From Terriglobia bacterium (GTDB taxonomy: Bacteria; Acidobacteriota; Vicinamibacteria; Vicinamibacterales; CAVVIG01), in assembly GCA_020073005.1 (NCBI GenBank), contig JAIQFX010000011.1, forward strand, positions 1 through 64,000: 64,000 nucleotides of DNA, written 5' to 3'. The notes beneath the pieces were generated by a model, which had not been told where the DNA came from, made no database searches, and saw nothing but the letters and a program-made list of their open reading frames with translations. How positions within the stretch are numbered: the stretch's first letter is position 1; each line of letters starts with the position of its first letter. Shown here one piece after another: positions 1 to 64,000 of this stretch. Both the position numbers and the translations under genes were made by a program.

Positions 1-342
1 ACCAAGCTCGGCGTCATCGTGCGGCCGTCGTATCACCTGACGTTCGACACGGCGCTGCAGCGCAACGACATCAGCCTGCCGTTCCCGATGCACGACTTCG
101 TGACGAACCTCGTGACGTCACGCATCGGCTATGCGTTCAACACGCGCACGTTCCTCGACACTCTGCTGCAATACAACACGGACCTGCATCAGTTCAGCGC
201 GAACGTGCGCTTCGATCTGATCCACCGCCCGCTGAGCGATCTGTTCATCGTCTACAACGAGCAGCAGCTCACGAATCAGCCGACGCCCGTGAACGCGGGC
301 CGCGGGCTGATCCTCAAGTACACGCACATGCTGACGTTCTGA
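1..342 (+). CDS. C-terminal end of DUF5916-like outer-membrane protein (partial)
   Basis: The reading frame is open from the first base, so the N-terminus lies outside the window; 113 residues remain. The fragment has alternating polar and hydrophobic strands, the phrase DLFIVYNE, then GRGLILKYTHMLTF with a terminal Phe, as expected for the last strands of an outer-membrane beta-barrel. DUF5916 proteins, which often carry an N-terminal CBM9-like domain and are common in Acidobacteriota and Bacteroidota, end in this way. Family assignment rests on recall of the C-terminal motif. The substrate is unknown. Confidence 0.7.
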   Translation, partial: TKLGVIVRPSYHLTFDTALQRNDISLPFPMHDFVTNLVTSRIGYAFNTRTFLDTLLQYNTDLHQFSANVRFDLIHRPLSDLFIVYNEQQLTNQPTPVNAGRGLILKYTHMLTF

Positions 343-351
343 CGAGAGCGC

Positions 352-396
352 GAGGGGCGGAAGGGCAGGAGGGGCGGGAAGGGCGGGAAGGGTTAT
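352..396. repeat. G-rich 9-base tandem repeat
   Basis: Consecutive nonamers are GAGGGGCGG, AAGGGCAGG, AGGGGCGGG, AAGGGCGGG and AAGGGTTAT, five units in exact 9-base phase. The array fills the spacer between the convergent ends of the barrel gene and the next gene, whose stop codon at 393-395 lies in the last unit. The plus strand has enough G3 runs to form a G-quadruplex. Related 9-base arrays occur inside genes at 7704 and 55745. Confidence 0.75.
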
Positions 397-902
397 TCCG
401 CCCAGACGATGACCTGCGAACCGCGTCGATCGGCCTGATCGAGAATCAAGCCGGGTCCGCGGCGCTCGATGTCGTCGAGCGTGAGGCGGACGCGGTCCGA
501 ATCGAAATCGATCCCGTTGTCGCCGAGCACTGAGAATTTGTTGGACGGGGCGAGACGCAGCAGCCAGAAGGGAATCGAGATGTTGACGAGCTTCTGCGCG
601 CGCGTGTCGTAGGCGAGCACGCGCAGCGACGACAGCTTGACCGTCGAGGATGTGGCGGCCAGTTCGCGATGCAGCACGGGTTCGTCACCGCGGCGGATTT
701 CGATGAGCGGCTGCTGTCCGGCAAAGCGCGCCCGCGTCTGCGCGAACTGTTCGGCCGCGTTGGGCTCGGGCGTGAACTGCGTCCTGACGTGGCGGGAGAT
801 GAAGTACGCCGTGCCGCCGACGGCGGTGATCGCCAGCATCGCCACGACGATGACGAGCGCGATGACGATCGAAACCCACGTCTGACGCTTGCTTTCGCTC
901 AT
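393..902 (-). CDS. Single-TM protein of unknown function
   Basis: A 169-residue protein with one N-terminal membrane segment (about residues 9-34) and the rest probably periplasmic. The soluble part has the look of a small globular domain: an acidic stretch (DNGIDFDSDRVRLTLDDIERRGPG) and a C-terminal strand region. I do not recognise the family. It is convergent with the barrel gene and lies downstream of the TPR gene on the same strand, with a gap of about 45 bases, so it could be cotranscribed with it. Confidence 0.7.
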   Translation of the reverse strand: MSESKRQTWVSIVIALVIVVAMLAITAVGGTAYFISRHVRTQFTPEPNAAEQFAQTRARFAGQQPLIEIRRGDEPVLHRELAATSSTVKLSSLRVLAYDTRAQKLVNISIPFWLLRLAPSNKFSVLGDNGIDFDSDRVRLTLDDIERRGPGLILDQADRRGSQVIVWAE

Positions 903-948
903 AGGCCCTTCATCATCTAGACGGCCAGCCGCTCCGGCATGTTCGATC

Positions 949-2139
949 TTATTTCAGCCGCCGCCGCGCTTCCGCGGCCGTCGCGCCATCGTTGTCGCGC
1001 TCGCAGAGACTGATCGCCGCCTGGAACGCGTTGCGCGCCGCCGCCCGGTTCCCGGCCTTTTCCGCGATCTTGCCGAGTTCGAGCTGCGCGCGTCCGTGGA
1101 CCCAGGGACGGCCTTCGGCGCCCAGCGCCGCCCTCAAGTCGATCGCGGCCTCGGCGGGGCGGTTGAGCGCCGCGAGCGCGGCGCCGCGCTTGTAGCGCCA
1201 CAAGGCGTCTTCGCCGAACATGCGCGGCCGGCGATCGTCGGCGAACCGCTTGACGCCTTCGGTCAGGAATCGCTCGGCGTCGGCCGGGCGGCCGGCGCGC
1301 AGGCTCGTCGATCCGCTTTCCAGCCACACCAACCGGTTGCGCGGATACCGATTCCTCAACGTCGCCAGCTGCGCCAGCGCATCGTCGTAGCGCTTCTCGC
1401 GGTTGTAGAGAAGAAGGAGAGCGAATCGCGCGTCGGTCTGATTCTCGCCGTTGTACGCGGCGGCATCCTCGATCAATCGCAGCCCGCGTTGCCCATCGCC
1501 GCCGAAGCCGGCGATGTAGGCGGCCCATCGCAGCGGCAGGACCAACGTCGCGACGATGTAGCGATAGGTGCCGACGATGAGGCCGGCGTCCTTGCGCTGC
1601 GGCGCCAGCGTCAGCACTTGCTCGTGCTCGTCGTAGGCTTCACGCGCCGCGCGAAACGCGCCCAGCACGCGGCCGTCGACGGTCGCCGTGTAGGACGCCC
1701 GGAGCCCGACGGCGGCGCCGAGCTGATAGTGCGCATCCGGATCGCGAGGATTGCTGGCCAGGCGCTGGCGGGCGAGCGCGATGGCGCGTTCGATCGACGC
1801 GTTGAACGCCGCTGCCGTCTCCGGCGGTGGCAACGGCGCCTGCGCGTTGTTCGGCGTCGTGACGCGCCCCAGATAATCGTCGACGGTCATGTTGCCGCGG
1901 CGATACGTGATGCCCAGCCACAATGAGAGGGCCAGCCCGCGGTGCGCGCCGGGGTCGAGCGGATCGGCCGCGACGGCCTGCTGAAACGCGGCGAGCGCTT
2001 CGGCGTGATCGAGGTTGTAGGTGTAGTCGGCGGCCTTGGCGCGCAGCGCTTCCGACGCGGGGCTCGCCGCGGCCGGCGCCGCCCCGAGCGTCAGAAGGAT
2101 ACAGACCGTAACGGTCCACTTACAGAAACGCGCCACCAC
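949..2139 (-). CDS. Secreted TPR-repeat protein
   Basis: The 396-residue product has a signal peptide (hydrophobic residues about 10-25, cleavage near AAA-SPA). TPR-type helical pairs follow: DHAEALAAFQQAVAADPLDP early, then a middle part spaced by TPR-like helices, then AGRPADAERFLTEGVKRF, NRPAEAAIDLRAAL and AGNRAAARNAFQAAISL near the end. TPRs mediate protein-protein contacts; no catalytic motif is visible. The gene is divergent from the cytochrome oxidase operon, with a 119-base spacer, but nothing shows a functional link. Confidence 0.8.
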   Translation of the reverse strand: MVARFCKWTVTVCILLTLGAAPAAASPASEALRAKAADYTYNLDHAEALAAFQQAVAADPLDPGAHRGLALSLWLGITYRRGNMTVDDYLGRVTTPNNAQAPLPPPETAAAFNASIERAIALARQRLASNPRDPDAHYQLGAAVGLRASYTATVDGRVLGAFRAAREAYDEHEQVLTLAPQRKDAGLIVGTYRYIVATLVLPLRWAAYIAGFGGDGQRGLRLIEDAAAYNGENQTDARFALLLLYNREKRYDDALAQLATLRNRYPRNRLVWLESGSTSLRAGRPADAERFLTEGVKRFADDRRPRMFGEDALWRYKRGAALAALNRPAEAAIDLRAALGAEGRPWVHGRAQLELGKIAEKAGNRAAARNAFQAAISLCERDNDGATAAEARRRLK

Positions 2140-2178
2140 GTCATCTTACGACGCGGACAAAACCGCGCGCGAAGTCAC

Positions 2179-2208
2179 TTGCGCCCGCTTGTGCCTTCTG
2201 CATACAAT
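2179..2208 (+). promoter_or_regulatory. Candidate sigma-70 promoter of the cytochrome oxidase operon
   Basis: TTGCGC (2179-2184) and TACAAT (2203-2208) are separated by 18 bases and lie about 50 bases upstream of the subunit I start. Both hexamers fit a housekeeping-type promoter. This is assigned by eye only. Confidence 0.45.
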
Positions 2209-2258
2209 CGCACCCGAATTGTCCGGGATTCATCCCTTCTAAGCAGCAGGAGTCGACG

Positions 2259-4022
2259 TTGGACAACGTGACCACTCACGGGAGCGTCGCGCACGGCCAC
2301 GCGCACGAGCACGCCGCGCATCACGAGCTGGGGTTCTGGCGGAAATACGTGTTCTCGGTCGATCACAAAGTGATCGGCATTCAGTACGCGGTGACCGGCC
2401 TGCTGTTCCTGCTCTTCGGTTTCACGCTGATGATGATCATGCGGTGGCAGATGGCCTACCCCGGCCGTCCGATCCCGCTGATTGGCATGTGGCTCGGCCA
2501 GGATCGCGCGCCGATGGGCGTGATGCTCCCCGAGTTCTACAACCAGCTCGGCGCGATGCACGGCACCATCATGGTGTTCCTCGGCGTCGTGCCGCTCGCC
2601 GTCGGCGGCTTCGGCAACTTCGTGATGCCGCTCCAGATTGGCGCGCCCGACATGGCGTTCCCCAAGCTCAACATGATGAGTTACTGGGTGTACTTCATCG
2701 GCGGCGTGACGATGCTCGCGAGCTTCTTCCCGACGGGCGGCGCCGCGCAGTCGGGCTGGACGTCGTATCCGCCGCTCGCGGTCATCGCGCCCGGCCAGAC
2801 GATGTGGCTCGTCGGCATGATCTTCCTGATCACGTCGTCGCTGCTGGGCTCGGTCAACTTCATCGTGACGATCGTGCAGCTGCGGGCCAAGGGCCTCACG
2901 TGGATGCGGCTGCCGTTCTTCGTCTGGGCGCAGCTCGTCACGGCGTTCCTGCTGCTGCTCGCGTTCCCGCCGCTCGAAGCGGCCGGCGTGCTGCAGCTGA
3001 TGGATCGCGTCGCCGGCACGAGCTTCTTCATGCCGAGCGGTCTCGTCGTCAGCGGCAAGCCGCTCATGATTTCCGGCAACGGCAATCCGCTCCTCTGGCA
3101 GCATCTCTTCTGGTTCCTCGCGCATCCCGAGGTGTACGTCCTGATTCTGCCGGCGTTCGGCATCATCTCGGAGATCATCGCGAACAACACGCGCAAGCCG
3201 CTCTGGGGCTACAAGACGCTCGTCTACGCCGTGGTCTTCCTCGGCTTCATGTCCTTCATCGTGTGGGCGCACCACATGTTCATGACGGGCATGGGCACGA
3301 CGATGAGCGCGTTCTTCCAGACGACGACGATGATCATTTCGATCCCGTCGGTCATCGTGCTGACGGCGCTGCTGCTGTCGCTCTGGGGCGCGTCGATCCG
3401 GTTCAACCCGCCGATGCTGTTCGCGCTGGCGTTCCTGCCGATGTTCGCGATCGGCGGCCTCACGGGTCTGCCGCTCGGCCTCGCGCCGTCGGACATCCAC
3501 CTGCACGACACCTACTACGTCATCGGCCACTTCCACTACGTCGTCGCGCCGGGCACGATCTTCGCGCTGTTCGGCGGCGTGTACTACTGGTTCCCGAAGG
3601 CCACCGGCAAGAAGATGAACGAGCTGCTCGGCTACGTGCACTTCTGGGGATCGTTCATCTGCATCAACCTCGTGTTCATGCCGATGTTCATCCAGGGCCT
3701 CGGCGGCATGAACCGCCGGATGTACGACGGCGGCGCGCAGTACGCGCACAACGCCGGCCTGCTGAAGTGGAACCTCGTGATCGGGTTCGCGGCGTGGAGC
3801 CTCGGCCTCTTCCAGATTCCGTTCATCATCAATTTCTTCAGCAGCATCAAGTGGGGCAAGGCGGTCGACAAGAACCCGTGGGAGGCCACGACGCTCGAGT
3901 GGTCCGCGCCGTCGCCGCCGGGACACGGCAACTTCCTGACTGAACCCGTCGTGTATCGCGGGCCGTACGAGTACAGCGTGCCCGGCGCGGCGAGAGACTT
4001 CAGCCCGCAGTTCGAAGCGTAA
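2259..4022 (+). CDS. ctaD: Cytochrome c oxidase subunit I (aa3-type)
   Basis: Catalytic subunit of the proton-pumping terminal oxidase in the inner membrane; 587 residues, normal for the family. Visible ligands: H101 and H426 (low-spin heme), H424 (high-spin heme), H289, H338 and H339 (CuB), with the HPEVY motif (E291, Y293) of the D-channel and the cross-linked Tyr. N120, D131 and N138 match the D-channel entry residues, so this is an A1-type pumping oxidase. A His-rich N-terminal tail (residues 7-22) precedes the first TM segment. Start chosen at TTG 2259, with GCAGGAG six bases upstream. It is first in a six-gene operon. Confidence 0.97.
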   Translation: MDNVTTHGSVAHGHAHEHAAHHELGFWRKYVFSVDHKVIGIQYAVTGLLFLLFGFTLMMIMRWQMAYPGRPIPLIGMWLGQDRAPMGVMLPEFYNQLGAMHGTIMVFLGVVPLAVGGFGNFVMPLQIGAPDMAFPKLNMMSYWVYFIGGVTMLASFFPTGGAAQSGWTSYPPLAVIAPGQTMWLVGMIFLITSSLLGSVNFIVTIVQLRAKGLTWMRLPFFVWAQLVTAFLLLLAFPPLEAAGVLQLMDRVAGTSFFMPSGLVVSGKPLMISGNGNPLLWQHLFWFLAHPEVYVLILPAFGIISEIIANNTRKPLWGYKTLVYAVVFLGFMSFIVWAHHMFMTGMGTTMSAFFQTTTMIISIPSVIVLTALLLSLWGASIRFNPPMLFALAFLPMFAIGGLTGLPLGLAPSDIHLHDTYYVIGHFHYVVAPGTIFALFGGVYYWFPKATGKKMNELLGYVHFWGSFICINLVFMPMFIQGLGGMNRRMYDGGAQYAHNAGLLKWNLVIGFAAWSLGLFQIPFIINFFSSIKWGKAVDKNPWEATTLEWSAPSPPGHGNFLTEPVVYRGPYEYSVPGAARDFSPQFEA

Positions 4023-4048
4023 ATCGCAAGGGACACGAAGGATACAAC

Positions 4049-4633
4049 GTGGATATCCCGTATATCGTCGAAACCCGGCCCGACACGGGTCTGGCCAACG
4101 GCAAGCTCGGCATCTGGCTGTTCCTGGCGTCGGAAGTGATGCTGTTCGGCGCGCTGTTCTCGACCTACATCATCCTGCGCGTCGGCGCGCCCGAGTGGCC
4201 GCACGGCGAGCTGAACGTCTGGCTCGGCGCGGGCAACACCGTCATCCTGATCAGCTCGTCGGTGACGATGGTGATGGCGTGGGCGTCGCTCAAGATGAAG
4301 GACTGGGGCAAGCACCGCCTCTACCTGATGCTGACGGTGGGGCTGGCGCTGTTCTTCCTCGTGAACAAGTACTTCGAGTACGCCGAGCACGTCCGCATGC
4401 ACGAGCTGCCGTCGCACAGCACGTTCTTCGCGATCTACTTCACGCTGACGGGCCTCCACGGTCTGCACATCCTAGGCGGCGTCGTCGTGATGCTGTATTT
4501 CCTGGGGCCGGGCGCGAAGATGTGGAAGGCGAACCCGGATCAGTTCACGAATCGCATCGAGTACACCGGGCTCTACTGGCACTTCGTCGACCTGGTGTGG
4601 ATCTTCCTGTTCCCTGTGCTGTACCTGCTGTAA
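4049..4633 (+). CDS. ctaE: Cytochrome c oxidase subunit III
   Basis: Membrane subunit of the heme-copper oxidase, 194 residues, the short five-TM form. Family features include GIWLFLASEVMLFGA in the first helix, the FFAIYFTLTGLHGLHILGG stretch and the closing GLYWHFVDLVWIFLFPVLYLL. GTG start at 4049 with GAAGGA seven bases upstream. It lies 26 bases after subunit I in the same operon. Confidence 0.95.
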   Translation: MDIPYIVETRPDTGLANGKLGIWLFLASEVMLFGALFSTYIILRVGAPEWPHGELNVWLGAGNTVILISSSVTMVMAWASLKMKDWGKHRLYLMLTVGLALFFLVNKYFEYAEHVRMHELPSHSTFFAIYFTLTGLHGLHILGGVVVMLYFLGPGAKMWKANPDQFTNRIEYTGLYWHFVDLVWIFLFPVLYLL

Positions 4634-4644
4634 CGGAGAGACGC

Positions 4645-4977
4645 ATGTCGGATTCCTCGGACATCAAGAGTCACCTCGGCAAGTACTGGATGATCGGCGC
4701 GGCGCTGCTCGTCTTCACGGGCATCACGGTGGCCGCGAACCAGCTTCATCTGGTGGTGCCGCTGGCCATTACGGTGGCGCTCGTCATCGCGATCACGAAG
4801 GGATCGATGGTGGCGGCCGTCTTCATGCACCTCAGCCACGAGAAGAAGTGGATCTACGGGTCGCTGATCCTGACCGTCGTGTTCTTCATCGTGCTCATGA
4901 CGATCCCGTTCCTCACGATCAACGACACGATCGGCACGCCGATTCACGTGTCGGCCCCCGAGCATACAGGTCATTGA
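4645..4977 (+). CDS. Cytochrome c oxidase subunit IV (prokaryotic type)
   Basis: A 110-residue protein with three membrane helices. It has the pattern of the prokaryotic subunit IV family (KGSMVAAVFMHLSHEKKW between helices two and three), where it probably helps assembly or stability of the oxidase. The ATG at 4645 has GGAGAG just upstream and follows the subunit III stop by 11 bases. A His-containing tail ends in APEHTGH. Confidence 0.9.
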   Translation: MSDSSDIKSHLGKYWMIGAALLVFTGITVAANQLHLVVPLAITVALVIAITKGSMVAAVFMHLSHEKKWIYGSLILTVVFFIVLMTIPFLTINDTIGTPIHVSAPEHTGH

Positions 4978-4979
4978 CG

Positions 4980-5177
4980 ATGTCGCTGCGCGCCTTTCAC
5001 CTCTTGTTCATCGCCGTCTCGGTGATGCTCACCGTGTTTTTCGCGGTGTGGGCGGCGGCGCAGTACAACGTGGCGCACCACGCCGGGTTCGCCGTCACCG
5101 GCGTAGCGTCGCTCGCGTGCGGCGTCGCGCTCACGGTCTACGGGACGGCGTTCCAGCGAAAGACGAGGCGGTTCTGA
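4980..5177 (+). CDS. Small two-TM protein in the cox operon
   Basis: A 65-residue protein with two predicted membrane helices (about 5-27 and 33-55) and a basic C-terminus (QRKTRRF). The start lies two bases after the subunit IV stop, and its stop overlaps the next start, so translation is probably coupled. No conserved catalytic residue is visible. It may be an accessory or assembly factor of the oxidase, inferred from position only. Confidence 0.75.
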   Translation: MSLRAFHLLFIAVSVMLTVFFAVWAAAQYNVAHHAGFAVTGVASLACGVALTVYGTAFQRKTRRF

Positions 5178-5461
5178 TGCGGAAGACCGTGATTACGCTC
5201 GCGCTTCTGGCCGCGCCGCGCGTCGCGCTCGCCTGCCCGGTGTGTTTCGGGCAGAACGATTCGCCGCTCGCCGTCGCGATGAACCAGGGCATTCTCATGA
5301 TGCTGGGCGTCGTCGCGCTCGTGCTCGGCGCGTTCGCGTCCTTCTTTATTGTCTTGATCCGGCGCGCGAACCGCGCCGCCGAACAGATGAATCAGGCGGA
5401 CGCCGCGCAGCCGGCCGATGCCTCGCGCTACGCGATGGGAGAGGGGACCGCTCAATGCTGA
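5177..5461 (+). CDS. Small CPxC-containing membrane protein in the cox operon
   Basis: A 94-residue protein with an N-terminal signal-like helix (residues 3-18), then CPVC at 20-23, then a membrane helix (about 35-60) and a polar tail. The start overlaps the previous stop at base 5177, and the stop overlaps the start of subunit II (ATGCTGA). The CPxC pair just after the first hydrophobic segment would face the periplasm and could bind copper or do thiol exchange for CuA loading in subunit II. That role is an inference. I know no experimentally studied member. Confidence 0.75.
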   Translation: MRKTVITLALLAAPRVALACPVCFGQNDSPLAVAMNQGILMMLGVVALVLGAFASFFIVLIRRANRAAEQMNQADAAQPADASRYAMGEGTAQC

Positions 5462-6222
5462 ACTATCTGGGACTGCCGCCGCAGGCGTCCACGCACGCCG
5501 GCGACATCGATCAAATGATCGGCATCATCCACTGGCTGATGCTGGTGATGTTCGTCGGCTGGGGCCTCTACTTCGTCTACGTCCTCATCCGGTTCCGCAG
5601 AGGCGCCAACCCGAAGGCGAATTACGAGGGCGCGCACGGGACGTTCGCCAAGGGTACCGAGATCGCCGTTGTCATCGCCGAGATGGCGATTCTGCTCGTT
5701 TTTGCGATCCCCGCGTGGGCCACGCGCGTCTCGCAGCTTCCGGCCGAGAACCAGGCCACGCTCGTCCGCCTCTATGCCGAGCAGTTCGCCTGGAACATCC
5801 AGTATCCCGGGCCCGACGGCAAGTTCGGACGCACGGACATCTCGCTGGTCAGCGCCGACAATCCGATTGGCCTCGATCGCCGGGATCCGGACGCGAAGGA
5901 TGACGTCACCACGATCAATCAGCTGAACCTGCCGGTCGACCGGCCGGTCCTCATCCAGCTGTCGAGCAAGGACGTGATCCACAGCTTCGCAATCTACGAG
6001 ATGCGCGTGAAGCAGGACGTCGTGCCGGGCCTGCGCATCCCGGTGTGGTTCATTCCGAACAAAATCGGCGCGTACGAGATCGCGTGCTCGCAGCTCTGCG
6101 GCCTCGGTCACTTCCGCATGCGCGGGTTCGTCACGGTCCAGAGCGCGGCGGACTTCCAGAAATGGATGGACGACCAGGAAAAAGAGCTCAGGCCGGCGAC
6201 CGCTACACCGACAGCGAACTAG
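5455..6222 (+). CDS. ctaC: Cytochrome c oxidase subunit II
   Basis: The 255-residue subunit accepts electrons from cytochrome c through the CuA centre. Two N-terminal TM helices (about 20-45 and 68-90) are followed by a periplasmic cupredoxin domain. CuA ligands are visible: H176, then C211, C215, H219 and M222 in CSQLCGLGHFRM. The usual Glu between the cysteines is Gln213; that residue binds copper by its backbone, so activity is probably kept. YAEQFAWNIQYPGPDGKFG carries the aromatic entry site. There is no fused cytochrome c domain. It is last in the operon, whereas subunit II is usually first. Confidence 0.95.
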   Translation: MLNYLGLPPQASTHAGDIDQMIGIIHWLMLVMFVGWGLYFVYVLIRFRRGANPKANYEGAHGTFAKGTEIAVVIAEMAILLVFAIPAWATRVSQLPAENQATLVRLYAEQFAWNIQYPGPDGKFGRTDISLVSADNPIGLDRRDPDAKDDVTTINQLNLPVDRPVLIQLSSKDVIHSFAIYEMRVKQDVVPGLRIPVWFIPNKIGAYEIACSQLCGLGHFRMRGFVTVQSAADFQKWMDDQEKELRPATATPTAN

Positions 6223-7289
6223 AGCGTCAGTTCCCGGCCGATCCCGCGTTCCGCCGCCCGGCGGTACGCGAGGTCGGCCGCCGTCACATCCTCCACGGCC
6301 AACCCCAGACTCTTGAAGATCGTGACGTCGGTATCGCGCAGCCGTCCAGTGGCGCCGTCGACGAGCTCGCCAATCTCCGCGGCGATGTGATTCGCCGCGA
6401 AGCGGCCTTCCTGGATGCCGAGCGCGACGTCGCCGGACTCGACGAGCGCGGCCGCCCGTGAATCGACGAAGAGCCGCGCGCGCGCGACGAGCGCGGGATC
6501 CATCTCGCGCTGCGTCGGCCGGCACGCGCCGACCGAGATCACGTGCGCGCCGGGCTTGACCCAGGCGTCCTCGACGACCGGCGTCGGCGATGCGGTCACG
6601 AGGACGATGATGTCCGCCCCGACGACCGCCTCGCCGGCGTGATCGACGGCCGTGATTGAGTACGAGGTCCGACGCGGGTCCGATCCGGGTCCGACTGGGG
6701 TCGGACCGGGGTCGGACCCTGTGGCAGTTCTTGCCCAGGCGACGAACTGCTCGCGATGCAGTTTCTGCGGACTCCAGACTGTCACTTGCCGCAGTTGGTG
6801 GACGCGGGCCAGCGCTTCCAGATGACTGCGTGCCTGCACGCCCGATCCGAGAATCGCCAGCGATGCGGCATTCTTCCGCGCGAGCAGCCGCGACGAGACC
6901 GCCGACACCGCCGCCGTTCGCGCCTCGGTGATGTACCGGCCGTCGAGCAGGGCCAGCAGTGCACCGGTCTCGGGATCCAGCAACACAATCGACGCCAGAT
7001 GCGAGTGGAGACCGCGCGCGGCATTGGCGCCGAACACGGTCACCAGCTTCGCGCCAAGCGCGGCCCCGCCTTCGTTCGCGGCCCCAGCGGCGGCCGACGC
7101 GCGAACGTAGGCGGGCATCGTGGCAAAGAACGAATGATCGGCAACGACCGGAATCACACTGCGCACGGGCTGCGTGACGCGGCCGCTCGAGAAGCGCTGC
7201 AGCGCGGACGCCATGGTGTCGATGAGGTCGTCCATGCTCAGGACGGCCTTCACGTCGGATTCAGTCAGGAGGCGGAAGTGGACGGCCAT
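6219..7289 (-). CDS. Ornithine cyclodeaminase / mu-crystallin family protein
   Basis: A 356-residue NAD(P)-binding enzyme. Seen: K81 and R124 of the family, the Rossmann loop LAILGSGVQARSH (145-156), and the C-terminal GESGDVALG-like stretch (VESGDVALGIQEG). The Asp-containing motif typical of true ornithine cyclodeaminases is absent (SVGACRPTQREMD instead), so a related reaction such as reduction of pyrroline-2-carboxylate is likelier. Divergent, 25 bases from a proline-racemase-family gene, which supports imino-acid metabolism. Residues 191-207 (GSDPGPTPVGPGSDPRR) are an in-frame repeat insertion. Its 3' end overlaps subunit II by four bases. Confidence 0.85.
   Translation of the reverse strand: MAVHFRLLTESDVKAVLSMDDLIDTMASALQRFSSGRVTQPVRSVIPVVADHSFFATMPAYVRASAAAGAANEGGAALGAKLVTVFGANAARGLHSHLASIVLLDPETGALLALLDGRYITEARTAAVSAVSSRLLARKNAASLAILGSGVQARSHLEALARVHQLRQVTVWSPQKLHREQFVAWARTATGSDPGPTPVGPGSDPRRTSYSITAVDHAGEAVVGADIIVLVTASPTPVVEDAWVKPGAHVISVGACRPTQREMDPALVARARLFVDSRAAALVESGDVALGIQEGRFAANHIAAEIGELVDGATGRLRDTDVTIFKSLGLAVEDVTAADLAYRRAAERGIGRELTL
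6676..6719. repeat. Palindromic GGGTCCGA repeat inside the cyclodeaminase-family gene
   Basis: GGGTCCGATCCGGGTCCGAC is followed by a near-perfect inverted copy ending GGGTCGGACCC, so the segment can fold back on itself. It encodes a Gly/Pro/Ser/Asp stretch in the Rossmann domain that homologues normally lack. It is in frame. Resembles REP-type dispersed palindromes; the copy number in this genome is unknown. Confidence 0.65.
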
Positions 7290-7314
7290 GCGGGAATGTT
7301 ACAGTGCTATCCCG

Positions 7315-8331
7315 ATGACGCGACTGAAAACCATCGATGCCCACGCGGCCGGCGAGCCGCTGCGCCTCATCGTCGACGGCTTCCCGTCGCCGCGCGGCAC
7401 GACGATGCTCGAGAAACGCGAGTGGGTGAAACGCCACGCGGATCATCTGCGCCGCGCGCTGATGCTCGAGCCGCGCGGGCACGCCGACATGTACGGCGCG
7501 ATTCTCACTGAGCCCGTCGCGCCGGGCTCGCACGCGGGCGTCCTGTTCATGCACAACGAGGGCTACAGCACGATGTGCGGCCACGGCGTCATCGCGGTGA
7601 CGACGATCGCGCTGGAGCGCGGGCTGCTGATGCCTGGCGGCGACGGCGCGACGGTCGTGTATGACGCGCCGGCCGGAACGATTCGGGCGCGCGCGGTGAA
7701 GATGGGAAGGGCGGGTGGGGCGGGTGGGGAAATGCGCGTTGAGCGCGTCGCGTTTCAGAACGTCCCGTCGTTCGTGCTTCACGGCGGACTGACCGTCAAG
7801 CTCCCATCACGGCAGATTCGCGTCGACGTCGCGTTCGGCGGCGCGTTCTACGCCATCGTCGACAGCGAGGCTGTCGGCCTTCCGATCGACGCGGCGCACT
7901 TGCCCGAGCTGCGTCGCGTGGGCATGGAGATCAAGCACGCGATCGACGCCGCGCACACCGTCGCGCATCCGCTCGAATCCGGACTGCGCGGCATCTACGG
8001 GACGATCTTCACCGGCCCGCCGAGCGACGACACGGCGGACCTGCGCAACGTCACGATCTTCGCCGACGCGGAAGTCGATCGATCGCCGTGCGGCACGGGC
8101 ACAGCGGCTGTAATGGCCGTCGTCGACGCGATGGGATTGCTGGCGGCCGACCGGCCGTTCGTGCACGAGAGTCTGATCGGCACGCGCTTCGCCGGCCGCG
8201 TCGCGTCACGCACCGCCGTCGGCGAGTATCAGGCGATCGTGCCGGAGATCAGCGGGTCCGCGTGGATCACGGGCGAGCACACATTTTTCATAGATGATGC
8301 AGATCCGTTGAAGGACGGTTTCAGGATCTGA
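7315..8331 (+). CDS. Proline racemase family enzyme (probable hydroxyproline epimerase)
   Basis: A 338-residue, cofactor-independent enzyme acting on proline or hydroxyproline. Both active-site cysteines are present: MCGHG at about residue 88 and DRSPCGTGTAAV at about 257-268. Cys/Cys is the pattern of proline racemases and 4-hydroxyproline 2-epimerases, while trans-3-hydroxyproline dehydratases usually have Thr at the second site. The neighbour on the other strand is a cyclodeaminase-family reductase, which would also fit 3-hydroxyproline use, so the substrate is open. Start at ATG 7315, where similarity to the family begins (TRLKTIDAHAAGEP). An in-frame 9-base repeat adds GRAGGAGG. Confidence 0.88.
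   Translation: MTRLKTIDAHAAGEPLRLIVDGFPSPRGTTMLEKREWVKRHADHLRRALMLEPRGHADMYGAILTEPVAPGSHAGVLFMHNEGYSTMCGHGVIAVTTIALERGLLMPGGDGATVVYDAPAGTIRARAVKMGRAGGAGGEMRVERVAFQNVPSFVLHGGLTVKLPSRQIRVDVAFGGAFYAIVDSEAVGLPIDAAHLPELRRVGMEIKHAIDAAHTVAHPLESGLRGIYGTIFTGPPSDDTADLRNVTIFADAEVDRSPCGTGTAAVMAVVDAMGLLAADRPFVHESLIGTRFAGRVASRTAVGEYQAIVPEISGSAWITGEHTFFIDDADPLKDGFRI
7704..7730 (+). repeat. G-rich 9-base repeat inside the proline racemase-family gene
   Basis: Three nonamers in phase: GGGAAGGGC, GGGTGGGGC and GGGTGGGGA. They are translated in frame as part of GRAGGAGG between two beta strands. More than four G3 runs with one- or two-base loops on the coding strand give a strong quadruplex candidate. Confidence 0.75.
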
Positions 8332-8335
8332 CGAA

Positions 8336-8376
8336 TCAGCTGTCAGCTGTCGGCTCTCAGCTGTCAGCGATCAGCT
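8336..8376. repeat. Degenerate 7-base repeat (TCAGCTG)
   Basis: Units TCAGCTG, TCAGCTG, TCGGCTC, TCAGCTG, TCAGCGA and TCAGCTT follow in exact 7-base phase and fill the whole spacer between two convergent genes. The last unit contains the stop codon of the frataxin gene (8371-8373). TCAGCTGA-like words are themselves palindromic. Confidence 0.8.
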
Positions 8377-8691
8377 TTCGAGGAACGCGCGCGCGAGGCG
8401 ATCGAGCAGCTTGGGCAGGGTCTCGCCGTTCAGCGCGAAGGCGCCAAGCTCCGGCGCCCACGAAAGCTTGTAACTTCTTGCCATCGCCGACACCCAGATC
8501 TGCCGCACTGGTGCATTAGGCGACACGACGAACCTCGCTTCCGCGGGCTCCTCGAAGACGAGATTGAGCACGCCGTTCTGCAGTTCGACTTCGAAATCTT
8601 CACTGTCCGCGAGTGGCAGAAGCGCACGGCGCGCGGCATCGAGCGCCTCGTCGCACTTCACGCGGAATTCCTGCTCGGAGAGAACGGCCAT
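8371..8691 (-). CDS. cyaY: Frataxin-like iron-sulfur assembly protein
   Basis: A 106-residue protein with the frataxin fold: an acidic first helix (SEQEFRVKCDEALDAARRALLPL), then beta strands with the QIWV-SAMARSYKLSW segment and a final helix (LPKLLDRLARAFL). Frataxins bind iron and modulate cysteine desulfurase in Fe-S cluster assembly in the cytosol. Length is normal for CyaY. It stands alone, with no isc genes nearby. A 7-base repeat overlaps its stop codon. Confidence 0.88.
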   Translation of the reverse strand: MAVLSEQEFRVKCDEALDAARRALLPLADSEDFEVELQNGVLNLVFEEPAEARFVVSPNAPVRQIWVSAMARSYKLSWAPELGAFALNGETLPKLLDRLARAFLES

Positions 8692-8752
8692 GAACCTATT
8701 AAACCTTTGCCGGGGGTCGCGCGTCTAACTTTGAGTGAGAGGGATTACGCAC

Positions 8753-8839
8753 ATGTACGAATGGACGTTTTCGGCGTCGGCGGAATGGGTCGTCGGTCTG
8801 CTGCTGGTGGCGGTGATCGTCGCGACGATGTTCGTGTAG
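8753..8839 (+). CDS. Possible 28-residue single-TM peptide
   Basis: A short frame with ATG 8753 encodes MYEWTFSASAEWVVGLLLVA and a further hydrophobic tail ending MFV. One membrane helix covers residues 13-28. A purine-rich GAGAGGG lies 8-14 bases upstream. It sits between the frataxin gene and the stop of the VWFA gene on the other strand. Small TM peptides are plausible, but nothing else supports it. Confidence 0.4.
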   Translation: MYEWTFSASAEWVVGLLLVAVIVATMFV

Positions 8840-9760
8840 TTACCGATCCCCGACGGAGTACTTGTCGGGGGCGGCCACGTAACTCCGGCGCGCCCGCGCC
8901 GCCAAACCGGGCTTCTTCATCTTCACCGTCAGCTTGTGCACGCGGTTGTCCAGCTGGGTCGGCGCGAAGCCGATCACGTACTGGCTGTGGAGTTCGTACG
9001 CCACGCGCGTGAACGTCGGCGCGAGATCGGCGGTCTTCGACAGCTCGAAGTAGCCGCCGCCGGTCTCGTCGGCGATCTTCCGCAGGCCGCTGTCCGGCTT
9101 GCTCCGCACCATCCGCTGACCGTTGAAGTAATTACTCTCGAGCCCGATCGCGTAGATCATCACTTCGTCCGTGCGGGCCCTATCGATCACCTTGCCGAGG
9201 CTCATCGTCCTGCTCTCGGTATCGTCGCCGTCGGTGAAGACGAGAATCACGCGCCGGCCCTCGATGCCCTTCAGTTCCTCAAGACTCGCGCCCACCGCGT
9301 CCCACAGACGCGTGCCGTTGCCGTAGTCGAGCTCCTTCACGTCCGTCACCAGCTCGTCGCGATCGCTCGTGAAGCGCGAGCTGAACTGAATCTTGTCGTT
9401 GAACGCGCCGACGCGGCCTTTGTCTTCGGGCAGCAGGCGGATGATGAACTGCTCCGCCGCCTGGCGCAGCAGACCGATCGTTCCGGTCATGCTGCCGCTC
9501 GTATCCAGCATCACGACGACCGTGATGGGATGAATGCTGCTGTCGAAGTAGATGATCGGCTGCGGCTTGTCGTTGTCGAAGACGTCGAAGTCGTCCTTGG
9601 TCAGATCCGGCACGAGCCGCTTGTCGGCGTCGGCGACGGTGACGAACAACGAGACGATCTGCGTGCCAGACTTGAACGTCGGCTGCTGCTGCGCGGCGAG
9701 CCCCGCGGCCATCAGGACCGCCATCGCGCCCGCGCCAGCGGTCCGCTTCCACATGCTCAT
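8840..9760 (-). CDS. Secreted VWFA-related protein (acidobacterial type)
   Basis: A 306-residue exported protein with signal peptide (residues 1-24, ending LAAQQQ). A short N-terminal strand domain (SGTQIVSLFVTVADADKRLV, DDFDVFDNDKPQPI) precedes a von Willebrand factor A domain with an intact metal site: DTSGSMTG near residue 86, GTRLWDA, and FTDGDDTE. This layout matches the VWFA-related family expanded in Acidobacteriota; its role is unknown, presumably adhesion or protein binding outside the inner membrane. It lies 12 bases downstream of the BNR protein gene on the same strand. Confidence 0.9.
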   Translation of the reverse strand: MSMWKRTAGAGAMAVLMAAGLAAQQQPTFKSGTQIVSLFVTVADADKRLVPDLTKDDFDVFDNDKPQPIIYFDSSIHPITVVVMLDTSGSMTGTIGLLRQAAEQFIIRLLPEDKGRVGAFNDKIQFSSRFTSDRDELVTDVKELDYGNGTRLWDAVGASLEELKGIEGRRVILVFTDGDDTESRTMSLGKVIDRARTDEVMIYAIGLESNYFNGQRMVRSKPDSGLRKIADETGGGYFELSKTADLAPTFTRVAYELHSQYVIGFAPTQLDNRVHKLTVKMKKPGLAARARRSYVAAPDKYSVGDR

Positions 9761-9772
9761 GAATCCAGCTTA

Positions 9773-12757
9773 CTACGGCGTCGCCCGCCGGCGCAGGCTC
9801 TCGAGTTCCGTCTTGAAGAACTGAATCTGCGCCAGTTGATCGGCCGTCGGCCGTCCGGTCGACTGGCTCATGTCGCGGGAGAGACTCGACAGGCGCGACT
9901 GAAGTTCGCGCGCCGCGGTACGAACATCGTTAGCGGCTCCAGCGGCGCTCAGGCGCTGCATGAGGACGATGACGCTTCGATAGGTCTCACCGGCGGCGAC
10001 CAGCGCGTCAGTCCACGCCTTGCGATCCGCGGCGGACACCTGAACGCGCGGATCCTCGAGCACGGTCAGTTCTTGATCCAGCGTGCGTCCGGCCGCCGTC
10101 AACCGGACTGTGTAGTCGCCGGGAAGGACGAACGGTCCGCCCATCGGCAGACGGCCGGCGGATTCCTGGTCAGGCGGCGCGTCCGGCAGTGATTTGTAAC
10201 GCAGGTCCCACGTCACGCGGTGAAGGCCTGGCGTGCCTGGCGCCTGAAGCTTCGCGACAGGCTTTCCAGCGGCGTCGACGATGTTCAACGCGAAGCCCGC
10301 GCCCGCGTCACCAGCCAGGTAGTAATCGATGATCGCGCCCGCCGGCGGGTTCTCGCCGCGAAACACCATGTCGCCCTGATGCGGCTTCGGATTGAAATAC
10401 CGGATCTCTTCCGTCGCTCGCGACGCGAAGAGATGCGCCGACTCGCTCATCGTCTGCAGCGTCAATTGCTGCAGCGAGGAGATGTCGTCGAGGATCCACA
10501 CGCCGCGGCCGTGCGTCGCCAGCACGAGATCGTTGTCGCGCGGGTGAATCACGAGATCGTTCACCGGCACGCGCGGCAGGTTGCCGCGGAATTCCAGCCA
10601 GTGCACGCCGCCGTCAGCGGAGATGTACAGGCCGTACTCGGTGCCCAGGTAGAGAAGACTGGCGTTCTTCGGATCCTCGTGCACCGCGTGGATGACGCGA
10701 TTCGCCGGCAGGTCATTCGCGATTGACGTCCACGTGTTGCCGAAGTCCGTCGATCGATAGAGGTAGTTCGCGAAGTCGTTGCTGCGGTGGCCGTCGAACG
10801 AAACGTAGACGGTGCCCGCGTTGTGGCGCGACGCCTCGATGCCGGAGACCCACATCGCCTCGGGCAATCCCGGAAATCGCTTCGACAGATTCGCCCAGTG
10901 CTTGCCGTCGTCCTGCGAGACCTGCAGGTTCCCGTCATCGGTTCCGGCGTAGAGCAGCCCTCGCTTCAGCGGCGATTCCGCGATCTCGGTGATCGTCGGA
11001 TAGTACGGCGCGCCGTCGTCGAGCGACAGCGTCGTCTCGGTCGGCAGCTGGCCCATGATGCGCAGCTTGCTGCGATCGACGCCGGTTGTCATGTCGCCGA
11101 GCGACGTCCACGCGTCGCCGCGGTCGGTGCTCTTCCAGAGCTGATTCGTGCCGGCGTACAGCGTCTTCGAGTCGTGCGGCGAGAGGATGAACGGCGCGTC
11201 CCAATTCGCCGGCGGCATCGCGTTGCCGAGCTCGGGTTCCGCCGCGCCCGGCTTGCCCCATGTCGCCCAGTTGCGCCGCTCCTGGATGAAGCCGCGTTTC
11301 TGATCCGGACGGATGTTGCGCTCCTCGTTGGTGACCGAGTCGTTGCGCAGCAGCCCGAGGTACTGTGATTCCGAGTAGAATGTGCGGTCGTCGTTCGGAT
11401 CGGCGAGGCTTTTGAAGCCGTCGCCGCCGCACGTGCGAATCCAGTCGTCGTTGGAAATGCCCGAGGAGAAAAACGTCGCGCTCGGCCCGCGCCAGCAGCC
11501 GTTGTCCTGCAGCCCGCCGTACACCCAGTACGGCTTTCGCATGTCGACAGCGACGTGGTACCACTGGCTCACCGGCAGCGACGTGACGTAGATCCATTTC
11601 AGCCCGCGGTCGTACGACATGCCGACGCCGCCATCGTCCGCTTTGAGAATGTGCTTCGAATCGCGCGGATCGATCCAGACCATGCGATCGTCACCGTGCA
11701 GCGACTGGCGCGGACGCTCGAACGTCTTCCCGCCATCGTCGGAATAGCTGTACTCGACGACGTAGACGCGCTGGTCGTCATTCGGATCGACGCGAATCTG
11801 GCTCGAGTACGTCGGCCGCGGATTCCAGTCGCTCATGAACGACCAGGTCTCGCCCTTATCGTTCGATCGATAGATGCCGGCCTTGCGCTGCTCGTACGCC
11901 GTCGACGCGTTGTAGCGAACACCTTGTTCGACCGACGCGTAGACGATGCGCGGATCCTTGCGGTAGATCGAGATGCCGATTCGGCCGAGCTCGCCCGACG
12001 GCAATCCCGTCGTCAGCTTCTTCCAATGCTCGCCGGCGTCGGTCGACTTGTAGAGCGCGTTGCCCGGGCCGCCGCCGTGAAAACCGTACGCGCGGCGACG
12101 GCGTTGATGCGCGGCCGCGTACAGGATGTTCGAGTCCGACGGATCCATCGCGACGTCGCTGACGCCGGTGTCCTCGTCAATCTGCAGCGACGGTCTCCAC
12201 GTGCGACCGCCGTCGGTGGACTTGAAGAGGCCGCGTTCCTTGTTCGGTCCCCAGAGATGGCCGAGCGCCGCGACGTACACGATGTCGGGATTCGTCGGAT
12301 GGAGCACGATTCGGCCGACATGGTGAGTATCCCGTAGCCCCATGTTGGTCCACGTGCGTCCCGCGTCAATGGATTTGTAGACGCCGTCGCCCCAGCCGGA
12401 GCTCTGACGATTCGTCGCTTCGCCGCTGCCGACCCAGACGATGCTCGGATTCGATTGGCTGACGGTGACGCACCCGACTGACGCGACGGCTTCGTTCTGA
12501 AAGACCGGATCGAACGTCGTGCCGTTGTCCATCGTCTTCCAGACGCCGCCCGTTGCGCTCGCCGCGTAGAACGTCGACGTGTTGGACTCGACGACGGCGA
12601 GGTCGACGATGCGCCCGCTCATCGCCGCAGGACCGATCGTGCGGAACTTCAGCGCCGCCAGCGTCGAGGCGTTCAGGGCCTGCGATTGGGCGCGCGGAAC
12701 GGCACGGACGGTGGCCAGAACCAGCAGGATGGTTAAGAAAACACGCGCTTTAGCCAT
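9773..12757 (-). CDS. Secreted BNR/VPS10-like beta-propeller protein
   Basis: A 994-residue protein with signal peptide (residues 1-24). It contains many BNR/Asp-box repeats of the form S.D.G.TW: SIDAGRTWTNMG, STDGGRTWRPS, STDAGEHWKKL, SNDKGETWSF, SDDGGKTFERP, STDRGDAWTSL, SQDDGKHWANL, STDFGNTWTSI and SADGGVHWLEF. This predicts sortilin-like propellers of about 780 residues, followed by a beta-sandwich and a helical C-terminal tail. Such proteins are abundant in Acidobacteriota and are often named glycosyl hydrolases, but no catalytic residues are clear here. Confidence 0.9.
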   Translation of the reverse strand: MAKARVFLTILLVLATVRAVPRAQSQALNASTLAALKFRTIGPAAMSGRIVDLAVVESNTSTFYAASATGGVWKTMDNGTTFDPVFQNEAVASVGCVTVSQSNPSIVWVGSGEATNRQSSGWGDGVYKSIDAGRTWTNMGLRDTHHVGRIVLHPTNPDIVYVAALGHLWGPNKERGLFKSTDGGRTWRPSLQIDEDTGVSDVAMDPSDSNILYAAAHQRRRRAYGFHGGGPGNALYKSTDAGEHWKKLTTGLPSGELGRIGISIYRKDPRIVYASVEQGVRYNASTAYEQRKAGIYRSNDKGETWSFMSDWNPRPTYSSQIRVDPNDDQRVYVVEYSYSDDGGKTFERPRQSLHGDDRMVWIDPRDSKHILKADDGGVGMSYDRGLKWIYVTSLPVSQWYHVAVDMRKPYWVYGGLQDNGCWRGPSATFFSSGISNDDWIRTCGGDGFKSLADPNDDRTFYSESQYLGLLRNDSVTNEERNIRPDQKRGFIQERRNWATWGKPGAAEPELGNAMPPANWDAPFILSPHDSKTLYAGTNQLWKSTDRGDAWTSLGDMTTGVDRSKLRIMGQLPTETTLSLDDGAPYYPTITEIAESPLKRGLLYAGTDDGNLQVSQDDGKHWANLSKRFPGLPEAMWVSGIEASRHNAGTVYVSFDGHRSNDFANYLYRSTDFGNTWTSIANDLPANRVIHAVHEDPKNASLLYLGTEYGLYISADGGVHWLEFRGNLPRVPVNDLVIHPRDNDLVLATHGRGVWILDDISSLQQLTLQTMSESAHLFASRATEEIRYFNPKPHQGDMVFRGENPPAGAIIDYYLAGDAGAGFALNIVDAAGKPVAKLQAPGTPGLHRVTWDLRYKSLPDAPPDQESAGRLPMGGPFVLPGDYTVRLTAAGRTLDQELTVLEDPRVQVSAADRKAWTDALVAAGETYRSVIVLMQRLSAAGAANDVRTAARELQSRLSSLSRDMSQSTGRPTADQLAQIQFFKTELESLRRRATP

Positions 12758-12827
12758 GCGCGGATGTTACCTTTCAAATCACCGACTTGACCGGTCGGAT
12801 TTGGCGAAGTACGATGGAATCTCATTC

Positions 12828-12842
12828 TGAGACTGAGTCTCA
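12828..12842. promoter_or_regulatory. Palindromic operator upstream of the iron permease (Fur-like)
   Basis: TGAGACTGAGTCTCA is a perfect 7-1-7 palindrome ending 21 bases before the FTR1 start, flanked by TCTCATT and TTTT. The geometry is that of Fur-family sites (TGATAATNATTATCA), although the half-site sequence differs. Repression by iron is inferred from the iron-transport gene that follows. Confidence 0.5.
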
Positions 12843-12863
12843 TTTTAGGGATCGGCCGTCTTC

Positions 12864-13703
12864 ATGCTTCAAGCGCTCGTCGTCACGCTTCGGGAAGGGT
12901 TCGAAGCCTTTCTCATCATCGCGATTAGCCTCGCGTACCTTCGCAAGTCCGGTCGAGCGCAACTCGTCGCCGCGGTGCACTGGGGCACCGCCGCGGCCGT
13001 CGGCGTCAGCGCGCTCGGCGGATACCTCCTGTTGAACGCGGCGAACTCAGAACGGTTCGACGGCCCGCTGGCGCTCGTCGCGGCGGTGTCGGTCACCTGG
13101 ATGATCGTCCACATGTGGCGGACCGGGCGCCGCATGAAGGGCGACATCGAAGGACGGCTCCAGCAGTCGAGCGTGCGGCCCGGCGCGGCGGCGTTCACGG
13201 GCATCTTTCTCTTCACGCTCCTGATGATCAGCCGCGAAGGGATGGAGACGGCGCTGCTGCTCTGGCAGCTGCGGACGACGGCGTATCTGGCGGTGGGCGC
13301 GACGCTCGGCGTGGCCGGCGCCGCGGGCGTCGCCTGGCTGTGGTCGCGGTACGGTCACAAGCTCAACCTCGCGCTCTTCTTCCAGGCGACGGCGATTTTC
13401 CTCTTCGTCTTCGTCGTGCAGCTCGTCATTCGTGGCACGCACGAGATGTCCGAGCAGCACTTCCTGCCCTACAGCGACGCGATTCACACCAGCACTGAGG
13501 CGTGGGGACCCGACAGCCCGTTCGGACACGCGCTGACATATCTGCTCGTGATTCTGCCGCTCGGCTGGGTGCTGATGAAGTCGGCCTTCACGCGCAAGCC
13601 GATCCTCCAACGCGTCGAAACCCGTTTAGAATCTGGACGTGCCGGCCAAACCTCCGACCATCGTCGATCTGACCTGGATCGACACGCTGAAGTTCTCCGG
13701 TAA
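12864..13703 (+). CDS. FTR1 family iron permease
   Basis: A 279-residue inner-membrane protein with about seven helices. It has both REGxE iron-binding motifs: REGFE at residues 10-14 in the first helix and REGME at 124-128 in the fourth. These Glu residues carry iron in the FTR1/EfeU family. The downstream end overlaps the OsmC gene by 65 bases, so the last residues (ESGRAGQTSDHRRSD and on) are probably not conserved. No ferroxidase or cupredoxin partner is adjacent. A Fur-like palindrome precedes it. Confidence 0.92.
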   Translation: MLQALVVTLREGFEAFLIIAISLAYLRKSGRAQLVAAVHWGTAAAVGVSALGGYLLLNAANSERFDGPLALVAAVSVTWMIVHMWRTGRRMKGDIEGRLQQSSVRPGAAAFTGIFLFTLLMISREGMETALLLWQLRTTAYLAVGATLGVAGAAGVAWLWSRYGHKLNLALFFQATAIFLFVFVVQLVIRGTHEMSEQHFLPYSDAIHTSTEAWGPDSPFGHALTYLLVILPLGWVLMKSAFTRKPILQRVETRLESGRAGQTSDHRRSDLDRHAEVLR

Positions 13704-14049
13704 GAGCGACAAAGCCTCCATCACGCTCGACAGCGCGGGTCTCAAAGGTCCGAGTCCCGTTCAGGCGCTCGGCTTCGCGCTGGCCGGTTGCATGACGGTC
13801 GACGTCACGCACATTCTCACCAAGGGCCGCCATACATTTCGCGCCCTGTCTTCGCGGCTGATTGCCGATCGTTCCGAAGACGATCCCCATCGCTTCGTTC
13901 GCATCGCGCTGCACTTCGATATCGAAGGCGACGTGCCGTCCGATGCCGTCGAACGCGCGATCGCGCTCTCGCGCGAGAAGTACTGCTCGGTCTGGCATTC
14001 GATGCGGCAGGACATCGCGTTCACGACGAGTTATGACATCCGCGCGTAG
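13639..14049 (+). CDS. OsmC family peroxiredoxin-like protein
   Basis: A 136-residue OsmC/YhfA-type protein. The two redox cysteines of the family are present: GCMTVDV near residue 51 and KYCSVW near residue 117. OsmC proteins reduce organic hydroperoxides or act as thiol-dependent stress proteins in the cytosol. GTG start at 13639, inside the end of the FTR1 gene. Placement after an iron permease fits protection from iron-driven peroxides, which is an inference. Confidence 0.88.
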   Translation: MPAKPPTIVDLTWIDTLKFSGKSDKASITLDSAGLKGPSPVQALGFALAGCMTVDVTHILTKGRHTFRALSSRLIADRSEDDPHRFVRIALHFDIEGDVPSDAVERAIALSREKYCSVWHSMRQDIAFTTSYDIRA

Positions 14050-15124
14050 GCTGACGTACATCGACTGGGCGCGCGGCATCGCGGTGCTCATCATGATCGA
14101 GGCGCACACGCTCGACGCGTGGACGCGGGCCGCGGATCGTCGCGGTGTCTGGTTCGGCGACGCGTCGATTCTCGGCGGCTTCGCGGCGCCGATGTTTCTC
14201 TGGCTCGCGGGCGTCGGCGTGGCCATGTCGGCGGCGCGCACGTATGAGCGAACCGGGAGCCGGTCGAGCGCGGCCGACTCGATCGCGCGACGCGGTCTCG
14301 AGATCTTCATTCTCGCGTTTCTCTTCCGCCTGCAGGCGTTCATCCTCAGTCCCGGCGCGCACCCGGTCACGCTCTTCCGCGTGGACATCCTCAACGTGAT
14401 GGGACCCGCAATCGTGGCGACCGGCATCGTGTGGGCCTGTGGGACGACCGCGGCGGTGCGCGTTCTGGCGCTCGGTGTGGCCGCGACGTTCATTGCGATG
14501 ATCACGCCGGTGATTCGACAGATGGCCGCCATCGACGCGCTGCCGGCGTGGATACAGTGGTACCTCCGGCCGACCGGCGATCACACGACGTTCACAGGAC
14601 TGCCGTGGGCCGGCTTCGTGTTCGCGGGCGGCGCCGTCGGCGTGTTGATCGCCGAAATGCGCGACGAACGCCTCGAACGCCGGCTGCAAATCGCGCTGGC
14701 TCTGACGGGCGCCGCGCTCATCGCGCTCGGCTTCTACACGGCGGCGCAGCCGTCTATCTACCGTGCCTCGTCGTTCTGGACGAGCTCGCCGACCTGGTTC
14801 TGTATTCGCACCGGCATCCTCATGCTCGCGCTGGCGGGCCTGTACCTCTTCGAGACGATGCTTGCGCGGGCGGGCGTGGCGCTTCGGCCCCTCGCGCGGA
14901 TGGGGCAGAGCTCGCTCTTCGTCTATTGGATCCACGTCGAGCTGGTGTACGGCTACGCCAGCTGGTGGTGGCATCGCCGGCTGCCGCTGTGGGGCACGGC
15001 CCTCGCGTACGCGGCGTTCTGCACGTTGATTTACGGCGCCGTCCGGCTGCGCGATCGCATCGTCGATGCGCGTCGCACCCGCGCCCAACGCGCCGGCCCG
15101 ACGCGACAAATCGTGACCGCCTGA
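14033..15124 (+). CDS. DUF1624-like multi-pass membrane acyltransferase
   Basis: A 363-residue protein with about ten membrane helices. It opens with RLTYIDWARGIAVLIMIEAH, the Asp/Arg/Gly motif and membrane His of the heparan-alpha-glucosaminide N-acetyltransferase-like family (DUF1624), which also resembles acyltransferase-3 proteins. A later helix holds SSLFVYWIHVELVYGY. The acceptor is unknown, perhaps a cell-envelope sugar. Start ATG 14033 overlaps the OsmC gene by 17 bases, suggesting coupled translation. Confidence 0.8.
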   Translation: MTSARRLTYIDWARGIAVLIMIEAHTLDAWTRAADRRGVWFGDASILGGFAAPMFLWLAGVGVAMSAARTYERTGSRSSAADSIARRGLEIFILAFLFRLQAFILSPGAHPVTLFRVDILNVMGPAIVATGIVWACGTTAAVRVLALGVAATFIAMITPVIRQMAAIDALPAWIQWYLRPTGDHTTFTGLPWAGFVFAGGAVGVLIAEMRDERLERRLQIALALTGAALIALGFYTAAQPSIYRASSFWTSSPTWFCIRTGILMLALAGLYLFETMLARAGVALRPLARMGQSSLFVYWIHVELVYGYASWWWHRRLPLWGTALAYAAFCTLIYGAVRLRDRIVDARRTRAQRAGPTRQIVTA

Positions 15125-15158
15125 CCGCGCCAGGGCGTAGAATCTGCGGGATCGTGGC

Positions 15159-15176
15159 GTCCGGCTTCAGCCGGAC
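15159..15176. repeat. Small perfect hairpin before the class V aminotransferase
   Basis: GTCCGGCTTCAGCCGGAC forms a 7-base-pair stem with a TTCA loop. It ends four bases before the GGAGG ribosome-binding site of the next gene. It could be a REP-like palindrome or affect initiation. There is no T-tract, so a terminator is unlikely. Confidence 0.5.
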
Positions 15177-15189
15177 CCTTGGAGGCACC

Positions 15190-16455
15190 ATGAATCGTCG
15201 CGAATTCGCTCGACTCCTGGCTGTCGGCGGCGCCATTCCGTTCGTCACACCCGAGCTGACCTGGGCCAGGTCCGCGAAGCTCCCGCCCACGCCGGCCTCG
15301 CCGGACGAGAAATTCTGGGTGAGCGTGCGCGAGCAGTTCGTGATGCCGAAAGAGCTCACGATGCTCAACGCGGCGAATCTCTGTCCTTCTTCCGGGCCCG
15401 TGCTCGAGATGATGTACCGGATGACGAAGGACATGGATCAGGATCCGTCACAGGACAATCGCGTGAAGCTGGGCGACGGCCGTGAGAACACGCGCACGCT
15501 GCTCGCCGAGTTCCTGCACGTCACGCCCGAAGAGATCGTCATCACGCGCAATACCAGCGAATCGAACAACTTCGTATCAACCGGCGTCGATCTGAAGCCG
15601 GGCGACGAGGTCCTCCTTACGGCGGACAACCATCCAAGCAATCACACCGCGTGGCAGCAGAAGGCCAAGCGCTTCGGCTTTACCGTGATCGACGTGCCGA
15701 CGCCGAATCCGCATCCGGGCTTCCAGTACTACGTCGACGCGTTCACGAAGGCAATCACGCCGCGGACGAAGATCATCTCGTTCACGCATCAGACGAGCAC
15801 CGTCGGCGATCTCTTCCCGGCGAAGGAAATCTGCCGGCTCGCGCGTGAGCGCGGCATCCTGACACTCGTCGACGGCGCGCAGTCGTTCGGGCTGATGGAC
15901 GTCGACCTCAGCGACATCCAGCCGGACTTCTACAGCGGCAGCGCGCACAAGTGGGCGTGCGGACCCAAAGAGAACGGCGTGCTCTACATCAACAAGAGCG
16001 CGCAATCGAAGATCTGGGCGAGCATCTTCAGCGCGTATCCCGGCCGCGTCGGCGTGTCGCGCACGTTCGAGGGCTTCGGCCAGCGCGACGAGCCGGCGAT
16101 GATCGCGTTCGGCGAAGCCCTGAAGTTCCAGACGCAGATCGGCCGCGCCAACATCGAGAAGCGGTCGCGCGAGCTGACGCAGGCGCTGCTGGCGGGATTG
16201 CGCAAAGTGGACGGGCTGAAGATCTGGACGAGCCCGGATCCGTCGCGCGGCGTCGCCGTCATCTCGTTCCAGCCGGGCAATCTCGACGCGCGCAAGCTGG
16301 CGGCCGCGCTCTACCAGAAGGATCACATCGGCTGCGCGACGCGCGGCGGGCAGGATCGCCCCGGCATCCGCTTCTCGCCGCACTTCTACAACACGCACGC
16401 CGACATCGACAGGACGGTCGCGGCCGTGAAGAAGTACATGGCGACCGGCGTCTAG
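15190..16455 (+). CDS. Aminotransferase class V with Tat-type signal
   Basis: A 421-residue PLP enzyme of the class V fold, closest in look to isopenicillin-N epimerase/cysteine desulfurase-like proteins. The PLP lysine lies in GSAHKWACGPKENGVLY (about residue 257), with the aspartate in LTLVDGAQSFG. The N-terminus MNRREFARLLAVGG is a twin-arginine-like signal, so the protein is probably folded with its cofactor and exported. Start ATG 15190 with GGAGG five bases upstream. The substrate is unknown. Confidence 0.88.
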   Translation: MNRREFARLLAVGGAIPFVTPELTWARSAKLPPTPASPDEKFWVSVREQFVMPKELTMLNAANLCPSSGPVLEMMYRMTKDMDQDPSQDNRVKLGDGRENTRTLLAEFLHVTPEEIVITRNTSESNNFVSTGVDLKPGDEVLLTADNHPSNHTAWQQKAKRFGFTVIDVPTPNPHPGFQYYVDAFTKAITPRTKIISFTHQTSTVGDLFPAKEICRLARERGILTLVDGAQSFGLMDVDLSDIQPDFYSGSAHKWACGPKENGVLYINKSAQSKIWASIFSAYPGRVGVSRTFEGFGQRDEPAMIAFGEALKFQTQIGRANIEKRSRELTQALLAGLRKVDGLKIWTSPDPSRGVAVISFQPGNLDARKLAAALYQKDHIGCATRGGQDRPGIRFSPHFYNTHADIDRTVAAVKKYMATGV

Positions 16456-16472
16456 GCGATACAGTAAATAAC

Positions 16473-16490
16473 TTTACACTAGAAAGTAAA
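16473..16490. promoter_or_regulatory. Inverted repeat upstream of a small membrane protein
   Basis: TTTACACTAGAAAGTAAA is an imperfect inverted repeat (TTTAC and GTAAA ends) in an AT-rich spacer, about 20 bases before the next start. It may be an operator or part of a promoter. No regulator gene is adjacent. Confidence 0.3.
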
Positions 16491-16500
16491 ACCGGCTAGG

Positions 16501-16917
16501 ATGGCGGCCATGCAGACCGCCATCCTGCGAACCGCTCGCCCGATCCTCACTGGACTTGCGTCGCTGGCCAGCCTGGGGGTCGTCCTCAGTTGCGGCTGGC
16601 TCGCGACGATGGAGCTGTTCCTGCGGCGGCCGGACTACGGCTGGCGCTTTCTCGTGGAGGCCGCGATCGTCGCGGAGAGCGGGCTGACCGTCGCCGTCCT
16701 CGAGGATCTGGTCCCGGCGGCGCCGTTCAGGTGGCCGCTTACGGCCGGCGCGTTCGCGACCGGCCTCGCGGGCTGGTGGGTCGTCGCCGAGGACCTGTCG
16801 CGGCCCGGCCTCCCGGCGAGACCCCACTTCGAAGGCTACCTGCTGATCATCGGCCTCGCCCTGATCGCGTACGGCGCGCTGACGATCGCCGCGATGGTGA
16901 CCAGGCGGCAGCCCTGA
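16501..16917 (+). CDS. Small four-TM protein of unknown function
   Basis: A 138-residue protein with four predicted membrane helices (about 15-38, 48-68, 75-93, 108-133). ATG 16501 directly follows AGG. The in-frame ATG at 16510 (135 residues) has that AGG at a better distance and may be the real start. No family motif is recognised. The gene lies alone between two longer genes, convergent with the M14 peptidase. Confidence 0.7.
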   Translation: MAAMQTAILRTARPILTGLASLASLGVVLSCGWLATMELFLRRPDYGWRFLVEAAIVAESGLTVAVLEDLVPAAPFRWPLTAGAFATGLAGWWVVAEDLSRPGLPARPHFEGYLLIIGLALIAYGALTIAAMVTRRQP

Positions 16918-16929
16918 AGGGCGGCGCGA

Positions 16930-19638
16930 CTACTGCTGGCCGGCCGCGGTCCCTGCGGGCTTCGGCGCCTCGCTCTTGATGTCGTTGTAGTTCAGCACCG
17001 TGTTGAACAGCATGTTGAACTCGCCGAAGTTCTGCCACCGGTAGCACGGATTTCCCGCGAACATGATGATGCGGCCCTTGCCCGACGCTTGATCCACGAT
17101 CGCCGGACGATTGCGGATCTCGTTCGAGCCGCGCATCAACCCGCTCAGCACGTGATCGTCGCCGCCCGGATAGCGCATGAGCACGCCCTGCGGCGTCGGC
17201 GGCGGACCCGGCGGCGGCGGCTCGCCGAACGGAGTGCCGGTCTGCACGGTCAACAGCGGCCCTCCGCCGTAACGCACCGGAATCGTTTTCTTGTCGTAGC
17301 CGTAGAAGATCGGATTCTCCGGCTGCAGGATCTCCGCGTCGATGATCGCGCCGGGTGAGTAGAACTGCGCCGACGTCCGCGCCGCGTCCACCTTCGGCGC
17401 CAGTCCGAACTCGGCCGGCAGGAAACTCGCCGCGCCCAGCGTCACGAGCACGCCGCCAGCCTTCGCGAACTTGTCGAGCTCGGCGACGCCTTCCGTGCCC
17501 ATCCCACCGGTGATGTCGTCGGCCGAGCCGTACACCCCCAGGAACTTGAACTGATCGCTCTTCTTATACGCGATCGGCGTCCCGCGCGAGTCGATGTCGA
17601 ACACGAGCCGCTTGGCACTGCCGGCCTGGTGCGGAATGATGATGACGTCGTACGCGGCCTTGAGATTGCCCTGCCGCACCCGATCCTTGTAGATCAGATC
17701 GAATGGCAGCTCGAACTTGTCGAACGCGTACCGCACCCAGCCGACATCCTGCGTGCTGCCCCACGTGCTGTAGACGGCGACGCGCGGCAAATCGAGATCG
17801 TGCATCGGCACTTGAGGCGCCGCGGCGACGGCGACGGCCGTCAAGCCGAGCGATTCGATCGCCGTTCGCACGCGAGCCGCATCGCCCGTGATGAGGAAGG
17901 ATCCGGCAGGGAAGGTCACGTCGCCTTCCTTGAACTCCTTCTCGACCGCCTGCACCTTCAGATCTTTGAGGCGGTACCGCAGCGTGACCATGTTGTTCGA
18001 GCCGTAGTGGGCGACGGCGAACGTCGATCCCGCGCCAGTGACGGTGCCGGCGAGCTTCACGTCGGCGACCGGCGTGACCGCGACGTCGAGCACGGCCTTG
18101 TCGCCGATCTCTTTCACGTCCGTGTGGCTCATCATCCCCATCGTCCAGGACGCATCGTCGTAGGTGCGCGTGGTCGCATCGGGGTAGACCTGCTTCTCGA
18201 GGAGGATCTTCGCCAGCCGGCCGTACGGCTGATCGCGTTTCACGACGTACGAGCCCGCAGGGAAGGTGCCTTCTTTCAGTTTGACTTCACCGGTCGCTCT
18301 GCCGACTTCGATGCCCTGCATCCGCAGCATGTTGACCAGGACCGCGACGCGCGTCATGTCGCGCTGTCCTGCTGGAATCACGTAGCCGGCGACCGCGTCT
18401 TTGCGACCCGCATCCACCGAGTTCCGCGACTTCTGGTAGAAGTTCTCGAGGATCACGTTGGGAAACGCGGACGTGTACTGCAGCGCCGTCAGCACGCCCG
18501 TCTCGCCGTAGTTCGTGTTGTTGCGCAGCGACCAGTCGAATTCGCCCGTCGCGGGCCACGGGCGGAACCACTCCCGCTGACTCTGATTGCTGCGACCGGC
18601 CGTGACGGCCGCCGCGTCCGGTTCAGGCGCGCCGCCGCGCCCGCCCCGTCCCGCTTGCCCTGAGCCAGCCGAAGGGCCGCCTGCTCCGTTGGCGCCGCCG
18701 AGACGCATGTGCGTGGTGTTCGCGCCGCTCGTGCCCTGGATCTCGTACATGCGAATCATGCCGTTGTGGTTCGACGACATGAACGCGAGGTATCCCGGCG
18801 ACCACATGTCGACGTACCCGTGCGTCCAGACGCCCGGCATGCCGTACTTCGCCATCTGCGCCATCTCGAAGTTCGCCATCATCGGCAGCTCGCCGTAGAG
18901 GATCGGATCGAGATTCGGGTTCTGCGGCGCCTGGCCGCTGAACGTGTACAGCAGCGTCTGCGCCTGATGCAGGTCGTGCATGATCGGCGGATGCCACTGC
19001 AGATACCAGTCGAGCAGCGCGCGCATCTCAACCTGTGAGTAGTTGATGTCGCGGTTGTCGTCGTGGAAGACGTACTTGCCCCAGTACGGGACGCCGGCGC
19101 CGGTCGTGCGGCCCTCGGTCTCGTTGATGCCGTACTTGTAGTACCAGTCGACGTTGCGATCGCGGCCGTCCGGATCGGCGACCGGCGTGATCGAGACGAT
19201 CACGTTGTCGCGGATCTTCTTCACGAGCGGCGAGTCTTCCACCGCGACGCGATAGGCCAGCTCCATCAGCATTTCTGACGGACCGACTTCGCCGCTGTGA
19301 AGGCCGCCCGAGAGGTGATAGATCGGCTTGGCCTTCGCGATGATCTCCTTCGCCTGCGCGTCGCTGATCTTCCGCGGGTCGGCGAGCTGTGCGAGATAGC
19401 CCCGATACGTCTCGAGGTTCTTGATCGACTCGTCGGCGCCGACGAAGACGACGACGAGGTCGCGGCCCTCGTTGCTCTTGCCGATGGAGATCACCTTCAC
19501 TCGCGGCGAGGCGGCGGCCAGAGCGCGGTAGTACTTGAGAATGTCCGCGTAGTAGGTCAGTTTCTTCGGCTCGCCGATGTGATGACCCAGGACATCCTTG
19601 GGCGACGGAACGCCGGCGACCTTGGGGAGGTGATCCAC
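16930..19638 (-). CDS. M14 family zinc carboxypeptidase, signal peptide in another frame
   Basis: A 902-residue (as read) large M14 peptidase. The HxxE zinc motif is visible as LHSGEVG (H114, E117 from the GTG at 19638), with a third His in IMHDLHQA (about 221-224) and a substrate-side PVADPDGRDR. A long C-terminal region holds strands and a glutamine-amidotransferase-like stretch (PRVAVYSTW, YDVIIIPHQAG, KAGGVLVTLGAAS), common in big acidobacterial M14 proteins. The frame stays open upstream of GTG 19638 but has no signal peptide; a signal with a good ribosome-binding site lies in another frame at 19640-19739. A REP-like element adds PSAGSGQA near residue 326. Confidence 0.88.
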   Translation of the reverse strand: MDHLPKVAGVPSPKDVLGHHIGEPKKLTYYADILKYYRALAAASPRVKVISIGKSNEGRDLVVVFVGADESIKNLETYRGYLAQLADPRKISDAQAKEIIAKAKPIYHLSGGLHSGEVGPSEMLMELAYRVAVEDSPLVKKIRDNVIVSITPVADPDGRDRNVDWYYKYGINETEGRTTGAGVPYWGKYVFHDDNRDINYSQVEMRALLDWYLQWHPPIMHDLHQAQTLLYTFSGQAPQNPNLDPILYGELPMMANFEMAQMAKYGMPGVWTHGYVDMWSPGYLAFMSSNHNGMIRMYEIQGTSGANTTHMRLGGANGAGGPSAGSGQAGRGGRGGAPEPDAAAVTAGRSNQSQREWFRPWPATGEFDWSLRNNTNYGETGVLTALQYTSAFPNVILENFYQKSRNSVDAGRKDAVAGYVIPAGQRDMTRVAVLVNMLRMQGIEVGRATGEVKLKEGTFPAGSYVVKRDQPYGRLAKILLEKQVYPDATTRTYDDASWTMGMMSHTDVKEIGDKAVLDVAVTPVADVKLAGTVTGAGSTFAVAHYGSNNMVTLRYRLKDLKVQAVEKEFKEGDVTFPAGSFLITGDAARVRTAIESLGLTAVAVAAAPQVPMHDLDLPRVAVYSTWGSTQDVGWVRYAFDKFELPFDLIYKDRVRQGNLKAAYDVIIIPHQAGSAKRLVFDIDSRGTPIAYKKSDQFKFLGVYGSADDITGGMGTEGVAELDKFAKAGGVLVTLGAASFLPAEFGLAPKVDAARTSAQFYSPGAIIDAEILQPENPIFYGYDKKTIPVRYGGGPLLTVQTGTPFGEPPPPGPPPTPQGVLMRYPGGDDHVLSGLMRGSNEIRNRPAIVDQASGKGRIIMFAGNPCYRWQNFGEFNMLFNTVLNYNDIKSEAPKPAGTAAGQQ
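18656..18676. repeat. Dispersed-repeat-like element inside the M14 peptidase gene
   Basis: TGCCCTGAGCCAGCCGAAGG and the next base form a short imperfect palindrome (GCCCT and AGGGC ends), closely like a CCCTTCGACAAGCTCAGGGCA-type element I recall as dispersed in many environmental bacterial genomes. Here it is translated in frame as PSAGSGQA within a Gly-rich loop. Confidence 0.6.
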
Positions 19639-19639
19639 C

Positions 19640-19739
19640 AGGGGGCTGGTGAAGATTGCGCCATGATCCCGGTGCCGAGCACGCCCAGGATCGGAACGAT
19701 CAGCGCGAGAAGCCGTGCAGGGCGTCTCCAGTCGGACAT
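19640..19739 (-). other. Out-of-frame signal peptide of the M14 peptidase (probable frameshift)
   Basis: ATG at 19739 has AAGGAG seven bases upstream and encodes MSDWRRPARLLALIVPILG followed by VLGTGIMAQSSPAP, a textbook signal peptide. This frame then leaves the mature M14 sequence, which continues in another frame as IFTSPLVDHLPKVAG. A one-base change near the G5 run at 19641-19645 would join them into one exported protein. Either an assembly error or a real disabling mutation. Confidence 0.7.
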
Positions 19740-19785
19740 GACAGAACTCCTTATATCAGTAATACTTAGGCAGGCGAAAAAACGG

Positions 19786-19815
19786 TTGAGGTAGCCACTA
19801 TCCGGTCGTTACAAT
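19786..19815 (+). promoter_or_regulatory. Candidate promoter of the DGQHR gene
   Basis: TTGAGG (19786-19791) and TACAAT (19810-19815) are 18 bases apart, ending about 55 bases before the start codon. Assigned by eye. Confidence 0.45.
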
Positions 19816-19869
19816 TCGCCTCTTTGGGCCCTTGCGTCGGGCCGGCCAGATCCGTCCGGGACTCTACCT

Positions 19870-21009
19870 ATGATCAACGTTGCCGCGATTCGCATGCAGC
19901 AATTCGGCGTGCAATTCTATCAAGCTTCGCTCACCGCCAGTGACATCGATAAGCTCGTCCGCTTCGAGGTCTTGAGCTACGGAGACACGGCGCAGGCCCC
20001 GGTGCGCGGCGGCAAGCAGAAGCCCGGCACGGCGCCGTCGAAGGTGAACTGGGACTTTCTCGAGCGGCGAATCGCGTCCAGCGAGAAGGCGTATCAGCGC
20101 CAGATCATCCGCCGCAAGATCGACGAGCTCGTGCAGTACTACGAGCAGTGCCGGCAGGCGCGCGATCTGCCGTCGATTCCCGGCGCCGTGATCATCTCGT
20201 GCGACGAGAAGCTGTCGTTCCAGCCCGCGGACGGCGATGGACGCGTCGGCATCCTGAAGGTGCCCGAGCGCGAAGGCATCCTCCGCGCGATCGACGGCCA
20301 GCACCGGCTGCTCGCGCTGCACGCGGACATCGATCGGTTCGCCGGCGAGGAATTCGCGGTGCCGGCGATCATCTTCGACCGGCTGCCTGAAGATCACGTC
20401 GTGCAGATGTTCGTCACCATCAACGCGAAGCACACGCGGCTCAACGCGTCGCACCTCGTCAGCCTCTCGGGACGCCAGCTCTATCGCGACGAGGCGCTGG
20501 CGACGGCGCATGACGTCGTGCGCGCGCTCAACGACCGCGAGGATTCGCCGCTCTACGACGAGATCAAGCTGCTCGGCGTCGGCCGCGGCCGCGTCGCGCA
20601 GGCGCCGCTCGCGCAGGAGCTGAAGAAAGTCTTCGCCGCCGACGCGTTCGGCGCGCGCAAGGGGGCCGACCTGCACGAGGATGCGAAGAAGTTCTTCGTG
20701 AACTACTTCAAGCAGATCGCGCTCGTGTTCGGCGGCGCGTGGAACGGCCGGAAGTACAGCATCAGAAGCGCGTCGGCGCTCCGCGCGTTCATCCGCGTTG
20801 CGCCAGACGTCGTCCGCCGGCTCGACCAGGAGCACGCCGATCGCGGCGACTTCCGCGCCATCGGCCGCGTCATCGCGCCCTGGGGCCGCCGCATCGGCGA
20901 CCTGCGGTTCGAGACCGAAGGCGCGTGGAAGCGCAGCGGGACGACCGTGGATTCGCTGGCGAAGGAACTCCGCCTCGCCCTCCAGTATCCGGAAGGCGCT
21001 GCTGTATAA
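19870..21009 (+). CDS. DGQHR-domain (DndB-like) protein
   Basis: A 379-residue protein with the diagnostic DGQHR motif at residues 142-146 (RAIDGQHRLLAL), followed by PAIIFDRLPEDHVVQMFVTIN and HTRLNASHLVSL, all typical of the DndB/DGQHR family. DndB is known as a regulator in DNA phosphorothioation loci. Here the gene stands alone: no dndCDE, dptFGH or pgl gene is visible in the window, so the role is unknown. It may be a solitary regulator or part of an unlinked defence or stress system. Length matches DndB. ATG 19870 is in a clear promoter context. Confidence 0.85.
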   Translation: MINVAAIRMQQFGVQFYQASLTASDIDKLVRFEVLSYGDTAQAPVRGGKQKPGTAPSKVNWDFLERRIASSEKAYQRQIIRRKIDELVQYYEQCRQARDLPSIPGAVIISCDEKLSFQPADGDGRVGILKVPEREGILRAIDGQHRLLALHADIDRFAGEEFAVPAIIFDRLPEDHVVQMFVTINAKHTRLNASHLVSLSGRQLYRDEALATAHDVVRALNDREDSPLYDEIKLLGVGRGRVAQAPLAQELKKVFAADAFGARKGADLHEDAKKFFVNYFKQIALVFGGAWNGRKYSIRSASALRAFIRVAPDVVRRLDQEHADRGDFRAIGRVIAPWGRRIGDLRFETEGAWKRSGTTVDSLAKELRLALQYPEGAAV

Positions 21010-21010
21010 A

Positions 21011-21098
21011 CTTGAAAGAGAAAAGTGAAAAGAGAAAACTGAGACCGTCTCAGTTTCCCGCTTCACTTTTCAGTTTTCTCTTTTCAGTTTTCAGTTTC
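21011..21098. repeat. Inverted 7-base repeat arrays between the DGQHR gene and rfbB
   Basis: Left arm: CTTGAAA, GAGAAAA, GTGAAAA, GAGAAAA, CTGAGAC (21011-21045). Right arm, opposite orientation: TTTTCAG, TTTTCTC, TTTTCAG, TTTTCAG up to 21098. The arms can pair into a long hairpin around ACCGT. The rfbB start codon follows two bases later with no Shine-Dalgarno. Confidence 0.85.
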
Positions 21099-21100
21099 TG

Positions 21101-22171
21101 ATGCGCACTCTGCTCGTCACCGGCGGCGCGGGTTTCATCGGCTCCAACCTCGTTCGGTACGCCCTCGACCACACTACCGATCGCCTCGTCGTCGTCGACA
21201 AGCTGACGTACGCGGGCAGCCTGCTGAATCTCGAGACGCCGCTGAAGGATCCGCGCGCCGCGTTCGTGCAGGCCGACATCGCGGACCGCGACGCGATGGC
21301 GCGCGTCTTCGCCGAGCACCGGCCGGACGCGGTCCTCAATCTCGCCGCCGAGACGCACGTCGACCGCTCGATTGACGGCCCGCGCCCATTCATCGATACC
21401 AACGTCGTCGGCACGTTCGTGCTGCTCGAAGCGGCGAGGACGCTCGCCGCCTCGCTCGATCCGGCGGTCCGCGAGCGCTTCCGTTTTCTGCACGTGTCGA
21501 CCGACGAGGTCTACGGGACGCTGGGCGCGAGCGGCCTCTTCAGCGAGGACACGCCGTACGCGCCGAACTCGCCGTACGCGGCGAGCAAGGCGTCGGCCGA
21601 TCATCTGGTGCGCGCGTACTTCCACACCTATGGCCTGCCCGTCATCATCACGAACTGCTCGAACAACTACGGCCCGTTTCAGTTTCCGGAGAAACTGATC
21701 CCGTTGATGATTCTCAATGCGCTCGACGGCCGGCCGCTGCCGATTTACGGCGACGGCGGCAACGTCCGCGACTGGCTGCACGTCGAGGATCACTGCGCCG
21801 GCCTCCTGCTCGCGCTGGGGAAGGGCCGGCTGGGCGAGAAGTACAATGTCGGCGGCGGGAACGAGCGGACCAACCTGCAGATCGTCGACGTGCTCTGCCA
21901 GACGCTGGACGAGCTCCGGCCCGCGCGCTCGAATCCGGCGGTGAAGGTGACGAGCTACCGCGAGCTGAAGACGTTCGTGCCGGATCGGCCCGGCCACGAT
22001 CGCCGGTACGCGATCGACGCGTCGAAGATCCGCCGCGAGCTCGGCTGGGCGCCGCGCCACACGTTCGAATCAGGGCTGCGCGCGACCGTGGCGTGGTACC
22101 TCGAGCACCGCGGCTGGTGCGAGCAGATTCAGGCGGGGCGATACGATAGACAGCGGCTCGGCCTCGGTTGA
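21101..22171 (+). CDS. rfbB: dTDP-glucose 4,6-dehydratase
   Basis: A 356-residue SDR enzyme making dTDP-4-keto-6-deoxyglucose from dTDP-glucose, the second step of dTDP-rhamnose synthesis. NAD loop GGAGFIGSN at 8-16; catalytic T134-D135-E136; YxxxK as Y159/K163. Length is normal. The start at ATG 21101 fixes the family N-terminus ([12 protein letters not shown]), but the bases before it are a T-rich 7-base repeat with no ribosome-binding site. First of rfbBAC; rfbD is not in the window. Confidence 0.96.
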
Positions 22172-22180
22172 TGTGGCCAA

Positions 22181-22208
22181 TCTGAAATCTGAACTCTGAA
22201 ATCTGAAA
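22181..22208 (+). repeat. 7-base repeat (TCTGAAA) running into the rfbA start
   Basis: TCTGAAA, TCTGAAC, TCTGAAA, TCTGAAA in exact phase; the A of the rfbA ATG is the next base of the array. It fills the rfbB-rfbA spacer in place of a ribosome-binding site. Confidence 0.8.
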
Positions 22209-23083
22209 TGTTAAAGGGCATCATTCTCGCCGGCGGGTCGGGATCGCGGCTGCATCCGCTGACGCGCGCCGTCAGCAAGCAGCTCGTCCCGATCTACAAC
22301 AAGCCGATGGTGTACTACCCCCTGTCGACGCTGATGCTGTCCGGCATCCGCGACGTCCTCGTGATCACGACGCCGCACGAGCAGGACGGCTTCCGGCGAT
22401 TGCTCGGCGATGGCGCGGAGATCGGCCTGCGGATTTCGTACGCGGCGCAGCCCAGCCCCGACGGCCTCGCGCAGGCGTTCATCATCGGCCGCGAGTTCGT
22501 CGGCGCCGACCGCGTGACGCTCGCGCTCGGCGACAACATTTTCTACGGCGCGCATTTCTCGGACTACCTGCGGAGCGCCGCCGCGCGCACGACCGGCGCG
22601 ACCGTGTTCGGCTATCAGGTCCGCGACCCCGAGCGCTACGGTGTGGTCGAGCTGGATTCGGCCGGCCGCGCGATCGGTCTCGAAGAGAAGCCCGCGAAGC
22701 CCAAGTCGTCGTTCGCGGTCACCGGGCTGTATTTCTACGACAATCATGTGATCGACATCGCGGCAGGGCTGAAGCCGTCCGCGCGCGGCGAGCTCGAGAT
22801 CACCGACGTCAACCGCGCGTACCTCGAGCGCGGCCAGCTGCACGTCGAGAAGCTCGCGCGCGGCATCGCGTGGCTCGACACCGGGACCATCGACTCGCTG
22901 ATGCAGGCGTCCAACTTCATCCACGCGATCGAAGAACGGCAGGGCCTGATGGTGGCGTGCCTCGAGGAAATCGCGTATCGCATGGGCTACATCACGGCGG
23001 CCGACCTCGAGCGGATCGCGCGATCGATGGCGTCGAGCGCGTACGGCCAGTATCTCTTCCGCGTGCTCGAACACGAGGCCTGA
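22208..23083 (+). CDS. rfbA: Glucose-1-phosphate thymidylyltransferase
   Basis: A 291-residue nucleotidyltransferase that makes dTDP-glucose from dTTP and glucose-1-phosphate. Signature [14 protein letters not shown] at residues 6-19 (usually GTRL; here GSRL), then [28 protein letters not shown] and [20 protein letters not shown]. The start at 22208 matches the family N-terminus but lies in a 7-base repeat with no Shine-Dalgarno. rfbC follows directly. Confidence 0.96.
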
Positions 23084-23635
23084 GTGCGCGTCGTCAAGAC
23101 CGAGTTGCCCGGCGTCCTCGTCATCGAGCCGGACGTCCATCGCGATCCCCGCGGCTTCTTCCTCGAGACCTATCACGCCGACAAATACCGCGAGCACGGC
23201 ATTCCCGGCCCCTTCGTGCAGGACAACCATTCGCGATCGACGGCCGGCACGCTGCGCGGCCTGCACCTCCAGCTGAAACGCCCGCAGGGCAAGTTGATCC
23301 GCGTGATCGAGGGAGAGATCTTCGACGTGGCGGTCGACGTCCGCCGCGGATCGCCCGTGTTCGGCCGCTGGGTCGGCGTGTCGCTGACCGCGGACGGCTT
23401 CAAGCAGGTCTACGTGCCGCCCGGCTTCGCGCACGGCTTCTGCGTCGTCAGCGACGTCGCGCAGGTCGAATACAAGTGCACGGACCTCTACGACCCGGCC
23501 AGCGAAATCGGCATCGCCTGGAACGATCCGTCGATCGGCATCACGTGGCCCGTGCGCGAACCGTTGCTCTCAGCGCGCGACAGCCGTCACCCATTGCTGT
23601 CCGAACTCACGAGCGTGCTTCCCACGTTTCCGTGA
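23084..23635 (+). CDS. rfbC: dTDP-4-dehydrorhamnose 3,5-epimerase
   Basis: A 183-residue cupin-fold epimerase, third step of dTDP-rhamnose synthesis. Catalytic His61 (LRGLHLQ) and Tyr130 ([10 protein letters not shown]) are visible, with the PPGFAHGF loop. GTG start directly after the rfbA stop, so the genes are translated together. The final reductase gene rfbD is absent nearby; rhamnose synthesis would need it elsewhere. Confidence 0.95.
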
Positions 23636-23834
23636 TCGGTCATCAGCCCCAGCGAAACCTCGCATACGACTTTCGGTTGACTACTCACGACCAAGCCGTG
23701 ACGCTCTCCAAAACAGTTCTGTAAGAACGCTAACAAAGTCGTCGAGTCGCCCGACGCTTGCCGGTGCAGATCTGGCTATTTTTCGGAGAATTCTGACGGG
23801 CATGTACCTTGCCTCTACGTAATGACGCAATCAT
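23636..23834. other. Spacer after rfbC
   Basis: About 200 bases with no convincing gene. A small palindrome, GTTCTGTAAGAAC near 23715, has no T-tract. The rest leads into the structured segment that precedes the second M14 gene. No repeat array is visible here. Confidence 0.5.
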
Positions 23835-23923
23835 TGGTCTGATTACGGCAGGGCGCCGTGAATGCTGGGGGAGCCAGACCAGTGGAGCAAGGGGGCATCG
23901 CAATCACGCGGTGCCCTTTTGTT
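23835..23923 (+). ncRNA. Candidate structured RNA or leader
   Basis: TGGTCTG (23835-23841) can pair with CAGACCA (23875-23881), enclosing a hairpin ACGGC/GCCGT (23845-23859). A purine-rich GTGGAGCAA linker leads to a terminator hairpin at 23893. A pairing domain followed by a terminator just before a start codon is the layout of a riboswitch or small RNA. I could not match it to any class I know. Confidence 0.35.
23893..23923 (+). terminator. Intrinsic terminator or attenuator
   Basis: GGGCATCGC (23893-23901) and GCGGTGCCC (23908-23916) form a 9-base-pair stem (one G-U) with a six-base loop, followed by TTTTGTTT. It ends 20 bases before the next start codon (23944), so it either ends a small RNA or the rfb transcript, or attenuates the next gene. 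Confidence 0.7.
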
Positions 23924-23943
23924 TGTACTGGTAGATTCTTGGC

Positions 23944-26592
23944 GTGACCAAGCGTCTCCCCCTGCTGGCCTTCGTCCTGGCCGCCGCCTGCCCGCTCTCC
24001 GGCTCCGGTCAGCGGGCCGCTGAAGCCCCGACAACACCAACGGGCCCGGCCGCGCTCTCCGATTTCTTCAAGCCGGGCGTCGTCTTTCAGGATCGAAACA
24101 ACGACGGCGTCGTCGACTTCGTCGACGCGCGACTCGTGATGCCGGAGCATCCGACCACGGGCGAGCTCGCGGCCGCGGCTGACGTCGCCGCGCGCCTCGG
24201 CTTCGAGACGTCCGCGATGAATCTTCCCGTCGCGCGTGCGGATGTCGCGCGAGGCTTTCAGCCGAGCGGCACCGGCGCGTCGATCTTCATCGGCGTGAAA
24301 TCTCTCGCCCCGTCCGGCGTGAGCGTGCAGTCGCTCGGCGGCGGGACGCTGAAAGCCGGCGATGGATTCGTCGCCGCCTTCACGATCGGCCGTCAACCCG
24401 CCGTCGCGGTGCTCGGCGGCGACGATGACGGCCTCAACGCGGCGGCGGTCTCGCTCGCGGGGCATCTGCCGTACGTGTGGGACCAGAAGAGCGCGACGGT
24501 GGACAAGATCGCGGCGGACGTGAAGCAGTGGCTGGCCGGCAAGGGCGTGACGCCGACTGCCGTCACCACGCCGGCGATCTACGTCAAGTCGAACGTGGAC
24601 GGCGCCGAGCGCATCGTCGTCGATGCGCAGATGGCCGCAGGCGATCTCGTCAAGGCGCAGGTCGCGTTGAACCAGTTCAAGGCCACCGGCGGGACTGATC
24701 CGAAGCGCGCGCTGGCGTACGCGAACGTGAGGAGCCTGCGCATTCGACTCCGCGCGCAGGGAGGCGGCGTCGCGACCGTCGACCTTCCGGGGACGGGTCT
24801 CCCTGCGCCTACCGTGGGAGACCCGTCCCCGGTTCAGCCGCCCGCGCGGCGGCCCGGCGGCGGCGCGAAGGACAACTTCGATTTATCCAGCTTCTACGCC
24901 AACGAAGGCGCGCTCGCGGACTCCGACAACAACCTGATTCCGGATCGCGTCGACGTGCTGCTGAGCGCCGACGGCGACGGCGCGGACGGCGTCGTCGATC
25001 TCGCCGCGCGGCTCGGACTGGAGTCGACCGGCGTGTCGCTGCCGATCGCCAAGCCCGCCACCGCGCTTACGGCGCCCGACGGCGAGCCGATGCTCGTGCT
25101 GATTGGCGTCAATCATCCGACGATCGAGCAGCTCATCAAGAATCACAAGTGGGAGCGGCCCGCGCTGCAACCCGGTGAGGGTCTGATTCAGCTCGTGAAG
25201 AAGGCGTTCGGCGAAAAGAGCGCGCTGATCGTGACCGGCGGCGACGCCGCCGGCGTCGATCGCGCGGTGCATCAGCTCGCCGAGAAGTTCCCGCACATCT
25301 GGGCGCGCGGCAAGGATCGCACGACGCTCGACGATGTCGAGGAGGACCTCAGGAAGTTCGTCGCGGGACGATCGCCGGCGGGCCAGGCGGCGATGAGCTT
25401 GTACAAGCTCGACAAGCTCGCGGAGAAACTGCAGGGCAAGGATCTGTCGTCGGCGCACGTGAAAGTGTTCGTCGAGAAGGCCGCCGACGGCCTCGCTGAC
25501 GTCGTGCGTCAGGAAGCCGCGGCGAAGCTCACGACGACGTCGCCCATCGCCGTCGACGTGCAGAACCTGGACGTCCAGAAAGGCCGCGCGCTCGTCACGG
25601 ATGACTTCGACATCCCGTCAGAAGTCGACGAGTTCTGGACGAAGCTGCGCACGCGCGTCATTCCCGCGCTGAAAGCGGTCAAGAAGCGCCAGGCCGTCAC
25701 GATCGACGCGCGGCTCAGCGAGCCGCCCGAAGTGCGGCGCGAGATCGCGCAAAAGGCGCGCGTCGAGCTGATCGCCGCCGGCGCCGACGAGAAAGCGACG
25801 ACGGTCACCGTGCTGTCGGCGTACAAGCAGGGCTACAGCTGGCTGTACGACGTCGTGCGGCCCGCGCTCGCCGGCAGGCCCGTCGATCGGATCACGATCA
25901 AGTTCGCGGAGCTCGGGCCGCCCGGCGGCTGGAAGCAGCAGGGGATGTTCGCGCCGAGCCGCTGGCTGCTCGAGATCTATCCGATCGACGAGATCCTGTC
26001 TCAGGAGCTGAAGATCGATCTGAAGAAGATTCACTTCGAGATGACGCCGATCGGATCGGCGTCGTACGAAGTGATCGCCAGCGCCGCGAACGGATCCGAG
26101 CTGCTGCGCCGCCGGTTCGAACCGGCCGTCGTCGAGCGCGCGTTCTTCGATCGCTTTCCCGATTACGAGCACGTGCGCGTGACGACCGGATGGATCAAAG
26201 CGGGCGTCGCGGATCGCACGGTCGTCGACGATCGCATCGAAACCGATCCGGAGCGCTTCTGGGATCACTTCCAGGCGAAGACGTTGCCCGCGCTCTACGA
26301 CCACGTCATGGCGCTCGGCAACGGCAAGCCGCGCGCGGACGACGCGCCGTTCTTCGGCGAGCTGACCGTCGATCTCACGCTGAGCGAGCCGGAGTACCGG
26401 CTGCCGATCGACGAGGAGCAGATCTCGTCGATGGAGGCGCTGCACGAGGAGATCTACTTCAACACGATTCGCGTATCCCGGCCGGATCATTCCGATCATG
26501 CATCCGAAGGCCGACGGCAAGGCCGGCCATGCGAAGATCACCGTGACCGGCTTCGATGCCGCTCGTCCGTCCGTCGTCGTCGAGTACGTTGA
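23944..26592 (+). CDS. Large M14-type peptidase, N-terminal part (frameshifted gene)
   Basis: This frame gives 882 residues; about 840 are homologous and the last ~40 (after EEIYFNTI) are out-of-frame, Arg-rich sequence. Signal peptide at residues 1-22. Two similar domains appear: LSDFFKPGVVFQDRNNDGVVDFVDARLVMP and LSSFYANEGALADSDNNLIPDRVDVLLS, each with a calcium-like D.N.D.. loop, so an internal duplication is likely. The catalytic carboxypeptidase domain is in the next frame (26498-28204). Start GTG 23944. An in-frame palindrome at 24787 encodes PGTGLPAPTVGDPSPV. Confidence 0.8.
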   Translation: MTKRLPLLAFVLAAACPLSGSGQRAAEAPTTPTGPAALSDFFKPGVVFQDRNNDGVVDFVDARLVMPEHPTTGELAAAADVAARLGFETSAMNLPVARADVARGFQPSGTGASIFIGVKSLAPSGVSVQSLGGGTLKAGDGFVAAFTIGRQPAVAVLGGDDDGLNAAAVSLAGHLPYVWDQKSATVDKIAADVKQWLAGKGVTPTAVTTPAIYVKSNVDGAERIVVDAQMAAGDLVKAQVALNQFKATGGTDPKRALAYANVRSLRIRLRAQGGGVATVDLPGTGLPAPTVGDPSPVQPPARRPGGGAKDNFDLSSFYANEGALADSDNNLIPDRVDVLLSADGDGADGVVDLAARLGLESTGVSLPIAKPATALTAPDGEPMLVLIGVNHPTIEQLIKNHKWERPALQPGEGLIQLVKKAFGEKSALIVTGGDAAGVDRAVHQLAEKFPHIWARGKDRTTLDDVEEDLRKFVAGRSPAGQAAMSLYKLDKLAEKLQGKDLSSAHVKVFVEKAADGLADVVRQEAAAKLTTTSPIAVDVQNLDVQKGRALVTDDFDIPSEVDEFWTKLRTRVIPALKAVKKRQAVTIDARLSEPPEVRREIAQKARVELIAAGADEKATTVTVLSAYKQGYSWLYDVVRPALAGRPVDRITIKFAELGPPGGWKQQGMFAPSRWLLEIYPIDEILSQELKIDLKKIHFEMTPIGSASYEVIASAANGSELLRRRFEPAVVERAFFDRFPDYEHVRVTTGWIKAGVADRTVVDDRIETDPERFWDHFQAKTLPALYDHVMALGNGKPRADDAPFFGELTVDLTLSEPEYRLPIDEEQISSMEALHEEIYFNTIRVSRPDHSDHASEGRRQGRPCEDHRDRLRCRSSVRRRRVR
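24787..24832. repeat. REP-like palindrome inside the second M14 gene
   Basis: Two 17-base arms, CCGGGGACGGGTCTCCC and its exact inverse, flank a 12-base loop. Translated in frame as a Gly/Pro linker. The core GGGGACGGGTCTC is shared with the element inside queC at 58490. Confidence 0.8.
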
Positions 26593-28204
26593 GCGGAACA
26601 GCACAAAGGGCGAAGTGCATCTCGACATCCCGAAGATTACCTTCGAGCGGCCGCAGACACTTGCGGCGGCGGTCCGCGCCGGACGCGATGGAATCGAGCG
26701 CCTCGAGCTGCGCGTGAAAGTCGATACAGAGACGGACGAGCGCGACGCGCTGATCAAGCGCACGGCCGACGAGCGGGTCGATCGCACGATGCTCTCTGCC
26801 GAGCAGGTGAGCGCGGTGTTCGCGAATCTCGCGAAGCTGCACGCCGCGAGACTGTACCGCGACGCGTTGTCGTACCACGACCTTGGCGCTCTGCGCGTGA
26901 CGATCGGCTGGGAGCACGAGAGCAAGCCCGGCACCGAGATCGTCTCGACGCTCGACTCGAACGGCCAGCCCGCGCCGTTCCCGAACATCAAGGCGCTGGT
27001 GCCTGCGGGTTGGAAGGCGGATGTAGCGCGAGCCTTTCAGGCGAGCGATCCGCTAGTCCAGTGGGACACGCCAATCCCACCGCCGGAAGCCAACGAGCTC
27101 CTCGCCAAGATGTCGACGTTCAAGGAGGCGAGCGTCTACAAGGTCGGCCAGAGCTATCTCGGCAAGGACATCTGGGCGATGGACCTCATGCCACCGGTCG
27201 AGGCGTCGCACTGGTCGCAGGCCAAGCAGTCGACGCTGAAACCGACGATCGTGTACTCGGCGCGGCAGCACGCGAACGAAGTGTCGTCCACGAGTCACGT
27301 GCTGCGGATGGCGGAACTGCTGCTCAGAGATCCCGCGTATCGAGAAAAACTGAACAAAGTGAACGTCGTCATTCATCCGATCACGAATGCCGACGGCGCG
27401 CAGCTCGCCTACGACCTGCAGAAGATCAACCCGACGTACATGCTGCACGCCGGCTATCTTGGCTCGCTCGGCGTGGACGTGACGACGGCGCAGTGGGATC
27501 CCGATCCGATGTACCCGGAGAGCGGCATCCGTCCGAAGATCTGGCGCACGTGGCTGCCGGATATTTTCCTGAACCCGCACGGCTATCCGTCGCACGAGTG
27601 GGTGCAGATCTTTTCCGAATACGCCGCGTGGGTGCGGACGCGCGCCGTCGAGACGCGCGACTACTGGTCCATGCGCGGCTGGTGGATGCCGGGCTTCGCG
27701 TGGCTCGACGATCCGCGCTATCCCAGACACAAAGACGAGCAGATGAAGCTGCTCAACATGATCACCGAGTACGCGAAGCAGGTGCCAGGTACCGTCGCGC
27801 TGAACGAGCGCGCGTACGATCGCTACAAGCGGTACAGCTTCGACTTCGACTCGAAGAACTTCAAGCTCGACTTCACCAACGGCGTGCTGATCTACAAGTC
27901 GATCAAGGGCGCGCGCGCGAACCCGCAGAGCCCGGACTTCATGACGCGGCAGCCGAACGTCACGATCTGGGACGGCGTGACCGAAGCGCCCGACGAAACC
28001 GCGCGCGGCGACTGGCTGAAGCTCGTCGCGAACGCCGGCCTGCAGTGGGACAAGGCGATCCTCGACTATCTCGTCCAGGGCCACCACGAGATCGAGCGCA
28101 AGGTCGATCCGTTCTGGCACGGCGTCAGCCTGACGGTCAATCGTCCGCGTCCGCCGAAGCCGGCGAAGGCCGGCGAGGGGACGACGACGGAGGGAAGCAG
28201 ATAG
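26498..28204 (+). CDS. Large M14-type peptidase, C-terminal catalytic part (frameshifted gene)
   Basis: Read from ATG 26498 this is 568 residues, but the frame is homologous from about 26468 (FAYPGRIIPIMHPKADG) and continues the protein begun at 23944. It holds the M14 zinc motif in YSARQHANEVSSTSH (HxxE) and IHPITNADGAQLAYDL. A third His may be in NPHGYPSHEW. Together the two parts would make a secreted protein of about 1420 residues. It is directly followed by pxpA. Function as a working peptidase depends on whether the frameshift is real. Confidence 0.8.
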   Translation: MHPKADGKAGHAKITVTGFDAARPSVVVEYVERNSTKGEVHLDIPKITFERPQTLAAAVRAGRDGIERLELRVKVDTETDERDALIKRTADERVDRTMLSAEQVSAVFANLAKLHAARLYRDALSYHDLGALRVTIGWEHESKPGTEIVSTLDSNGQPAPFPNIKALVPAGWKADVARAFQASDPLVQWDTPIPPPEANELLAKMSTFKEASVYKVGQSYLGKDIWAMDLMPPVEASHWSQAKQSTLKPTIVYSARQHANEVSSTSHVLRMAELLLRDPAYREKLNKVNVVIHPITNADGAQLAYDLQKINPTYMLHAGYLGSLGVDVTTAQWDPDPMYPESGIRPKIWRTWLPDIFLNPHGYPSHEWVQIFSEYAAWVRTRAVETRDYWSMRGWWMPGFAWLDDPRYPRHKDEQMKLLNMITEYAKQVPGTVALNERAYDRYKRYSFDFDSKNFKLDFTNGVLIYKSIKGARANPQSPDFMTRQPNVTIWDGVTEAPDETARGDWLKLVANAGLQWDKAILDYLVQGHHEIERKVDPFWHGVSLTVNRPRPPKPAKAGEGTTTEGSR

Positions 28205-28966
28205 GTGCGCATCGACATCAACTCCGACATGGGCGAGTCGTTCGGCGCCTACACGATCGGCCATGACGCGGGGCTGATGAAATCGATCACGTCCGCCAAC
28301 GTCGCCGCGGGATTTCATGCCGGCGATCCGTCCGTGCTGCGCGAGACGATTCGCCTCGCGAAGGCGCACGGCGTCGCCGTCGGCGCGCATCCGGGCTTCG
28401 CGGATCTCGTCGGCTTCGGCCGGCGCGAGATGAACGTCACGCCGAAGGAAGCCGAAGACCTCGTCCTGTACCAAGTCGCTGCGGTTGCCGGCGTCGCGGC
28501 GTCGGACGGCGTGAAGCTGCAGCACGTCAAGCCGCACGGCGCGCTGTTCAACATGGCCGTCCGGAACGCGGAGCTCGCGTCGGCGATCGCGCGCGCGGTC
28601 GCCGCGTTCGACAAGACGCTGATCCTCTTCGGCCTGCCCGGCTCCGAGATCCTGAACGCGGGCCGCGCCGTAGGACTGCGCGTCGCCGCCGAAGTGTTCG
28701 CCGATCGCGCGTACGAGCCCGACGGCTCGCTCGCGTCGCGCCGCAAGCCCGGCTCCGTGATCCACGACGCGACCGCCGTCGTCGCTCGCGCCGTCCGCAT
28801 GGTGAAGGACCGCACCGTCGTCGCGATCGACGGCAGCATCGTGAAGCTCGAGGCGGACACGATCTGCGTCCACGGCGACACGCCGGGCTCGGACGATCTC
28901 GCCGCGAAAATTCGCGCGGGCCTCGAAGCGGCCGGTGTTATCGTCAAGGCCATTGGCGCCGCCTAA
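28205..28966 (+). CDS. pxpA: 5-oxoprolinase subunit A (LamB/YcsF family)
   Basis: A 253-residue protein of the LamB/YcsF family, which with PxpB and PxpC hydrolyses 5-oxoproline to glutamate using ATP. The family signature DINSDMGESFGAYTIG starts at residue 4, followed by NVAAGFHAGDPSVL, GAHPGFADLVGFGRREM and KLQHVKPHGALFNM. GTG start directly after the M14 stop. No pxpB or pxpC gene is visible here, so partners must be elsewhere or the protein acts alone. Confidence 0.93.
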   Translation: MRIDINSDMGESFGAYTIGHDAGLMKSITSANVAAGFHAGDPSVLRETIRLAKAHGVAVGAHPGFADLVGFGRREMNVTPKEAEDLVLYQVAAVAGVAASDGVKLQHVKPHGALFNMAVRNAELASAIARAVAAFDKTLILFGLPGSEILNAGRAVGLRVAAEVFADRAYEPDGSLASRRKPGSVIHDATAVVARAVRMVKDRTVVAIDGSIVKLEADTICVHGDTPGSDDLAAKIRAGLEAAGVIVKAIGAA

Positions 28967-30242
28967 TCTCTCACCAGCCACCAGTCACCAGCCACCAGCG
29001 ACCAGCTCCCACAGCGGAGGTCTCTTCACGTGGTGGACGGAAGCGGATTCGCGCGCGCGCCGAGCGTTCGTCGCCGCGTCCTTCGGCTGGATGCTCGACT
29101 CCTTCGACGTCATGCTCTACGCGATCGTCCTCGCGGAGCTGATCAAGGACCCGGCCATCCACCTCTCGTTCAGCGCGGCCGGCATTCTCGGATCGATCAC
29201 GCTGCTGTCGGCGGCCGCCGGCGGGATCGCCTTCGGCGTGATCGCGGATCGCATCGGCCGCAAACGCGCGCTGATGGCGGCGATCCTGATCTATTCGATC
29301 TTCACCGCCGCGTGCGGCTTCGCGCAGTCCGCCGTGCAGCTCGCCGTCTTCCGCGTGCTGCTCGGCCTCGGCATGGGCGGCGAGTGGGGCACCGGCGCCG
29401 CGCTGGTGTCCGAATCGTTCCCCGCGAAGCACCGCGGCAAAGCGCTCGCGTTCGTGCAGAGCTCGTGGGCGATCGGCTACGGTCTCGCCGCGCTCGTGAA
29501 TTTGATCGTGATGCCGATCTGGGGCTGGCGCGGCGTGTTCTTTGTCGGCGTCCTCCCCGCGATCTTCACGATGTGGATCCAGCAGAAGGTCGAGGATCCG
29601 AAGATCTGGCTCGAGACGCCGGCGTCCGAGCGCGGGCACATCGGCATGCTGTTCGCGCCGCACGTCGTGACCGTCACGGTCTTCGTCACGCTGATGAACG
29701 CGTGCACGCTCTTCGGGTGGTGGGGACTCAACAGCTGGGTCCCGGGATATCTGGCGCTGGATCCCGGACGCGGCGGCATCGGGCTTTCGTCGTCTGTGAT
29801 GTCGATGTTCGTGATTCTGATGCAGACCGGGATGTGGCTGGGCTACGTGAGCTTCGGGTACATCGCCGACGCGATCGGCCGCAAGAAATCGTACGTCATG
29901 TTCGTCCTCGCGGCGAGCGTCCTCCTGCCGCTGTACGGATTTCTCAAGACGCCGGCGATCCTGCTCGTGCTCGGACCGCTCGTCGCCTTCTTCGGGACCG
30001 GCTACTACAGCGGCTTCGGCGCGGTCATCGTCGAGCTGTATCCGACCTCGGTCCGCGCGACGGCGGCCGGCGTCTGCTACAACACGGGCCGCATCGCGAG
30101 CGCCGCCGCGCCGTTCATCGTCGGATCGCTCGCGGCGTCGAGCGGTTTCTTCGCGGCATTCGCCGTCGCGGGGTCCGCGTTCCTGCTGGCGGCCGTGATG
30201 TGGATCTGGATTCCAGAAACGCACAACGCTGAGCTATATTGA
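28935..30242 (+). CDS. MFS transporter
   Basis: A major facilitator protein with about 12 helices. Motif A is visible as GVIADRIGRKRALM and again as GYIADAIGRKKSYV; RxxxGLGMGGEWGTGAALVSE fits the sugar/aromatic-acid porter branch (SHS/AAHS). GTG 28935 gives 435 residues, but the first 30 are translated from a 7-base repeat. Homology starts near WWTEADSRARRAFVAASFGWMLD. No ATG, GTG or TTG is in frame there; an ACG at 29028 sits seven bases after GGAGG and may be the real start. Substrate unknown. Confidence 0.88.
   Translation: MLSSRPLAPPNLSPATSHQPPATSSHSGGLFTWWTEADSRARRAFVAASFGWMLDSFDVMLYAIVLAELIKDPAIHLSFSAAGILGSITLLSAAAGGIAFGVIADRIGRKRALMAAILIYSIFTAACGFAQSAVQLAVFRVLLGLGMGGEWGTGAALVSESFPAKHRGKALAFVQSSWAIGYGLAALVNLIVMPIWGWRGVFFVGVLPAIFTMWIQQKVEDPKIWLETPASERGHIGMLFAPHVVTVTVFVTLMNACTLFGWWGLNSWVPGYLALDPGRGGIGLSSSVMSMFVILMQTGMWLGYVSFGYIADAIGRKKSYVMFVLAASVLLPLYGFLKTPAILLVLGPLVAFFGTGYYSGFGAVIVELYPTSVRATAAGVCYNTGRIASAAAPFIVGSLAASSGFFAAFAVAGSAFLLAAVMWIWIPETHNAELY
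28971..29006 (+). repeat. 7-base repeat (CCACCAG) before the MFS gene
   Basis: TCACCAG, CCACCAG, TCACCAG, CCACCAG, CGACCAG in exact 7-base phase, between the pxpA stop and the GGAGG at 29016-29020. In the long reading frame of the transporter it would be translated as Pro/Ser/Thr-rich SPATSHQPPATSS. Confidence 0.8.
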
Positions 30243-30270
30243 CGCTGCGCGCTCGAAGAGGAGGGGAAAC

Positions 30271-31320
30271 ATGGTCGTGCGATATCGTCCGGCGTTTGGC
30301 GTCCTCGCTGCCGTCATCGGACTCGTGGCCGGCGCCGTGGCGTCGGGCGCCCAGTCCGCCGCGACTCGAGCGAACGCAGCGCCTCGCGCGTGGGTCCTCG
30401 AGCGCACGCCCGACGGGCATCCGGACTTTCAAGGCGTCTGGGCGAACAACACGGTGACGCCGCTCCAGCGCCCGAAGCAATGGGAAGGCAAGGAGCGTCT
30501 CACTGACGCGGAGATCGCCGACCTGCAGAAGTTCGCGGCGCAAATCACCGAGAACGACGGCGACGCGCAGTTCGGCGACGGATTCATTCTCGCCGTGTTG
30601 AACCAGCAGGCGAAGCCCGGGTCGTACGATCCCGGCACCGGCAACTACAACCAGTTCTGGGTCGTCGAGCGCGACTGGCACGACAGGCGTACGTCGCTCA
30701 TCACCGATCCGCCAGGCGGACACATTCCGCCGATGACGCCCGAGGCCCAGAAGCGTCGCGCGGCGGAGATCGAGCATCGCAAGGCGCACGCGTTCGAAGA
30801 TCCGGAAGTGTTCCCGCTCGGCGAGCGGTGCGTGAACTTCGGCGTGCCGCGGCTGCAGGCCGGCTACAACAGCTACCTGCAGATCGTGCAGTCGCCGGGT
30901 TACGTGACGATCATGAACGAGATGGCGCACGACGCGCGGATCATCCCGCTTGATGGCCGTCCGCATCTCGACGCGAGCATCCGCCGCTGGAACGGCGATT
31001 CGGTCGGGCACTGGGAAGGCGACACGCTCGTCATCGACACGACGAACTTCTCGCCGAAGAGCGAGTTCATGGGCTCGCACGAGAACCTGCATCTCACCGA
31101 GCGGCTCACGCGCGTCAGCGCCGAGATCCTCGATTACGAGTTCACCGTCAGCGATCCCACGACGTGGACGAAGCCCTGGACCGCGATGATTCCGCTCAAG
31201 TACAAAGACGAGCTGATCTACGAGTACGCCTGCCACGAAGGGAACGAAGCGATCCCCGACATGCTGCGCGGGCATCGCGTCGAGGAGCGCGAAGCGGCGG
31301 CCAAGAGCCGCGAAAGATAA
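30271..31320 (+). CDS. Secreted acidobacterial protein of unknown function
   Basis: A 349-residue protein with signal peptide (about 1-27). Recognisable phrases are TPDGHPDFQGVWANNTVTPLQRP near the start and RWNGDSVGHWEGDTLVIDTTNFSP near residue 235, both typical of a large, uncharacterised exported family in Acidobacteriota. No catalytic motif is known to me. One Cys in LGERCVNFG and one in YACHEGNEAI could form a disulfide. Confidence 0.82.
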   Translation: MVVRYRPAFGVLAAVIGLVAGAVASGAQSAATRANAAPRAWVLERTPDGHPDFQGVWANNTVTPLQRPKQWEGKERLTDAEIADLQKFAAQITENDGDAQFGDGFILAVLNQQAKPGSYDPGTGNYNQFWVVERDWHDRRTSLITDPPGGHIPPMTPEAQKRRAAEIEHRKAHAFEDPEVFPLGERCVNFGVPRLQAGYNSYLQIVQSPGYVTIMNEMAHDARIIPLDGRPHLDASIRRWNGDSVGHWEGDTLVIDTTNFSPKSEFMGSHENLHLTERLTRVSAEILDYEFTVSDPTTWTKPWTAMIPLKYKDELIYEYACHEGNEAIPDMLRGHRVEEREAAAKSRER

Positions 31321-31342
31321 TCCGCGGAGGTATACTGCGGCC

Positions 31343-31888
31343 GTGCGCTGCGCGGTCCTCTCCGCACTCCTGCTCGCATCGGTCGCGTCGAGCGGGTGTC
31401 TGGTGCTCTCGCTTCAACCCGTCTACGACGATGCGTCGGTCGCGTTCGACGAGGCGCTGGTGGGGCAGTGGGAGAACGCCGACGATCAGACGTCGGCGAC
31501 GGTCGAGCAGGCGCAGTGGCGCTCCTACAAGATCACGTACACCGATCGCTTTTCGACGCGGACGTTCCAGGGCACTCTGACGAAGGTCGGCGCGGCCCGC
31601 TACCTCGATCTGACGGAAGTGCGCGGCACGGATTTCGGTCCGTATCTCGTGCCGGTGCACGGCGTGTTCCGCGTCACGCTCGAGGGCGACACACTGACGG
31701 CCGCCGATCTCGACTACGAGTGGTGGACCGCCGCGCTGAAAGCGAAGACACTCGGGCGGCTCAGCGTCGCGATCGACGATCGCCGCAACGTGGTCATCGC
31801 GTCGGCGACGACCGACATCCGCCGCTGGCTGACGCGCGCGCCCGCCGAAGCCTTCGGCGCCGCGATGACATTCATCCGGAAACGCTGA
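31343..31888 (+). CDS. Putative lipoprotein of unknown function
   Basis: A 181-residue protein whose first 19 residues form a lipoprotein signal (LLASVASSGC; Cys19 lipidated). The mature part is rich in beta strands (VGQWENADDQTSATVEQAQW, ITYTDRFSTRTFQGTLTKVG), like a small barrel. GTG start at 31343, with GCGGAGG 12 bases upstream. It lies between two secreted-protein genes on the same strand and may share their transcript. Confidence 0.75.
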   Translation: MRCAVLSALLLASVASSGCLVLSLQPVYDDASVAFDEALVGQWENADDQTSATVEQAQWRSYKITYTDRFSTRTFQGTLTKVGAARYLDLTEVRGTDFGPYLVPVHGVFRVTLEGDTLTAADLDYEWWTAALKAKTLGRLSVAIDDRRNVVIASATTDIRRWLTRAPAEAFGAAMTFIRKR

Positions 31889-31900
31889 CTGGAGTCTCTC

Positions 31901-33202
31901 ATGCGTTCTCTTTTCACTCCCTCTTCTTCTTCGTGTCTTCGTGCCTTCGTGGCAACCGTCAGTGTTGTGGCGCTCGGCGTGCAGCCGCACGCGCAGGTAC
32001 GCCAGACGTCGCAGGACGAGTACACGCTCTACGAGCTGCTCGCGCCCGACACCGCGTCCTTCAAGATCGATTACGAGGTCACCGCGACGACGGCCGGCGC
32101 GACGTCGTTCTGGAATCCGATTCGCAAGGGCAGCGTCGCGAGCGACGAAGCCGTCTACGACATGATGACCGGCGCGCCGTTGAAGTTCGAACAGATCACG
32201 GGCGCGCAGGCGAAAGCGCACGGCCTCGGCAACGCGGATCTCGAGAGCGACTACATCGAAGTCCATCTCGCGCGGCCCGTGCCGCCCGACGGCGGACAGG
32301 CGCGCGTCCGCATCGTCAAGACCTACAAGGACGCCAAGAGTTATTTCCGCAAAGACGATGGCATCGTGTTCGATCGTCCGCTCGGCATCCGTCGCAACTC
32401 CGTCGTGCTGCCGGCGGGTTATCAGTTGACCGACTGCAACGTGCCGTCACAGGTGACGTCCGAACCGGACGGCCGCATTCGCATCAGCTTCATGCATCAG
32501 GCGCCTGGCGCCGCGGCGCTGATCGTCAAGGCGAAACCGGGCGCGCCGACGGGCGACGCGGCGAAACCGCGTCCGCTCACCAGCGCGCGCAGTTGGGAGC
32601 CGCCGCCGTCGCAGGGACCGACCGAGCGCGCGCGCCTGTCCGAGCGCGCGCATCAGGATCGCGACATCGTCTACTTCCTGCAGTCGCCGGAGACGAACGC
32701 GTTCAGCCTCTATCACGACTACACCGAGTCGCGTGAAGGCGTGGACAAGTACTTGAACGTCGTCCGGACCGGAAGCAAGGTCTCGAAGCCGTCCGGGAAG
32801 ATTCTCGACACGGGCGAAGCGTTGAAAGCCGAGATTCTCACCGGCGCCCACATGAAGGCCGCGGGCATCAGCACGGGCGGCGAGCAGGTGGCGCCGGATC
32901 AGGAAGTCGTCGTCACGCACTTTGCGCCGATCAAGAAGGGCCAGTCCGTGCGGCTCCGGTTGTCCGAAACGTACACCGCGCCACAGAGCTACCGCCTCGA
33001 GGGTGACGAGTTCGTCCTCGATCGCAGCCTCGGCCGTCCGCGCAACTCCGTCGTGCTGCCGCGCGGCTGGTATCTGACGTGGCTGTCGATTCCCGCTGTC
33101 GTCCGTCAGACGCCTGATGGCCTCACGCGCATCGACTTCGTGAACGGCCGGCCGGATTCGGTTGAGGTGCTGATCAAAGGCAAGCGGCTCACTGCACGGT
33201 GA
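31901..33202 (+). CDS. Secreted protein with internal duplication, unknown function
   Basis: A 433-residue exported protein made of two similar halves. RIVKTYKDAKSYFRKDDGIV, RPLGIRRNSVVLPAGY in the first half match RLSETYTAPQSYRLEGDEFV, RSLGRPRNSVVLPRGW in the second, each followed by a strand pair (PDGRIRISF and PDGLTRIDF). The linker is Pro/Arg-rich. The signal peptide (residues 1-31) is partly encoded by an 8-base repeat (31930-31953). The 3' end overlaps the cupredoxin gene on the other strand by 14 bases. Confidence 0.78.
   Translation: MRSLFTPSSSSCLRAFVATVSVVALGVQPHAQVRQTSQDEYTLYELLAPDTASFKIDYEVTATTAGATSFWNPIRKGSVASDEAVYDMMTGAPLKFEQITGAQAKAHGLGNADLESDYIEVHLARPVPPDGGQARVRIVKTYKDAKSYFRKDDGIVFDRPLGIRRNSVVLPAGYQLTDCNVPSQVTSEPDGRIRISFMHQAPGAAALIVKAKPGAPTGDAAKPRPLTSARSWEPPPSQGPTERARLSERAHQDRDIVYFLQSPETNAFSLYHDYTESREGVDKYLNVVRTGSKVSKPSGKILDTGEALKAEILTGAHMKAAGISTGGEQVAPDQEVVVTHFAPIKKGQSVRLRLSETYTAPQSYRLEGDEFVLDRSLGRPRNSVVLPRGWYLTWLSIPAVVRQTPDGLTRIDFVNGRPDSVEVLIKGKRLTAR
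31930..31953 (+). repeat. 8-base repeat inside a signal-peptide coding region
   Basis: TTCGTGTC, TTCGTGCC, TTCGTGGC in phase, preceded by a T/C-rich tract from about 31909. It encodes part of the signal sequence (SSCLRAFVATV). Confidence 0.65.
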
Positions 33203-33560
33203 TCGTTCCGATCATGCCCGGATGAATCGTGCAGTGATACGTGAACGTTCCGGCGGTGCTCATCGTGACTGGCGTGCTGGTCGCGCCCGCGTTGAGCGTG
33301 CCCGTCCCAAACCGCGACGCATCCTGTGTCGCGTCGTGCGCGATCGAATCCGCGTTCTTCCACGCCACGGTCTGCCCGACGCGCATCGTCGTCGGATTTG
33401 GCGAGTAAGACTGGGCGGCCCGATCGCCCGCGATTTGAATCGTCACGTCCGCGCTGACCGTCGACGACGGAGACGATGGGGATGATGGACTGGAAGAGCC
33501 GCAGGCAGCGGCGCAACCGATCGTCATAAGTAGTGCTGCGAAAGCTAAGAATTTTGTCAT
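33189..33560 (-). CDS. Cupredoxin-like lipoprotein
   Basis: A 123-residue exported blue-copper-type protein. The lipoprotein signal is MTKFLAFAALLMTIGCAAAC, then a Ser/Pro linker (SSPSSPSSPSS). The type 1 copper ligands are His in SIAHDAT, then Cys, His and Met in FTYHCTIHPGM. Likely a small periplasmic electron carrier; the partner is unknown. Start at the ATG at 33560, which gives the clean lipoprotein signal. The long Arg-rich upstream extension of this frame is a shadow. Confidence 0.9.
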   Translation of the reverse strand: MTKFLAFAALLMTIGCAAACGSSSPSSPSSPSSTVSADVTIQIAGDRAAQSYSPNPTTMRVGQTVAWKNADSIAHDATQDASRFGTGTLNAGATSTPVTMSTAGTFTYHCTIHPGMIGTITVQ

Positions 33561-33694
33561 GAGCGGAACCTCAGCAAGCGGCGTGCCGCCGCTGCGCGCT
33601 CCGTTCTCCCAGTGCCGCGCCGATCTCGTCCCGCCGATCCTCACGCACGCCGTAAGCAATTTACGCGATAGGAACGACGGGCCGCGACGCGCGG
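33561..33694. other. Spacer between cupredoxin and metallo-hydrolase genes
   Basis: About 134 bases with no gene, repeat array or clear terminator. It probably holds the cupredoxin promoter. Confidence 0.4.
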
Positions 33695-34582
33695 CTACTC
33701 GATTCGCACGATGCGGTCGGAGACCTTGGGGAAGCGATCGAAGACGGCGGGATCGTGGCCGGGGACGACGAGGCGCGGGTCGCTCGCGAGCGATCGCATG
33801 CGGTCCTGCGTGCGCAGGTTCGACACCGCGTCGAGCGTCTGCGCGATGGCCTTGTGCGCGTCCATGTTCTCGTAGAGGTACACGTTGTCCGACGCCATCA
33901 CGACCGTGCCCGTGCGCGTCGTCACCGTGACGAACTGCGACTGGAACGTGTGCTTGCCGCCGATGCCGAAGCCGATGCCGGACAGCGACGTCTCGTCGTC
34001 GCCGCGCACGAACGACACCTTGCCCATCGTGTTGCGTCTGACGATTTCCAGCACGTCGTCCGCGTCGATGCCGCCGTGCGTGCGCGCGGACTGCCACGCG
34101 TCGCCCGTGTAGTAGTCGTATTCTTCTTTCTGCAGCCACACGCGCGCCGACGGAAACAAGTCGATGCCGCCCGCATGGTCCCAGTGCATGTGCGACAGGA
34201 AGATGTCCGTCACGTCCGCCGGTTTCAGTCCGAGCGGCGCGATCGCATCGGACGGTGTGATGTAGTCCTTCACCGTGAACTGGCGGAAGTACTGCTCGCG
34301 GTGGAAGCCCGAGTCGACGATCGCGACGCGACCGTCGGCGCCCTTGAGCACCCAGATCATCATGGCGATGTCCATCCGCCGCGCGCGATCGGCGCCGGCG
34401 ATGAGGCTCGACACTGGAAAGTCTGCGAGCGTGGCGAACCTGACCGCGTAGACCTCGTACTTGTCCGCTTCGCCTCGAACAGAGATCGAGAAGGCAGAAA
34501 GAAGAAGGAAGAAGGCAACAGTAAAGCGACGAAGTACTTTCCACTTCACTTCTACCTTCTTCCTTCTGCCTTCTTCCTTCAT
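33695..34582 (-). CDS. Exported metallo-beta-lactamase-fold hydrolase (lactonase-like)
   Basis: A 295-residue enzyme with the HxHxDH zinc motif as SHMHWDHAGG near residue 131, then VMASDN and VVPGHDP later. It resembles N-acyl-homoserine lactonase-type proteins, but the substrate is not determined. The N-terminus is odd: MKEEGRRKKVEVKWKVLRR is a basic n-region and FTVAFFLLLSAFSIS a hydrophobic core, and both are encoded by the two arms of a 7-base inverted repeat. The start overlaps the acyl-CoA ligase stop (ATGA), supporting coupled translation from this codon. Confidence 0.85.
   Translation of the reverse strand: MKEEGRRKKVEVKWKVLRRFTVAFFLLLSAFSISVRGEADKYEVYAVRFATLADFPVSSLIAGADRARRMDIAMMIWVLKGADGRVAIVDSGFHREQYFRQFTVKDYITPSDAIAPLGLKPADVTDIFLSHMHWDHAGGIDLFPSARVWLQKEEYDYYTGDAWQSARTHGGIDADDVLEIVRRNTMGKVSFVRGDDETSLSGIGFGIGGKHTFQSQFVTVTTRTGTVVMASDNVYLYENMDAHKAIAQTLDAVSNLRTQDRMRSLASDPRLVVPGHDPAVFDRFPKVSDRIVRIE
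34489..34582. repeat. Inverted 7-base arrays encoding a signal peptide
   Basis: Plus-strand left arm AGAAGGCAGAAAGAAGAAGG onward to 34519; right arm TACCTTCTTCCTTCTGCCTT onward to 34582, largely the inverse. On the minus strand the A/G-rich arm codes the Lys/Arg n-region and the T/C-rich arm codes the Phe/Leu/Ser core of the hydrolase signal peptide. Confidence 0.8.
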
Positions 34583-36294
34583 GATCTCTCGTCTTTCAGC
34601 GCCCGGCGAAGGACTTTTCCGACCATCGTCTTCGGGAGTTCGTTTCGGAATTCGATCGTCGACGGTACTTTGTACGGCGCCAGCTTGTCACGGCAAAACG
34701 TGCGCAGATCGTGCTCCGTCGCCGTGTGTCCCGCCCGCAGCACGACCCACGCCTTCACGGCCTCGCCTCTCGACGCGTCGGGCACGCCGGTGACGCCGAC
34801 TTCGTCGACCGCGGAGTGCGTCGCCAGCACTTCTTCGATCTCGCGCGGCCAGACCTGGAAGCCGCTCGTCTTGATCAGATCTTTCTTGCGGTCGACGATG
34901 AAGACGTAGCCGTCCTCGTCGAGGTACCCGAGGTCGCCCGTGTGCAGCCACATGCGCGTCCCGCCTTCGGCGTCGTCTGGAACAAGATGGCTGCGCAACA
35001 CGCCCGACGTTTCCTCGGGGCGATTCCAGTAGCCGACCATCAGTTGCGGCGCCGAGATCGCGATCTCTCCGACTTCATTGGCGGCGAGCGCGCGCGTGCC
35101 CTCGTCGGCGTCGAAGATGCGCACGTGCACGTCGGGCACCGGCATCCCGACCGAGCCGAGCTTGTTCGGGCCGCGCACCGGATTGATGCAGCACGCCATC
35201 ATGCCTTCGGTCAGCGAATACCCTTCGACGATGCGTCCGCCGGTCAGCGCTTCGAAGCGCTGCTTCGTGTCGGCGAGCAGCGCGGACGAGCCGGAGAGGC
35301 AAATCTTGATCGACTTGAAATCGACCTTGCCGCGCTGCACGTCCCGATGATGGAGCAGCGCGATGTACATCGTCGGCACGCCGGTGAAGAACGCGGGCTT
35401 GACGCGGCGGATGGTCGCGAGCAGATCGCCGATGTCGCGCGGGTTCGGGACGAGCGCCACGCTGCTGCGCGTGACGAGCGCGTGCGCCTGCGTGCCGACG
35501 TTCGCGTAGACGTGGAACAGCGGCAGCGGCGCGAGGATCACGTCGCCGTCCGGATTGAGCACGGAGGCGGTCCAGGCTTTGACCTGCAGTCCCGCGGCGA
35601 CGTACGCGCCGTGCGTGCCGAGGACGCCTTTCGGCGTGCCGGTCGTGCCGCCGCTCATCAGCAGGACGGCGGGGTCGATGGCTTTCACCTTGCACGGCGG
35701 CGGACGCCGGCCGCGGTTGACGAGCAGCAGATGCGCGAAATCGTGATCGCCTGGCGCGATCGCGACGCGATCGCCGTCGTGCTTTTCGCGGAACAACGTG
35801 AACAGCACGCGAAGCGCCGGCGGGAAGTACTCCTTGATGTTGGTCGCGATGACGCGGCGCACCGGTGTCCGCGGCTGCAGGCGCTTGATGCGCGCGTAGT
35901 AGCGCGTGAGCGTGACGATCGTCTCGACCCCGTGCTCGCGCAGCGGGAGTTCCAGTTCCGGCTCCGTGTAGATCGGATTGAGCGGCGCGACGATGGCGCC
36001 GATCTTCCAGGCGCCGAACTGGGCGATGGAGAACTGCGGGCAGTTCGGCAGCAGCAGGGCGACGCGATCGCCGCGCGTCACGCCGAGCGAGACGAACGCG
36101 GCCGCGCACGCGTCGCTCAGCCGGTCGAGCTCCGCGTACGTGATCGTCGCGCCCTTGAAGAGAAGCGCGGCCCGCTTCGGAAGATCGCGCGCCGCGTCCG
36201 CGAGCTCGTCGACGAGGGTGCGATTCGGGTACGGCGCGAGGCTGTGCGGAACGTCGGGATCGTAGTGCGACAGCCACGGCGCCGCGGCGGGCAT
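34579..36294 (-). CDS. Long-chain acyl-CoA ligase (AMP-binding)
   Basis: A 571-residue ANL-family enzyme that activates fatty acids to acyl-CoA through an acyl-AMP. Motifs: P-loop MSGGTTGTPKGV near residue 212 (usually TSGTTG), GYSLTEG (about 358), the TGDLGYLDEDGYVFIVDRKKDLI hinge (about 458-480) and the C-terminal Lys in PKTMVGKVLRR. Chain length is not readable from sequence, but it looks like FadD. It lies upstream of the metallo-hydrolase on the same strand, sharing an ATGA overlap. Confidence 0.92.
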   Translation of the reverse strand: MPAAAPWLSHYDPDVPHSLAPYPNRTLVDELADAARDLPKRAALLFKGATITYAELDRLSDACAAAFVSLGVTRGDRVALLLPNCPQFSIAQFGAWKIGAIVAPLNPIYTEPELELPLREHGVETIVTLTRYYARIKRLQPRTPVRRVIATNIKEYFPPALRVLFTLFREKHDGDRVAIAPGDHDFAHLLLVNRGRRPPPCKVKAIDPAVLLMSGGTTGTPKGVLGTHGAYVAAGLQVKAWTASVLNPDGDVILAPLPLFHVYANVGTQAHALVTRSSVALVPNPRDIGDLLATIRRVKPAFFTGVPTMYIALLHHRDVQRGKVDFKSIKICLSGSSALLADTKQRFEALTGGRIVEGYSLTEGMMACCINPVRGPNKLGSVGMPVPDVHVRIFDADEGTRALAANEVGEIAISAPQLMVGYWNRPEETSGVLRSHLVPDDAEGGTRMWLHTGDLGYLDEDGYVFIVDRKKDLIKTSGFQVWPREIEEVLATHSAVDEVGVTGVPDASRGEAVKAWVVLRAGHTATEHDLRTFCRDKLAPYKVPSTIEFRNELPKTMVGKVLRRALKDERS

Positions 36295-36315
36295 GTCGTG
36301 ATTCTACTAGTGGCT

Positions 36316-36350
36316 GGCCCGCCGAAGCGGCGTAGCCGCGAACGCGGGCG
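36316..36350. repeat. Nested palindrome between argF and the acyl-CoA ligase
   Basis: GGCCCGCCGAAGCGGCGTAG continues CCGCGAACGCGGGCGG. Inner arms GCGGC/GCCGC lie within outer arms CCCGC/GCGGG. It is downstream of argF and upstream of the ligase start. No T-tract, so not a typical intrinsic terminator; REP-like. Confidence 0.5.
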
Positions 36351-36351
36351 G

Positions 36352-37311
36352 CTAGGGAGTCACCGCCGGCGCGAGCAGCATCAGCAGCAGCGCCTTCTGA
36401 CCGTGCAGCCGGTTCTCGGCCTGATCGAAGACGACCGACGACTCGGACTCGAACACCTCGGCCGTGACTTCTTCGCCGCGGTGCGCGGGCAGGCAGTGCA
36501 TGAAGAGCGCGCCGGGCTTCGCGAGAGACATCAGTGCCTCGTTCACCTGATACGGCGCGAACACCTGACGCCGCATGACGGCTTCCTCTTCCTGGCCCAT
36601 CGACGTCCACGTGTCGGTGTAGACGGCGTCCGCGCCCGCGACGGCGTCCGCCGCTTCGCTGAAGAGCCGCAGCCGCGCGCCGTGGCGCGCGACGGCCGTC
36701 GCCTGCTGCACGACCGCGTGCGGAAGCTGATAGGGTTCCGGGCTCGCCACGTGGACGTGCACGCCGAGCATCGCCGCGGCGTGCGCGAGCGATGTCGCGA
36801 CGTTGTTCCCGTCCCCGACGTACGCGATCGTCCGCCCGCGCAGCTGGCCGAACCGCTCCTGCAGCGTCAGGAAATCCGCGATCGCCTGGCACGGATGCTC
36901 CTGATCGGTCAGCGCGTTGACGACGTGCAGCCGCTTCGCCGCCGTCGCGAACTCCTGCAGCAGATGCTGCGAGAACGTCCGGATGATGACGGCGTCCACC
37001 CATCGCTCGAGATTGCGCGCGACGTCGGCGACCGGCTCGCGCTTGCCGAGCGCGACGTCCGGCTGCAGCGCGACGAGATGGCCGCCCAGCTCGCGAATCG
37101 CGATCTCGAACGTCGACCGCGTGCGCAGCGACGGCTTGTCGAACAGCATCGCGACGTGACGCCCGTCCAGCGCGTTCGCCGTCGGCGCGTGCCGTCCGAG
37201 CGCGCGGTCCGCCTTCACCTGCGCCGCGAGCTGCAGGCAGCGCTCGAGATCGGCGGCGTCGAAGTCCAGGACCGAGAGGAAGTCTTTGCGCGTCGACGTG
37301 GCTTGAGTCAT
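36352..37311 (-). CDS. argF: Ornithine carbamoyltransferase
   Basis: A 319-residue enzyme joining ornithine and carbamoyl phosphate to citrulline. Carbamoyl-phosphate motif SLRTRSTF at 61-68, HPCQ at 139-142 and the ornithine-site motif HCLPAHRGEEV at 272-282, which argues for ornithine rather than acetylornithine or aspartate as substrate. Last gene of the minus-strand arg operon, two bases after argJ. ATG start at 37311. Confidence 0.95.
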   Translation of the reverse strand: MTQATSTRKDFLSVLDFDAADLERCLQLAAQVKADRALGRHAPTANALDGRHVAMLFDKPSLRTRSTFEIAIRELGGHLVALQPDVALGKREPVADVARNLERWVDAVIIRTFSQHLLQEFATAAKRLHVVNALTDQEHPCQAIADFLTLQERFGQLRGRTIAYVGDGNNVATSLAHAAAMLGVHVHVASPEPYQLPHAVVQQATAVARHGARLRLFSEAADAVAGADAVYTDTWTSMGQEEEAVMRRQVFAPYQVNEALMSLAKPGALFMHCLPAHRGEEVTAEVFESESSVVFDQAENRLHGQKALLLMLLAPAVTP

Positions 37312-37313
37312 CG

Positions 37314-38525
37314 TCAGGTCCGATAGTCTGCGTTGATCCGCACGTACTCCGCGCTGAGATCGCACGTCCACACCGTCGATGAGGCGGTTCCGGATCCAAG
37401 ATCGACGCCGACCGTCAGATCCGTGCCCTTCAAGTACTCGGCGGCTTTCGGCGCGAGCTCGTCGTGAGGTTGACCATCTTTGAACAGGACAATGGTCCCG
37501 ATGGTGACCGCCGCGCGCGAGGAGTCGAACGCCACGCCAGCCCGGCCCGCCGCGCACATCAGCCGTCCCCAGTTCGGATCGCCGCCGTGGATCGCCGTCT
37601 TCACGAGCAGCGAGTTCGCGATCACTTTCGCCGCCCTGCGCGCTTCGGCGCTCGTGGCGGCGCCGGTGACGTTCACGGTGACGAGCTTGGTCGCGCCCTC
37701 GCCGCCGCGGACGATGGCGATCGCGAGCTCGCGGCAGACGGCCTTCAGGCCTTCCACGAACGTCGCGTAGGCCGCGTCGTCCACGATCGCGCCGCTCGCG
37801 CCGTTGGCGAGCAGCAGAACGCAGTCGTTGGTCGACGAATCGCCGTCCACGGTGATCGCGTTGAACGATTCGTCGACGGCTTCGCGCAGCGCGCGCTGGA
37901 GCAGTCGCTGCGGCACCGCCGCGTCCGTCGTGACGAAGCCGAGCATCGTGGCCATGTTGGGCTCGATCATGCCCGCGCCCTTGCACATCCCGCCGATCGT
38001 GGCCTCGCGTCCGCCGATCGTGATCCTGGCGGCGGCTTCCTTCGGCGACACATCCGTCGTCATGATCGCGCGCGCCGCGGCTGGACCTTGATCGGCGCCG
38101 AGCGCCTTGAACGCGACCGGCAGGCCCGCGCGAACTTTGTCGATGGGCAGCGCCACGCCGATGACGCCCGTCGAGGCGACGAGCACGTGCTCGGGCGGGC
38201 AGCTCACGACGCGCGCCGCCTCCGCCGCCATGTCGCGCGCGGCCTTCAATCCGGCGTCGCCAGTACACGCGTTCGCGCAGCCGCTGTTGACGACGATCGC
38301 GCGCACGGTGCCGCGGGACGTCGCGAGATGTTCCTTCGAGACGAGGACCGCTGCGGCTTGCACCTTGTTGGTGGTGAAGACGGCCGCCGCCTGTGCGGGG
38401 ACCTCGGAGACGAGCAGCGCCAGATCGGGTGCGCCGCTCGCCTTGATGCCGGCGCTGATGCCCGCCGCGCGGAAGCCGCGCGGCGTCGTCACGCCGCCGC
38501 CTGGAATGCTGGTCGAGGCGGCCAT
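37314..38525 (-). CDS. argJ: Bifunctional glutamate N-acetyltransferase/ornithine acetyltransferase
   Basis: A 403-residue, self-cleaving enzyme that moves acetyl from acetylornithine to glutamate. The cleavage site is KGAGMIEPNMATML at 182-195, with Thr193 as nucleophile after cleavage. NSGCANACTGD at 80-90 is the family oxyanion region. Because argA is also present, ArgJ may serve mainly recycling. Directly downstream of argA, with a one-base gap at most. Confidence 0.95.
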   Translation of the reverse strand: MAASTSIPGGGVTTPRGFRAAGISAGIKASGAPDLALLVSEVPAQAAAVFTTNKVQAAAVLVSKEHLATSRGTVRAIVVNSGCANACTGDAGLKAARDMAAEAARVVSCPPEHVLVASTGVIGVALPIDKVRAGLPVAFKALGADQGPAAARAIMTTDVSPKEAAARITIGGREATIGGMCKGAGMIEPNMATMLGFVTTDAAVPQRLLQRALREAVDESFNAITVDGDSSTNDCVLLLANGASGAIVDDAAYATFVEGLKAVCRELAIAIVRGGEGATKLVTVNVTGAATSAEARRAAKVIANSLLVKTAIHGGDPNWGRLMCAAGRAGVAFDSSRAAVTIGTIVLFKDGQPHDELAPKAAEYLKGTDLTVGVDLGSGTASSTVWTCDLSAEYVRINADYRT

Positions 38526-39052
38526 CACGCCGACAACGCCGCGACCGTGGGCACGCCGTACCCGTGCACCGCGTCGAACGCCGAATCGAGCGGCACGACC
38601 ATCGCGTACTGGCCGCACTTCTTGAACTGATCGCATTTCACGCAGTCGGTGAAGATCTTCTCGGGCAGCCACGTGTGCGGCACGATCGAGAAGCCCATGT
38701 GCGTGAAGTAGCCGGGGACGTGGGTGAACGCGCACAGCTTCTCGAAGCTCTCGCGGCGCGCACGCCGCCGCAGCTCGTCGACGATCGCCACGCCGACGTG
38801 GCTTCCGCGGGCGCTGGTGTCCACCGCGAGCGACCGCACTTCCGCGACGTGCGGGCTGAGCGGCGCGAGCTCGGCGCAGCCGACGATCTTTCCGGAGCGA
38901 ACCGCGACGACGAACCGATTGGCGCGCACGGTCAGCTCGCCGAGCGTCCGCGGCAACAGATGGCCCTCCTCGAGGTTCGCCTGAATCAGCGCGTGCAGCT
39001 TCTTCGCTTCCGAAGGTTCTGCGGTGCGCAGCGTGATGCGCGCTTTGCTCAT
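38525..39052 (-). CDS. argA: N-acetylglutamate synthase (short GNAT type)
   Basis: A 175-residue GNAT acetyltransferase. The acetyl-CoA region is EVRSLAVDTSARGSHVGVAIV (71-91). The C-terminal IFTDCVKCDQFKKCGQYAMV carries three cysteines (137, 140, 146) in the pattern of the short, stand-alone N-acetylglutamate synthases (as in mycobacteria). Its start overlaps the argD stop (ATGA). It makes acetylglutamate, feeding the cycle that argJ maintains. Confidence 0.88.
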   Translation of the reverse strand: MSKARITLRTAEPSEAKKLHALIQANLEEGHLLPRTLGELTVRANRFVVAVRSGKIVGCAELAPLSPHVAEVRSLAVDTSARGSHVGVAIVDELRRRARRESFEKLCAFTHVPGYFTHMGFSIVPHTWLPEKIFTDCVKCDQFKKCGQYAMVVPLDSAFDAVHGYGVPTVAALSA

Positions 39053-40254
39053 GCCATGGCTCCGACGGCGCCGAGCGCCGCATCGAGTCTGCCGAGGCCG
39101 TCTTCGGCCTCGGCTTCCGTGATGATGAGCGGCGGCAGCAGGCGGACCACGGTGTCCGCCGTCCGATTGACGATGACGCCCTGCGCGAGGCCCGCGGGCA
39201 CGACCGGCCCGGCATCGCGTTTCAGCTCGACGCCCCACATCAGTCCCGAGCCTCGAACCTCTTTGACGATCTTGTGCTTCGCGGCCATGGCGTCGAGCCG
39301 CGCCTTGAACACGGCGCCGACGCGCTTCACGTTCTCGGCGGCGCCGCGATCGAAGATCTCGCCGAGCACGAACAGCGCCGCCCGGCACGCGAGCAGATTG
39401 CCGCCGTACGTCGTCCCGTGGTCGCCATATTTGATCGTGTCAGCCACTTCCTGACTGATCAGCGCCGCGCCGATGGGCACGCCTCCGCCGAGCGCTTTGC
39501 CGACTGACACCAGATGCGGCTTCAGGCCGAGCGCCTGGAAGTGGAACGGCGACCCGGTGCGTCCGAGCCCGCTCTGAATCTCGTCGGCGATGAAGAGCGC
39601 GCCCGTCTTCGCGCACGCATCCTTGATCGCAGCCGCGAACGCCGGCGTCAGGGGCTTGATGCCGCCTTCGCCCAGCACCGACTCGGCGATGATCGCGGCC
39701 GTTGACGAGGACACCGCGGCGGTCAGTGCGGCCGGGTCGTTCGTCTTGACGAACGTGACGGTCGGCAGCAGCGGCTCGAACGGTTCGCGGTAGTGCGGGT
39801 CCGAGGTCACCGACAGCGAACCGAACGTGCGTCCGTGGAACGATTCGTCGAGCGCGATGAACTCGCGCCGCGGCGCGCCCTGGGTGAACCAGTAGCGGCG
39901 CGCGAATTTCAGACAGGCTTCGACCGCTTCGGTGCCGCTGTTGCAGAAGAACGCGCGGGGCAGGCCGGACAGCGTCGCCAGCCGCTCGGCGAGCTCGCCC
40001 TGCAGCGGATGATAGAAGAGGTTCGACGTGTGGATCAGCGTCTGCGCCTGATCCGCGATCGCGCGCGCGAGCCCGGGATGCGCGTGGCCGAGCGCGGCGA
40101 CGCCGATGCCGGACAGCAGATCGATGTACTCGCGGCCCTCGGCGTCGAACAGGCGGACGCCCTGGCCGCGGACCAGCGTCACCGGATTGCGCTTGTAGGT
40201 CTGGAGAATGTACCGCGCTTCTCGCGCGACGATGTCATCGACTGCGACACTCAT
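39049..40254 (-). CDS. argD: Acetylornithine aminotransferase
   Basis: A 401-residue class III PLP aminotransferase. The PLP lysine is K253 (SVGKALGGG), D224 is in FIADEIQSGLGRTG, and CNSGTEAVE (104-112) is the substrate/PLP phosphate site. Converts acetylglutamate semialdehyde to acetylornithine. Its start overlaps the argB stop by four bases (ATGA), and its stop overlaps the argA start. Confidence 0.95.
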   Translation of the reverse strand: MSVAVDDIVAREARYILQTYKRNPVTLVRGQGVRLFDAEGREYIDLLSGIGVAALGHAHPGLARAIADQAQTLIHTSNLFYHPLQGELAERLATLSGLPRAFFCNSGTEAVEACLKFARRYWFTQGAPRREFIALDESFHGRTFGSLSVTSDPHYREPFEPLLPTVTFVKTNDPAALTAAVSSSTAAIIAESVLGEGGIKPLTPAFAAAIKDACAKTGALFIADEIQSGLGRTGSPFHFQALGLKPHLVSVGKALGGGVPIGAALISQEVADTIKYGDHGTTYGGNLLACRAALFVLGEIFDRGAAENVKRVGAVFKARLDAMAAKHKIVKEVRGSGLMWGVELKRDAGPVVPAGLAQGVIVNRTADTVVRLLPPLIITEAEAEDGLGRLDAALGAVGAMA

Positions 40255-41108
40255 GCAGGGACCATCCTTGTGAGTCTTGTGGCGGCGGCCGGCGCCGGGC
40301 TGTCCGCGGCGCCGATGAGCGCCGCGCGATCCCGTCCGTCCACGATCACCACGTCATCGACGCCATTCGCGAGCGCGTGCTCGCACGCGCGCAGCTTCGC
40401 GATCATGCCCGCCGTCGCCGTCCCGTCGTTCACGAGACGCGCGATCGCATCCGAACCGAGCGTCGGCAGCGTCGCGCCGTCCGCTCCCAGCACGCCGGGC
40501 GTCGTGCCGGCGATCACCAGCCGCCGCGCGCCCAGCTTCGCGGCGAGATGACCGGCGAACGTGTCGGCGTTCACGTTGAACAGCCGTCCGTCGCGGCCGA
40601 GGCCGATGCACGCCAGGACCGGGACGAAGCCGTCGCGCGTCAGCGTCTGCAGCACGCGCATGTCGGCGCCCGCGTCGGGCACGCCGACGCGTCCGAGATC
40701 GACGACGCGGCCGTCCACCGAACGATGGGGCGGCGCCGCGGCCGACAGACCGCAGGTCGCATCAGCGCCCGTCAATCCGACCGCCGCCACGCCGGCTGTA
40801 TTGAGCGCGGCGACGAAGCGCGTATTCACGGCGCCCGCCAGGACCGAGACGACGACGTCGAGCGTCGCTTCGTCGGTGATGCGAAGGCCGTCGACCTGAC
40901 GCTTCTCGATGCCCGCGACCTTCAGCGCGGCGTCGATCTCCTTGCCGCCGCCATGGACCAATACCAATGGCGCGTGGGGCCCCGCCCCCACGCGGGACCA
41001 GCGGCCCTCGGACGTGATGCCGGCGATCCCCGAGACGACCGTCGCCAGGCGTGCGGGATCCTCGAGGAGCTCGCCGCCGAACTTCAAGATCAGTGGCCGA
41101 TCAGGCAT
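40251..41108 (-). CDS. argB: Acetylglutamate kinase
   Basis: A 285-residue amino-acid kinase phosphorylating acetylglutamate, usually the arginine-feedback step. Seen: ILKFGGELL (7-15), LVHGGGKEI, VGLTGADA and the late NVNADTFAGHLAAKLGA. Start taken at ATG 41108 (MPDRPLILKFGG). A GTG at 41156 would add residues from a repeat (SSVSSVVQYVDV) that look non-homologous. A large hairpin separates it from argC. Confidence 0.94.
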   Translation of the reverse strand: MPDRPLILKFGGELLEDPARLATVVSGIAGITSEGRWSRVGAGPHAPLVLVHGGGKEIDAALKVAGIEKRQVDGLRITDEATLDVVVSVLAGAVNTRFVAALNTAGVAAVGLTGADATCGLSAAAPPHRSVDGRVVDLGRVGVPDAGADMRVLQTLTRDGFVPVLACIGLGRDGRLFNVNADTFAGHLAAKLGARRLVIAGTTPGVLGADGATLPTLGSDAIARLVNDGTATAGMIAKLRACEHALANGVDDVVIVDGRDRAALIGAADSPAPAAATRLTRMVPA

Positions 41109-41133
41109 CGTCACGGCCACGTCCACGTACTGA

Positions 41134-41208
41134 ACCACAGAGGACACGGAGGACACGGAGGATGGGTTTGTACTTCTTTCCCTCCGTGTCCTCTGTGTCC
41201 TCCGTGGT
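41134..41208. repeat. Long inverted repeat between argC and argB
   Basis: Left arm ACCACAGAGGACACGGAGGA ending at 41161 and right arm 41181-41208 are 28 bases each and match as inverse copies at 26 positions. Built from 9-base words such as GAGGACACG. The loop is about 19 bases. It lies inside the operon, after the argC stop and before the argB start, and could act as a processing or attenuation hairpin. Confidence 0.85.
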
Positions 41209-41223
41209 CATTCTCTTCGTCCG

Positions 41224-42282
41224 TCACAGCAACGCCGTGCGCTCGTCGATGCCGAGCATGACATTCATGTTCTGCACGGCCTGGCCCGACGCGCCCTTTA
41301 GCAGGTTGTCGATCACCGACACGAGAATCGCGCGGCCCGACGGGTCCACGCGCCAGCCGATGTCGCAGAAATTCGTGTGCGCCACGTGCTTGATCTCGGG
41401 CAGCGCCGACCCGACCAGCCGCACGAACGTCGCGCCCGCGTACGCCTGCTCGAGGACGTGCCCCAGCGCTTCTTCGGTCGTGCCGGGCGCCACGCGGATG
41501 TAGATCGTCGAGAGAATGCCGCGGTCGAGCGGCACCAGATGCGGCGTGAACGTCACCGTCCGGCCGACGCCCTGATCAATCTCCGCGCCGTGGCGGTGGC
41601 TGAAGACGCCGTAGGCCGACATGCTGCCGTGGATTTCGGAGAAATGCGTCCGCTCGGACGGCGTCTTCCCCGCGCCCGAGACGCCCGACTTCGCGTCGAC
41701 GATGACGTCGGTGTTCGGGAGCAGCAGGCCGGCCTCAGCCAACGGCGCGAGCGCCAGCAATGCCGCGGTCGGATAGCAGCCGGGATTGGCCACCAGCTGC
41801 GCGCGCGCCACGGCGCCGCGCTCGCGTTCGGTGAGCCCGTAGGCGACGCCCGCCGGCAGCGCGTGGGTATCCGGATACCACCGCGCGCGGACGCCGTCGT
41901 CCCGCAGCCGGAACGCTCCGGACAGGTCGATGACGCGGACGCCAGCGGCCACCAGCTTCGGCGCCAGCTCCGCCGCCGCGGCGTCGGGCAGGGCGAGGAA
42001 CACGATGTCCGCCTCGCTGGCCAGCGTCTCGGGCGAGAGCGGCGTGATGACGCCGTCCCAGAGCCGCGTGAGGCCGGGCAGCCGTCGAGACGAGGCGCCG
42101 GTCTGGCCCGAGGACATGGCCGCGCCCAGCGCGACCGAGGGATGGCGCGAGAGCAGCCGCAGCAGCTCCTGGCCCGTATAGCCGGTGGCGCCGGCGATGG
42201 CGACGCGGGCGACGGGGCGGTCGTTGTTTCCAGGGCCGGGCGCGCCCGGCGACTGCGTCAGCGGCTGCGCGACTGTATGCAT
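41224..42282 (-). CDS. argC: N-acetyl-gamma-glutamyl-phosphate reductase
   Basis: A 352-residue NADPH enzyme, third step of arginine synthesis. NADP loop GATGYTG at 31-37 and catalytic C169 in NPGCYPTAA. The first 22 residues (QSPGAPGPGNN) extend beyond most homologues. ATG 42282 has no ribosome-binding site and lies about five bases from the expected transcription start, so the mRNA may be leaderless. First gene of argCBDAJF. Confidence 0.95.
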   Translation of the reverse strand: MHTVAQPLTQSPGAPGPGNNDRPVARVAIAGATGYTGQELLRLLSRHPSVALGAAMSSGQTGASSRRLPGLTRLWDGVITPLSPETLASEADIVFLALPDAAAAELAPKLVAAGVRVIDLSGAFRLRDDGVRARWYPDTHALPAGVAYGLTERERGAVARAQLVANPGCYPTAALLALAPLAEAGLLLPNTDVIVDAKSGVSGAGKTPSERTHFSEIHGSMSAYGVFSHRHGAEIDQGVGRTVTFTPHLVPLDRGILSTIYIRVAPGTTEEALGHVLEQAYAGATFVRLVGSALPEIKHVAHTNFCDIGWRVDPSGRAILVSVIDNLLKGASGQAVQNMNVMLGIDERTALL

Positions 42283-42293
42283 CGGAAAGAATA

Positions 42294-42322
42294 CTTATAC
42301 ACGTCCTGTACTGCTATTTCAA
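42294..42322 (-). promoter_or_regulatory. Promoter of the arg operon
   Basis: On the minus strand TTGAAA (42322-42317) and TATAAG (42299-42294) are exactly 17 bases apart, upstream of argC. The predicted start of transcription is a few bases before the argC ATG. Confidence 0.6.
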
Positions 42323-42332
42323 CAGAATTCGA

Positions 42333-42346
42333 TGCATAATCATGTA
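42333..42346. promoter_or_regulatory. Possible ARG box
   Basis: TGCATAATCATGTA is a quasi-palindrome like the ArgR site TGAATAATTATTCA (10 of 14 positions). It lies between the divergent argC and argR genes, just upstream of the argC promoter. Confidence 0.35.
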
Positions 42347-42388
42347 CCGTTCCCTCTGAAACAGTGTATTCTGAGTGCCTTCCAGACC

Positions 42389-42841
42389 ATGAAAGCGCGC
42401 CGCCAAGCCGTCATCCTCGACCTCGTGGACCGCGAGCCGCTCCACAGCCAGGAAGAGCTCCGCCAGCGGCTGCACCAGAAGGGCTTCGAGGCCACGCAGG
42501 CGACGATTTCGCGCGACATCACGGAGCTGGGGCTCGTCAAGCGTTCGGGCGACGGCGCGTACCAGCGCGCCGGCGTCGAGGCGCCCGACCCGGAGACCGC
42601 CCTGACGGCGCTCGAGCGCGCCGCGGCCGATTTTCTCCGCAGCGTCGACCGTGTCCAGCAGCTCGTCGTCATCCGGACCGGGCGCGGGCAGGCGCAGGTC
42701 CTGGCCGAAGCCCTCGATCGCGCGCGTCTGGCCGAAGCCGTCGGCACGATCGCGGGCGACGACACGATTCTGGTCGTGGCGCGCGGCGCCCGCGCGGCCA
42801 CGGCCCTCGTGAAGCGGCTGCGGGAATATTCGACCGAATAG
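42389..42841 (+). CDS. argR: Arginine repressor
   Basis: A 150-residue regulator that binds arginine and represses arg genes. N-terminal winged helix with LHSQEELRQRLHQKGFEATQATISRDITELGLVK (about 17-50) and a C-terminal oligomerisation/arginine domain with LVVIRTGRGQAQVLAEALDR and TIAGDDTILVVARG (GDDT is the arginine-contact motif). Start at ATG 42389 matches family length; the ATG at 42332 would add 19 unlikely residues. Divergent from argC, so it probably controls both sides of the cluster. Confidence 0.93.
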   Translation: MKARRQAVILDLVDREPLHSQEELRQRLHQKGFEATQATISRDITELGLVKRSGDGAYQRAGVEAPDPETALTALERAAADFLRSVDRVQQLVVIRTGRGQAQVLAEALDRARLAEAVGTIAGDDTILVVARGARAATALVKRLREYSTE

Positions 42842-42910
42842 CGGAATCATCAAGCGACAGGAATCACTGGAATGCCTGCAACACGTGACTCGTCTGTGAA
42901 GGATTCGCGC

Positions 42911-44128
42911 ATGGGGCGCATCGTGATCGCCTACTCGGGCGGCCTCGACACGTCCGTGGCCGTGCCCTGGCTCGCCGAGCGGTACGGCGCCGAGATCGTC
43001 GCCGTGACGATGGACCTCGGGCAGGGGGCCGAGCTCGAGGAAGTGCGGGACCGCGCGCTGGCGTCGGGCGCGATCCGCGCCCACGTGCTCGACGTGCGGG
43101 AGGAATTCGCGCGCGATTTCGTCCTGCGCGCGCTCAAGGCCGACGCGCTGTACGAGGACAGATATCCGCTGGCGACCGCGCTCGCCCGGCCGCTCATCGC
43201 CCAGAAGCTGATCGAGATTGCCGAAATCGAACAGGCGACGGCCGTCGCGCACGGGTGCAGCGGCAAGGGCAACGACCAGGTGCGGCTCGAAGTCACGGCG
43301 CGCGCGCTGAATTCCAGCATCCGCATCATCGCGCCGGCGCGGGAATGGGGCATGTCGCGCGCGGAAGAGATCGAGTACGCGCGGCAGCGCAACGTCCCGG
43401 TGCCGGCGACCGTCGAGAGCCCGTACAGCACGGATTTCAATCTCTGGGGCCGGGCCGTCGACTGCGGCGCGCTCGAGGATCCCTGGCACGAGCCGCCCGA
43501 AGACATCTACACGCTGACCAAATCTCCGCGGGAATGCCCGGACGAACCGGCCTACGTCGAGGTCTCCTTCGAGCGCGGCGTCCCGACGGCGATCAACGGG
43601 GTCGCGATGCCGATGCTCGATCTGATCGCCAGCCTCGGCACCATCGCCGGCGCGAACGGCGTCGGGCGCATCGATCTGATCGAGAACCGGCTCGTCGGCA
43701 TCAAGTCGCGCGAAGTCTACGAGGCGCCCGCGGCCGTCGTCCTGCACGCGGCGCACGAAGAACTGCAGCGCCTGGTCACCACGGCGGATCTCGATCGCCT
43801 CTGCCGCGACATCTCCCAGAAGTACGCCGACCTCGTCTACAACGGCCTCTGGTTCACGCCGACGCGTGAAGCGATGGACGCGTTCGTCGACACGGTGCAG
43901 GAGCGCGTGACCGGCGTCATCCGCCTGAAGCTCTTCAAAGGCGACTGCCGGATCGTCGGCCGCAAGTCGCCGTTCGGGCTCTACGATCAGTCGCTGGCCA
44001 CGCACGACGCGGGCGACATGTTCGATCACGCGGCAACGGCCGGCTTCATCAAGATCTGGGGATTGCCGGTCGAAAGCACCGCCAAGAAGGCGCCAAAGAA
44101 ACGAAAGTCGTTGGTCGTTAGTCGTTAG
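42911..44128 (+). CDS. argG: Argininosuccinate synthase
   Basis: A 405-residue ATP enzyme joining citrulline and aspartate. PP-loop SGGLDTS at 9-15 and further family segments AHGCSGKGNDQVR, YSTDFNLWGRAVDCG and the late YNGLWFTP. ATG 42911 has AAGGA seven bases upstream, so it is preferred over 42872. The last residues (KKAPKKRKSLVVSR) are Lys/Arg-rich and end inside a 7-base repeat that supplies the stop codon. Confidence 0.96.
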   Translation: MGRIVIAYSGGLDTSVAVPWLAERYGAEIVAVTMDLGQGAELEEVRDRALASGAIRAHVLDVREEFARDFVLRALKADALYEDRYPLATALARPLIAQKLIEIAEIEQATAVAHGCSGKGNDQVRLEVTARALNSSIRIIAPAREWGMSRAEEIEYARQRNVPVPATVESPYSTDFNLWGRAVDCGALEDPWHEPPEDIYTLTKSPRECPDEPAYVEVSFERGVPTAINGVAMPMLDLIASLGTIAGANGVGRIDLIENRLVGIKSREVYEAPAAVVLHAAHEELQRLVTTADLDRLCRDISQKYADLVYNGLWFTPTREAMDAFVDTVQERVTGVIRLKLFKGDCRIVGRKSPFGLYDQSLATHDAGDMFDHAATAGFIKIWGLPVESTAKKAPKKRKSLVVSR

Positions 44129-44203
44129 TCGTTTGTCACGATCAACCGCCGCGACGCATCCCTGAGCCGACCAATGACCAATGACCCACGACTAACGACC
44201 ACT
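44107..44203. repeat. Inverted 7-base arrays spanning the argG end and argH start
   Basis: Left arm TCGTTGG, TCGTTAG, TCGTTAG, TCGTTTG (about 44108-44136) contains the argG stop. Right arm 44168-44203 holds CCAATGA, CCAATGA, CCCACGA, CTAACGA, CCACTTT, and its first ATG is the argH start. The arms are partial inverse copies. Confidence 0.82.
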
Positions 44204-45571
44204 TTGTGGTCCGGAAGATTCGATACGGCGCCCGATGCGGCGGCGTTCGAGTTTGGCGCGTCGTTCCGGTTCGACCGGCGCTTGTTCGAAGACGACGTCA
44301 CGGGCAGTCTCGCGTGGGCGCGGGCGCTGGCGAAGGCCGGCGTGCTCTCGGCGGACGAGGCTCGTCAGATTGCGGACGCGCTGACCGCGATGCTCGAGCG
44401 CGGCCGCGCCGATGCGTCATTCGTCGACGGCCCGGACGAGGACGTCCACAGCTTCGTCGAGCGCCTTCTTGTCGAGCGGCTCGGCGACGCCGGACGCCGG
44501 TTGCACACCGGCCGCTCGCGCAACGAACAGGTCTCGCTGGACCTGCGACTCTATTTGCGGCGTCGCATTCCCGCGCTGCAGCACGCGATCGCGGGCGTCG
44601 TCGACGCGCTGGCCGCGCAGGCCGCGGCGGCGGGCGACGCGCTGATGCCGTCGTTCACGCATTTCCGTCCGGCGCAGCCGGTCCTCGTCGCGCACTTCTT
44701 TCTCTCGCACGCGGCGCCGCTGCGGCGCGACTTCGCGCGGCTCGCCGCCGCGCGTGACGAAGCCGACGCGCTGCCGCTCGGCTCCGGCGCGATCGCGGGC
44801 ACGGCCTACGCGGTCGACGTCAACGCGCTCGCCGCCGATCTCGGCTTCGCGCGCATTGTCGACAACAGCATGGACGCGTCGTCGGATCGCGACTTCGCGG
44901 CGACCTTTCTCTATGCGTGCGCCATGACGATGGTGCATCTGAGCCGGATGGCGGAGGACTTCATCATCTTCTGCGGCGACGAGCATCGGTTCTTCGAGCT
45001 GTCCGACGCGCTCAGCACCGGCAGCAGCATGATGCCGCAGAAGAAGAATCCCGATCCGCTGGAGCTCGTGCGCGGCAAGTCCGGCCGCGCGATCGGCCAT
45101 CTCATGGGGCTCCTGACGACGATCAAAGGTCTGCCGACGGGGTACAACAAGGATCTGCAGGAAGACAAAGAAGCCGTATTCGGGGCCGAAGATACGCTCG
45201 CCGGTTGCCTCGCCGTCGTGCGTTCGGTCGTCCACGGCTTGACGCTCAATCGCGAGGCCGCCGCCTCGGCGGCGTCGGGCCTGCTGCTCGCGACCGACGT
45301 CGCCGATTATCTCGTCGGCCGCGGCGTCCCGTTCCGCCGCGCGCATGAAATCGTCGGCGCGCTCGTGCGCAAGCTTCACGGCGAGCGGCGCGACTTCGAA
45401 TCGATGACATTCGCTGAGTGGCGCGCGTCGAGCGACCTCTTCGAGCCCGACGTCGTCGCGCGCGTCAAGCCCGGCGCCTCCGTGGCGGCGAAGCGGACGC
45501 CGCAATCGACCGCGCCGGGGGCCGTGGCGGCGCGGCTGGCCGACGTCCGGCAGTGGCTCGCGTCGCTCTAG
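44174..45571 (+). CDS. argH: Argininosuccinate lyase
   Basis: A 465-residue fumarase-fold enzyme, last step of arginine synthesis. Signature GSSMMPQKKNP at 283-293, TGRSRN at 112-117 and THFRPAQP with the active His near 163. The first ten residues (MTNDPRLTTT) are encoded by a 7-base repeat, and there is no ribosome-binding site before ATG 44174; the conserved part starts at LWSGRF. Follows argG on the same strand. Confidence 0.95.
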   Translation: MTNDPRLTTTLWSGRFDTAPDAAAFEFGASFRFDRRLFEDDVTGSLAWARALAKAGVLSADEARQIADALTAMLERGRADASFVDGPDEDVHSFVERLLVERLGDAGRRLHTGRSRNEQVSLDLRLYLRRRIPALQHAIAGVVDALAAQAAAAGDALMPSFTHFRPAQPVLVAHFFLSHAAPLRRDFARLAAARDEADALPLGSGAIAGTAYAVDVNALAADLGFARIVDNSMDASSDRDFAATFLYACAMTMVHLSRMAEDFIIFCGDEHRFFELSDALSTGSSMMPQKKNPDPLELVRGKSGRAIGHLMGLLTTIKGLPTGYNKDLQEDKEAVFGAEDTLAGCLAVVRSVVHGLTLNREAAASAASGLLLATDVADYLVGRGVPFRRAHEIVGALVRKLHGERRDFESMTFAEWRASSDLFEPDVVARVKPGASVAAKRTPQSTAPGAVAARLADVRQWLASL

Positions 45572-45671
45572 CGCCGGTGTTGCCAGGCGAAAACCGGCTC
45601 TGCTAAGATGGCGCTCGCCTTCGCAATTCCTTTCCCAAAGCAGCGGTGAGTTCGGGAGCCCTGGAGCGTTG

Positions 45672-46397
45672 ATGCAACAGCGCCAGCTTCGCCTTGGTGA
45701 CGTTCTGGACGACTACTGTCCGCGCGAGCGGCGCGTGACGAATCACGCCGTGGTGGCGATGATCGGCGACGAGGTCAAGCAGACCCGCTGCACCGCGTGC
45801 GAAGCCGAACACGAGTACAAGCACGCGAAAGTGCCGCGGCAGCGGCGCAAGACGGAGACGCCGGCCGCGCTCTACGCGCAGGTGCTGGCGGGCGCTCCCA
45901 AGAAAGTCACGCACGAGACCCCGGCGCCACCGAGCGCCGGTCCGGTCGCCGCCTCGGACGATATCGCGCCGATCGCCGACGAGCCGAATGACGAGGCGGC
46001 GACCGACGTGGCCGCTGCCGCCGGGCCGCCTGTGATCGCGGCCGATCGCGCCGAAGGCGACGCCGACGAAGAAGGTCCGGTGCATCGGCCGCTGATTCGC
46101 GCGTCGCTTCCGAGGATCGAAGGGCAGCAGCCTCCCGCGCGACCCATTCCCGAGTTCACCGTGCGCCAGCCCGGCGGCCGCCAGAACAGATTCCATCCGC
46201 GCCATCAGCGCGGCGGCGGACAGCAGGGGCAGTTCGGACAGCGGTTCTCCGGCGATCGCTCGAACGGCAACAACTTCGGCGGCCCGCCGCGCGGCGGCGG
46301 CATGCGGCAGGGAGGCGGCCGTCCGCCGCAAGGCCACATGTCGTCGCGCCCCCCGCGTCATCGAGGTGGCGGAGGAGGGCACAAAAGGTCAAAGTGA
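45672..46397 (+). CDS. Zinc-ribbon / RGG-rich protein of unknown function
   Basis: A 241-residue, probably nucleic-acid-binding protein. The N-terminal 50 residues hold DYCPRERRVTNHAVVAMIGD and TRCTACEAEHEYKH, with Cys and His in a zinc-finger-like spacing. The middle is Ala/Pro/Glu-rich and disordered. The C-terminus (about 165-241) is dominated by RGG, GGR and Gln/Gly repeats (RHQRGGGQQGQFGQ, RGGGMRQGGGRPP, RHRGGGGGHKRSK). ATG 45672 with GGAG upstream. I know no studied member; an RNA-binding role is an inference from composition. Confidence 0.75.
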   Translation: MQQRQLRLGDVLDDYCPRERRVTNHAVVAMIGDEVKQTRCTACEAEHEYKHAKVPRQRRKTETPAALYAQVLAGAPKKVTHETPAPPSAGPVAASDDIAPIADEPNDEAATDVAAAAGPPVIAADRAEGDADEEGPVHRPLIRASLPRIEGQQPPARPIPEFTVRQPGGRQNRFHPRHQRGGGQQGQFGQRFSGDRSNGNNFGGPPRGGGMRQGGGRPPQGHMSSRPPRHRGGGGGHKRSK

Positions 46398-46480
46398 GAA
46401 GTTAGAAGTGAAAAGTAAGAAGGCCGGACTTTCCACTTTCCACTTTACTTTTCTGTTTTCACTTTTCAGTTTTCACTTTT
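46388..46480. repeat. Inverted 7-base arrays before fabI
   Basis: Left part GTGAGAA, GTTAGAA, GTGAAAA, GTAAGAA; then GGCCGGA; right part CTTTCCA, CTTTCCA, CTTTACT, TTTCTGT and TTTCACT-type units up to the fabI ATG at 46482. The stop codon of the preceding gene also lies in it. No ribosome-binding site precedes fabI. Confidence 0.82.
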
Positions 46481-46481
46481 C

Positions 46482-47255
46482 ATGTCCATCCTCTCAGGCA
46501 AACACGGTCTCATCGTCGGTGTCGCCAACAAGCGGTCGATCTCGTGGGCGATCGCGCAGGCCGCGGCGGCCGCGGGCGCGCGTCTCGCGCTGACGTATCC
46601 GAGCGAGCGGCTCGAAGAGAACGTCCGCGAGCTGGCGGCGACGCTCGAGCACCCGGTCCTCGCGCCGTGCGACGTCGGCAGCGATCAGCAGATCGCCGAT
46701 CTCGCGACGACGCTCGACCGCGAGTTCGGCGGCCTCGATTTCCTGGTGCACGGCGCCGGGTTCGCCCCGGCCGACGCGCTGCACAATCCGTTCGTCGACA
46801 CATCGCGCGAGAGCTTCCGGATCGCGCTCGACATCAGCGCGTACTCGCTCATTGGATTGACGCGGGCGATGATGCCGTTGATGGAGAAGCGCGGCGGCGG
46901 CAGCGTGCTGACGCTGACGTATCTCGGCAGCCAGCGCGTGTTCCCGAACTACAACGTGATGGGCGTGGCGAAAGCCGCGCTCGAATCGTCGGTCCGGTAC
47001 CTGGCGAGCGAGCTGGGCCCGAAGAACGTCCGCGTGAACGCCATCTCGGCCGGCGCGATCAAGACGCTGGCCGCGTCGGGCATCGGCGGGTTCTCGACGA
47101 TCCTGCAGGTCTATCGCGATCGCGCGCCGCTGCGGCGCAGCGTCGAAGGCGCGGAGGTCGCCGACGCGGCGATCTTCCTGCTCAGCCCGGCGTCGCGCGC
47201 GGTCACCGGCGAAATCCTCATGGTGGACTCCGGCTTCCACGCGATGGGCCTCTAG
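46482..47255 (+). CDS. fabI: Enoyl-ACP reductase (FabI type)
   Basis: A 257-residue SDR that reduces trans-2-enoyl-ACP in fatty-acid elongation. GVANKRSISWAIA at 13-25 is the FabI-type NADH loop. Y147, Y157 and K164 match the FabI catalytic set (YLGSQRVFPNYNVMGVAK), and the C-terminal VTGEILMVDSGFHAMG is typical. ATG 46482 fits the family but lies at the end of a T-rich 7-base repeat with no Shine-Dalgarno. Confidence 0.94.
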   Translation: MSILSGKHGLIVGVANKRSISWAIAQAAAAAGARLALTYPSERLEENVRELAATLEHPVLAPCDVGSDQQIADLATTLDREFGGLDFLVHGAGFAPADALHNPFVDTSRESFRIALDISAYSLIGLTRAMMPLMEKRGGGSVLTLTYLGSQRVFPNYNVMGVAKAALESSVRYLASELGPKNVRVNAISAGAIKTLAASGIGGFSTILQVYRDRAPLRRSVEGAEVADAAIFLLSPASRAVTGEILMVDSGFHAMGL

Positions 47256-47273
47256 CCCTCAGACGTCCTTCCC

Positions 47274-47963
47274 CTATTCGACCCGAATCCGCGCGGCGTG
47301 GACGCCGAGATCGCCGAGCGCGATCTTCATCTCGTCGACGAGCGACTGCGGGCCGCAGACAAAGCAGAGCGTCGCGGGATCGCGGATCAATTCCGCCAGC
47401 GTCTCGCGCGTGAAGCGCCCGCGCGCTCCGTCCCAGCGTTCGTCGCCGGCGCGCGTCACGGTCTGCCGCAGTTCAATGCGTCCCGCCCGCGCCAGCGCCC
47501 GCAGCTCCTCTTCGTACGCGAACTCGCCGGGCGTGCGCGCGCTGTAGAACAGACCGACGGTGCCGTGCGGCACCGTCAGCGCGTGACGCAGCATCGCGCG
47601 TAGCGGCGCGATGCCCGTGCCACCGGCGACGAAGACGAAGCGTCGCTCCTCCGGCCCGGCTGGGAACGTGAACGCGCCGAGCGGACCTTCGACGTCGACC
47701 TGTTGTCCCGGCTCCAGAATCAGATGCGGTCCCGCGACGGCGCTCGCATCCACGCCGATGAGGAATTCGAGCGTCCCGTCGCGCCGCGAGTCCTCCGGCG
47801 ACGCGGCGATGGAGTAGGGGATCCGCTTCTCCTGCCCGTGCGACCCAAGGGCTGCGGCCTGACCCGGCGCGTAGTCGAATCGCTGGCCGTCGAGCGCGAG
47901 ACGCACGATCCGCGCGCGCGGCGTGGCGGTGACGATCTCTCGGATGGGCAGCGTCAGCAACAC
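47274..47963 (-). CDS. Ferredoxin/flavodoxin-NADP reductase-like oxidoreductase
   Basis: A 229-residue FNR-family flavoprotein. The FAD domain includes PYSIAASPED (RxYSxAS-like: RIPYSIAA), and the NAD(P) domain has FVAGGTGIAPLRAML and VCGPQSLVDEM. It transfers electrons between NAD(P)H and a small carrier; no ferredoxin domain is fused and no partner is adjacent. The C-terminus is short. Convergent with fabI. Confidence 0.85.
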   Translation of the reverse strand: MLLTLPIREIVTATPRARIVRLALDGQRFDYAPGQAAALGSHGQEKRIPYSIAASPEDSRRDGTLEFLIGVDASAVAGPHLILEPGQQVDVEGPLGAFTFPAGPEERRFVFVAGGTGIAPLRAMLRHALTVPHGTVGLFYSARTPGEFAYEEELRALARAGRIELRQTVTRAGDERWDGARGRFTRETLAELIRDPATLCFVCGPQSLVDEMKIALGDLGVHAARIRVE

Positions 47964-47989
47964 GGGCGGTGTCGCGATTATGCTATCGC

Positions 47990-48226
47990 ATGGCTCTTCG
48001 CCGCGTCCGCGGCGCCTTGCTGCGGCTGGCCCGGCGCCGCCCGATGGCGATCATCGCCGGGCTCGCGCTCGCCGCGCCGGCGGCGTGGCTGGAATTCGGC
48101 GCGGGGATCGATGCGTGGTGGGCCAACGGCCTGGCGCTCGTGATGGGCGCGACGGGGGTGGCCCTGATGTGGACTGGCCTGACGGGGTTGAGAGCTGACT
48201 GGGTGGACGAGGAAACTGAAAACTGA
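47990..48226 (+). CDS. Small membrane protein of unknown function
   Basis: 78 residues from ATG 47990 (an upstream in-frame ATG at 47969 is also possible). Basic N-terminus (ALRRVRGALLRLARRRP), then two hydrophobic stretches (about 19-40 and 46-68). The last residues (DEETEN) and the stop fall at the edge of a 7-base repeat. It is divergent from the FNR-type gene. Confidence 0.55.
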   Translation: MALRRVRGALLRLARRRPMAIIAGLALAAPAAWLEFGAGIDAWWANGLALVMGATGVALMWTGLTGLRADWVDEETEN

Positions 48227-48328
48227 AAAGAGAAAACTGAAAAGTGAAGCTGAAAGACGCACGACAGGAGTGCTGTCTGAACTTTTTTCTTTTTTCTTTT
48301 CTCTTTTCTCTTTTCAGTTTTCAGTTTC
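48212..48328. repeat. Inverted 7-base arrays between convergent genes
   Basis: Left arm CTGAAAA, CTGAAAA, GAGAAAA, CTGAAAA, GTGAAGC (48216-48250). Right arm TTTTTTC, TTTTTTC, TTTTCTC, TTTTCTC, TTTTCAG, TTTTCAG (about 48282-48323), then the stop of the HD-GYP gene at 48327. A long hairpin with T-rich flank; it could end transcription from the plus-strand gene. Confidence 0.85.
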
Positions 48329-50819
48329 AAAGTACTCCGGACGCCGCCCGCTGCAGATCAGCATCCGAGAGACTCGCCGCCTGCGCCTTCCCGTGATCGC
48401 CCGCGTCCGCGCCGGCGGCGCCGCGCTTGCGTCGCGTCTTGTCGCGGTACATCCGGCTGTCGGCGGTGGCGAGCAGCGTTTCGTACGCGTCGCCGTCGTG
48501 CGGGAAGACCGCCGCGCCGACGCTGATGGCCAGTTTGAGCATCGTCCCCGGGCGCGCTTCGAACTGCAGCTCGTCCACGCCGCGCTGCAGCTCCAGCCGC
48601 TTGCGCTCGGCCTCTTCGGCGCCGCAGCCCGACAGCACGACGATGAACTCGTCGCCGGCGTAGCGCACGCAGATGTCGTAGGGCCGGATGCCCGCGCGCA
48701 GCACGGCCGCGACGTCGCGCAGGGCGCGGTCGCCGACGTGGTGGCCGTACGTGTCGTTGATGTCCTTGAAGTTGTCCAGGTCCATGACGAGCAGGGACAC
48801 CTCGGTCTTCAACCGCTCGGCGCGCGCGAGCTCGCGCGTCAGGTGCATGAACATGAAGCGCGTGTTCGGCAGCGCGGTCAGCGGATCCGTCAGCGAATCC
48901 TCCTGCGTCTGCTCGAACACGATCGAGTTGTAGATGACGGCGGCGGCCTGCTCGGAAATCCGATCGAGCAGGCGGCGGTGATCGTCGGTGTAGATCGCCG
49001 GCTCGGTGTGATACACGGAGATCGTGCCGATGAAGCGCTCGTTGAAGAGCAGCGGGCAGACGAGCGCCGAGTGCAGCGTCGTGCGATCGGACGGCTGGCC
49101 GGCGGCTTCGAGATCCGTGCTCGGGCGGGCGTTGACCAGCGGGCGCCGGTTGCGCGCCACCCAGCCGGTCAGGCCGTGCCCGTTGCGGATCGTCAGCTGC
49201 TGGATGACTTCCGATTCCACGCCGGTCGCGAAGCGGCAGCGCAGCGTTTCGTTCTCCTCGTTGTAGAGGAAGAGCGCGCAGCACGAGAACGGCACGATGT
49301 TCACGAGCTTCGACGAGATGAGCGCCATCGTGTCCGACACGCCGAGGCTGCTGCCCATCGCCTGCGCGATCTCGTACAGCGCGTAGATCTCGCGGTGCGC
49401 GAGCGCGATGTCCTGGAAGACGTTCGTCCGCACCGGCGATTCGTGCACGAGGCCGACGGCCGGCGCCGCGGTCGGCGCGTGCGTCGGCACGCGCGTGAGC
49501 TTGCGCGCGGGCTCCTGGCTGGCTTCGGCTTCGGCGGCCAGCAGCGGATACGTGTCGATGAAGGTCTGCACGACGCGCGGGTCGAGCGCCTTGCTCGCTT
49601 CCTGGCGCAGGAGACCGAGCGCCGCCTCGAGGCTCATCGCCTTGTGATACGGGCGCTCCGACATCAGCGCGTCGAAGTAATCGACGACCGAGAGGATTCG
49701 CGCGCCGAGCGGAATCTCGTCGCCCTTGAGGCCGGCGGGATAGCCCTTGCCGTCCCAGCGTTCGTGGTGGCTGAGGATGAGCGGCGACACCGGGTACGGG
49801 AACGGCACGCCGCTGATGATTTCCGCGCCCACTTGCGGGTGGATGCGGATCTTCTGGAACTCCTCCTGCGTCAGCGGTCCCGGCTTCGACAGGATGTGCT
49901 CGGGCACGGCGAGCTTGCCGATGTCGTGCAGCAGCGCCGCGGTCTTGACGCCCTGGATTTCGTTGTCGGTCATGCCGAGCGATCGCGCGAGGCCCGCCGC
50001 GTACACCTGCACGCGCCGGATGTGGCTTTGCGCCGTCTGATCTTTCGCGTCGATCGCGAGCGCCAGCGCCTCAATCGTGGCGAGGTGGAGATCCGAGACC
50101 TGCGCCACGTGCCGCTGCTGATCCTGGATGCGGCTCATGTACACCTTGTAGGTGCGGTAGATCAGGTAGGGCGGCGCGGCGGTGAGCGCCGCCCACCAAT
50201 AACCGCCCTGATCGATGACCGTCGCGGCGAGCGCGGCCGCGCCGGCGCCGACGAAGTAGCTCGGCGCGCTCCACAGAAAGTTTTCGTTCCAGACGCGCAC
50301 GATCGACTGCTTCGTCGACAGCCCGATGGCGGTCGCGATCAGCGCCGTGTTGCAGACGAAGTACGTCGTCGCGGCGCCGACGAGCGGCTTCGGAAGCGCC
50401 GTCATCGAGAACTGCTGCATCGACGGCGGGCCGCCGAGCCACGTGTACACGAGCCCCGTCGCCTTCACGGTCAGGACGAGCGACGCCATGCTGAACAGCG
50501 TGCGGTGCGGCGTGGATCGCGTTTCCGTGCGGAACGTGCACTGGCTGAACGCGCTCGCGCTGGCGACCAGCATGGTCGGGTCGGCGCCAAGGAGGAGCAG
50601 CGCGGCGAAATCCACCGCGTACGACACCGACATCGTGACGCCGCTCGTCGCCAGCGGCAGGCTGACCTTCAACGCCGACGCGAACGAGGACAGTCCCAGC
50701 AGGATGGCGAACAGGATCGGGTTCGGCCACGTGTGCGGGAAGAACAGCACCAGGACGAGCGCGCCAGCGCCGAGGACGGCGCCGACGTACAGCCGGGCCG
50801 CAATCGGGAGGTCTTTCAT
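48327..50819 (-). CDS. Membrane HD-GYP / GAF / GGDEF cyclic-di-GMP protein
   Basis: An 830-residue signalling protein with both cyclic-di-GMP activities. Order: about eight TM helices (10-222), HD-GYP phosphodiesterase (about 245-430) with H298-D299 and HHERWDGKGYP (351-361), GAF (about 475-635), GGDEF cyclase (about 640-805) with AGDEF at 721-725. An inhibitory I-site RPYD (712-715) lies five residues before AGDEF. The dual layout suggests one domain controls the other. Start at 50819. It precedes a sigma-54 activator on the same strand. Confidence 0.93.
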   Translation of the reverse strand: MKDLPIAARLYVGAVLGAGALVLVLFFPHTWPNPILFAILLGLSSFASALKVSLPLATSGVTMSVSYAVDFAALLLLGADPTMLVASASAFSQCTFRTETRSTPHRTLFSMASLVLTVKATGLVYTWLGGPPSMQQFSMTALPKPLVGAATTYFVCNTALIATAIGLSTKQSIVRVWNENFLWSAPSYFVGAGAAALAATVIDQGGYWWAALTAAPPYLIYRTYKVYMSRIQDQQRHVAQVSDLHLATIEALALAIDAKDQTAQSHIRRVQVYAAGLARSLGMTDNEIQGVKTAALLHDIGKLAVPEHILSKPGPLTQEEFQKIRIHPQVGAEIISGVPFPYPVSPLILSHHERWDGKGYPAGLKGDEIPLGARILSVVDYFDALMSERPYHKAMSLEAALGLLRQEASKALDPRVVQTFIDTYPLLAAEAEASQEPARKLTRVPTHAPTAAPAVGLVHESPVRTNVFQDIALAHREIYALYEIAQAMGSSLGVSDTMALISSKLVNIVPFSCCALFLYNEENETLRCRFATGVESEVIQQLTIRNGHGLTGWVARNRRPLVNARPSTDLEAAGQPSDRTTLHSALVCPLLFNERFIGTISVYHTEPAIYTDDHRRLLDRISEQAAAVIYNSIVFEQTQEDSLTDPLTALPNTRFMFMHLTRELARAERLKTEVSLLVMDLDNFKDINDTYGHHVGDRALRDVAAVLRAGIRPYDICVRYAGDEFIVVLSGCGAEEAERKRLELQRGVDELQFEARPGTMLKLAISVGAAVFPHDGDAYETLLATADSRMYRDKTRRKRGAAGADAGDHGKAQAASLSDADLQRAASGVL

Positions 50820-50899
50820 AGAACTTCGGCCGGGGGAGCCGAATAACCGTTTGATGATACCGCGAAACGCGCCCGCTTCGGCCGCGCGCGCATGGTGGA

Positions 50900-52255
50900 T
50901 CAGGCCCCCTGATCGCGCGAACGGCGGCCGGCTGACCGCGGTTCCGGTTCGAGCTGGTACTCGACGATCTTCCGGTACAGCGTGCCCCGGCTGATGTCGA
51001 GCACCCGGGCCGCTTCTTTCTTGTTCCAGTCGACGGCCTCGAGCACGCGCACGATGTGCGCGCGCTCGGTCTCGGCCAGCGACGGGAGATGCTCGCCCGT
51101 CGTCTGCGAGATGACCGCCGAGGTCGCGTGGAGGAACTCGACGTCCGACGCGCGAATCGAGCGTCCGGGCGCCGACAGCGCCGCGCGGGAGACCGTGCTC
51201 TCGAGCTCGCGGATGTTGCCGGGCCAGTGGTACCCCATCAGCAGGTCCAGCGCCTCGCGCGAGAAGCCCTTGCTGTCGATGGGCAGTCCCTGCGCGGCGC
51301 AGTACCGGTTGAGGAAGCGCTGTGCCAGCACCGGGATGTCCACCTGCCGCTCGCGGAGCGACGGCAGCCGGATGGCGAACGCGTTGACGCGGTAGTAGAG
51401 GTCCTCGCGGAACCGGCCGTCGCGCACGAACTGCTCGAGCGGTCGGTTCGTGGCGGAGATCAGCCGGAAGTCCACGGAGATCGATTTGTGGCCGCCCAGC
51501 CGCTCGAAGCGGCGCTCTTCGAGGACGCGCAGCAGCTTGGCCTGCGCGATGAGCGACATGTCGCCGATCTCGTCGAGGAACAGCGTGCCCTCGTTGGCGA
51601 GCTCGAGGCGGCCCGGCTTGCGGTCGTGCGCGCCGGTGAACGCGCCCTTCTCATACCCGAAGATCTCCGATTCGAAGAGCGTGTCCGGCAGCGCGGCGCA
51701 GTTGACGGCCTGGAACTTGGCCACGCTGCGGCGGCTCAGCTCGTGAATCATCCGCGCGACGAGCTCCTTGCCGGAGCCGGTGGGCCCGAGCACGAGGACC
51801 GAGATGTCGGACTTGGCCGCCGTGCGAATCCACTCGAAGACGACCAGCATCTTCTCGTCGCGGCCGATCATTTCGCGGAAGCGCTGGACCGACGGCGACT
51901 GATCCTCGGTGCTGACCGCGGCGCGCCGCTCGAGGAACGTGTCGAGGTGCTCGGCGACGGCCTCGTCGGTCGGCCGCGCGGCCATGAAGCGCTCGGGCGA
52001 GCCGGGGATGAGCTGCGCGACGCCGAAATCCACGAGCTCGCGCACGCAGTTGTCGACGTCGAGCTTCAGGCGGCCGAACGTCTGCATCAGCGACTCGACG
52101 TCGAAGCTTTCGTCGGGCCGCGCGCTCAGGTAGCGCAGCAGGCCCGCGCGCAGCGGCGACTGCACGAGGCTGCGGAAGCGCGTTTCGAGATCCGCCGGTT
52201 CGGGCTTGGCCGTGCCGGCGCTGGCACGGCGCGCGCTGAAGGTCAGATCATCCAT
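50900..52255 (-). CDS. Sigma-54-dependent transcriptional activator
   Basis: A 451-residue enhancer-binding protein. AAA+ domain (about 125-355) with Walker A GPTGSGKE (157-164), GAFTGA (204-209) that contacts sigma-54, Walker B TLFLDEIGD (224-232). A Fis-type HTH closes the protein (EAVDWNKKEAARVLDISRGTLYRKI). The N-terminal 120 residues have no receiver or PAS; SPLRAGLLRYLSARPDESFDVESLMQTFG looks like a winged-helix domain, so the input signal is unclear. It lies upstream of the HD-GYP gene and may regulate it. Confidence 0.93.
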   Translation of the reverse strand: MDDLTFSARRASAGTAKPEPADLETRFRSLVQSPLRAGLLRYLSARPDESFDVESLMQTFGRLKLDVDNCVRELVDFGVAQLIPGSPERFMAARPTDEAVAEHLDTFLERRAAVSTEDQSPSVQRFREMIGRDEKMLVVFEWIRTAAKSDISVLVLGPTGSGKELVARMIHELSRRSVAKFQAVNCAALPDTLFESEIFGYEKGAFTGAHDRKPGRLELANEGTLFLDEIGDMSLIAQAKLLRVLEERRFERLGGHKSISVDFRLISATNRPLEQFVRDGRFREDLYYRVNAFAIRLPSLRERQVDIPVLAQRFLNRYCAAQGLPIDSKGFSREALDLLMGYHWPGNIRELESTVSRAALSAPGRSIRASDVEFLHATSAVISQTTGEHLPSLAETERAHIVRVLEAVDWNKKEAARVLDISRGTLYRKIVEYQLEPEPRSAGRRSRDQGA

Positions 52256-52274
52256 TTATCTGAGTACTTATCGG

Positions 52275-52742
52275 CTACACCCGGCTTTGCCGATAGTATT
52301 CGGTCTGGTAGCGCTCGATGAGGCTTTTCATGCGGTCGGCGTCCCGTTTTCGGTGCCCGTGGCAGACGATGGGATCGGTGCCGCCGGTGGTTTCGATCTG
52401 CACGTCCGACAGGATGGCGCCGGTCTGAATCCTCACAGACGCCACGTGCGCGAGGTGAATGGTCTCCTCCTGGCGGCCGATCCATCGCGGTGTGTACTGG
52501 ACGACGCTCGTCGGCGTGATCAGCACCTGCGTGGGGAAGAGGCGATTGCCCGAGCCGAGCCGGCTCGCGATGAAGACATCGCCCTCCGCGAACCGACGGC
52601 CTTTCCGCCAGACCCACCAGACCAGTGCCGCGGCCACGGCCACGAGGATCGTGACGCTCCAGAGGATCCAGAGAGACTCGCCAGTCACTAGGGCAGATGT
52701 TAAGCTATTTCGGCTGAAACGCCGCGACACTCGCGACGTCAT
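52275..52742 (-). CDS. One-TM protein with PH-like domain, unknown function
   Basis: A 155-residue protein with a TM helix (about 24-45) and a soluble beta-rich domain (GDVFIASRLGSGNRLFPTQV, RQEETIHLAHVASVRIQTG) like bacterial PH-type domains. ATG 52742 lacks a good ribosome-binding site; a GTG about 18 codons on is possible. Divergent from the deoxyhypusine synthase-like gene by 27 bases. Confidence 0.65.
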   Translation of the reverse strand: MTSRVSRRFSRNSLTSALVTGESLWILWSVTILVAVAAALVWWVWRKGRRFAEGDVFIASRLGSGNRLFPTQVLITPTSVVQYTPRWIGRQEETIHLAHVASVRIQTGAILSDVQIETTGGTDPIVCHGHRKRDADRMKSLIERYQTEYYRQSRV

Positions 52743-52769
52743 TCACCAGGCACAACAGGGAGCTGCCAC

Positions 52770-53936
52770 TTGCCGCACCGCGCCCCCGGCTCGCCCGGGC
52801 ATTCTCAGAAGCAATTCCTGTCTGGCAAACCGATTCGCTATTACCGGCCTCAGGGGAGCCCGCACATCCGGCACCTCATCGAGGAAGGCTTCCAGGCATT
52901 CAACGCCGGCCGCCTGTCGGAGGCTTCGCAGATCTTCGCCAACAAGATGCTGGCGCCCGAGAACGACACGACGATCGGGCTGACGATCGCGGGCGCGATG
53001 ACGCCGGCGGGCCTGGGCGGGTGCGTCATCGAGCTGATGGACCGCGGCCTGGTCGACTTCATCATCTCGACGGGCGCGAATCTCTACCACGATCTCCACT
53101 ACGCGCTGAACTTCACGCTGCGGCGCGGATCGCCGTTCGTCAACGACGTCGAGCTGTACGAAGACGGCGTCATCCGGATCTACGACGTCTTGTTCCCCGC
53201 GACGGTGCTGCTCGAGACCGACGCGTACATTCGCGACTTCATCGTCCGCTCCGGGCTCAACGAGCCGATCGCGACGTCGGAGTTCCACTATCGCCTCGGC
53301 CTCGACCTGATGGAACGCTATCCCGGCTGCGCCGAATATTCCGTCGTCGCGCGCGCCGCGCAGGACGGCGTGCCGATCTACACGTCGTCGCCCGGCGACA
53401 GCTCGATCGGCATGAACATCGCCTATCACGAGCTGATAAACGGCAGCCGCTTCATGATCGATCCCAACAAGGACGTGAACGAGGTCTGCGCAATCGTCAT
53501 GGCGGGCACGCGGAACGGCTGCGTGATTCTGGGCGGCGGATCGCCGAAGAACTTCTACCTGCAGGCGCAGCCCACGCTGTGGGAGGTGTACGGCATCCCC
53601 AAGGGCGGCAACGAGTACTTCATCCAGATCACGACCGACTCGGTCGTCTGGGGCGGCTTGTCGGGCGCCACGCCGGCCGAAGCCGTGAGCTGGGGCAAAG
53701 TAAATCCCGGCGTGCTGCCGGACACCGTCGTGGCCTACTGCGATTCGACGATCGCGTTCCCGCTCTTCTGCGAGTACGCGGTCGGATCGCCGAACGGGCG
53801 GCGGAAGCGCAAGGAACTGATCCACAAACGCGACGCGCTCGTCGCGGCGCTCACGCGGGACGCGAAGGCGGCGCTCGCCAAGCGGAAGGGCGGGAAAAGT
53901 CCGAAGGCAGAAGGCACGAGCAAGAAGAAGAAATAG
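52770..53936 (+). CDS. Deoxyhypusine synthase-like enzyme
   Basis: A 388-residue NAD-dependent enzyme of the deoxyhypusine synthase family. The catalytic Lys is present (K260 in GGGSPKNFYL, matching the eukaryotic GGGxxKHH lysine), with NAD-site segments STGANLYHDLHY (100-111) and PGDSSIGMNIAYHE. Bacteria lack eIF5A, so the bacterial members are thought to make polyamines such as homospermidine or to modify another target; that is open here. TTG 52770 has AGGGAG seven bases upstream. A 7-base repeat at the 3' end gives a Lys-rich tail (KSPKAEGTSKKKK). Confidence 0.9.
   Translation: MPHRAPGSPGHSQKQFLSGKPIRYYRPQGSPHIRHLIEEGFQAFNAGRLSEASQIFANKMLAPENDTTIGLTIAGAMTPAGLGGCVIELMDRGLVDFIISTGANLYHDLHYALNFTLRRGSPFVNDVELYEDGVIRIYDVLFPATVLLETDAYIRDFIVRSGLNEPIATSEFHYRLGLDLMERYPGCAEYSVVARAAQDGVPIYTSSPGDSSIGMNIAYHELINGSRFMIDPNKDVNEVCAIVMAGTRNGCVILGGGSPKNFYLQAQPTLWEVYGIPKGGNEYFIQITTDSVVWGGLSGATPAEAVSWGKVNPGVLPDTVVAYCDSTIAFPLFCEYAVGSPNGRRKRKELIHKRDALVAALTRDAKAALAKRKGGKSPKAEGTSKKKK
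53898..53932 (+). repeat. 7-base repeat forming the end of the deoxyhypusine synthase-like gene
   Basis: AGTCCGA, AGGCAGA, AGGCACG, AGCAAGA, AGAAGAA in phase, translated as the Lys-rich tail just before the TAG stop (53934-53936). Confidence 0.7.
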
Positions 53937-54371
53937 ATGGGCACGCTGTCGTCGGAACTGTTCCCGCACGCCGAACGGCTGTCGCCGCGGCCGCGGATCT
54001 ACGCCGATGCGAACGTGCCGGCCGGGCTCGTCACCTATATGCGCGTACGGCTCCGCTGGGACGTGCTGTTCGTCCTCGAACAGAGCGACCTGCGCCGCGC
54101 GCCCGACATCCGGCACTATCAGCTCGCGCAGCAGCTCCGGCGCACGCTCGTGACGATGGACAAGGATTATCTGGACGACCGCCGGTTTCCGCCCGCGGAA
54201 GGCGCCGGCGTCCTCGTGATCAACGCGCCGGACGAGCGCGAACTCTCGTCGCTGCTCGATCGGATTGACGCCACGCTGTTTCACGACGAGCCCGCGGACG
54301 ATCCCGTCACGCTGCCGCTCGCGGGACGCAAGCTGCAACTCAACAGCGACTGGGGAAGAGAAGGAAGTTAG
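53937..54371 (+). CDS. DUF5615 PIN-like protein
   Basis: A 144-residue protein with the Mut7-C/DUF5615 PIN-like fold: RIYADANVPAGLVTYMR (acidic D24/N26), then VLFVLEQSDLRRAPDIRHYQLAQQ and TLVTMDKDYLDDRRFPP (Asp residues of the PIN site), then GVLVINAPD. Such proteins may be toxins or RNases, often with a small antitoxin. No antitoxin gene is adjacent, so its role is open. ATG starts directly after the preceding TAG stop. Confidence 0.8.
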   Translation: MGTLSSELFPHAERLSPRPRIYADANVPAGLVTYMRVRLRWDVLFVLEQSDLRRAPDIRHYQLAQQLRRTLVTMDKDYLDDRRFPPAEGAGVLVINAPDERELSSLLDRIDATLFHDEPADDPVTLPLAGRKLQLNSDWGREGS

Positions 54372-54393
54372 AACGGTGAAGTCAGAAGGAAGC
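54352..54393 (+). repeat. 7-base repeat before the ROK kinase start
   Basis: GAAGAGA, AGGAAGT, TAGAACG, GTGAAGT, CAGAAGG-like units span the stop of the PIN-like gene and the GTG start of the kinase (54376), whose first residues (KSEGS) come from the array. Weaker period than elsewhere. Confidence 0.5.
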
Positions 54394-55272
54394 CGTGTGC
54401 GGATCGGCGTGGAGCTCGACGACGCGAGCGTCACCGCCGTGGCGGTCGACGATCGCGTGCAGTCGCGCGCCTCGGTCGCGGCCAAAGGCGATCTTCCGGC
54501 AGCGGCGATAGCGGCGGTTCGCCAGGTGATGCGCGGCGTCGCGACGCCAGCGCCGACGGGCATCGCGTCTTTCGTGACCGACACGCCGGCCGCGAGCGGC
54601 GTCGCGGACGCGCTCGCGAAGGAATGCGGCACGCGCCCGAGCATCGTCGCGTCCGGAACAGCCGCGGCCGTCGCGGAAGCGTGGATTGGCGCGGCGGCGG
54701 GCGCGCGGGATGTCGTCTTTTTCGCGGTGAGCGAGCACACGACGGCCGGTTTGGTCCGCGAGGGCGTTCCGGTGACCGGGGCGCGCGGACGTGCAGCATC
54801 AATCGCGTGGCTCTCGCTCAATCCGGTTGAACGCGAGGACTATCGCAAGAGCGGATGCCTCGAAGCCGAAGTCGCGGCCGCCGGCATCGTGCGCCGGCTC
54901 ATCTGGCGCATCAAGTCCGGTGATCGATCGCGCGTGCAGGACACCGTCGACGGCGACCTGGCCGCCATCACGGTCGCGCACGTGCTCGACGCGGCGCGCG
55001 CCCACGATGGCGTGTCGATCTCGGTCGTCCGCGACACCGCCAAGTACCTCGGCATGGCGGCGGCGAACCTCGTCGTCGTCGCCGATCCCGGGACGCTCGT
55101 GCTCGGCGGCTTCATGGCGTCCGCGGCCGATTTGCTGCTCGAGCCGGTGCGCGTGGAGATCTCGCGCCGGCTGCCGCGCGCGATGATGGACGCGCTGACG
55201 ATCGTGCCCGCGACGCTCGGCGCCGACGCGGCGGCGATCGGCGCGGCCCGCCTCGCGGCGACGGGCCAATGA
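54376..55272 (+). CDS. ROK family sugar kinase or regulator
   Basis: A 298-residue ROK-like protein. It starts with RIGVELDDASVTAVAVDD (ATP-binding strand), has GIASFVTDTPAASGV (ROK-type loop), ALAKECGTRPSIVASGTAAAVAEA, then NLVVVADPGTLVLGGFM and LGADAAAIGAARLA near the end. The HxGH-type zinc motif of some ROKs is not evident. The ATGA overlap with nagA suggests it phosphorylates N-acetylglucosamine or a related amino sugar. GTG start at 54376 with AAGGAAG upstream. Confidence 0.85.
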   Translation: MKSEGSRVRIGVELDDASVTAVAVDDRVQSRASVAAKGDLPAAAIAAVRQVMRGVATPAPTGIASFVTDTPAASGVADALAKECGTRPSIVASGTAAAVAEAWIGAAAGARDVVFFAVSEHTTAGLVREGVPVTGARGRAASIAWLSLNPVEREDYRKSGCLEAEVAAAGIVRRLIWRIKSGDRSRVQDTVDGDLAAITVAHVLDAARAHDGVSISVVRDTAKYLGMAAANLVVVADPGTLVLGGFMASAADLLLEPVRVEISRRLPRAMMDALTIVPATLGADAAAIGAARLAATGQ

Positions 55273-56522
55273 TCGTCCTGTCGGGCGCCGCGCTGGTCCT
55301 GCCCGACCGCGTCCTTTCGCCCGGCACGCTCGTGATCGACGAAGGGCGCATCATCGAGATCCGCCCCGACACGCCGTCGCATCACCCGTCAGCGTTCGCC
55401 TTCCACGGCCATTACATCGTGCCCGGCTTCATCGACGTGCACGTGCACGGCGTCGACGGCGTGGACTCGCAGGACGCCGACGTTGTCCACAGGGGCGGCG
55501 CGATTGCGGCGCTGGCCGAGCGCCTGCCGCGGTACGGCGTCACGGCGTTCTGTCCGACGACGGTGGCCTGCGGTCCGGCGGCGCTGCGCGACGTGCTCGA
55601 TCAGGTGCGGCGCGCACGAGAGGCGCAGGCGCCGCGCGCCGCGCGTGTCCTGCCCGCGCATCTGGAAAGCAACTTCATCAACCCCGAGTACGGCGGCGCG
55701 CAGCCGAGGACTTGCTTGCGCAGTCCACGAGGGGCGAGTGACGCGGGTCGGGCGGGTGAGGCAGGTGGGGCTGGTGAGGCAGCTGGGGAGTTCAGCGGCG
55801 CGGACATCCTTCACGAGATCGAGCGCGCGCGGCCTGATGTCGGCATCGTGACGCTCGCGCCGGAGCTCGACGGCGGTCTCGATTTGGTCCGGTGGCTCGT
55901 GGCGCGCGGCCATCGCGTGTCGCTCGGACATTCAGGCGCGACGTACGACGAGGCGCTGGCCGCGATTGCCGCGGGCGCCTGCCAGGCGACCCACCTCTTT
56001 AACAGGATGCCGCCGCTCGGGCACCGGGCGCCGGGCCTTGCCGGCGCGGTGCTGCAAGCCGACGAAGTCGTCGCGGAGATCATCTGCGACGGCGTGCACG
56101 TCCATCCGTCGCTGGTGCACACGGCGATTGCCGCCAAGCATCCGGGGCGCGTCATGGCGATCACCGACGCCACGGCCGCCGCCGGCCTCGCGATCGGCGC
56201 GCCCGCCTCGCTCGGCGGCCAGCCGATCACCGCCGGCGAGTTCTCGGCGCTCCTGCCCGACGGCACGATCGCCGGCAGCATCAGGACGATGGATCGGACG
56301 TTTCAGACGCTGGTGGGTGTCGTCGGCGTCTCGCTCGTGGATGCGGCCGCGCTGTGCGCCACGACGGCGGCGCGGGAGCTCGGCCTGGTGGGGCACGGAG
56401 TGCTCGCGCCAGGCGCGGTCGCCGACCTCGTGGTCCTCGACGCCAACTTCACGGTCGTGCAGACCTACGTCGCGGGCCAGCTCGTCTATTCCCGAAACAC
56501 TCCCGCTGCGGCGCCCGTCTAA
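55269..56522 (+). CDS. nagA: N-acetylglucosamine-6-phosphate deacetylase
   Basis: A 417-residue amidohydrolase. Metal ligands: H58/H60 (DVHVHG), E132 (HLESNFINPEYGGAQ), H220 (GHSGA), H241 (ATHLFN) and Asp in ITDAT. It removes the acetyl group from GlcNAc-6-phosphate, feeding amino-sugar catabolism or cell-wall recycling, consistent with the upstream ROK kinase. Residues 156-176 (GASDAGRAGEAGGAGEA and on) are encoded by an in-frame 9-base repeat and look like an insertion. No nagB is adjacent. Confidence 0.94.
   Translation: MIVLSGAALVLPDRVLSPGTLVIDEGRIIEIRPDTPSHHPSAFAFHGHYIVPGFIDVHVHGVDGVDSQDADVVHRGGAIAALAERLPRYGVTAFCPTTVACGPAALRDVLDQVRRAREAQAPRAARVLPAHLESNFINPEYGGAQPRTCLRSPRGASDAGRAGEAGGAGEAAGEFSGADILHEIERARPDVGIVTLAPELDGGLDLVRWLVARGHRVSLGHSGATYDEALAAIAAGACQATHLFNRMPPLGHRAPGLAGAVLQADEVVAEIICDGVHVHPSLVHTAIAAKHPGRVMAITDATAAAGLAIGAPASLGGQPITAGEFSALLPDGTIAGSIRTMDRTFQTLVGVVGVSLVDAAALCATTAARELGLVGHGVLAPGAVADLVVLDANFTVVQTYVAGQLVYSRNTPAAAPV
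55745..55789 (+). repeat. 9-base repeat inside nagA
   Basis: GGGTCGGGC, GGGTGAGGC, AGGTGGGGC, TGGTGAGGC, AGCTGGGGA: five units in exact phase, in frame, encoding a Gly/Ala/Glu loop. Shares the GGTGGGGC core with the array at 7704. Confidence 0.8.
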
Positions 56523-56537
56523 CCGACCGGAGGATTT

Positions 56538-57446
56538 ATGGGTGTGAACGCCGTGACCCGTTGCGCGCACGCCGTCGCGGTCCTGACCGCGCTCGCCGGC
56601 GCAGGCTGTGTCGACATCGCCAGCGCCGACCTCGGCAAGTACGTCGAGCGCGAAGAGAAGCATTTCACGACGGCCGGCCGGCCCGACGTGTCCGTGTCCA
56701 CCTTCGACGGGTCGATTGAGATTCGTCCGTGGGACAAGCCCGAGGTGCAGGTCGTCGTCGAGAAGCACGCGCGCGACAAGGCGGACGCCGACGACATCGA
56801 CGTGCGCGCCGAGCAAAACGGCGATCACGTGATCGTCGAAGTGAAGTCGCGCAAGGACGACCATGCCTTCCACATCGGGTGGAACGTGTCGCGATCGGCG
56901 AGATTGATCGTGTCGGCCCCGGCGACGGCCGACGTCGCGGCGCGCAGCGGCGACGGATCGATCGACGTCGAGCGCATCAGCGGACGTCTGGAGCTGAAGT
57001 CGGGCGACGGCACCATCCACGGACGCGACCTCGGCGGCGCCGTCACGGCGCACAGCGGCGACGGATCGATCAGGCTGGACGGCGTGAGCGGCGCGCTCGA
57101 CGTCGACACGGGCGACGGCAGCATCGTCGTGGCGGGCAAGCTGACGTCGGTCCGCGCGCGCTCGGGCGACGGGAACGTCACGGTGCGCGTCGAGCCCGGC
57201 AGCGCGCCGAGCGCCGACTGGAACATCACGACGGGCGACGGCTCGGTCACGCTCGAAGTGCCGGAGGGCTTTGGCGCCGAACTGGACGCGCACACCGGCG
57301 ACGGCCGCGTGAGCCTGCACGACGTGACCGTGTCGAATGTCGTCGGCGAGATCGGAAAGAGCACGGTGAAGGGCCGGATAGGATCGGGCGGTCCGGCGCT
57401 GCGCGTCCGCACGGGAGATGGATCGATTACGCTCCGGCGGCCCTGA
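56538..57446 (+). CDS. DUF4097 beta-strand-repeat lipoprotein
   Basis: A 302-residue protein with lipoprotein-like signal (TALAGAGC). The rest is a right-handed beta-helix-like array of short repeats with the pattern SGDGSI: RSGDGSIDVE, KSGDGTIHGR, HSGDGSIRLD, DTGDGSIVVA, RSGDGNVTVR, TTGDGSVTLE, HTGDGRVSLH, RTGDGSITLR, about every 19-22 residues. This is DUF4097, thought to be an adhesin or surface-associated fold. A ribosome-binding GGAGG lies upstream of ATG 56538. It follows nagA by 15 bases. Confidence 0.88.
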   Translation: MGVNAVTRCAHAVAVLTALAGAGCVDIASADLGKYVEREEKHFTTAGRPDVSVSTFDGSIEIRPWDKPEVQVVVEKHARDKADADDIDVRAEQNGDHVIVEVKSRKDDHAFHIGWNVSRSARLIVSAPATADVAARSGDGSIDVERISGRLELKSGDGTIHGRDLGGAVTAHSGDGSIRLDGVSGALDVDTGDGSIVVAGKLTSVRARSGDGNVTVRVEPGSAPSADWNITTGDGSVTLEVPEGFGAELDAHTGDGRVSLHDVTVSNVVGEIGKSTVKGRIGSGGPALRVRTGDGSITLRRP

Positions 57447-57448
57447 CG

Positions 57449-58330
57449 CTACTGCACCACGCGTCCCGTCGTGAGGAACCGGCGGTAGTTGGAAAACACC
57501 TGCGTGGTCCGGTGGGATGCGGCGGACCCGCCGAACACCGTCAGCGATTCGATGGATTCCGGCAGCAGCACGGCCTCTTCGGGATCGTGGAACGCCACGC
57601 GACGATAGCGAATCGTCGAGTCGGCCCGTTCCACGATGTAGGTATCCTCGCTCCCCGCGTAGCGCGCCCCCTTCGGACGCTGCAGGCGGTACTCCAGCCG
57701 GCTGATGAGCTGTTCGTCGAGCCTGAGCACGTCGTGCGTCAACTCGTCGATCCAGATGCGACCTTTCGAATAGCCCGGCGCCGAGATGCTGACGCAGTCG
57801 TCCTTCAGCGAGCCTTCGATCTTGCCGCGGACCCGCGATCGATAGTCCAGCATGAACGTGCGCAGGTTCTTCAGCTTGCCCGGGCCCATCCACGAAAACA
57901 GATAGTCCTCGCGATGCCGCGGCAGCAGGAGCTCGAGCGGCTCCGGCGACACCGACTTGGGGTCCATGCACGCTTCGAGATCCTTCGGGCGGGGCGGGCG
58001 GCCGTTCACTTTGCGGAGCTCGCGCACGACCTTGGCGTCGGGCGCGCCGTCGCCCTGCGCGATCGCCTCCCACTCGATGCGGAGGTCGTACTCGAGCACG
58101 CGGGCGAATCCTTCAGGCGAGAACGAGTGGTTGATGGGCTGGATCGTGACCTTCTCGTCGCACATGACGCTCTGCGCGCGTCCGTAATACTGCCGCACGC
58201 GATCGCCGACCCGCGTCAGGACGTCGATCAGGCTGGGCGCCTGCGCCGAGACGGACGTCGTCGCCAGGGTCGCCAGCGCGGCCAGCAACGCGATTCCGGC
58301 GCCGGGTCGCAGGGCCGAGACGTCCCGCAT
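57449..58330 (-). CDS. Secreted protein of unknown function
   Basis: A 293-residue exported protein (signal peptide about 1-30, ending SVSAQA). It begins with LIDVLTRVGDRVRQYYGRAQSVMCDEKVTIQ, which I associate with an uncharacterised acidobacterial family, then beta-rich sequence (PGKLKNLRTFMLDYRSRVRG, HDVLRLDEQLISRLEYRLQR). No active-site motif is clear. Its stop is three bases from the DUF4097 stop (convergent). Confidence 0.75.
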   Translation of the reverse strand: MRDVSALRPGAGIALLAALATLATTSVSAQAPSLIDVLTRVGDRVRQYYGRAQSVMCDEKVTIQPINHSFSPEGFARVLEYDLRIEWEAIAQGDGAPDAKVVRELRKVNGRPPRPKDLEACMDPKSVSPEPLELLLPRHREDYLFSWMGPGKLKNLRTFMLDYRSRVRGKIEGSLKDDCVSISAPGYSKGRIWIDELTHDVLRLDEQLISRLEYRLQRPKGARYAGSEDTYIVERADSTIRYRRVAFHDPEEAVLLPESIESLTVFGGSAASHRTTQVFSNYRRFLTTGRVVQ

Positions 58331-58384
58331 TAGGCGGCACGATACGCCGCGGGCGGAACCCGAGTCAACGCCCGCGACGCGCCG

Positions 58385-59095
58385 TTATCGGAGGAATCTG
58401 GTGTCCGCGTACCGGGTTGTATCGGCGACGCCGGCGTCGACGAACGCGTCGTGCCGCTCGCGGCATTTGCTGCACGTACCGCAGTGAATGGGGGACGGGT
58501 CTCGGGTTGAATCCGCGCCGAGACCCGTCCCCCGCATGTCCGGGCTCATGCACGAGAGCGTGAGATCGAAGGGGACGTTCAACGCGAGACCGCGCCGGAT
58601 GACGTCGGCTTTGCTCGTGCCCGCGTACGGCGCGTCGATCTGCAAGTCGTGCGCGAGCCCGAGCGACAGCGCGCGCGCCAGCGCCGCGCGAAACTCGGGC
58701 GTCGCGTCCGGAAACGGATTGTGCGCGAGCGTCCCGAGCACGAGGCGGCCGAGCTGCGCGGCCGCGCAGTAGACGCCCGCCTTCCCGAGCAGGATGATGT
58801 TGCGGCCGGGCAGGTACACGTCCTCGTCCGGCGTGTGATAGGCGGGCGGCCGGCCCTGCACCGCCCAGTGCGTCGCGGCGTACACGTCGGTCATGTCGAC
58901 GGAGAGCGAGATCAACGGCCGCACGGCGCGCGCAAACGGCGCGCGCGCGAGAAAGGCCGAGACCATCGCCAGCTCGGCGCGCTCCCACGCCAGCCCGACG
59001 CTCACGTAAATGGGTTGCGCCTCGTCGCGCGTCGCTTCGTCGGCCAGAAGCACGGCGCTGTCCAGGCCGCCGGAAAGAAGCACTGCGGTAGGCAT
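58385..59095 (-). CDS. queC: 7-cyano-7-deazaguanine synthase
   Basis: A 236-residue ATP-dependent enzyme converting carboxy-deazaguanine to preQ0 for queuosine. PP-loop SGGLDS at 8-13. Zinc cysteines C182, C205, C208 and C211 (SCM..., HCGTCSKC). Between the first two, residues 187-203 (MRGTGLGADSTRDPSP) come from an inserted palindrome; homologues have a short loop there. The other Cys spacing is normal, so zinc binding is probably kept. Divergent from queD. Confidence 0.94.
   Translation of the reverse strand: MPTAVLLSGGLDSAVLLADEATRDEAQPIYVSVGLAWERAELAMVSAFLARAPFARAVRPLISLSVDMTDVYAATHWAVQGRPPAYHTPDEDVYLPGRNIILLGKAGVYCAAAQLGRLVLGTLAHNPFPDATPEFRAALARALSLGLAHDLQIDAPYAGTSKADVIRRGLALNVPFDLTLSCMSPDMRGTGLGADSTRDPSPIHCGTCSKCRERHDAFVDAGVADTTRYADTRFLR
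58490..58533. repeat. REP-like palindrome inside queC
   Basis: GGGGGACGGGTCTCGG (58490-58505) and its inverse CCGAGACCCGTCCCCC (58518-58533) flank a 12-base loop. In frame within the zinc loop. Shares the core GGGGACGGGTCTC with the element at 24787. Confidence 0.82.
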
Positions 59096-59113
59096 CGGGT
59101 AATATCATCCTCT

Positions 59114-59518
59114 ATGTACTCAGTCACCAAGCGCATCGACTTCTGTTACGGCCATCGGCTGCTCGACTACGACGGCATCTGCAAGCATCCCCACGGCCAC
59201 AACGCCGTCGCGGAGATCGAAGTGCGGACGGGGACGCTCGACAATCGCAACATGGTGTGCGACTTCAGCGACATCAAGCGCGTCATCAAGGGCTGGATCG
59301 ACGAGGAGCTCGATCACAAGATGCTGCTGCGCCAGGACGATCCGCTGGTCAAGCCGCTGCAGCAGCTCGGCGAGCCGATGTACCTGCTCGACAGCAATCC
59401 CACGGTGGAGCGCATCGCGCGCCTCATCTTCGACTACGCCAGCGGACGGGGATTCCCGGTGGTCCGCGTCAAGGTGTGGGAGACGCCGACGTCCTTCGCT
59501 GAATACGGGAACGTTTGA
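59114..59518 (+). CDS. queD: 6-carboxy-tetrahydropterin synthase
   Basis: A 134-residue T-fold enzyme acting on dihydroneopterin triphosphate. Zinc histidines H14, H27, H29 (FCYGHRLL and HPHGHN) and catalytic C23 (GICKHPHGH). It is adjacent and divergent to queC, which places it in the preQ0 pathway rather than folate synthesis. ATG 59114. The stop overlaps the start of the next gene (TTGA). Confidence 0.93.
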   Translation: MYSVTKRIDFCYGHRLLDYDGICKHPHGHNAVAEIEVRTGTLDNRNMVCDFSDIKRVIKGWIDEELDHKMLLRQDDPLVKPLQQLGEPMYLLDSNPTVERIARLIFDYASGRGFPVVRVKVWETPTSFAEYGNV

Positions 59519-60180
59519 CCTTCCGTCTCATCGTTTTCGATCTCGACGGCACGCTCATCGATTCCCGGCGTGACATCGCGGACGCGGCCAACGCCCTTCT
59601 GCAATCGTGCGGCGCCGGCCCGCTGCCGGAGGACCGCATCGGGCGCATGGTGGGCGACGGCGCGGCGACGCTGGTCGCGCGCGCGTTCGCCGCAAGCGGC
59701 ATCGAGCGGCCGGCGGACGCGCTCGACCGCTATCTCGCGTTCTACGCCACGCGCCTTCTGGCGCACACACGTCCCTATGACGGAATCGCCGGCGTGCTGC
59801 GGACGCTCGCGGCGTCGACGGCGCTCGGCGTCCTGACGAACAAGCCGCTGGCCGCGACTCGAGAGATTCTCGACGGTCTCGATCTCGCGCGGTACTTTTC
59901 CGCGGAGGCGATCGTCGGCGGAGACGGTCCGTTCGCGCGCAAGCCCGATCCGTCCGGGCTGCGTCACCTGGCGGCCGCCGCCGGCACGCCGCTCGACGCC
60001 ACGCTGCTCGTCGGCGATTCGATCATCGACTGGCGCACGGCGCACGCGGCGCCAACAGGAATATGTCTCGCCCGCTATGGTTTCGGCTTCGACGGATTTC
60101 CCCTCAGCCAAGTCGGCCCCGCGGACCTGACGATCGACACGCCCGTTCAGCTCCTCGACGTCTGCCGCCGCGACGTGTAA
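59515..60180 (+). CDS. HAD-superfamily phosphatase (phosphoglycolate phosphatase-like)
   Basis: A 221-residue HAD phosphatase. Nucleophile DLDGT at 9-13 (FDLDGTLIDS), motif II LTNKP (near 108), and motif IV GDSIIDWRTAHAA (about 168). It resembles Gph, which removes phosphate from 2-phosphoglycolate, but the substrate is not proven. TTG start at 59515 in a four-base overlap with queD. Confidence 0.87.
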   Translation: MTFRLIVFDLDGTLIDSRRDIADAANALLQSCGAGPLPEDRIGRMVGDGAATLVARAFAASGIERPADALDRYLAFYATRLLAHTRPYDGIAGVLRTLAASTALGVLTNKPLAATREILDGLDLARYFSAEAIVGGDGPFARKPDPSGLRHLAAAAGTPLDATLLVGDSIIDWRTAHAAPTGICLARYGFGFDGFPLSQVGPADLTIDTPVQLLDVCRRDV

Positions 60181-60190
60181 GGAAGTCGCA

Positions 60191-60760
60191 GTGTCCGCGC
60201 GTCGCGGTTCTCGCCGAATGATTGCGGTATCATGCGACGTGATGATTTTCCGCGCGCGGCGGGCGACCGTGACGATCGCGTTCGCGATCGGCATGGCGGC
60301 GTCCGCGCAGGCACGCGCGGCCGGCGTGCCCGCGGGCACGATCGTGCGCATCGGACGCGCGATCGATACCGCCGCGTTCGCGCGCGCCCTCGATCGGCAG
60401 TTCGACGTGAAACTCCGGCGTGTCGTCGCGACCGATATCGACCGTGACGGCGACCTCGACATCGTCGCGTCGACCGATCGCGGTTTCATGGTGTGGGTGA
60501 ACGACGGCGCGGGACGGCTGACGTCGCAGTCGCCCAGGCACGCGCCGGTCGTCGACGGGGGAGCGCCGGCCGACACGTGGCATCGTGGCCGGTCCCATCG
60601 GGACCTCACCGTGCAGAACGACGCGCCCTCGTCGCGCACCGCGACGAGTTGCGCGCACGCGCCGCCGCCGGTCGCGGCTCGCGCAGCCGTCGTTCAGGAT
60701 CGGTTCGTTCAAACCGGCGCCGCCAGCAGCCCCAGCACTCCCCGCGCGCCTCCTCTCTAG
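60191..60760 (+). CDS. Exported protein with one FG-GAP/VCBS-like repeat
   Basis: Up to 189 residues. An ATG at 60242 gives a clean signal peptide (MIFRARRATVTIAFAIGMAA); a GTG at 60191 has GGAAG five bases upstream. The middle holds DIDRDGDLDIVASTDRGFMV with the calcium-like D.D.DGD.D loop. After about residue 120 it becomes Pro/Ser/Arg-rich and less convincing. It lies just before the metal-efflux operon and may belong to it. Confidence 0.65.
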   Translation: MSARRGSRRMIAVSCDVMIFRARRATVTIAFAIGMAASAQARAAGVPAGTIVRIGRAIDTAAFARALDRQFDVKLRRVVATDIDRDGDLDIVASTDRGFMVWVNDGAGRLTSQSPRHAPVVDGGAPADTWHRGRSHRDLTVQNDAPSSRTATSCAHAPPPVAARAAVVQDRFVQTGAASSPSTPRAPPL

Positions 60761-60833
60761 ATCGCCCGGCGGATTCGTTCCGTCACCTTTCACTCGTTCC
60801 GGTTCCACACGACTGTTATCGGAGTCGTTTGCT

Positions 60834-62117
60834 ATGTCACGACCGTGGTTTGTCGTTCTCGTTCTGTGCACGTGTGTGCCTGCGGCCATCGCGCAGACGC
60901 CGGCGCCGGGCGCGCCGGAGTCGCTGACGGTGACGCAGGCCGTCGACGAAGCGCTGCAGCACAACCTGAGCCTGCTGGCCGAGCGGGGCAATCTCACGAT
61001 TGCCGACGCCGCGATGATCTCGGCGAAGCTCAGACCGAATCCGGTCTTCAGCTTCAGCGCCGACCATCTCGACCTGCTCGGCACCGGATTCGACGCCACC
61101 AACAACGGCGGACCCCCGGAGATCGCCTGGCGCGTCGACGTCCCGCTCGAGCGCGGCGGCAAGCGCGAGGCGCGCATCGCGCTCGCCTCCGTCGTGAAGT
61201 CGGCGGCGGAAGCGCAGTTCGCGGATGCGGTGCGCACGCTGCGCCAGGACGTGACGATGGCGTGCGTGGACGTCATCGCGGCGCAGGCGACGCGGACGCT
61301 CCTCGCCGACAACCTGCGGACGTTCGAGGATCTCGTGCGCGTGAATCGCGCGCGCGTCGCGGCGGGATCGATCGCGCCGTTCGAATCGACGCGATCCGAG
61401 GTCGCGATGCTGCAGTTCCGCGCGACCGTCGTGCGGGCCGATCTCGATCTCGCCGCCGCGACCGCGCGGCTGCGCACGCTGCTCGGCCGGCCGCCGGGCG
61501 GGCCGCTCGTCGTCGCCGATCCGCTGACGATCGATCGCGCGGAGCCCGCGCCCGATCCGGCCCGGCTCGAAACCGTCGCGTTCGACGCGCGTCCCGATCT
61601 GAAAGCGTTGCAGCTCGCGCAGGCGCGATCGACCGCCGATCTGCGCCTGCAGGAGGCGCTCGGCCGCATCGACTACACGGTCGGCACCGAGTACCGCCGG
61701 CAGCAGGGCATCGCGGGCCGCGGCAATTCCCTCGGCTTCTTCTTCAGCACGCCGCTGCCGTTCTCGAACCGCAATCAGGGCGAGATCGCCAGAGCCGGCG
61801 CGGAAGGCCATCAAGCCGGGCAGCAGATCGCCGCCCGCCGCGCGCAGATCGTCGCCGACGTCAGGAGCGCGTATCACGAGTACGTGACGACGAGCGATCT
61901 GGTGGCGAGCATCGAACGCGATCTGCTCGCGCCGGCGACGCGCGCGCGCGACACCTCGGCCTACACGTATCGCGCAGGCGCGGCGACACTGCTCGAACTG
62001 CTCGACGCGCAGCGGGCCTTCAACGACACGATGCAGAGCTACGTCGACGCCCAGGCGGGTCTGCGGCGCGCGGTGACGCGCCTCAACGCCGCCGTCGGCA
62101 CGGAGGTGGTGCGATGA
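60834..62117 (+). CDS. Outer-membrane efflux protein (TolC/CusC family)
   Basis: A 427-residue TolC-family channel of a metal RND pump. Signal peptide ends near AIAQ. Long amphipathic helices in two repeats (SLTVTQAVDEALQHNLSLLAERG..., ...RPDLKALQLAQARSTADLRLQEA) and strand regions with DVPLERGGKREARI and STPLPFSNRNQGEI. The second ends RAGAATLLELLDAQRAFNDT. GGAG is nine bases before ATG 60834. First of a CusCBA/CzcCBA-type operon. Confidence 0.92.
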   Translation: MSRPWFVVLVLCTCVPAAIAQTPAPGAPESLTVTQAVDEALQHNLSLLAERGNLTIADAAMISAKLRPNPVFSFSADHLDLLGTGFDATNNGGPPEIAWRVDVPLERGGKREARIALASVVKSAAEAQFADAVRTLRQDVTMACVDVIAAQATRTLLADNLRTFEDLVRVNRARVAAGSIAPFESTRSEVAMLQFRATVVRADLDLAAATARLRTLLGRPPGGPLVVADPLTIDRAEPAPDPARLETVAFDARPDLKALQLAQARSTADLRLQEALGRIDYTVGTEYRRQQGIAGRGNSLGFFFSTPLPFSNRNQGEIARAGAEGHQAGQQIAARRAQIVADVRSAYHEYVTTSDLVASIERDLLAPATRARDTSAYTYRAGAATLLELLDAQRAFNDTMQSYVDAQAGLRRAVTRLNAAVGTEVVR

Positions 62118-63268
62118 CCGCTCGTCTCAGATGTCTTGGCGCGGCGCTGGTATGGACGGCGCTTGCTGCCGCCGCCTGCGGCGGCCGCGGCGATACCGGG
62201 GCGTCCGCCGAATCGCCCGCAACCGACGCGCGCGCCAAGGACGACGCGATTGCCGTCGACGACAAGATGCGCGCCTCGCTCACGATCGCGCCCGTCGCAG
62301 AGCGCGATGTCGCCAGCTCGCTCTCGATCGCCGGCAAAGTGCAGTTCGACGAAGACCGCCTGTCGCGCGTGCTCGTGCCGCTGGCGGGGCAGATCGTCGA
62401 TCTGCGCGTGAAGGTCGGCGACATCGTGCGGAAAGGCCAGCCGCTGTGCGCCGTCAACAGCCGCGAAGCGTCGGCCGCCGTCGGCGAGCACATCGAGAGC
62501 CACAAGGATCTGGAGCTCGCCGAGAAGACCGCGGCGATGACCGAGGATCTCTTCCAGCACGACGCCGCGTCGAAGATCGCGCTGCAACAGGCGCAGAGCG
62601 ATCTCGCGAAGGCGCAATCCAAGCTCGCGCGGACCGAGCAGGCGCTGCACGCGCTCGGTATCGAGGACGATCACCAGCTCGCGTCGTTCACGGGCCGCGT
62701 GCCGATTCCCGCGCCGATCGGCGGCTCGATCATCGAGCGCAAGGTGACCGAAGGGCAGTTCGTCCAGAGCGACAGCACGCCGATCATCACGGTCGCGGAT
62801 CTCTCCACCGTCTGGGTGATGGGCGACCTCTTCGAACGCGATCTGCATCTGGTCAGCGTCGGCCAGCCGGCGACGATCACGACGGCCGCGTACCCGGGCG
62901 AGCAGTTTCAGGGCCGCGTGAACTACATCAGCGAGGCGATCGATCCCGCGACGCGCACCGCCAAAGTCCGCATCAGCGTGCCGAATCCCGGCGGCCGGCT
63001 GAAGCCGGAGATGTTCGCCGCGGTCGCGCTCGGCGTCGCCGCGAACGAGCGCGCCGTGATGCTCCCGTCGCGCGCGATCTTCACCGAGGACGGCAAGACG
63101 TTCGCGTTCGTCGAGGCCGGCGCGGGCCGGTTCGCGCGCCGCCCGATCGAGGTCGCGCCGGGCGAAGGCGCCGAGCGCCGGATTCTCAGCGGCCTCCGCG
63201 CCGGCGATCGCGTCGTCGTCGACGGCGCCATCCTGCTGCGGCAGGAGGAAAACAAGAGGGGCAGCTGA
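62114..63268 (+). CDS. Periplasmic adaptor of heavy-metal RND efflux (CusB/CzcB-like)
   Basis: A 384-residue HlyD-type membrane-fusion protein. It is likely a lipoprotein (Cys22 in ALAAAACGG). Barrel-sandwich and hairpin segments follow: VQFDEDRLSRVLVPLAGQIVDLRVKVGDIVRKGQPL and the helix LELAEKTAAMTEDLF...LAKAQSKLARTEQALHALG, then PIPAPIGGSIIERKVTEGQFV and VWVMGDLFERDL. It links the RND pump to the outer-membrane channel. ATGA overlap with the channel gene. Confidence 0.93.
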   Translation: MTARLRCLGAALVWTALAAAACGGRGDTGASAESPATDARAKDDAIAVDDKMRASLTIAPVAERDVASSLSIAGKVQFDEDRLSRVLVPLAGQIVDLRVKVGDIVRKGQPLCAVNSREASAAVGEHIESHKDLELAEKTAAMTEDLFQHDAASKIALQQAQSDLAKAQSKLARTEQALHALGIEDDHQLASFTGRVPIPAPIGGSIIERKVTEGQFVQSDSTPIITVADLSTVWVMGDLFERDLHLVSVGQPATITTAAYPGEQFQGRVNYISEAIDPATRTAKVRISVPNPGGRLKPEMFAAVALGVAANERAVMLPSRAIFTEDGKTFAFVEAGAGRFARRPIEVAPGEGAERRILSGLRAGDRVVVDGAILLRQEENKRGS

Positions 63269-64000
63269 TGGTCCGCCGACTCGTTTCGTTCGGGCTCTAC
63301 CAGCCGCTGTTCCTGCTGCTGCTCACGGGCCTCTTCATTGCGGGCGGCATCGTGGCGTTTCGATCGCTGCCCGTCGAAGCGTTTCCCGACGTGAGCGACG
63401 TGCAGACGACGGTCATCACGCTGTTTCCTGGGCACGCGCCGGAGGAGGTCGAGAAGCAAATCACCATCCCGCTCGAGATCGTGCTGTCCGGTGTGCCGCA
63501 CGCCGTGCGGATGTTCTCGCACACGCAGTTCGGTCTTTCGTATCTGACGCTGACGTTCGACGATCAGGTCGACGACTACTTCGCGCGGCAGCGCGTGCTC
63601 GAGCGGCTGCAGCAGGCGGACCTGCCGCCGGACATTCAGCCGCAACTCGCGCCGCTCTCGACGCCGGTCGGCGAGCTCTATCGCTTCCGTCTCGTCTCGG
63701 ACACGGCGAGTCCGACCGAGCTCCGCAGCATCGAAGACTGGACCGTCGAGCGCGCCCTCCGTATGGCGCCGGGCGTTGCCGACGTCGTGAGCCGGGGCGG
63801 CTTCATCAAGCAGTACCAGGTGAACGTCGATCCCTCCCGGATGAAGGCGTTCGGCATCGCGCTCCAGCAGGTGTTCACGGCGCTCGGCCGCGGCAATGCG
63901 AACGCGGGCGGCAACTACCTCGAGCAGGGCGAGCAGCAGTATCTGATTCGCGGCGTCGGGCTGCTGCGGTCGCCGGACGACATCGGCTCCATCGTTGTCG
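63268..64000 (+). CDS. Heavy-metal RND efflux pump (CusA/CzcA family), N-terminal part
   Basis: The first 244 residues of a pump of about 1030, cut by the window end. The first TM helix (about 10-30) is followed by PVEAFPDVSDVQTTVITLFPGHAPEEVEKQITIPLE, a CzcA/CusA signature, then FDDQVDDYFARQRVLERLQQADLPP and PGVADVVSRGGFIKQYQVNVDP. The metal cannot be read from this part. ATGA-type overlap with the adaptor gene (base 63268) supports one operon. Confidence 0.93.
   Translation, partial: MVRRLVSFGLYQPLFLLLLTGLFIAGGIVAFRSLPVEAFPDVSDVQTTVITLFPGHAPEEVEKQITIPLEIVLSGVPHAVRMFSHTQFGLSYLTLTFDDQVDDYFARQRVLERLQQADLPPDIQPQLAPLSTPVGELYRFRLVSDTASPTELRSIEDWTVERALRMAPGVADVVSRGGFIKQYQVNVDPSRMKAFGIALQQVFTALGRGNANAGGNYLEQGEQQYLIRGVGLLRSPDDIGSIVV

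Follow-up and report, generated by a model that had tools for sequence, protein, structure and literature searches.

A dispersed inverted heptamer array as the probable source of a rewritten signal peptide in an acidobacterial MBL-fold hydrolase gene

How does a short tandem repeat come to spell the signal peptide of an enzyme, and did it bring export to that enzyme or merely overwrite a signal that was there before? The question is raised by an MBL-fold hydrolase gene of an uncultured soil acidobacterium (genome G000, 5.86 Mb in 179 contigs). The gene lies in the window, that is, the whole stretch of 64,000 nucleotides from contig C29 that was analysed. Its minus-strand reading frame, MKEEGRRKKVEVKWKVLRRFTVAFFLLLSAFSISVRGEADKYEV, yields a product of 295 residues with a Lactamase_B domain and the HxHxDH motif, and the closest solved structure is 8x78. 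The similarity to AHL lactonases is weak and stays under every curated cut-off, the named-lactonase NCBIfam equivalog for AttM giving 58.7 bits against a cut-off of 390. Judged by its dN/dS of 0.19 against a 78% orthologue, the gene is plainly under purifying selection and should be functional. It directly follows an AMP-binding ligase, the TGA stop of which overlaps ATG 34582 as ATGA, and the ligase end also precedes the MBL gene in five other genomes (G017, G019, G004, G001, and G002). The features discussed here are collected in Table 1.

Table 1. Positions of the features in the window (first nine lines) and of three further genes on other contigs
Feature	Position	Strand	Basis or remark
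Complete inverted heptamer hairpin	34481..34589	none	Repeat and fold analysis
Purine arm, AGGAAGAAGGCAGAAGGAAGAAGGTAGAA	34550..34578	minus	With GTG start, 5'UTR and SD-like; with ATG start, KEEGRRKKVE
Loop and inner arm ends, coding KWKVLRRFTVA (basic n-region)	34516..34546	minus	Sequence
Pyrimidine arm, coding FFLLLSAF (hydrophobic core)	34489..34515	minus	ORF and TRF
MBL-fold (AHL-lactonase-like) hydrolase gene, longest reading from ATG 34582	33695..34582	minus	ORF; Pfam Lactamase_B 6.9e-17; HMHWDH motif; dN/dS 0.19
MBL gene from in-frame GTG, VKWKVLRRFTVAFFLLLSAFSISVRGEADKYEV... (preferred start)	33695..34549	minus	29 nt from upstream TGA to GTGAAG; same layout at other loci
Candidate GTG start codon within AAGTGAA-type heptamer unit	34547..34549	minus	Sequence and locus comparison
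AMP-binding ligase	34579..36294	minus	Pfam AMP-binding and AMP-binding_C; TGA stop touches array
RGEA, conserved c-region; probable cleavage A39/D40 before DKYEVY; beyond period-7 arm	34466..34477	minus	Alignment with G017
VWA protein, VKSGESSVFSFLFSLLTFSSALLAQQ	C18:77824		TTTTCAG units
Diguanylate cyclase (polytopic GGDEF protein)	C106:111966		Array-written signal
Secretin-like protein, MRVRRAGCWVLSAVLGAGCVVLGADGSVALAQ	C106:64011		GGTGCTG units

The repeat at the gene junction is an inverted one, with arms of 46 nt (34481-34526 and 34544-34589) that are 80% complementary and separated by a spacer of 17 nt. Both arms have a period of seven in TRF, with AGAAGGA repeated 3.9 times at 34489-34515 and CTTCCTT 5.1 times at 34544-34580. 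The hairpin is far stronger than expected by chance, as its RNA fold reaches -70.8 kcal/mol and none of 200 shuffles was as good (z -6.6). In Rfam, all matches to miRNA and snoRNA models fell far under the gathering scores and were read as a chance likeness to a long hairpin. According to the initial annotation, the A/G-rich arm encodes the basic n-region and the T/C-rich arm the hydrophobic core. The latter is borne out by the minus-strand reading and the period-7 arms, FFLLLSAF occupying codons 24-31 (34513-34490) within the T/C arm. The former holds in the ATG reading, in which the A/G arm encodes KEEGRRKKVEVKWK, but translation of this arm is doubtful, the likelier start being GTG 34549 at its inner end. 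Signal peptides were called by rules of hydrophobicity and charge instead of a trained predictor. By this heuristic, a basic stretch is followed, within about 40 residues, by an 11-residue stretch of mean Kyte-Doolittle value 2.39, in agreement with the description of a working-looking Sec signal. The candidate small residues at -3 and -1 lie in GEA|DK, which aligns with AEA|DK of G017. The T/C arm would supply the core of this plausible, predicted signal peptide.

The array is one of many. Arrays were surveyed in 2.0 of the 5.86 Mb (one third of the genome), using gene calls from a home-made codon-usage finder, and the genomes compared are metagenome assemblies. In 974 kb, 73 period-7 arrays were counted against one in a Markov-3 resample and at most 13 for any other base period. 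In the 2.0 Mb, 178 strong period-7 arrays were found, whereas period 9, the runner-up, gave 32; periods 14 and 21 (98 and 41 arrays) are harmonics of seven. Overall, about 92 heptamer arrays are present in 974 kb, a density of about 90 per Mb, and they fall into some ten unit families, including GAAGGMA, TTTTCAS, YAACGAC, AGCCACC, TCAGCTN, ATTCYTA, GAACCCT, ATTGCGG, and GGTGCTG. Most lie 0-15 nt from stops or starts, often beginning within that distance past a stop or finishing right before a start codon, and 101 of 237 have an inverted partner. The GAAGGMA pattern, with up to three mismatches, gave 160 overlapping matches against 81 in the control, 19 of them exact and spread over many contigs. 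One array in the window, of GACCAAT heptamers (44169-44199), supplies the ATG and the first residues (MTNDPRLTTT) of the gene at 44174-45571.

Comparison with G001, a genome of the same genus, reveals arrays at the same sites with other unit numbers and sequences, both arms being altered together. Between genes of the window, inverted heptamer hairpins at 21010-21100, 46392-46482, 48209-48327, and 44106-44201 are preserved in both G000 and G001, although their two arms have changed jointly. Beyond the window (locus L114), a GAAGGMA hairpin at C29:100570-100653 is replaced by a GTGAAAA hairpin in G001, a swap of family. At C29:102596-102660 of the same locus, about 48 nt of ATTCCTA array separate a stop from a start, next to TAATT; this array is cleanly absent from G001 and is apparently a recent gain (or loss). 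Since the same sites in G001 show changed units, a swapped family or no array, the arrays turn over quickly.

Whether a once cytosolic enzyme owes its export to the hairpin, a route that the initial annotation had suggested, can be judged from the orthologues. Homologues at about 35% identity, from proteobacteria, actinobacteria, and G006, are indeed without signal peptides. However, the orthologues at 44-79% identity in Acidobacteriota, which carry labels such as Acidobacteria gp6 where named, have ordinary signal peptides of their own, unrelated in sequence and with no heptamer hairpin inside. Those at 74-79% identity, in four other genera, sit at the corresponding position behind the ligase (the G017 signal, for instance, is MKRTSIVLLVFVWCAIVLAEADKYEVY), and the remoter ones likewise have signal peptides. 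In a tree of 47 proteins, an Acidobacteriota-centred clade of 15 rows is of the exported type except for one borderline gemmatimonad row, the other rows lack a signal, and the split is fully supported. The present gene sits deep within the exported clade, a position that contradicts an origin of its export in the hairpin. Moreover, the c-region GEA before DKYEVY is conserved and lies beyond the period-7 arm. Because close orthologues already have unrelated signal peptides and the c-region is outside the array, an export gain at this gene is most unlikely, and the array would have lengthened and rewritten a pre-existing signal without creating export. In both same-genus genomes, G001 and G002, the MBL gene is broken (L012 and L013), and no close relative has the array within an intact copy. 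Since ATGAAGGAAG(AAG) is the point at which the remnants meet the start region, the array, or its first unit, is probably older than the divergence from these genomes. At the same junction, G019 and G011 (L003 and L005) have other tandem arrays, one AGGCAGGAT-like and one of the 9-mer GGCGGGTCA, which suggests a recurrent insertion site.

Two further views concern the nature of the repeat itself. The T/C stretch might be an ordinary codon-biased hydrophobic core, given that F, L, and S codons are pyrimidine-rich and that the arm sits at the core position of the orthologues, with the purine arm arising by local inverted copying. Codon use does not produce a period of seven in both arms, however, and GAAGGMA heptamers occur at many unrelated sites, often as inverted pairs, which makes this origin improbable. 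Hardly better placed is the idea of a phase-variation switch, in which gain or loss of a 7-nt unit would shift the frame and so switch the exported enzyme between on and off states. In its favour, a unit of seven does not divide by three, unit counts differ between species, the broken MBL genes of G001 and G002 have their joints in the array remnant, and heptamer repeats are described in a phase-variation study (PMC8262952). Such switches are marked by long, near-perfect, slippable repeats, whereas each arm here has only three to five imperfect units. Furthermore, in the diguanylate cyclase of Table 1 the part from GTG to AQ measures 84, 93, and 84 nt in G000, G001, and G002, and its indels, being multiples of three, point to selection against frameshifts.

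Dispersal of inverted heptamers into an existing signal, the explanation preferred here, accommodates either of two start codons. Exactly 29 nt of purine arm separate the ligase stop from the in-frame GTG AAG. The same layout is found at the diguanylate cyclase of G000, G001, and G002 and at other loci. Two other array-led genes follow the same plan, in which a stop or gene end is succeeded by a purine arm, GTG AAR, a loop, and a pyrimidine arm that forms the hydrophobic core. If the start is instead ATG 34582, the entire hairpin is coding and the signal has 39 residues with a long KEEGRRKKVEVKWKVLRR n-region, a variant that is equally compatible with rewriting. The ATGA overlap with the ligase stop favours this start, G017 begins at the equivalent GTGA, and ATGAAGGAAG is retained in G001 and G002. 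Against it, GTG 34549 has AGAAGG five bases upstream together with the spacing and the GTGAAR start of other array-signal genes, and three acidic residues would be unusual in so long an n-region. By analogy with these other genes, GTG 34549 is in our judgement the likelier start, ATG 34582 being a tentative but serious alternative. The purine arm is then probably for the most part a 5'UTR ending in the GTG start, and the signal peptide would be VKWKVLRRFTVAFFLLLSAFSISVRGEA. Because both candidate starts sit within a very stable hairpin, initiation is probably coupled to the ligase and would rely on ribosomes that have completed that gene.

The suitability of heptamers for coding follows from their length. 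As seven is not a multiple of three, three units make seven codons in all frames, and the peptide encoded by a strand is the same in each of them. The following are all read without a stop: FLLPSSF from (TTCCTTC)n, CLLPSAF from (TGCCTTC)n, EGRRKKE from (GAAGGAA)n, FSLFSFL from another T/C-rich strand, and GAGCWVL from GGTGCTG. Purine strands of T/C-rich heptamers encode basic or acidic residues. The proposal that inverse repeats of purine-rich 7-mers yield a signal by chance of the code agrees with these frame-independent, stop-free peptides and with the recurrence at other genes described below. Owing to this property, an array beside a start may slide into the coding region and still provide a usable signal, if the net length stays in frame.

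The history that we consider probable is that a dispersed inverted heptamer array rewrote the existing signal peptide of the MBL gene. A paired inverted array of the GAAGGMA type, a copy of the genome-wide family, would have come to occupy the ligase/MBL junction. The usual place of the arrays is the interval from a stop to the next start; where the two genes abut, as here, the array would extend into the signal-coding part. It may have been tolerated because signal peptides accept nearly any basic-then-hydrophobic sequence and because T/C-rich heptamers give a stop-free peptide rich in F, L, S, and A in every frame. The ancestral signal would have been replaced, with the c-region and the mature protein unchanged. 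The purine arm, from the ligase stop to GTG 34549, would remain mostly untranslated, and reading would proceed from GTG AAG through the loop into the pyrimidine arm. Fixation would reflect tolerance and not adaptation.

The same event appears to have occurred elsewhere. Within the 2.0 Mb, heuristic calls identified array-written signal peptides in three further genes, the VWA, diguanylate cyclase, and secretin-like genes of Table 1, involving two other heptamer families. The secretin-like gene also has array-written signals in G001 and G004, and other genera have short plain ones running from the same MEWV-like start to AQ. In the diguanylate cyclase of G000, G001, and G002, alike peptide cores are kept though the heptamers change, and the upstream arm, of 30, 29, and 37 nt, shows no coding pattern. 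Other families are used by the same gene in G017 (GAAGTWC units) and G007 (TTCTCAG units). Overall, six related genomes have the N-terminal segment, and five of these write it with arrays, which belong to three families; in the sixth, G022, no recognisable array was found in the segment. In the cyclase tree the six segment-bearing genomes form one group (94/91). Three further family members, whose proteins begin directly at the following membrane helix, fall outside it, and the outgroups are mixed. The series suggests that arrays may be able to add signals. The route to export that the initial annotation envisaged, which fails at the MBL gene, is possible at the cyclase, where the segment may have been gained by array, loss in the sister clade being an alternative. 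A bolder reading is that paired arrays act as a portable start-and-signal cassette, with a purine-arm leader, a GTG-AAR start, and a pyrimidine-arm core, which added export or membrane signals to genes lacking them. We regard this as doubtful, with the cyclase as its best candidate.

Enrichment of arrays at signal peptides was not shown, 6 of 13 array-bearing N-termini being signal-like against 510 of 1524 without arrays (Fisher p = 0.38). Of these six, the array lies past the signal peptide in one and is confined to its very beginning in another. The arrays invade N-termini generally. A second exported-looking protein in the window, MRSLFTPSSSSCLRAFVATVSVVALGVQPHAQ (31901-33202, plus strand), has an octamer array, TCTTCGTG in three copies at 31928-31951, in its signal-peptide region.

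Repetitive DNA inside or beside genes is represented by several known systems. Rickettsia palindromic elements are scattered palindromic sequences that genes tolerate as in-frame insertions, but they form one longer family of internal insertions with no heptamer structure. Paired tandem 7-9-mer sites, including GGGACCG heptamers, are presented in passages on Geobacter metallireducens as classes 1-3 of 'global regulator binding sites' (PMC2700814). They resemble the present arrays in their tandem units, inverted pairs, many copies, and mostly intergenic but partly genic positions; their units differ, and those passages do not describe signal-peptide coding. In the window, an inverted 9-mer array at 41130-41210, CACGGAGGA / TCCTCCGTG, resembles the class 2 sites. 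TAACTGA heptamer arrays of Beggiatoaceae, cyanobacteria, and Bacteroidetes also finish a few bases before start codons, and some are translated, one near a permease start; unlike the present arrays, they have a single fixed unit that is nearly always direct, and they rarely code because forward repeats contain stops in all frames (PMC4679880). The arrays of this genome share with both kinds the 7-base units, the many copies at gene edges, and the frequent inverted pairs, but GAAGGMA is not identical to the published TAACTGA, MTYCTGA or GGGACCG. G-rich heptamers of Xanthomonas and Nostoc likewise lie near stop and start codons and vary among close relatives at the same sites, though they are of the G-quadruplex type and have no link to export signals (PMC4692102). 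Borg tandem repeats evolve fast and have been co-opted as protein segments, with an enrichment of signal peptides among the proteins concerned; however, their units in ORFs are multiples of three and form disordered regions, not signal peptides (PMC9879509). In the open-access literature searched, no description of heptamer arrays that spell signal peptides was found.

Plentiful heptamer arrays between genes are a known feature, though one of unsettled function. In the present case they repeatedly supply coding sequence for signal peptides, which tolerate random sequence better than any other part of a protein. For gene finding, this carries a warning, as many start codons in the genome lie inside or beside heptamer arrays. 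Where the same gene carries different repeat families in different species, a natural series is available for studying how non-coding repeats turn into functional protein and how signal peptides arise or are exchanged.
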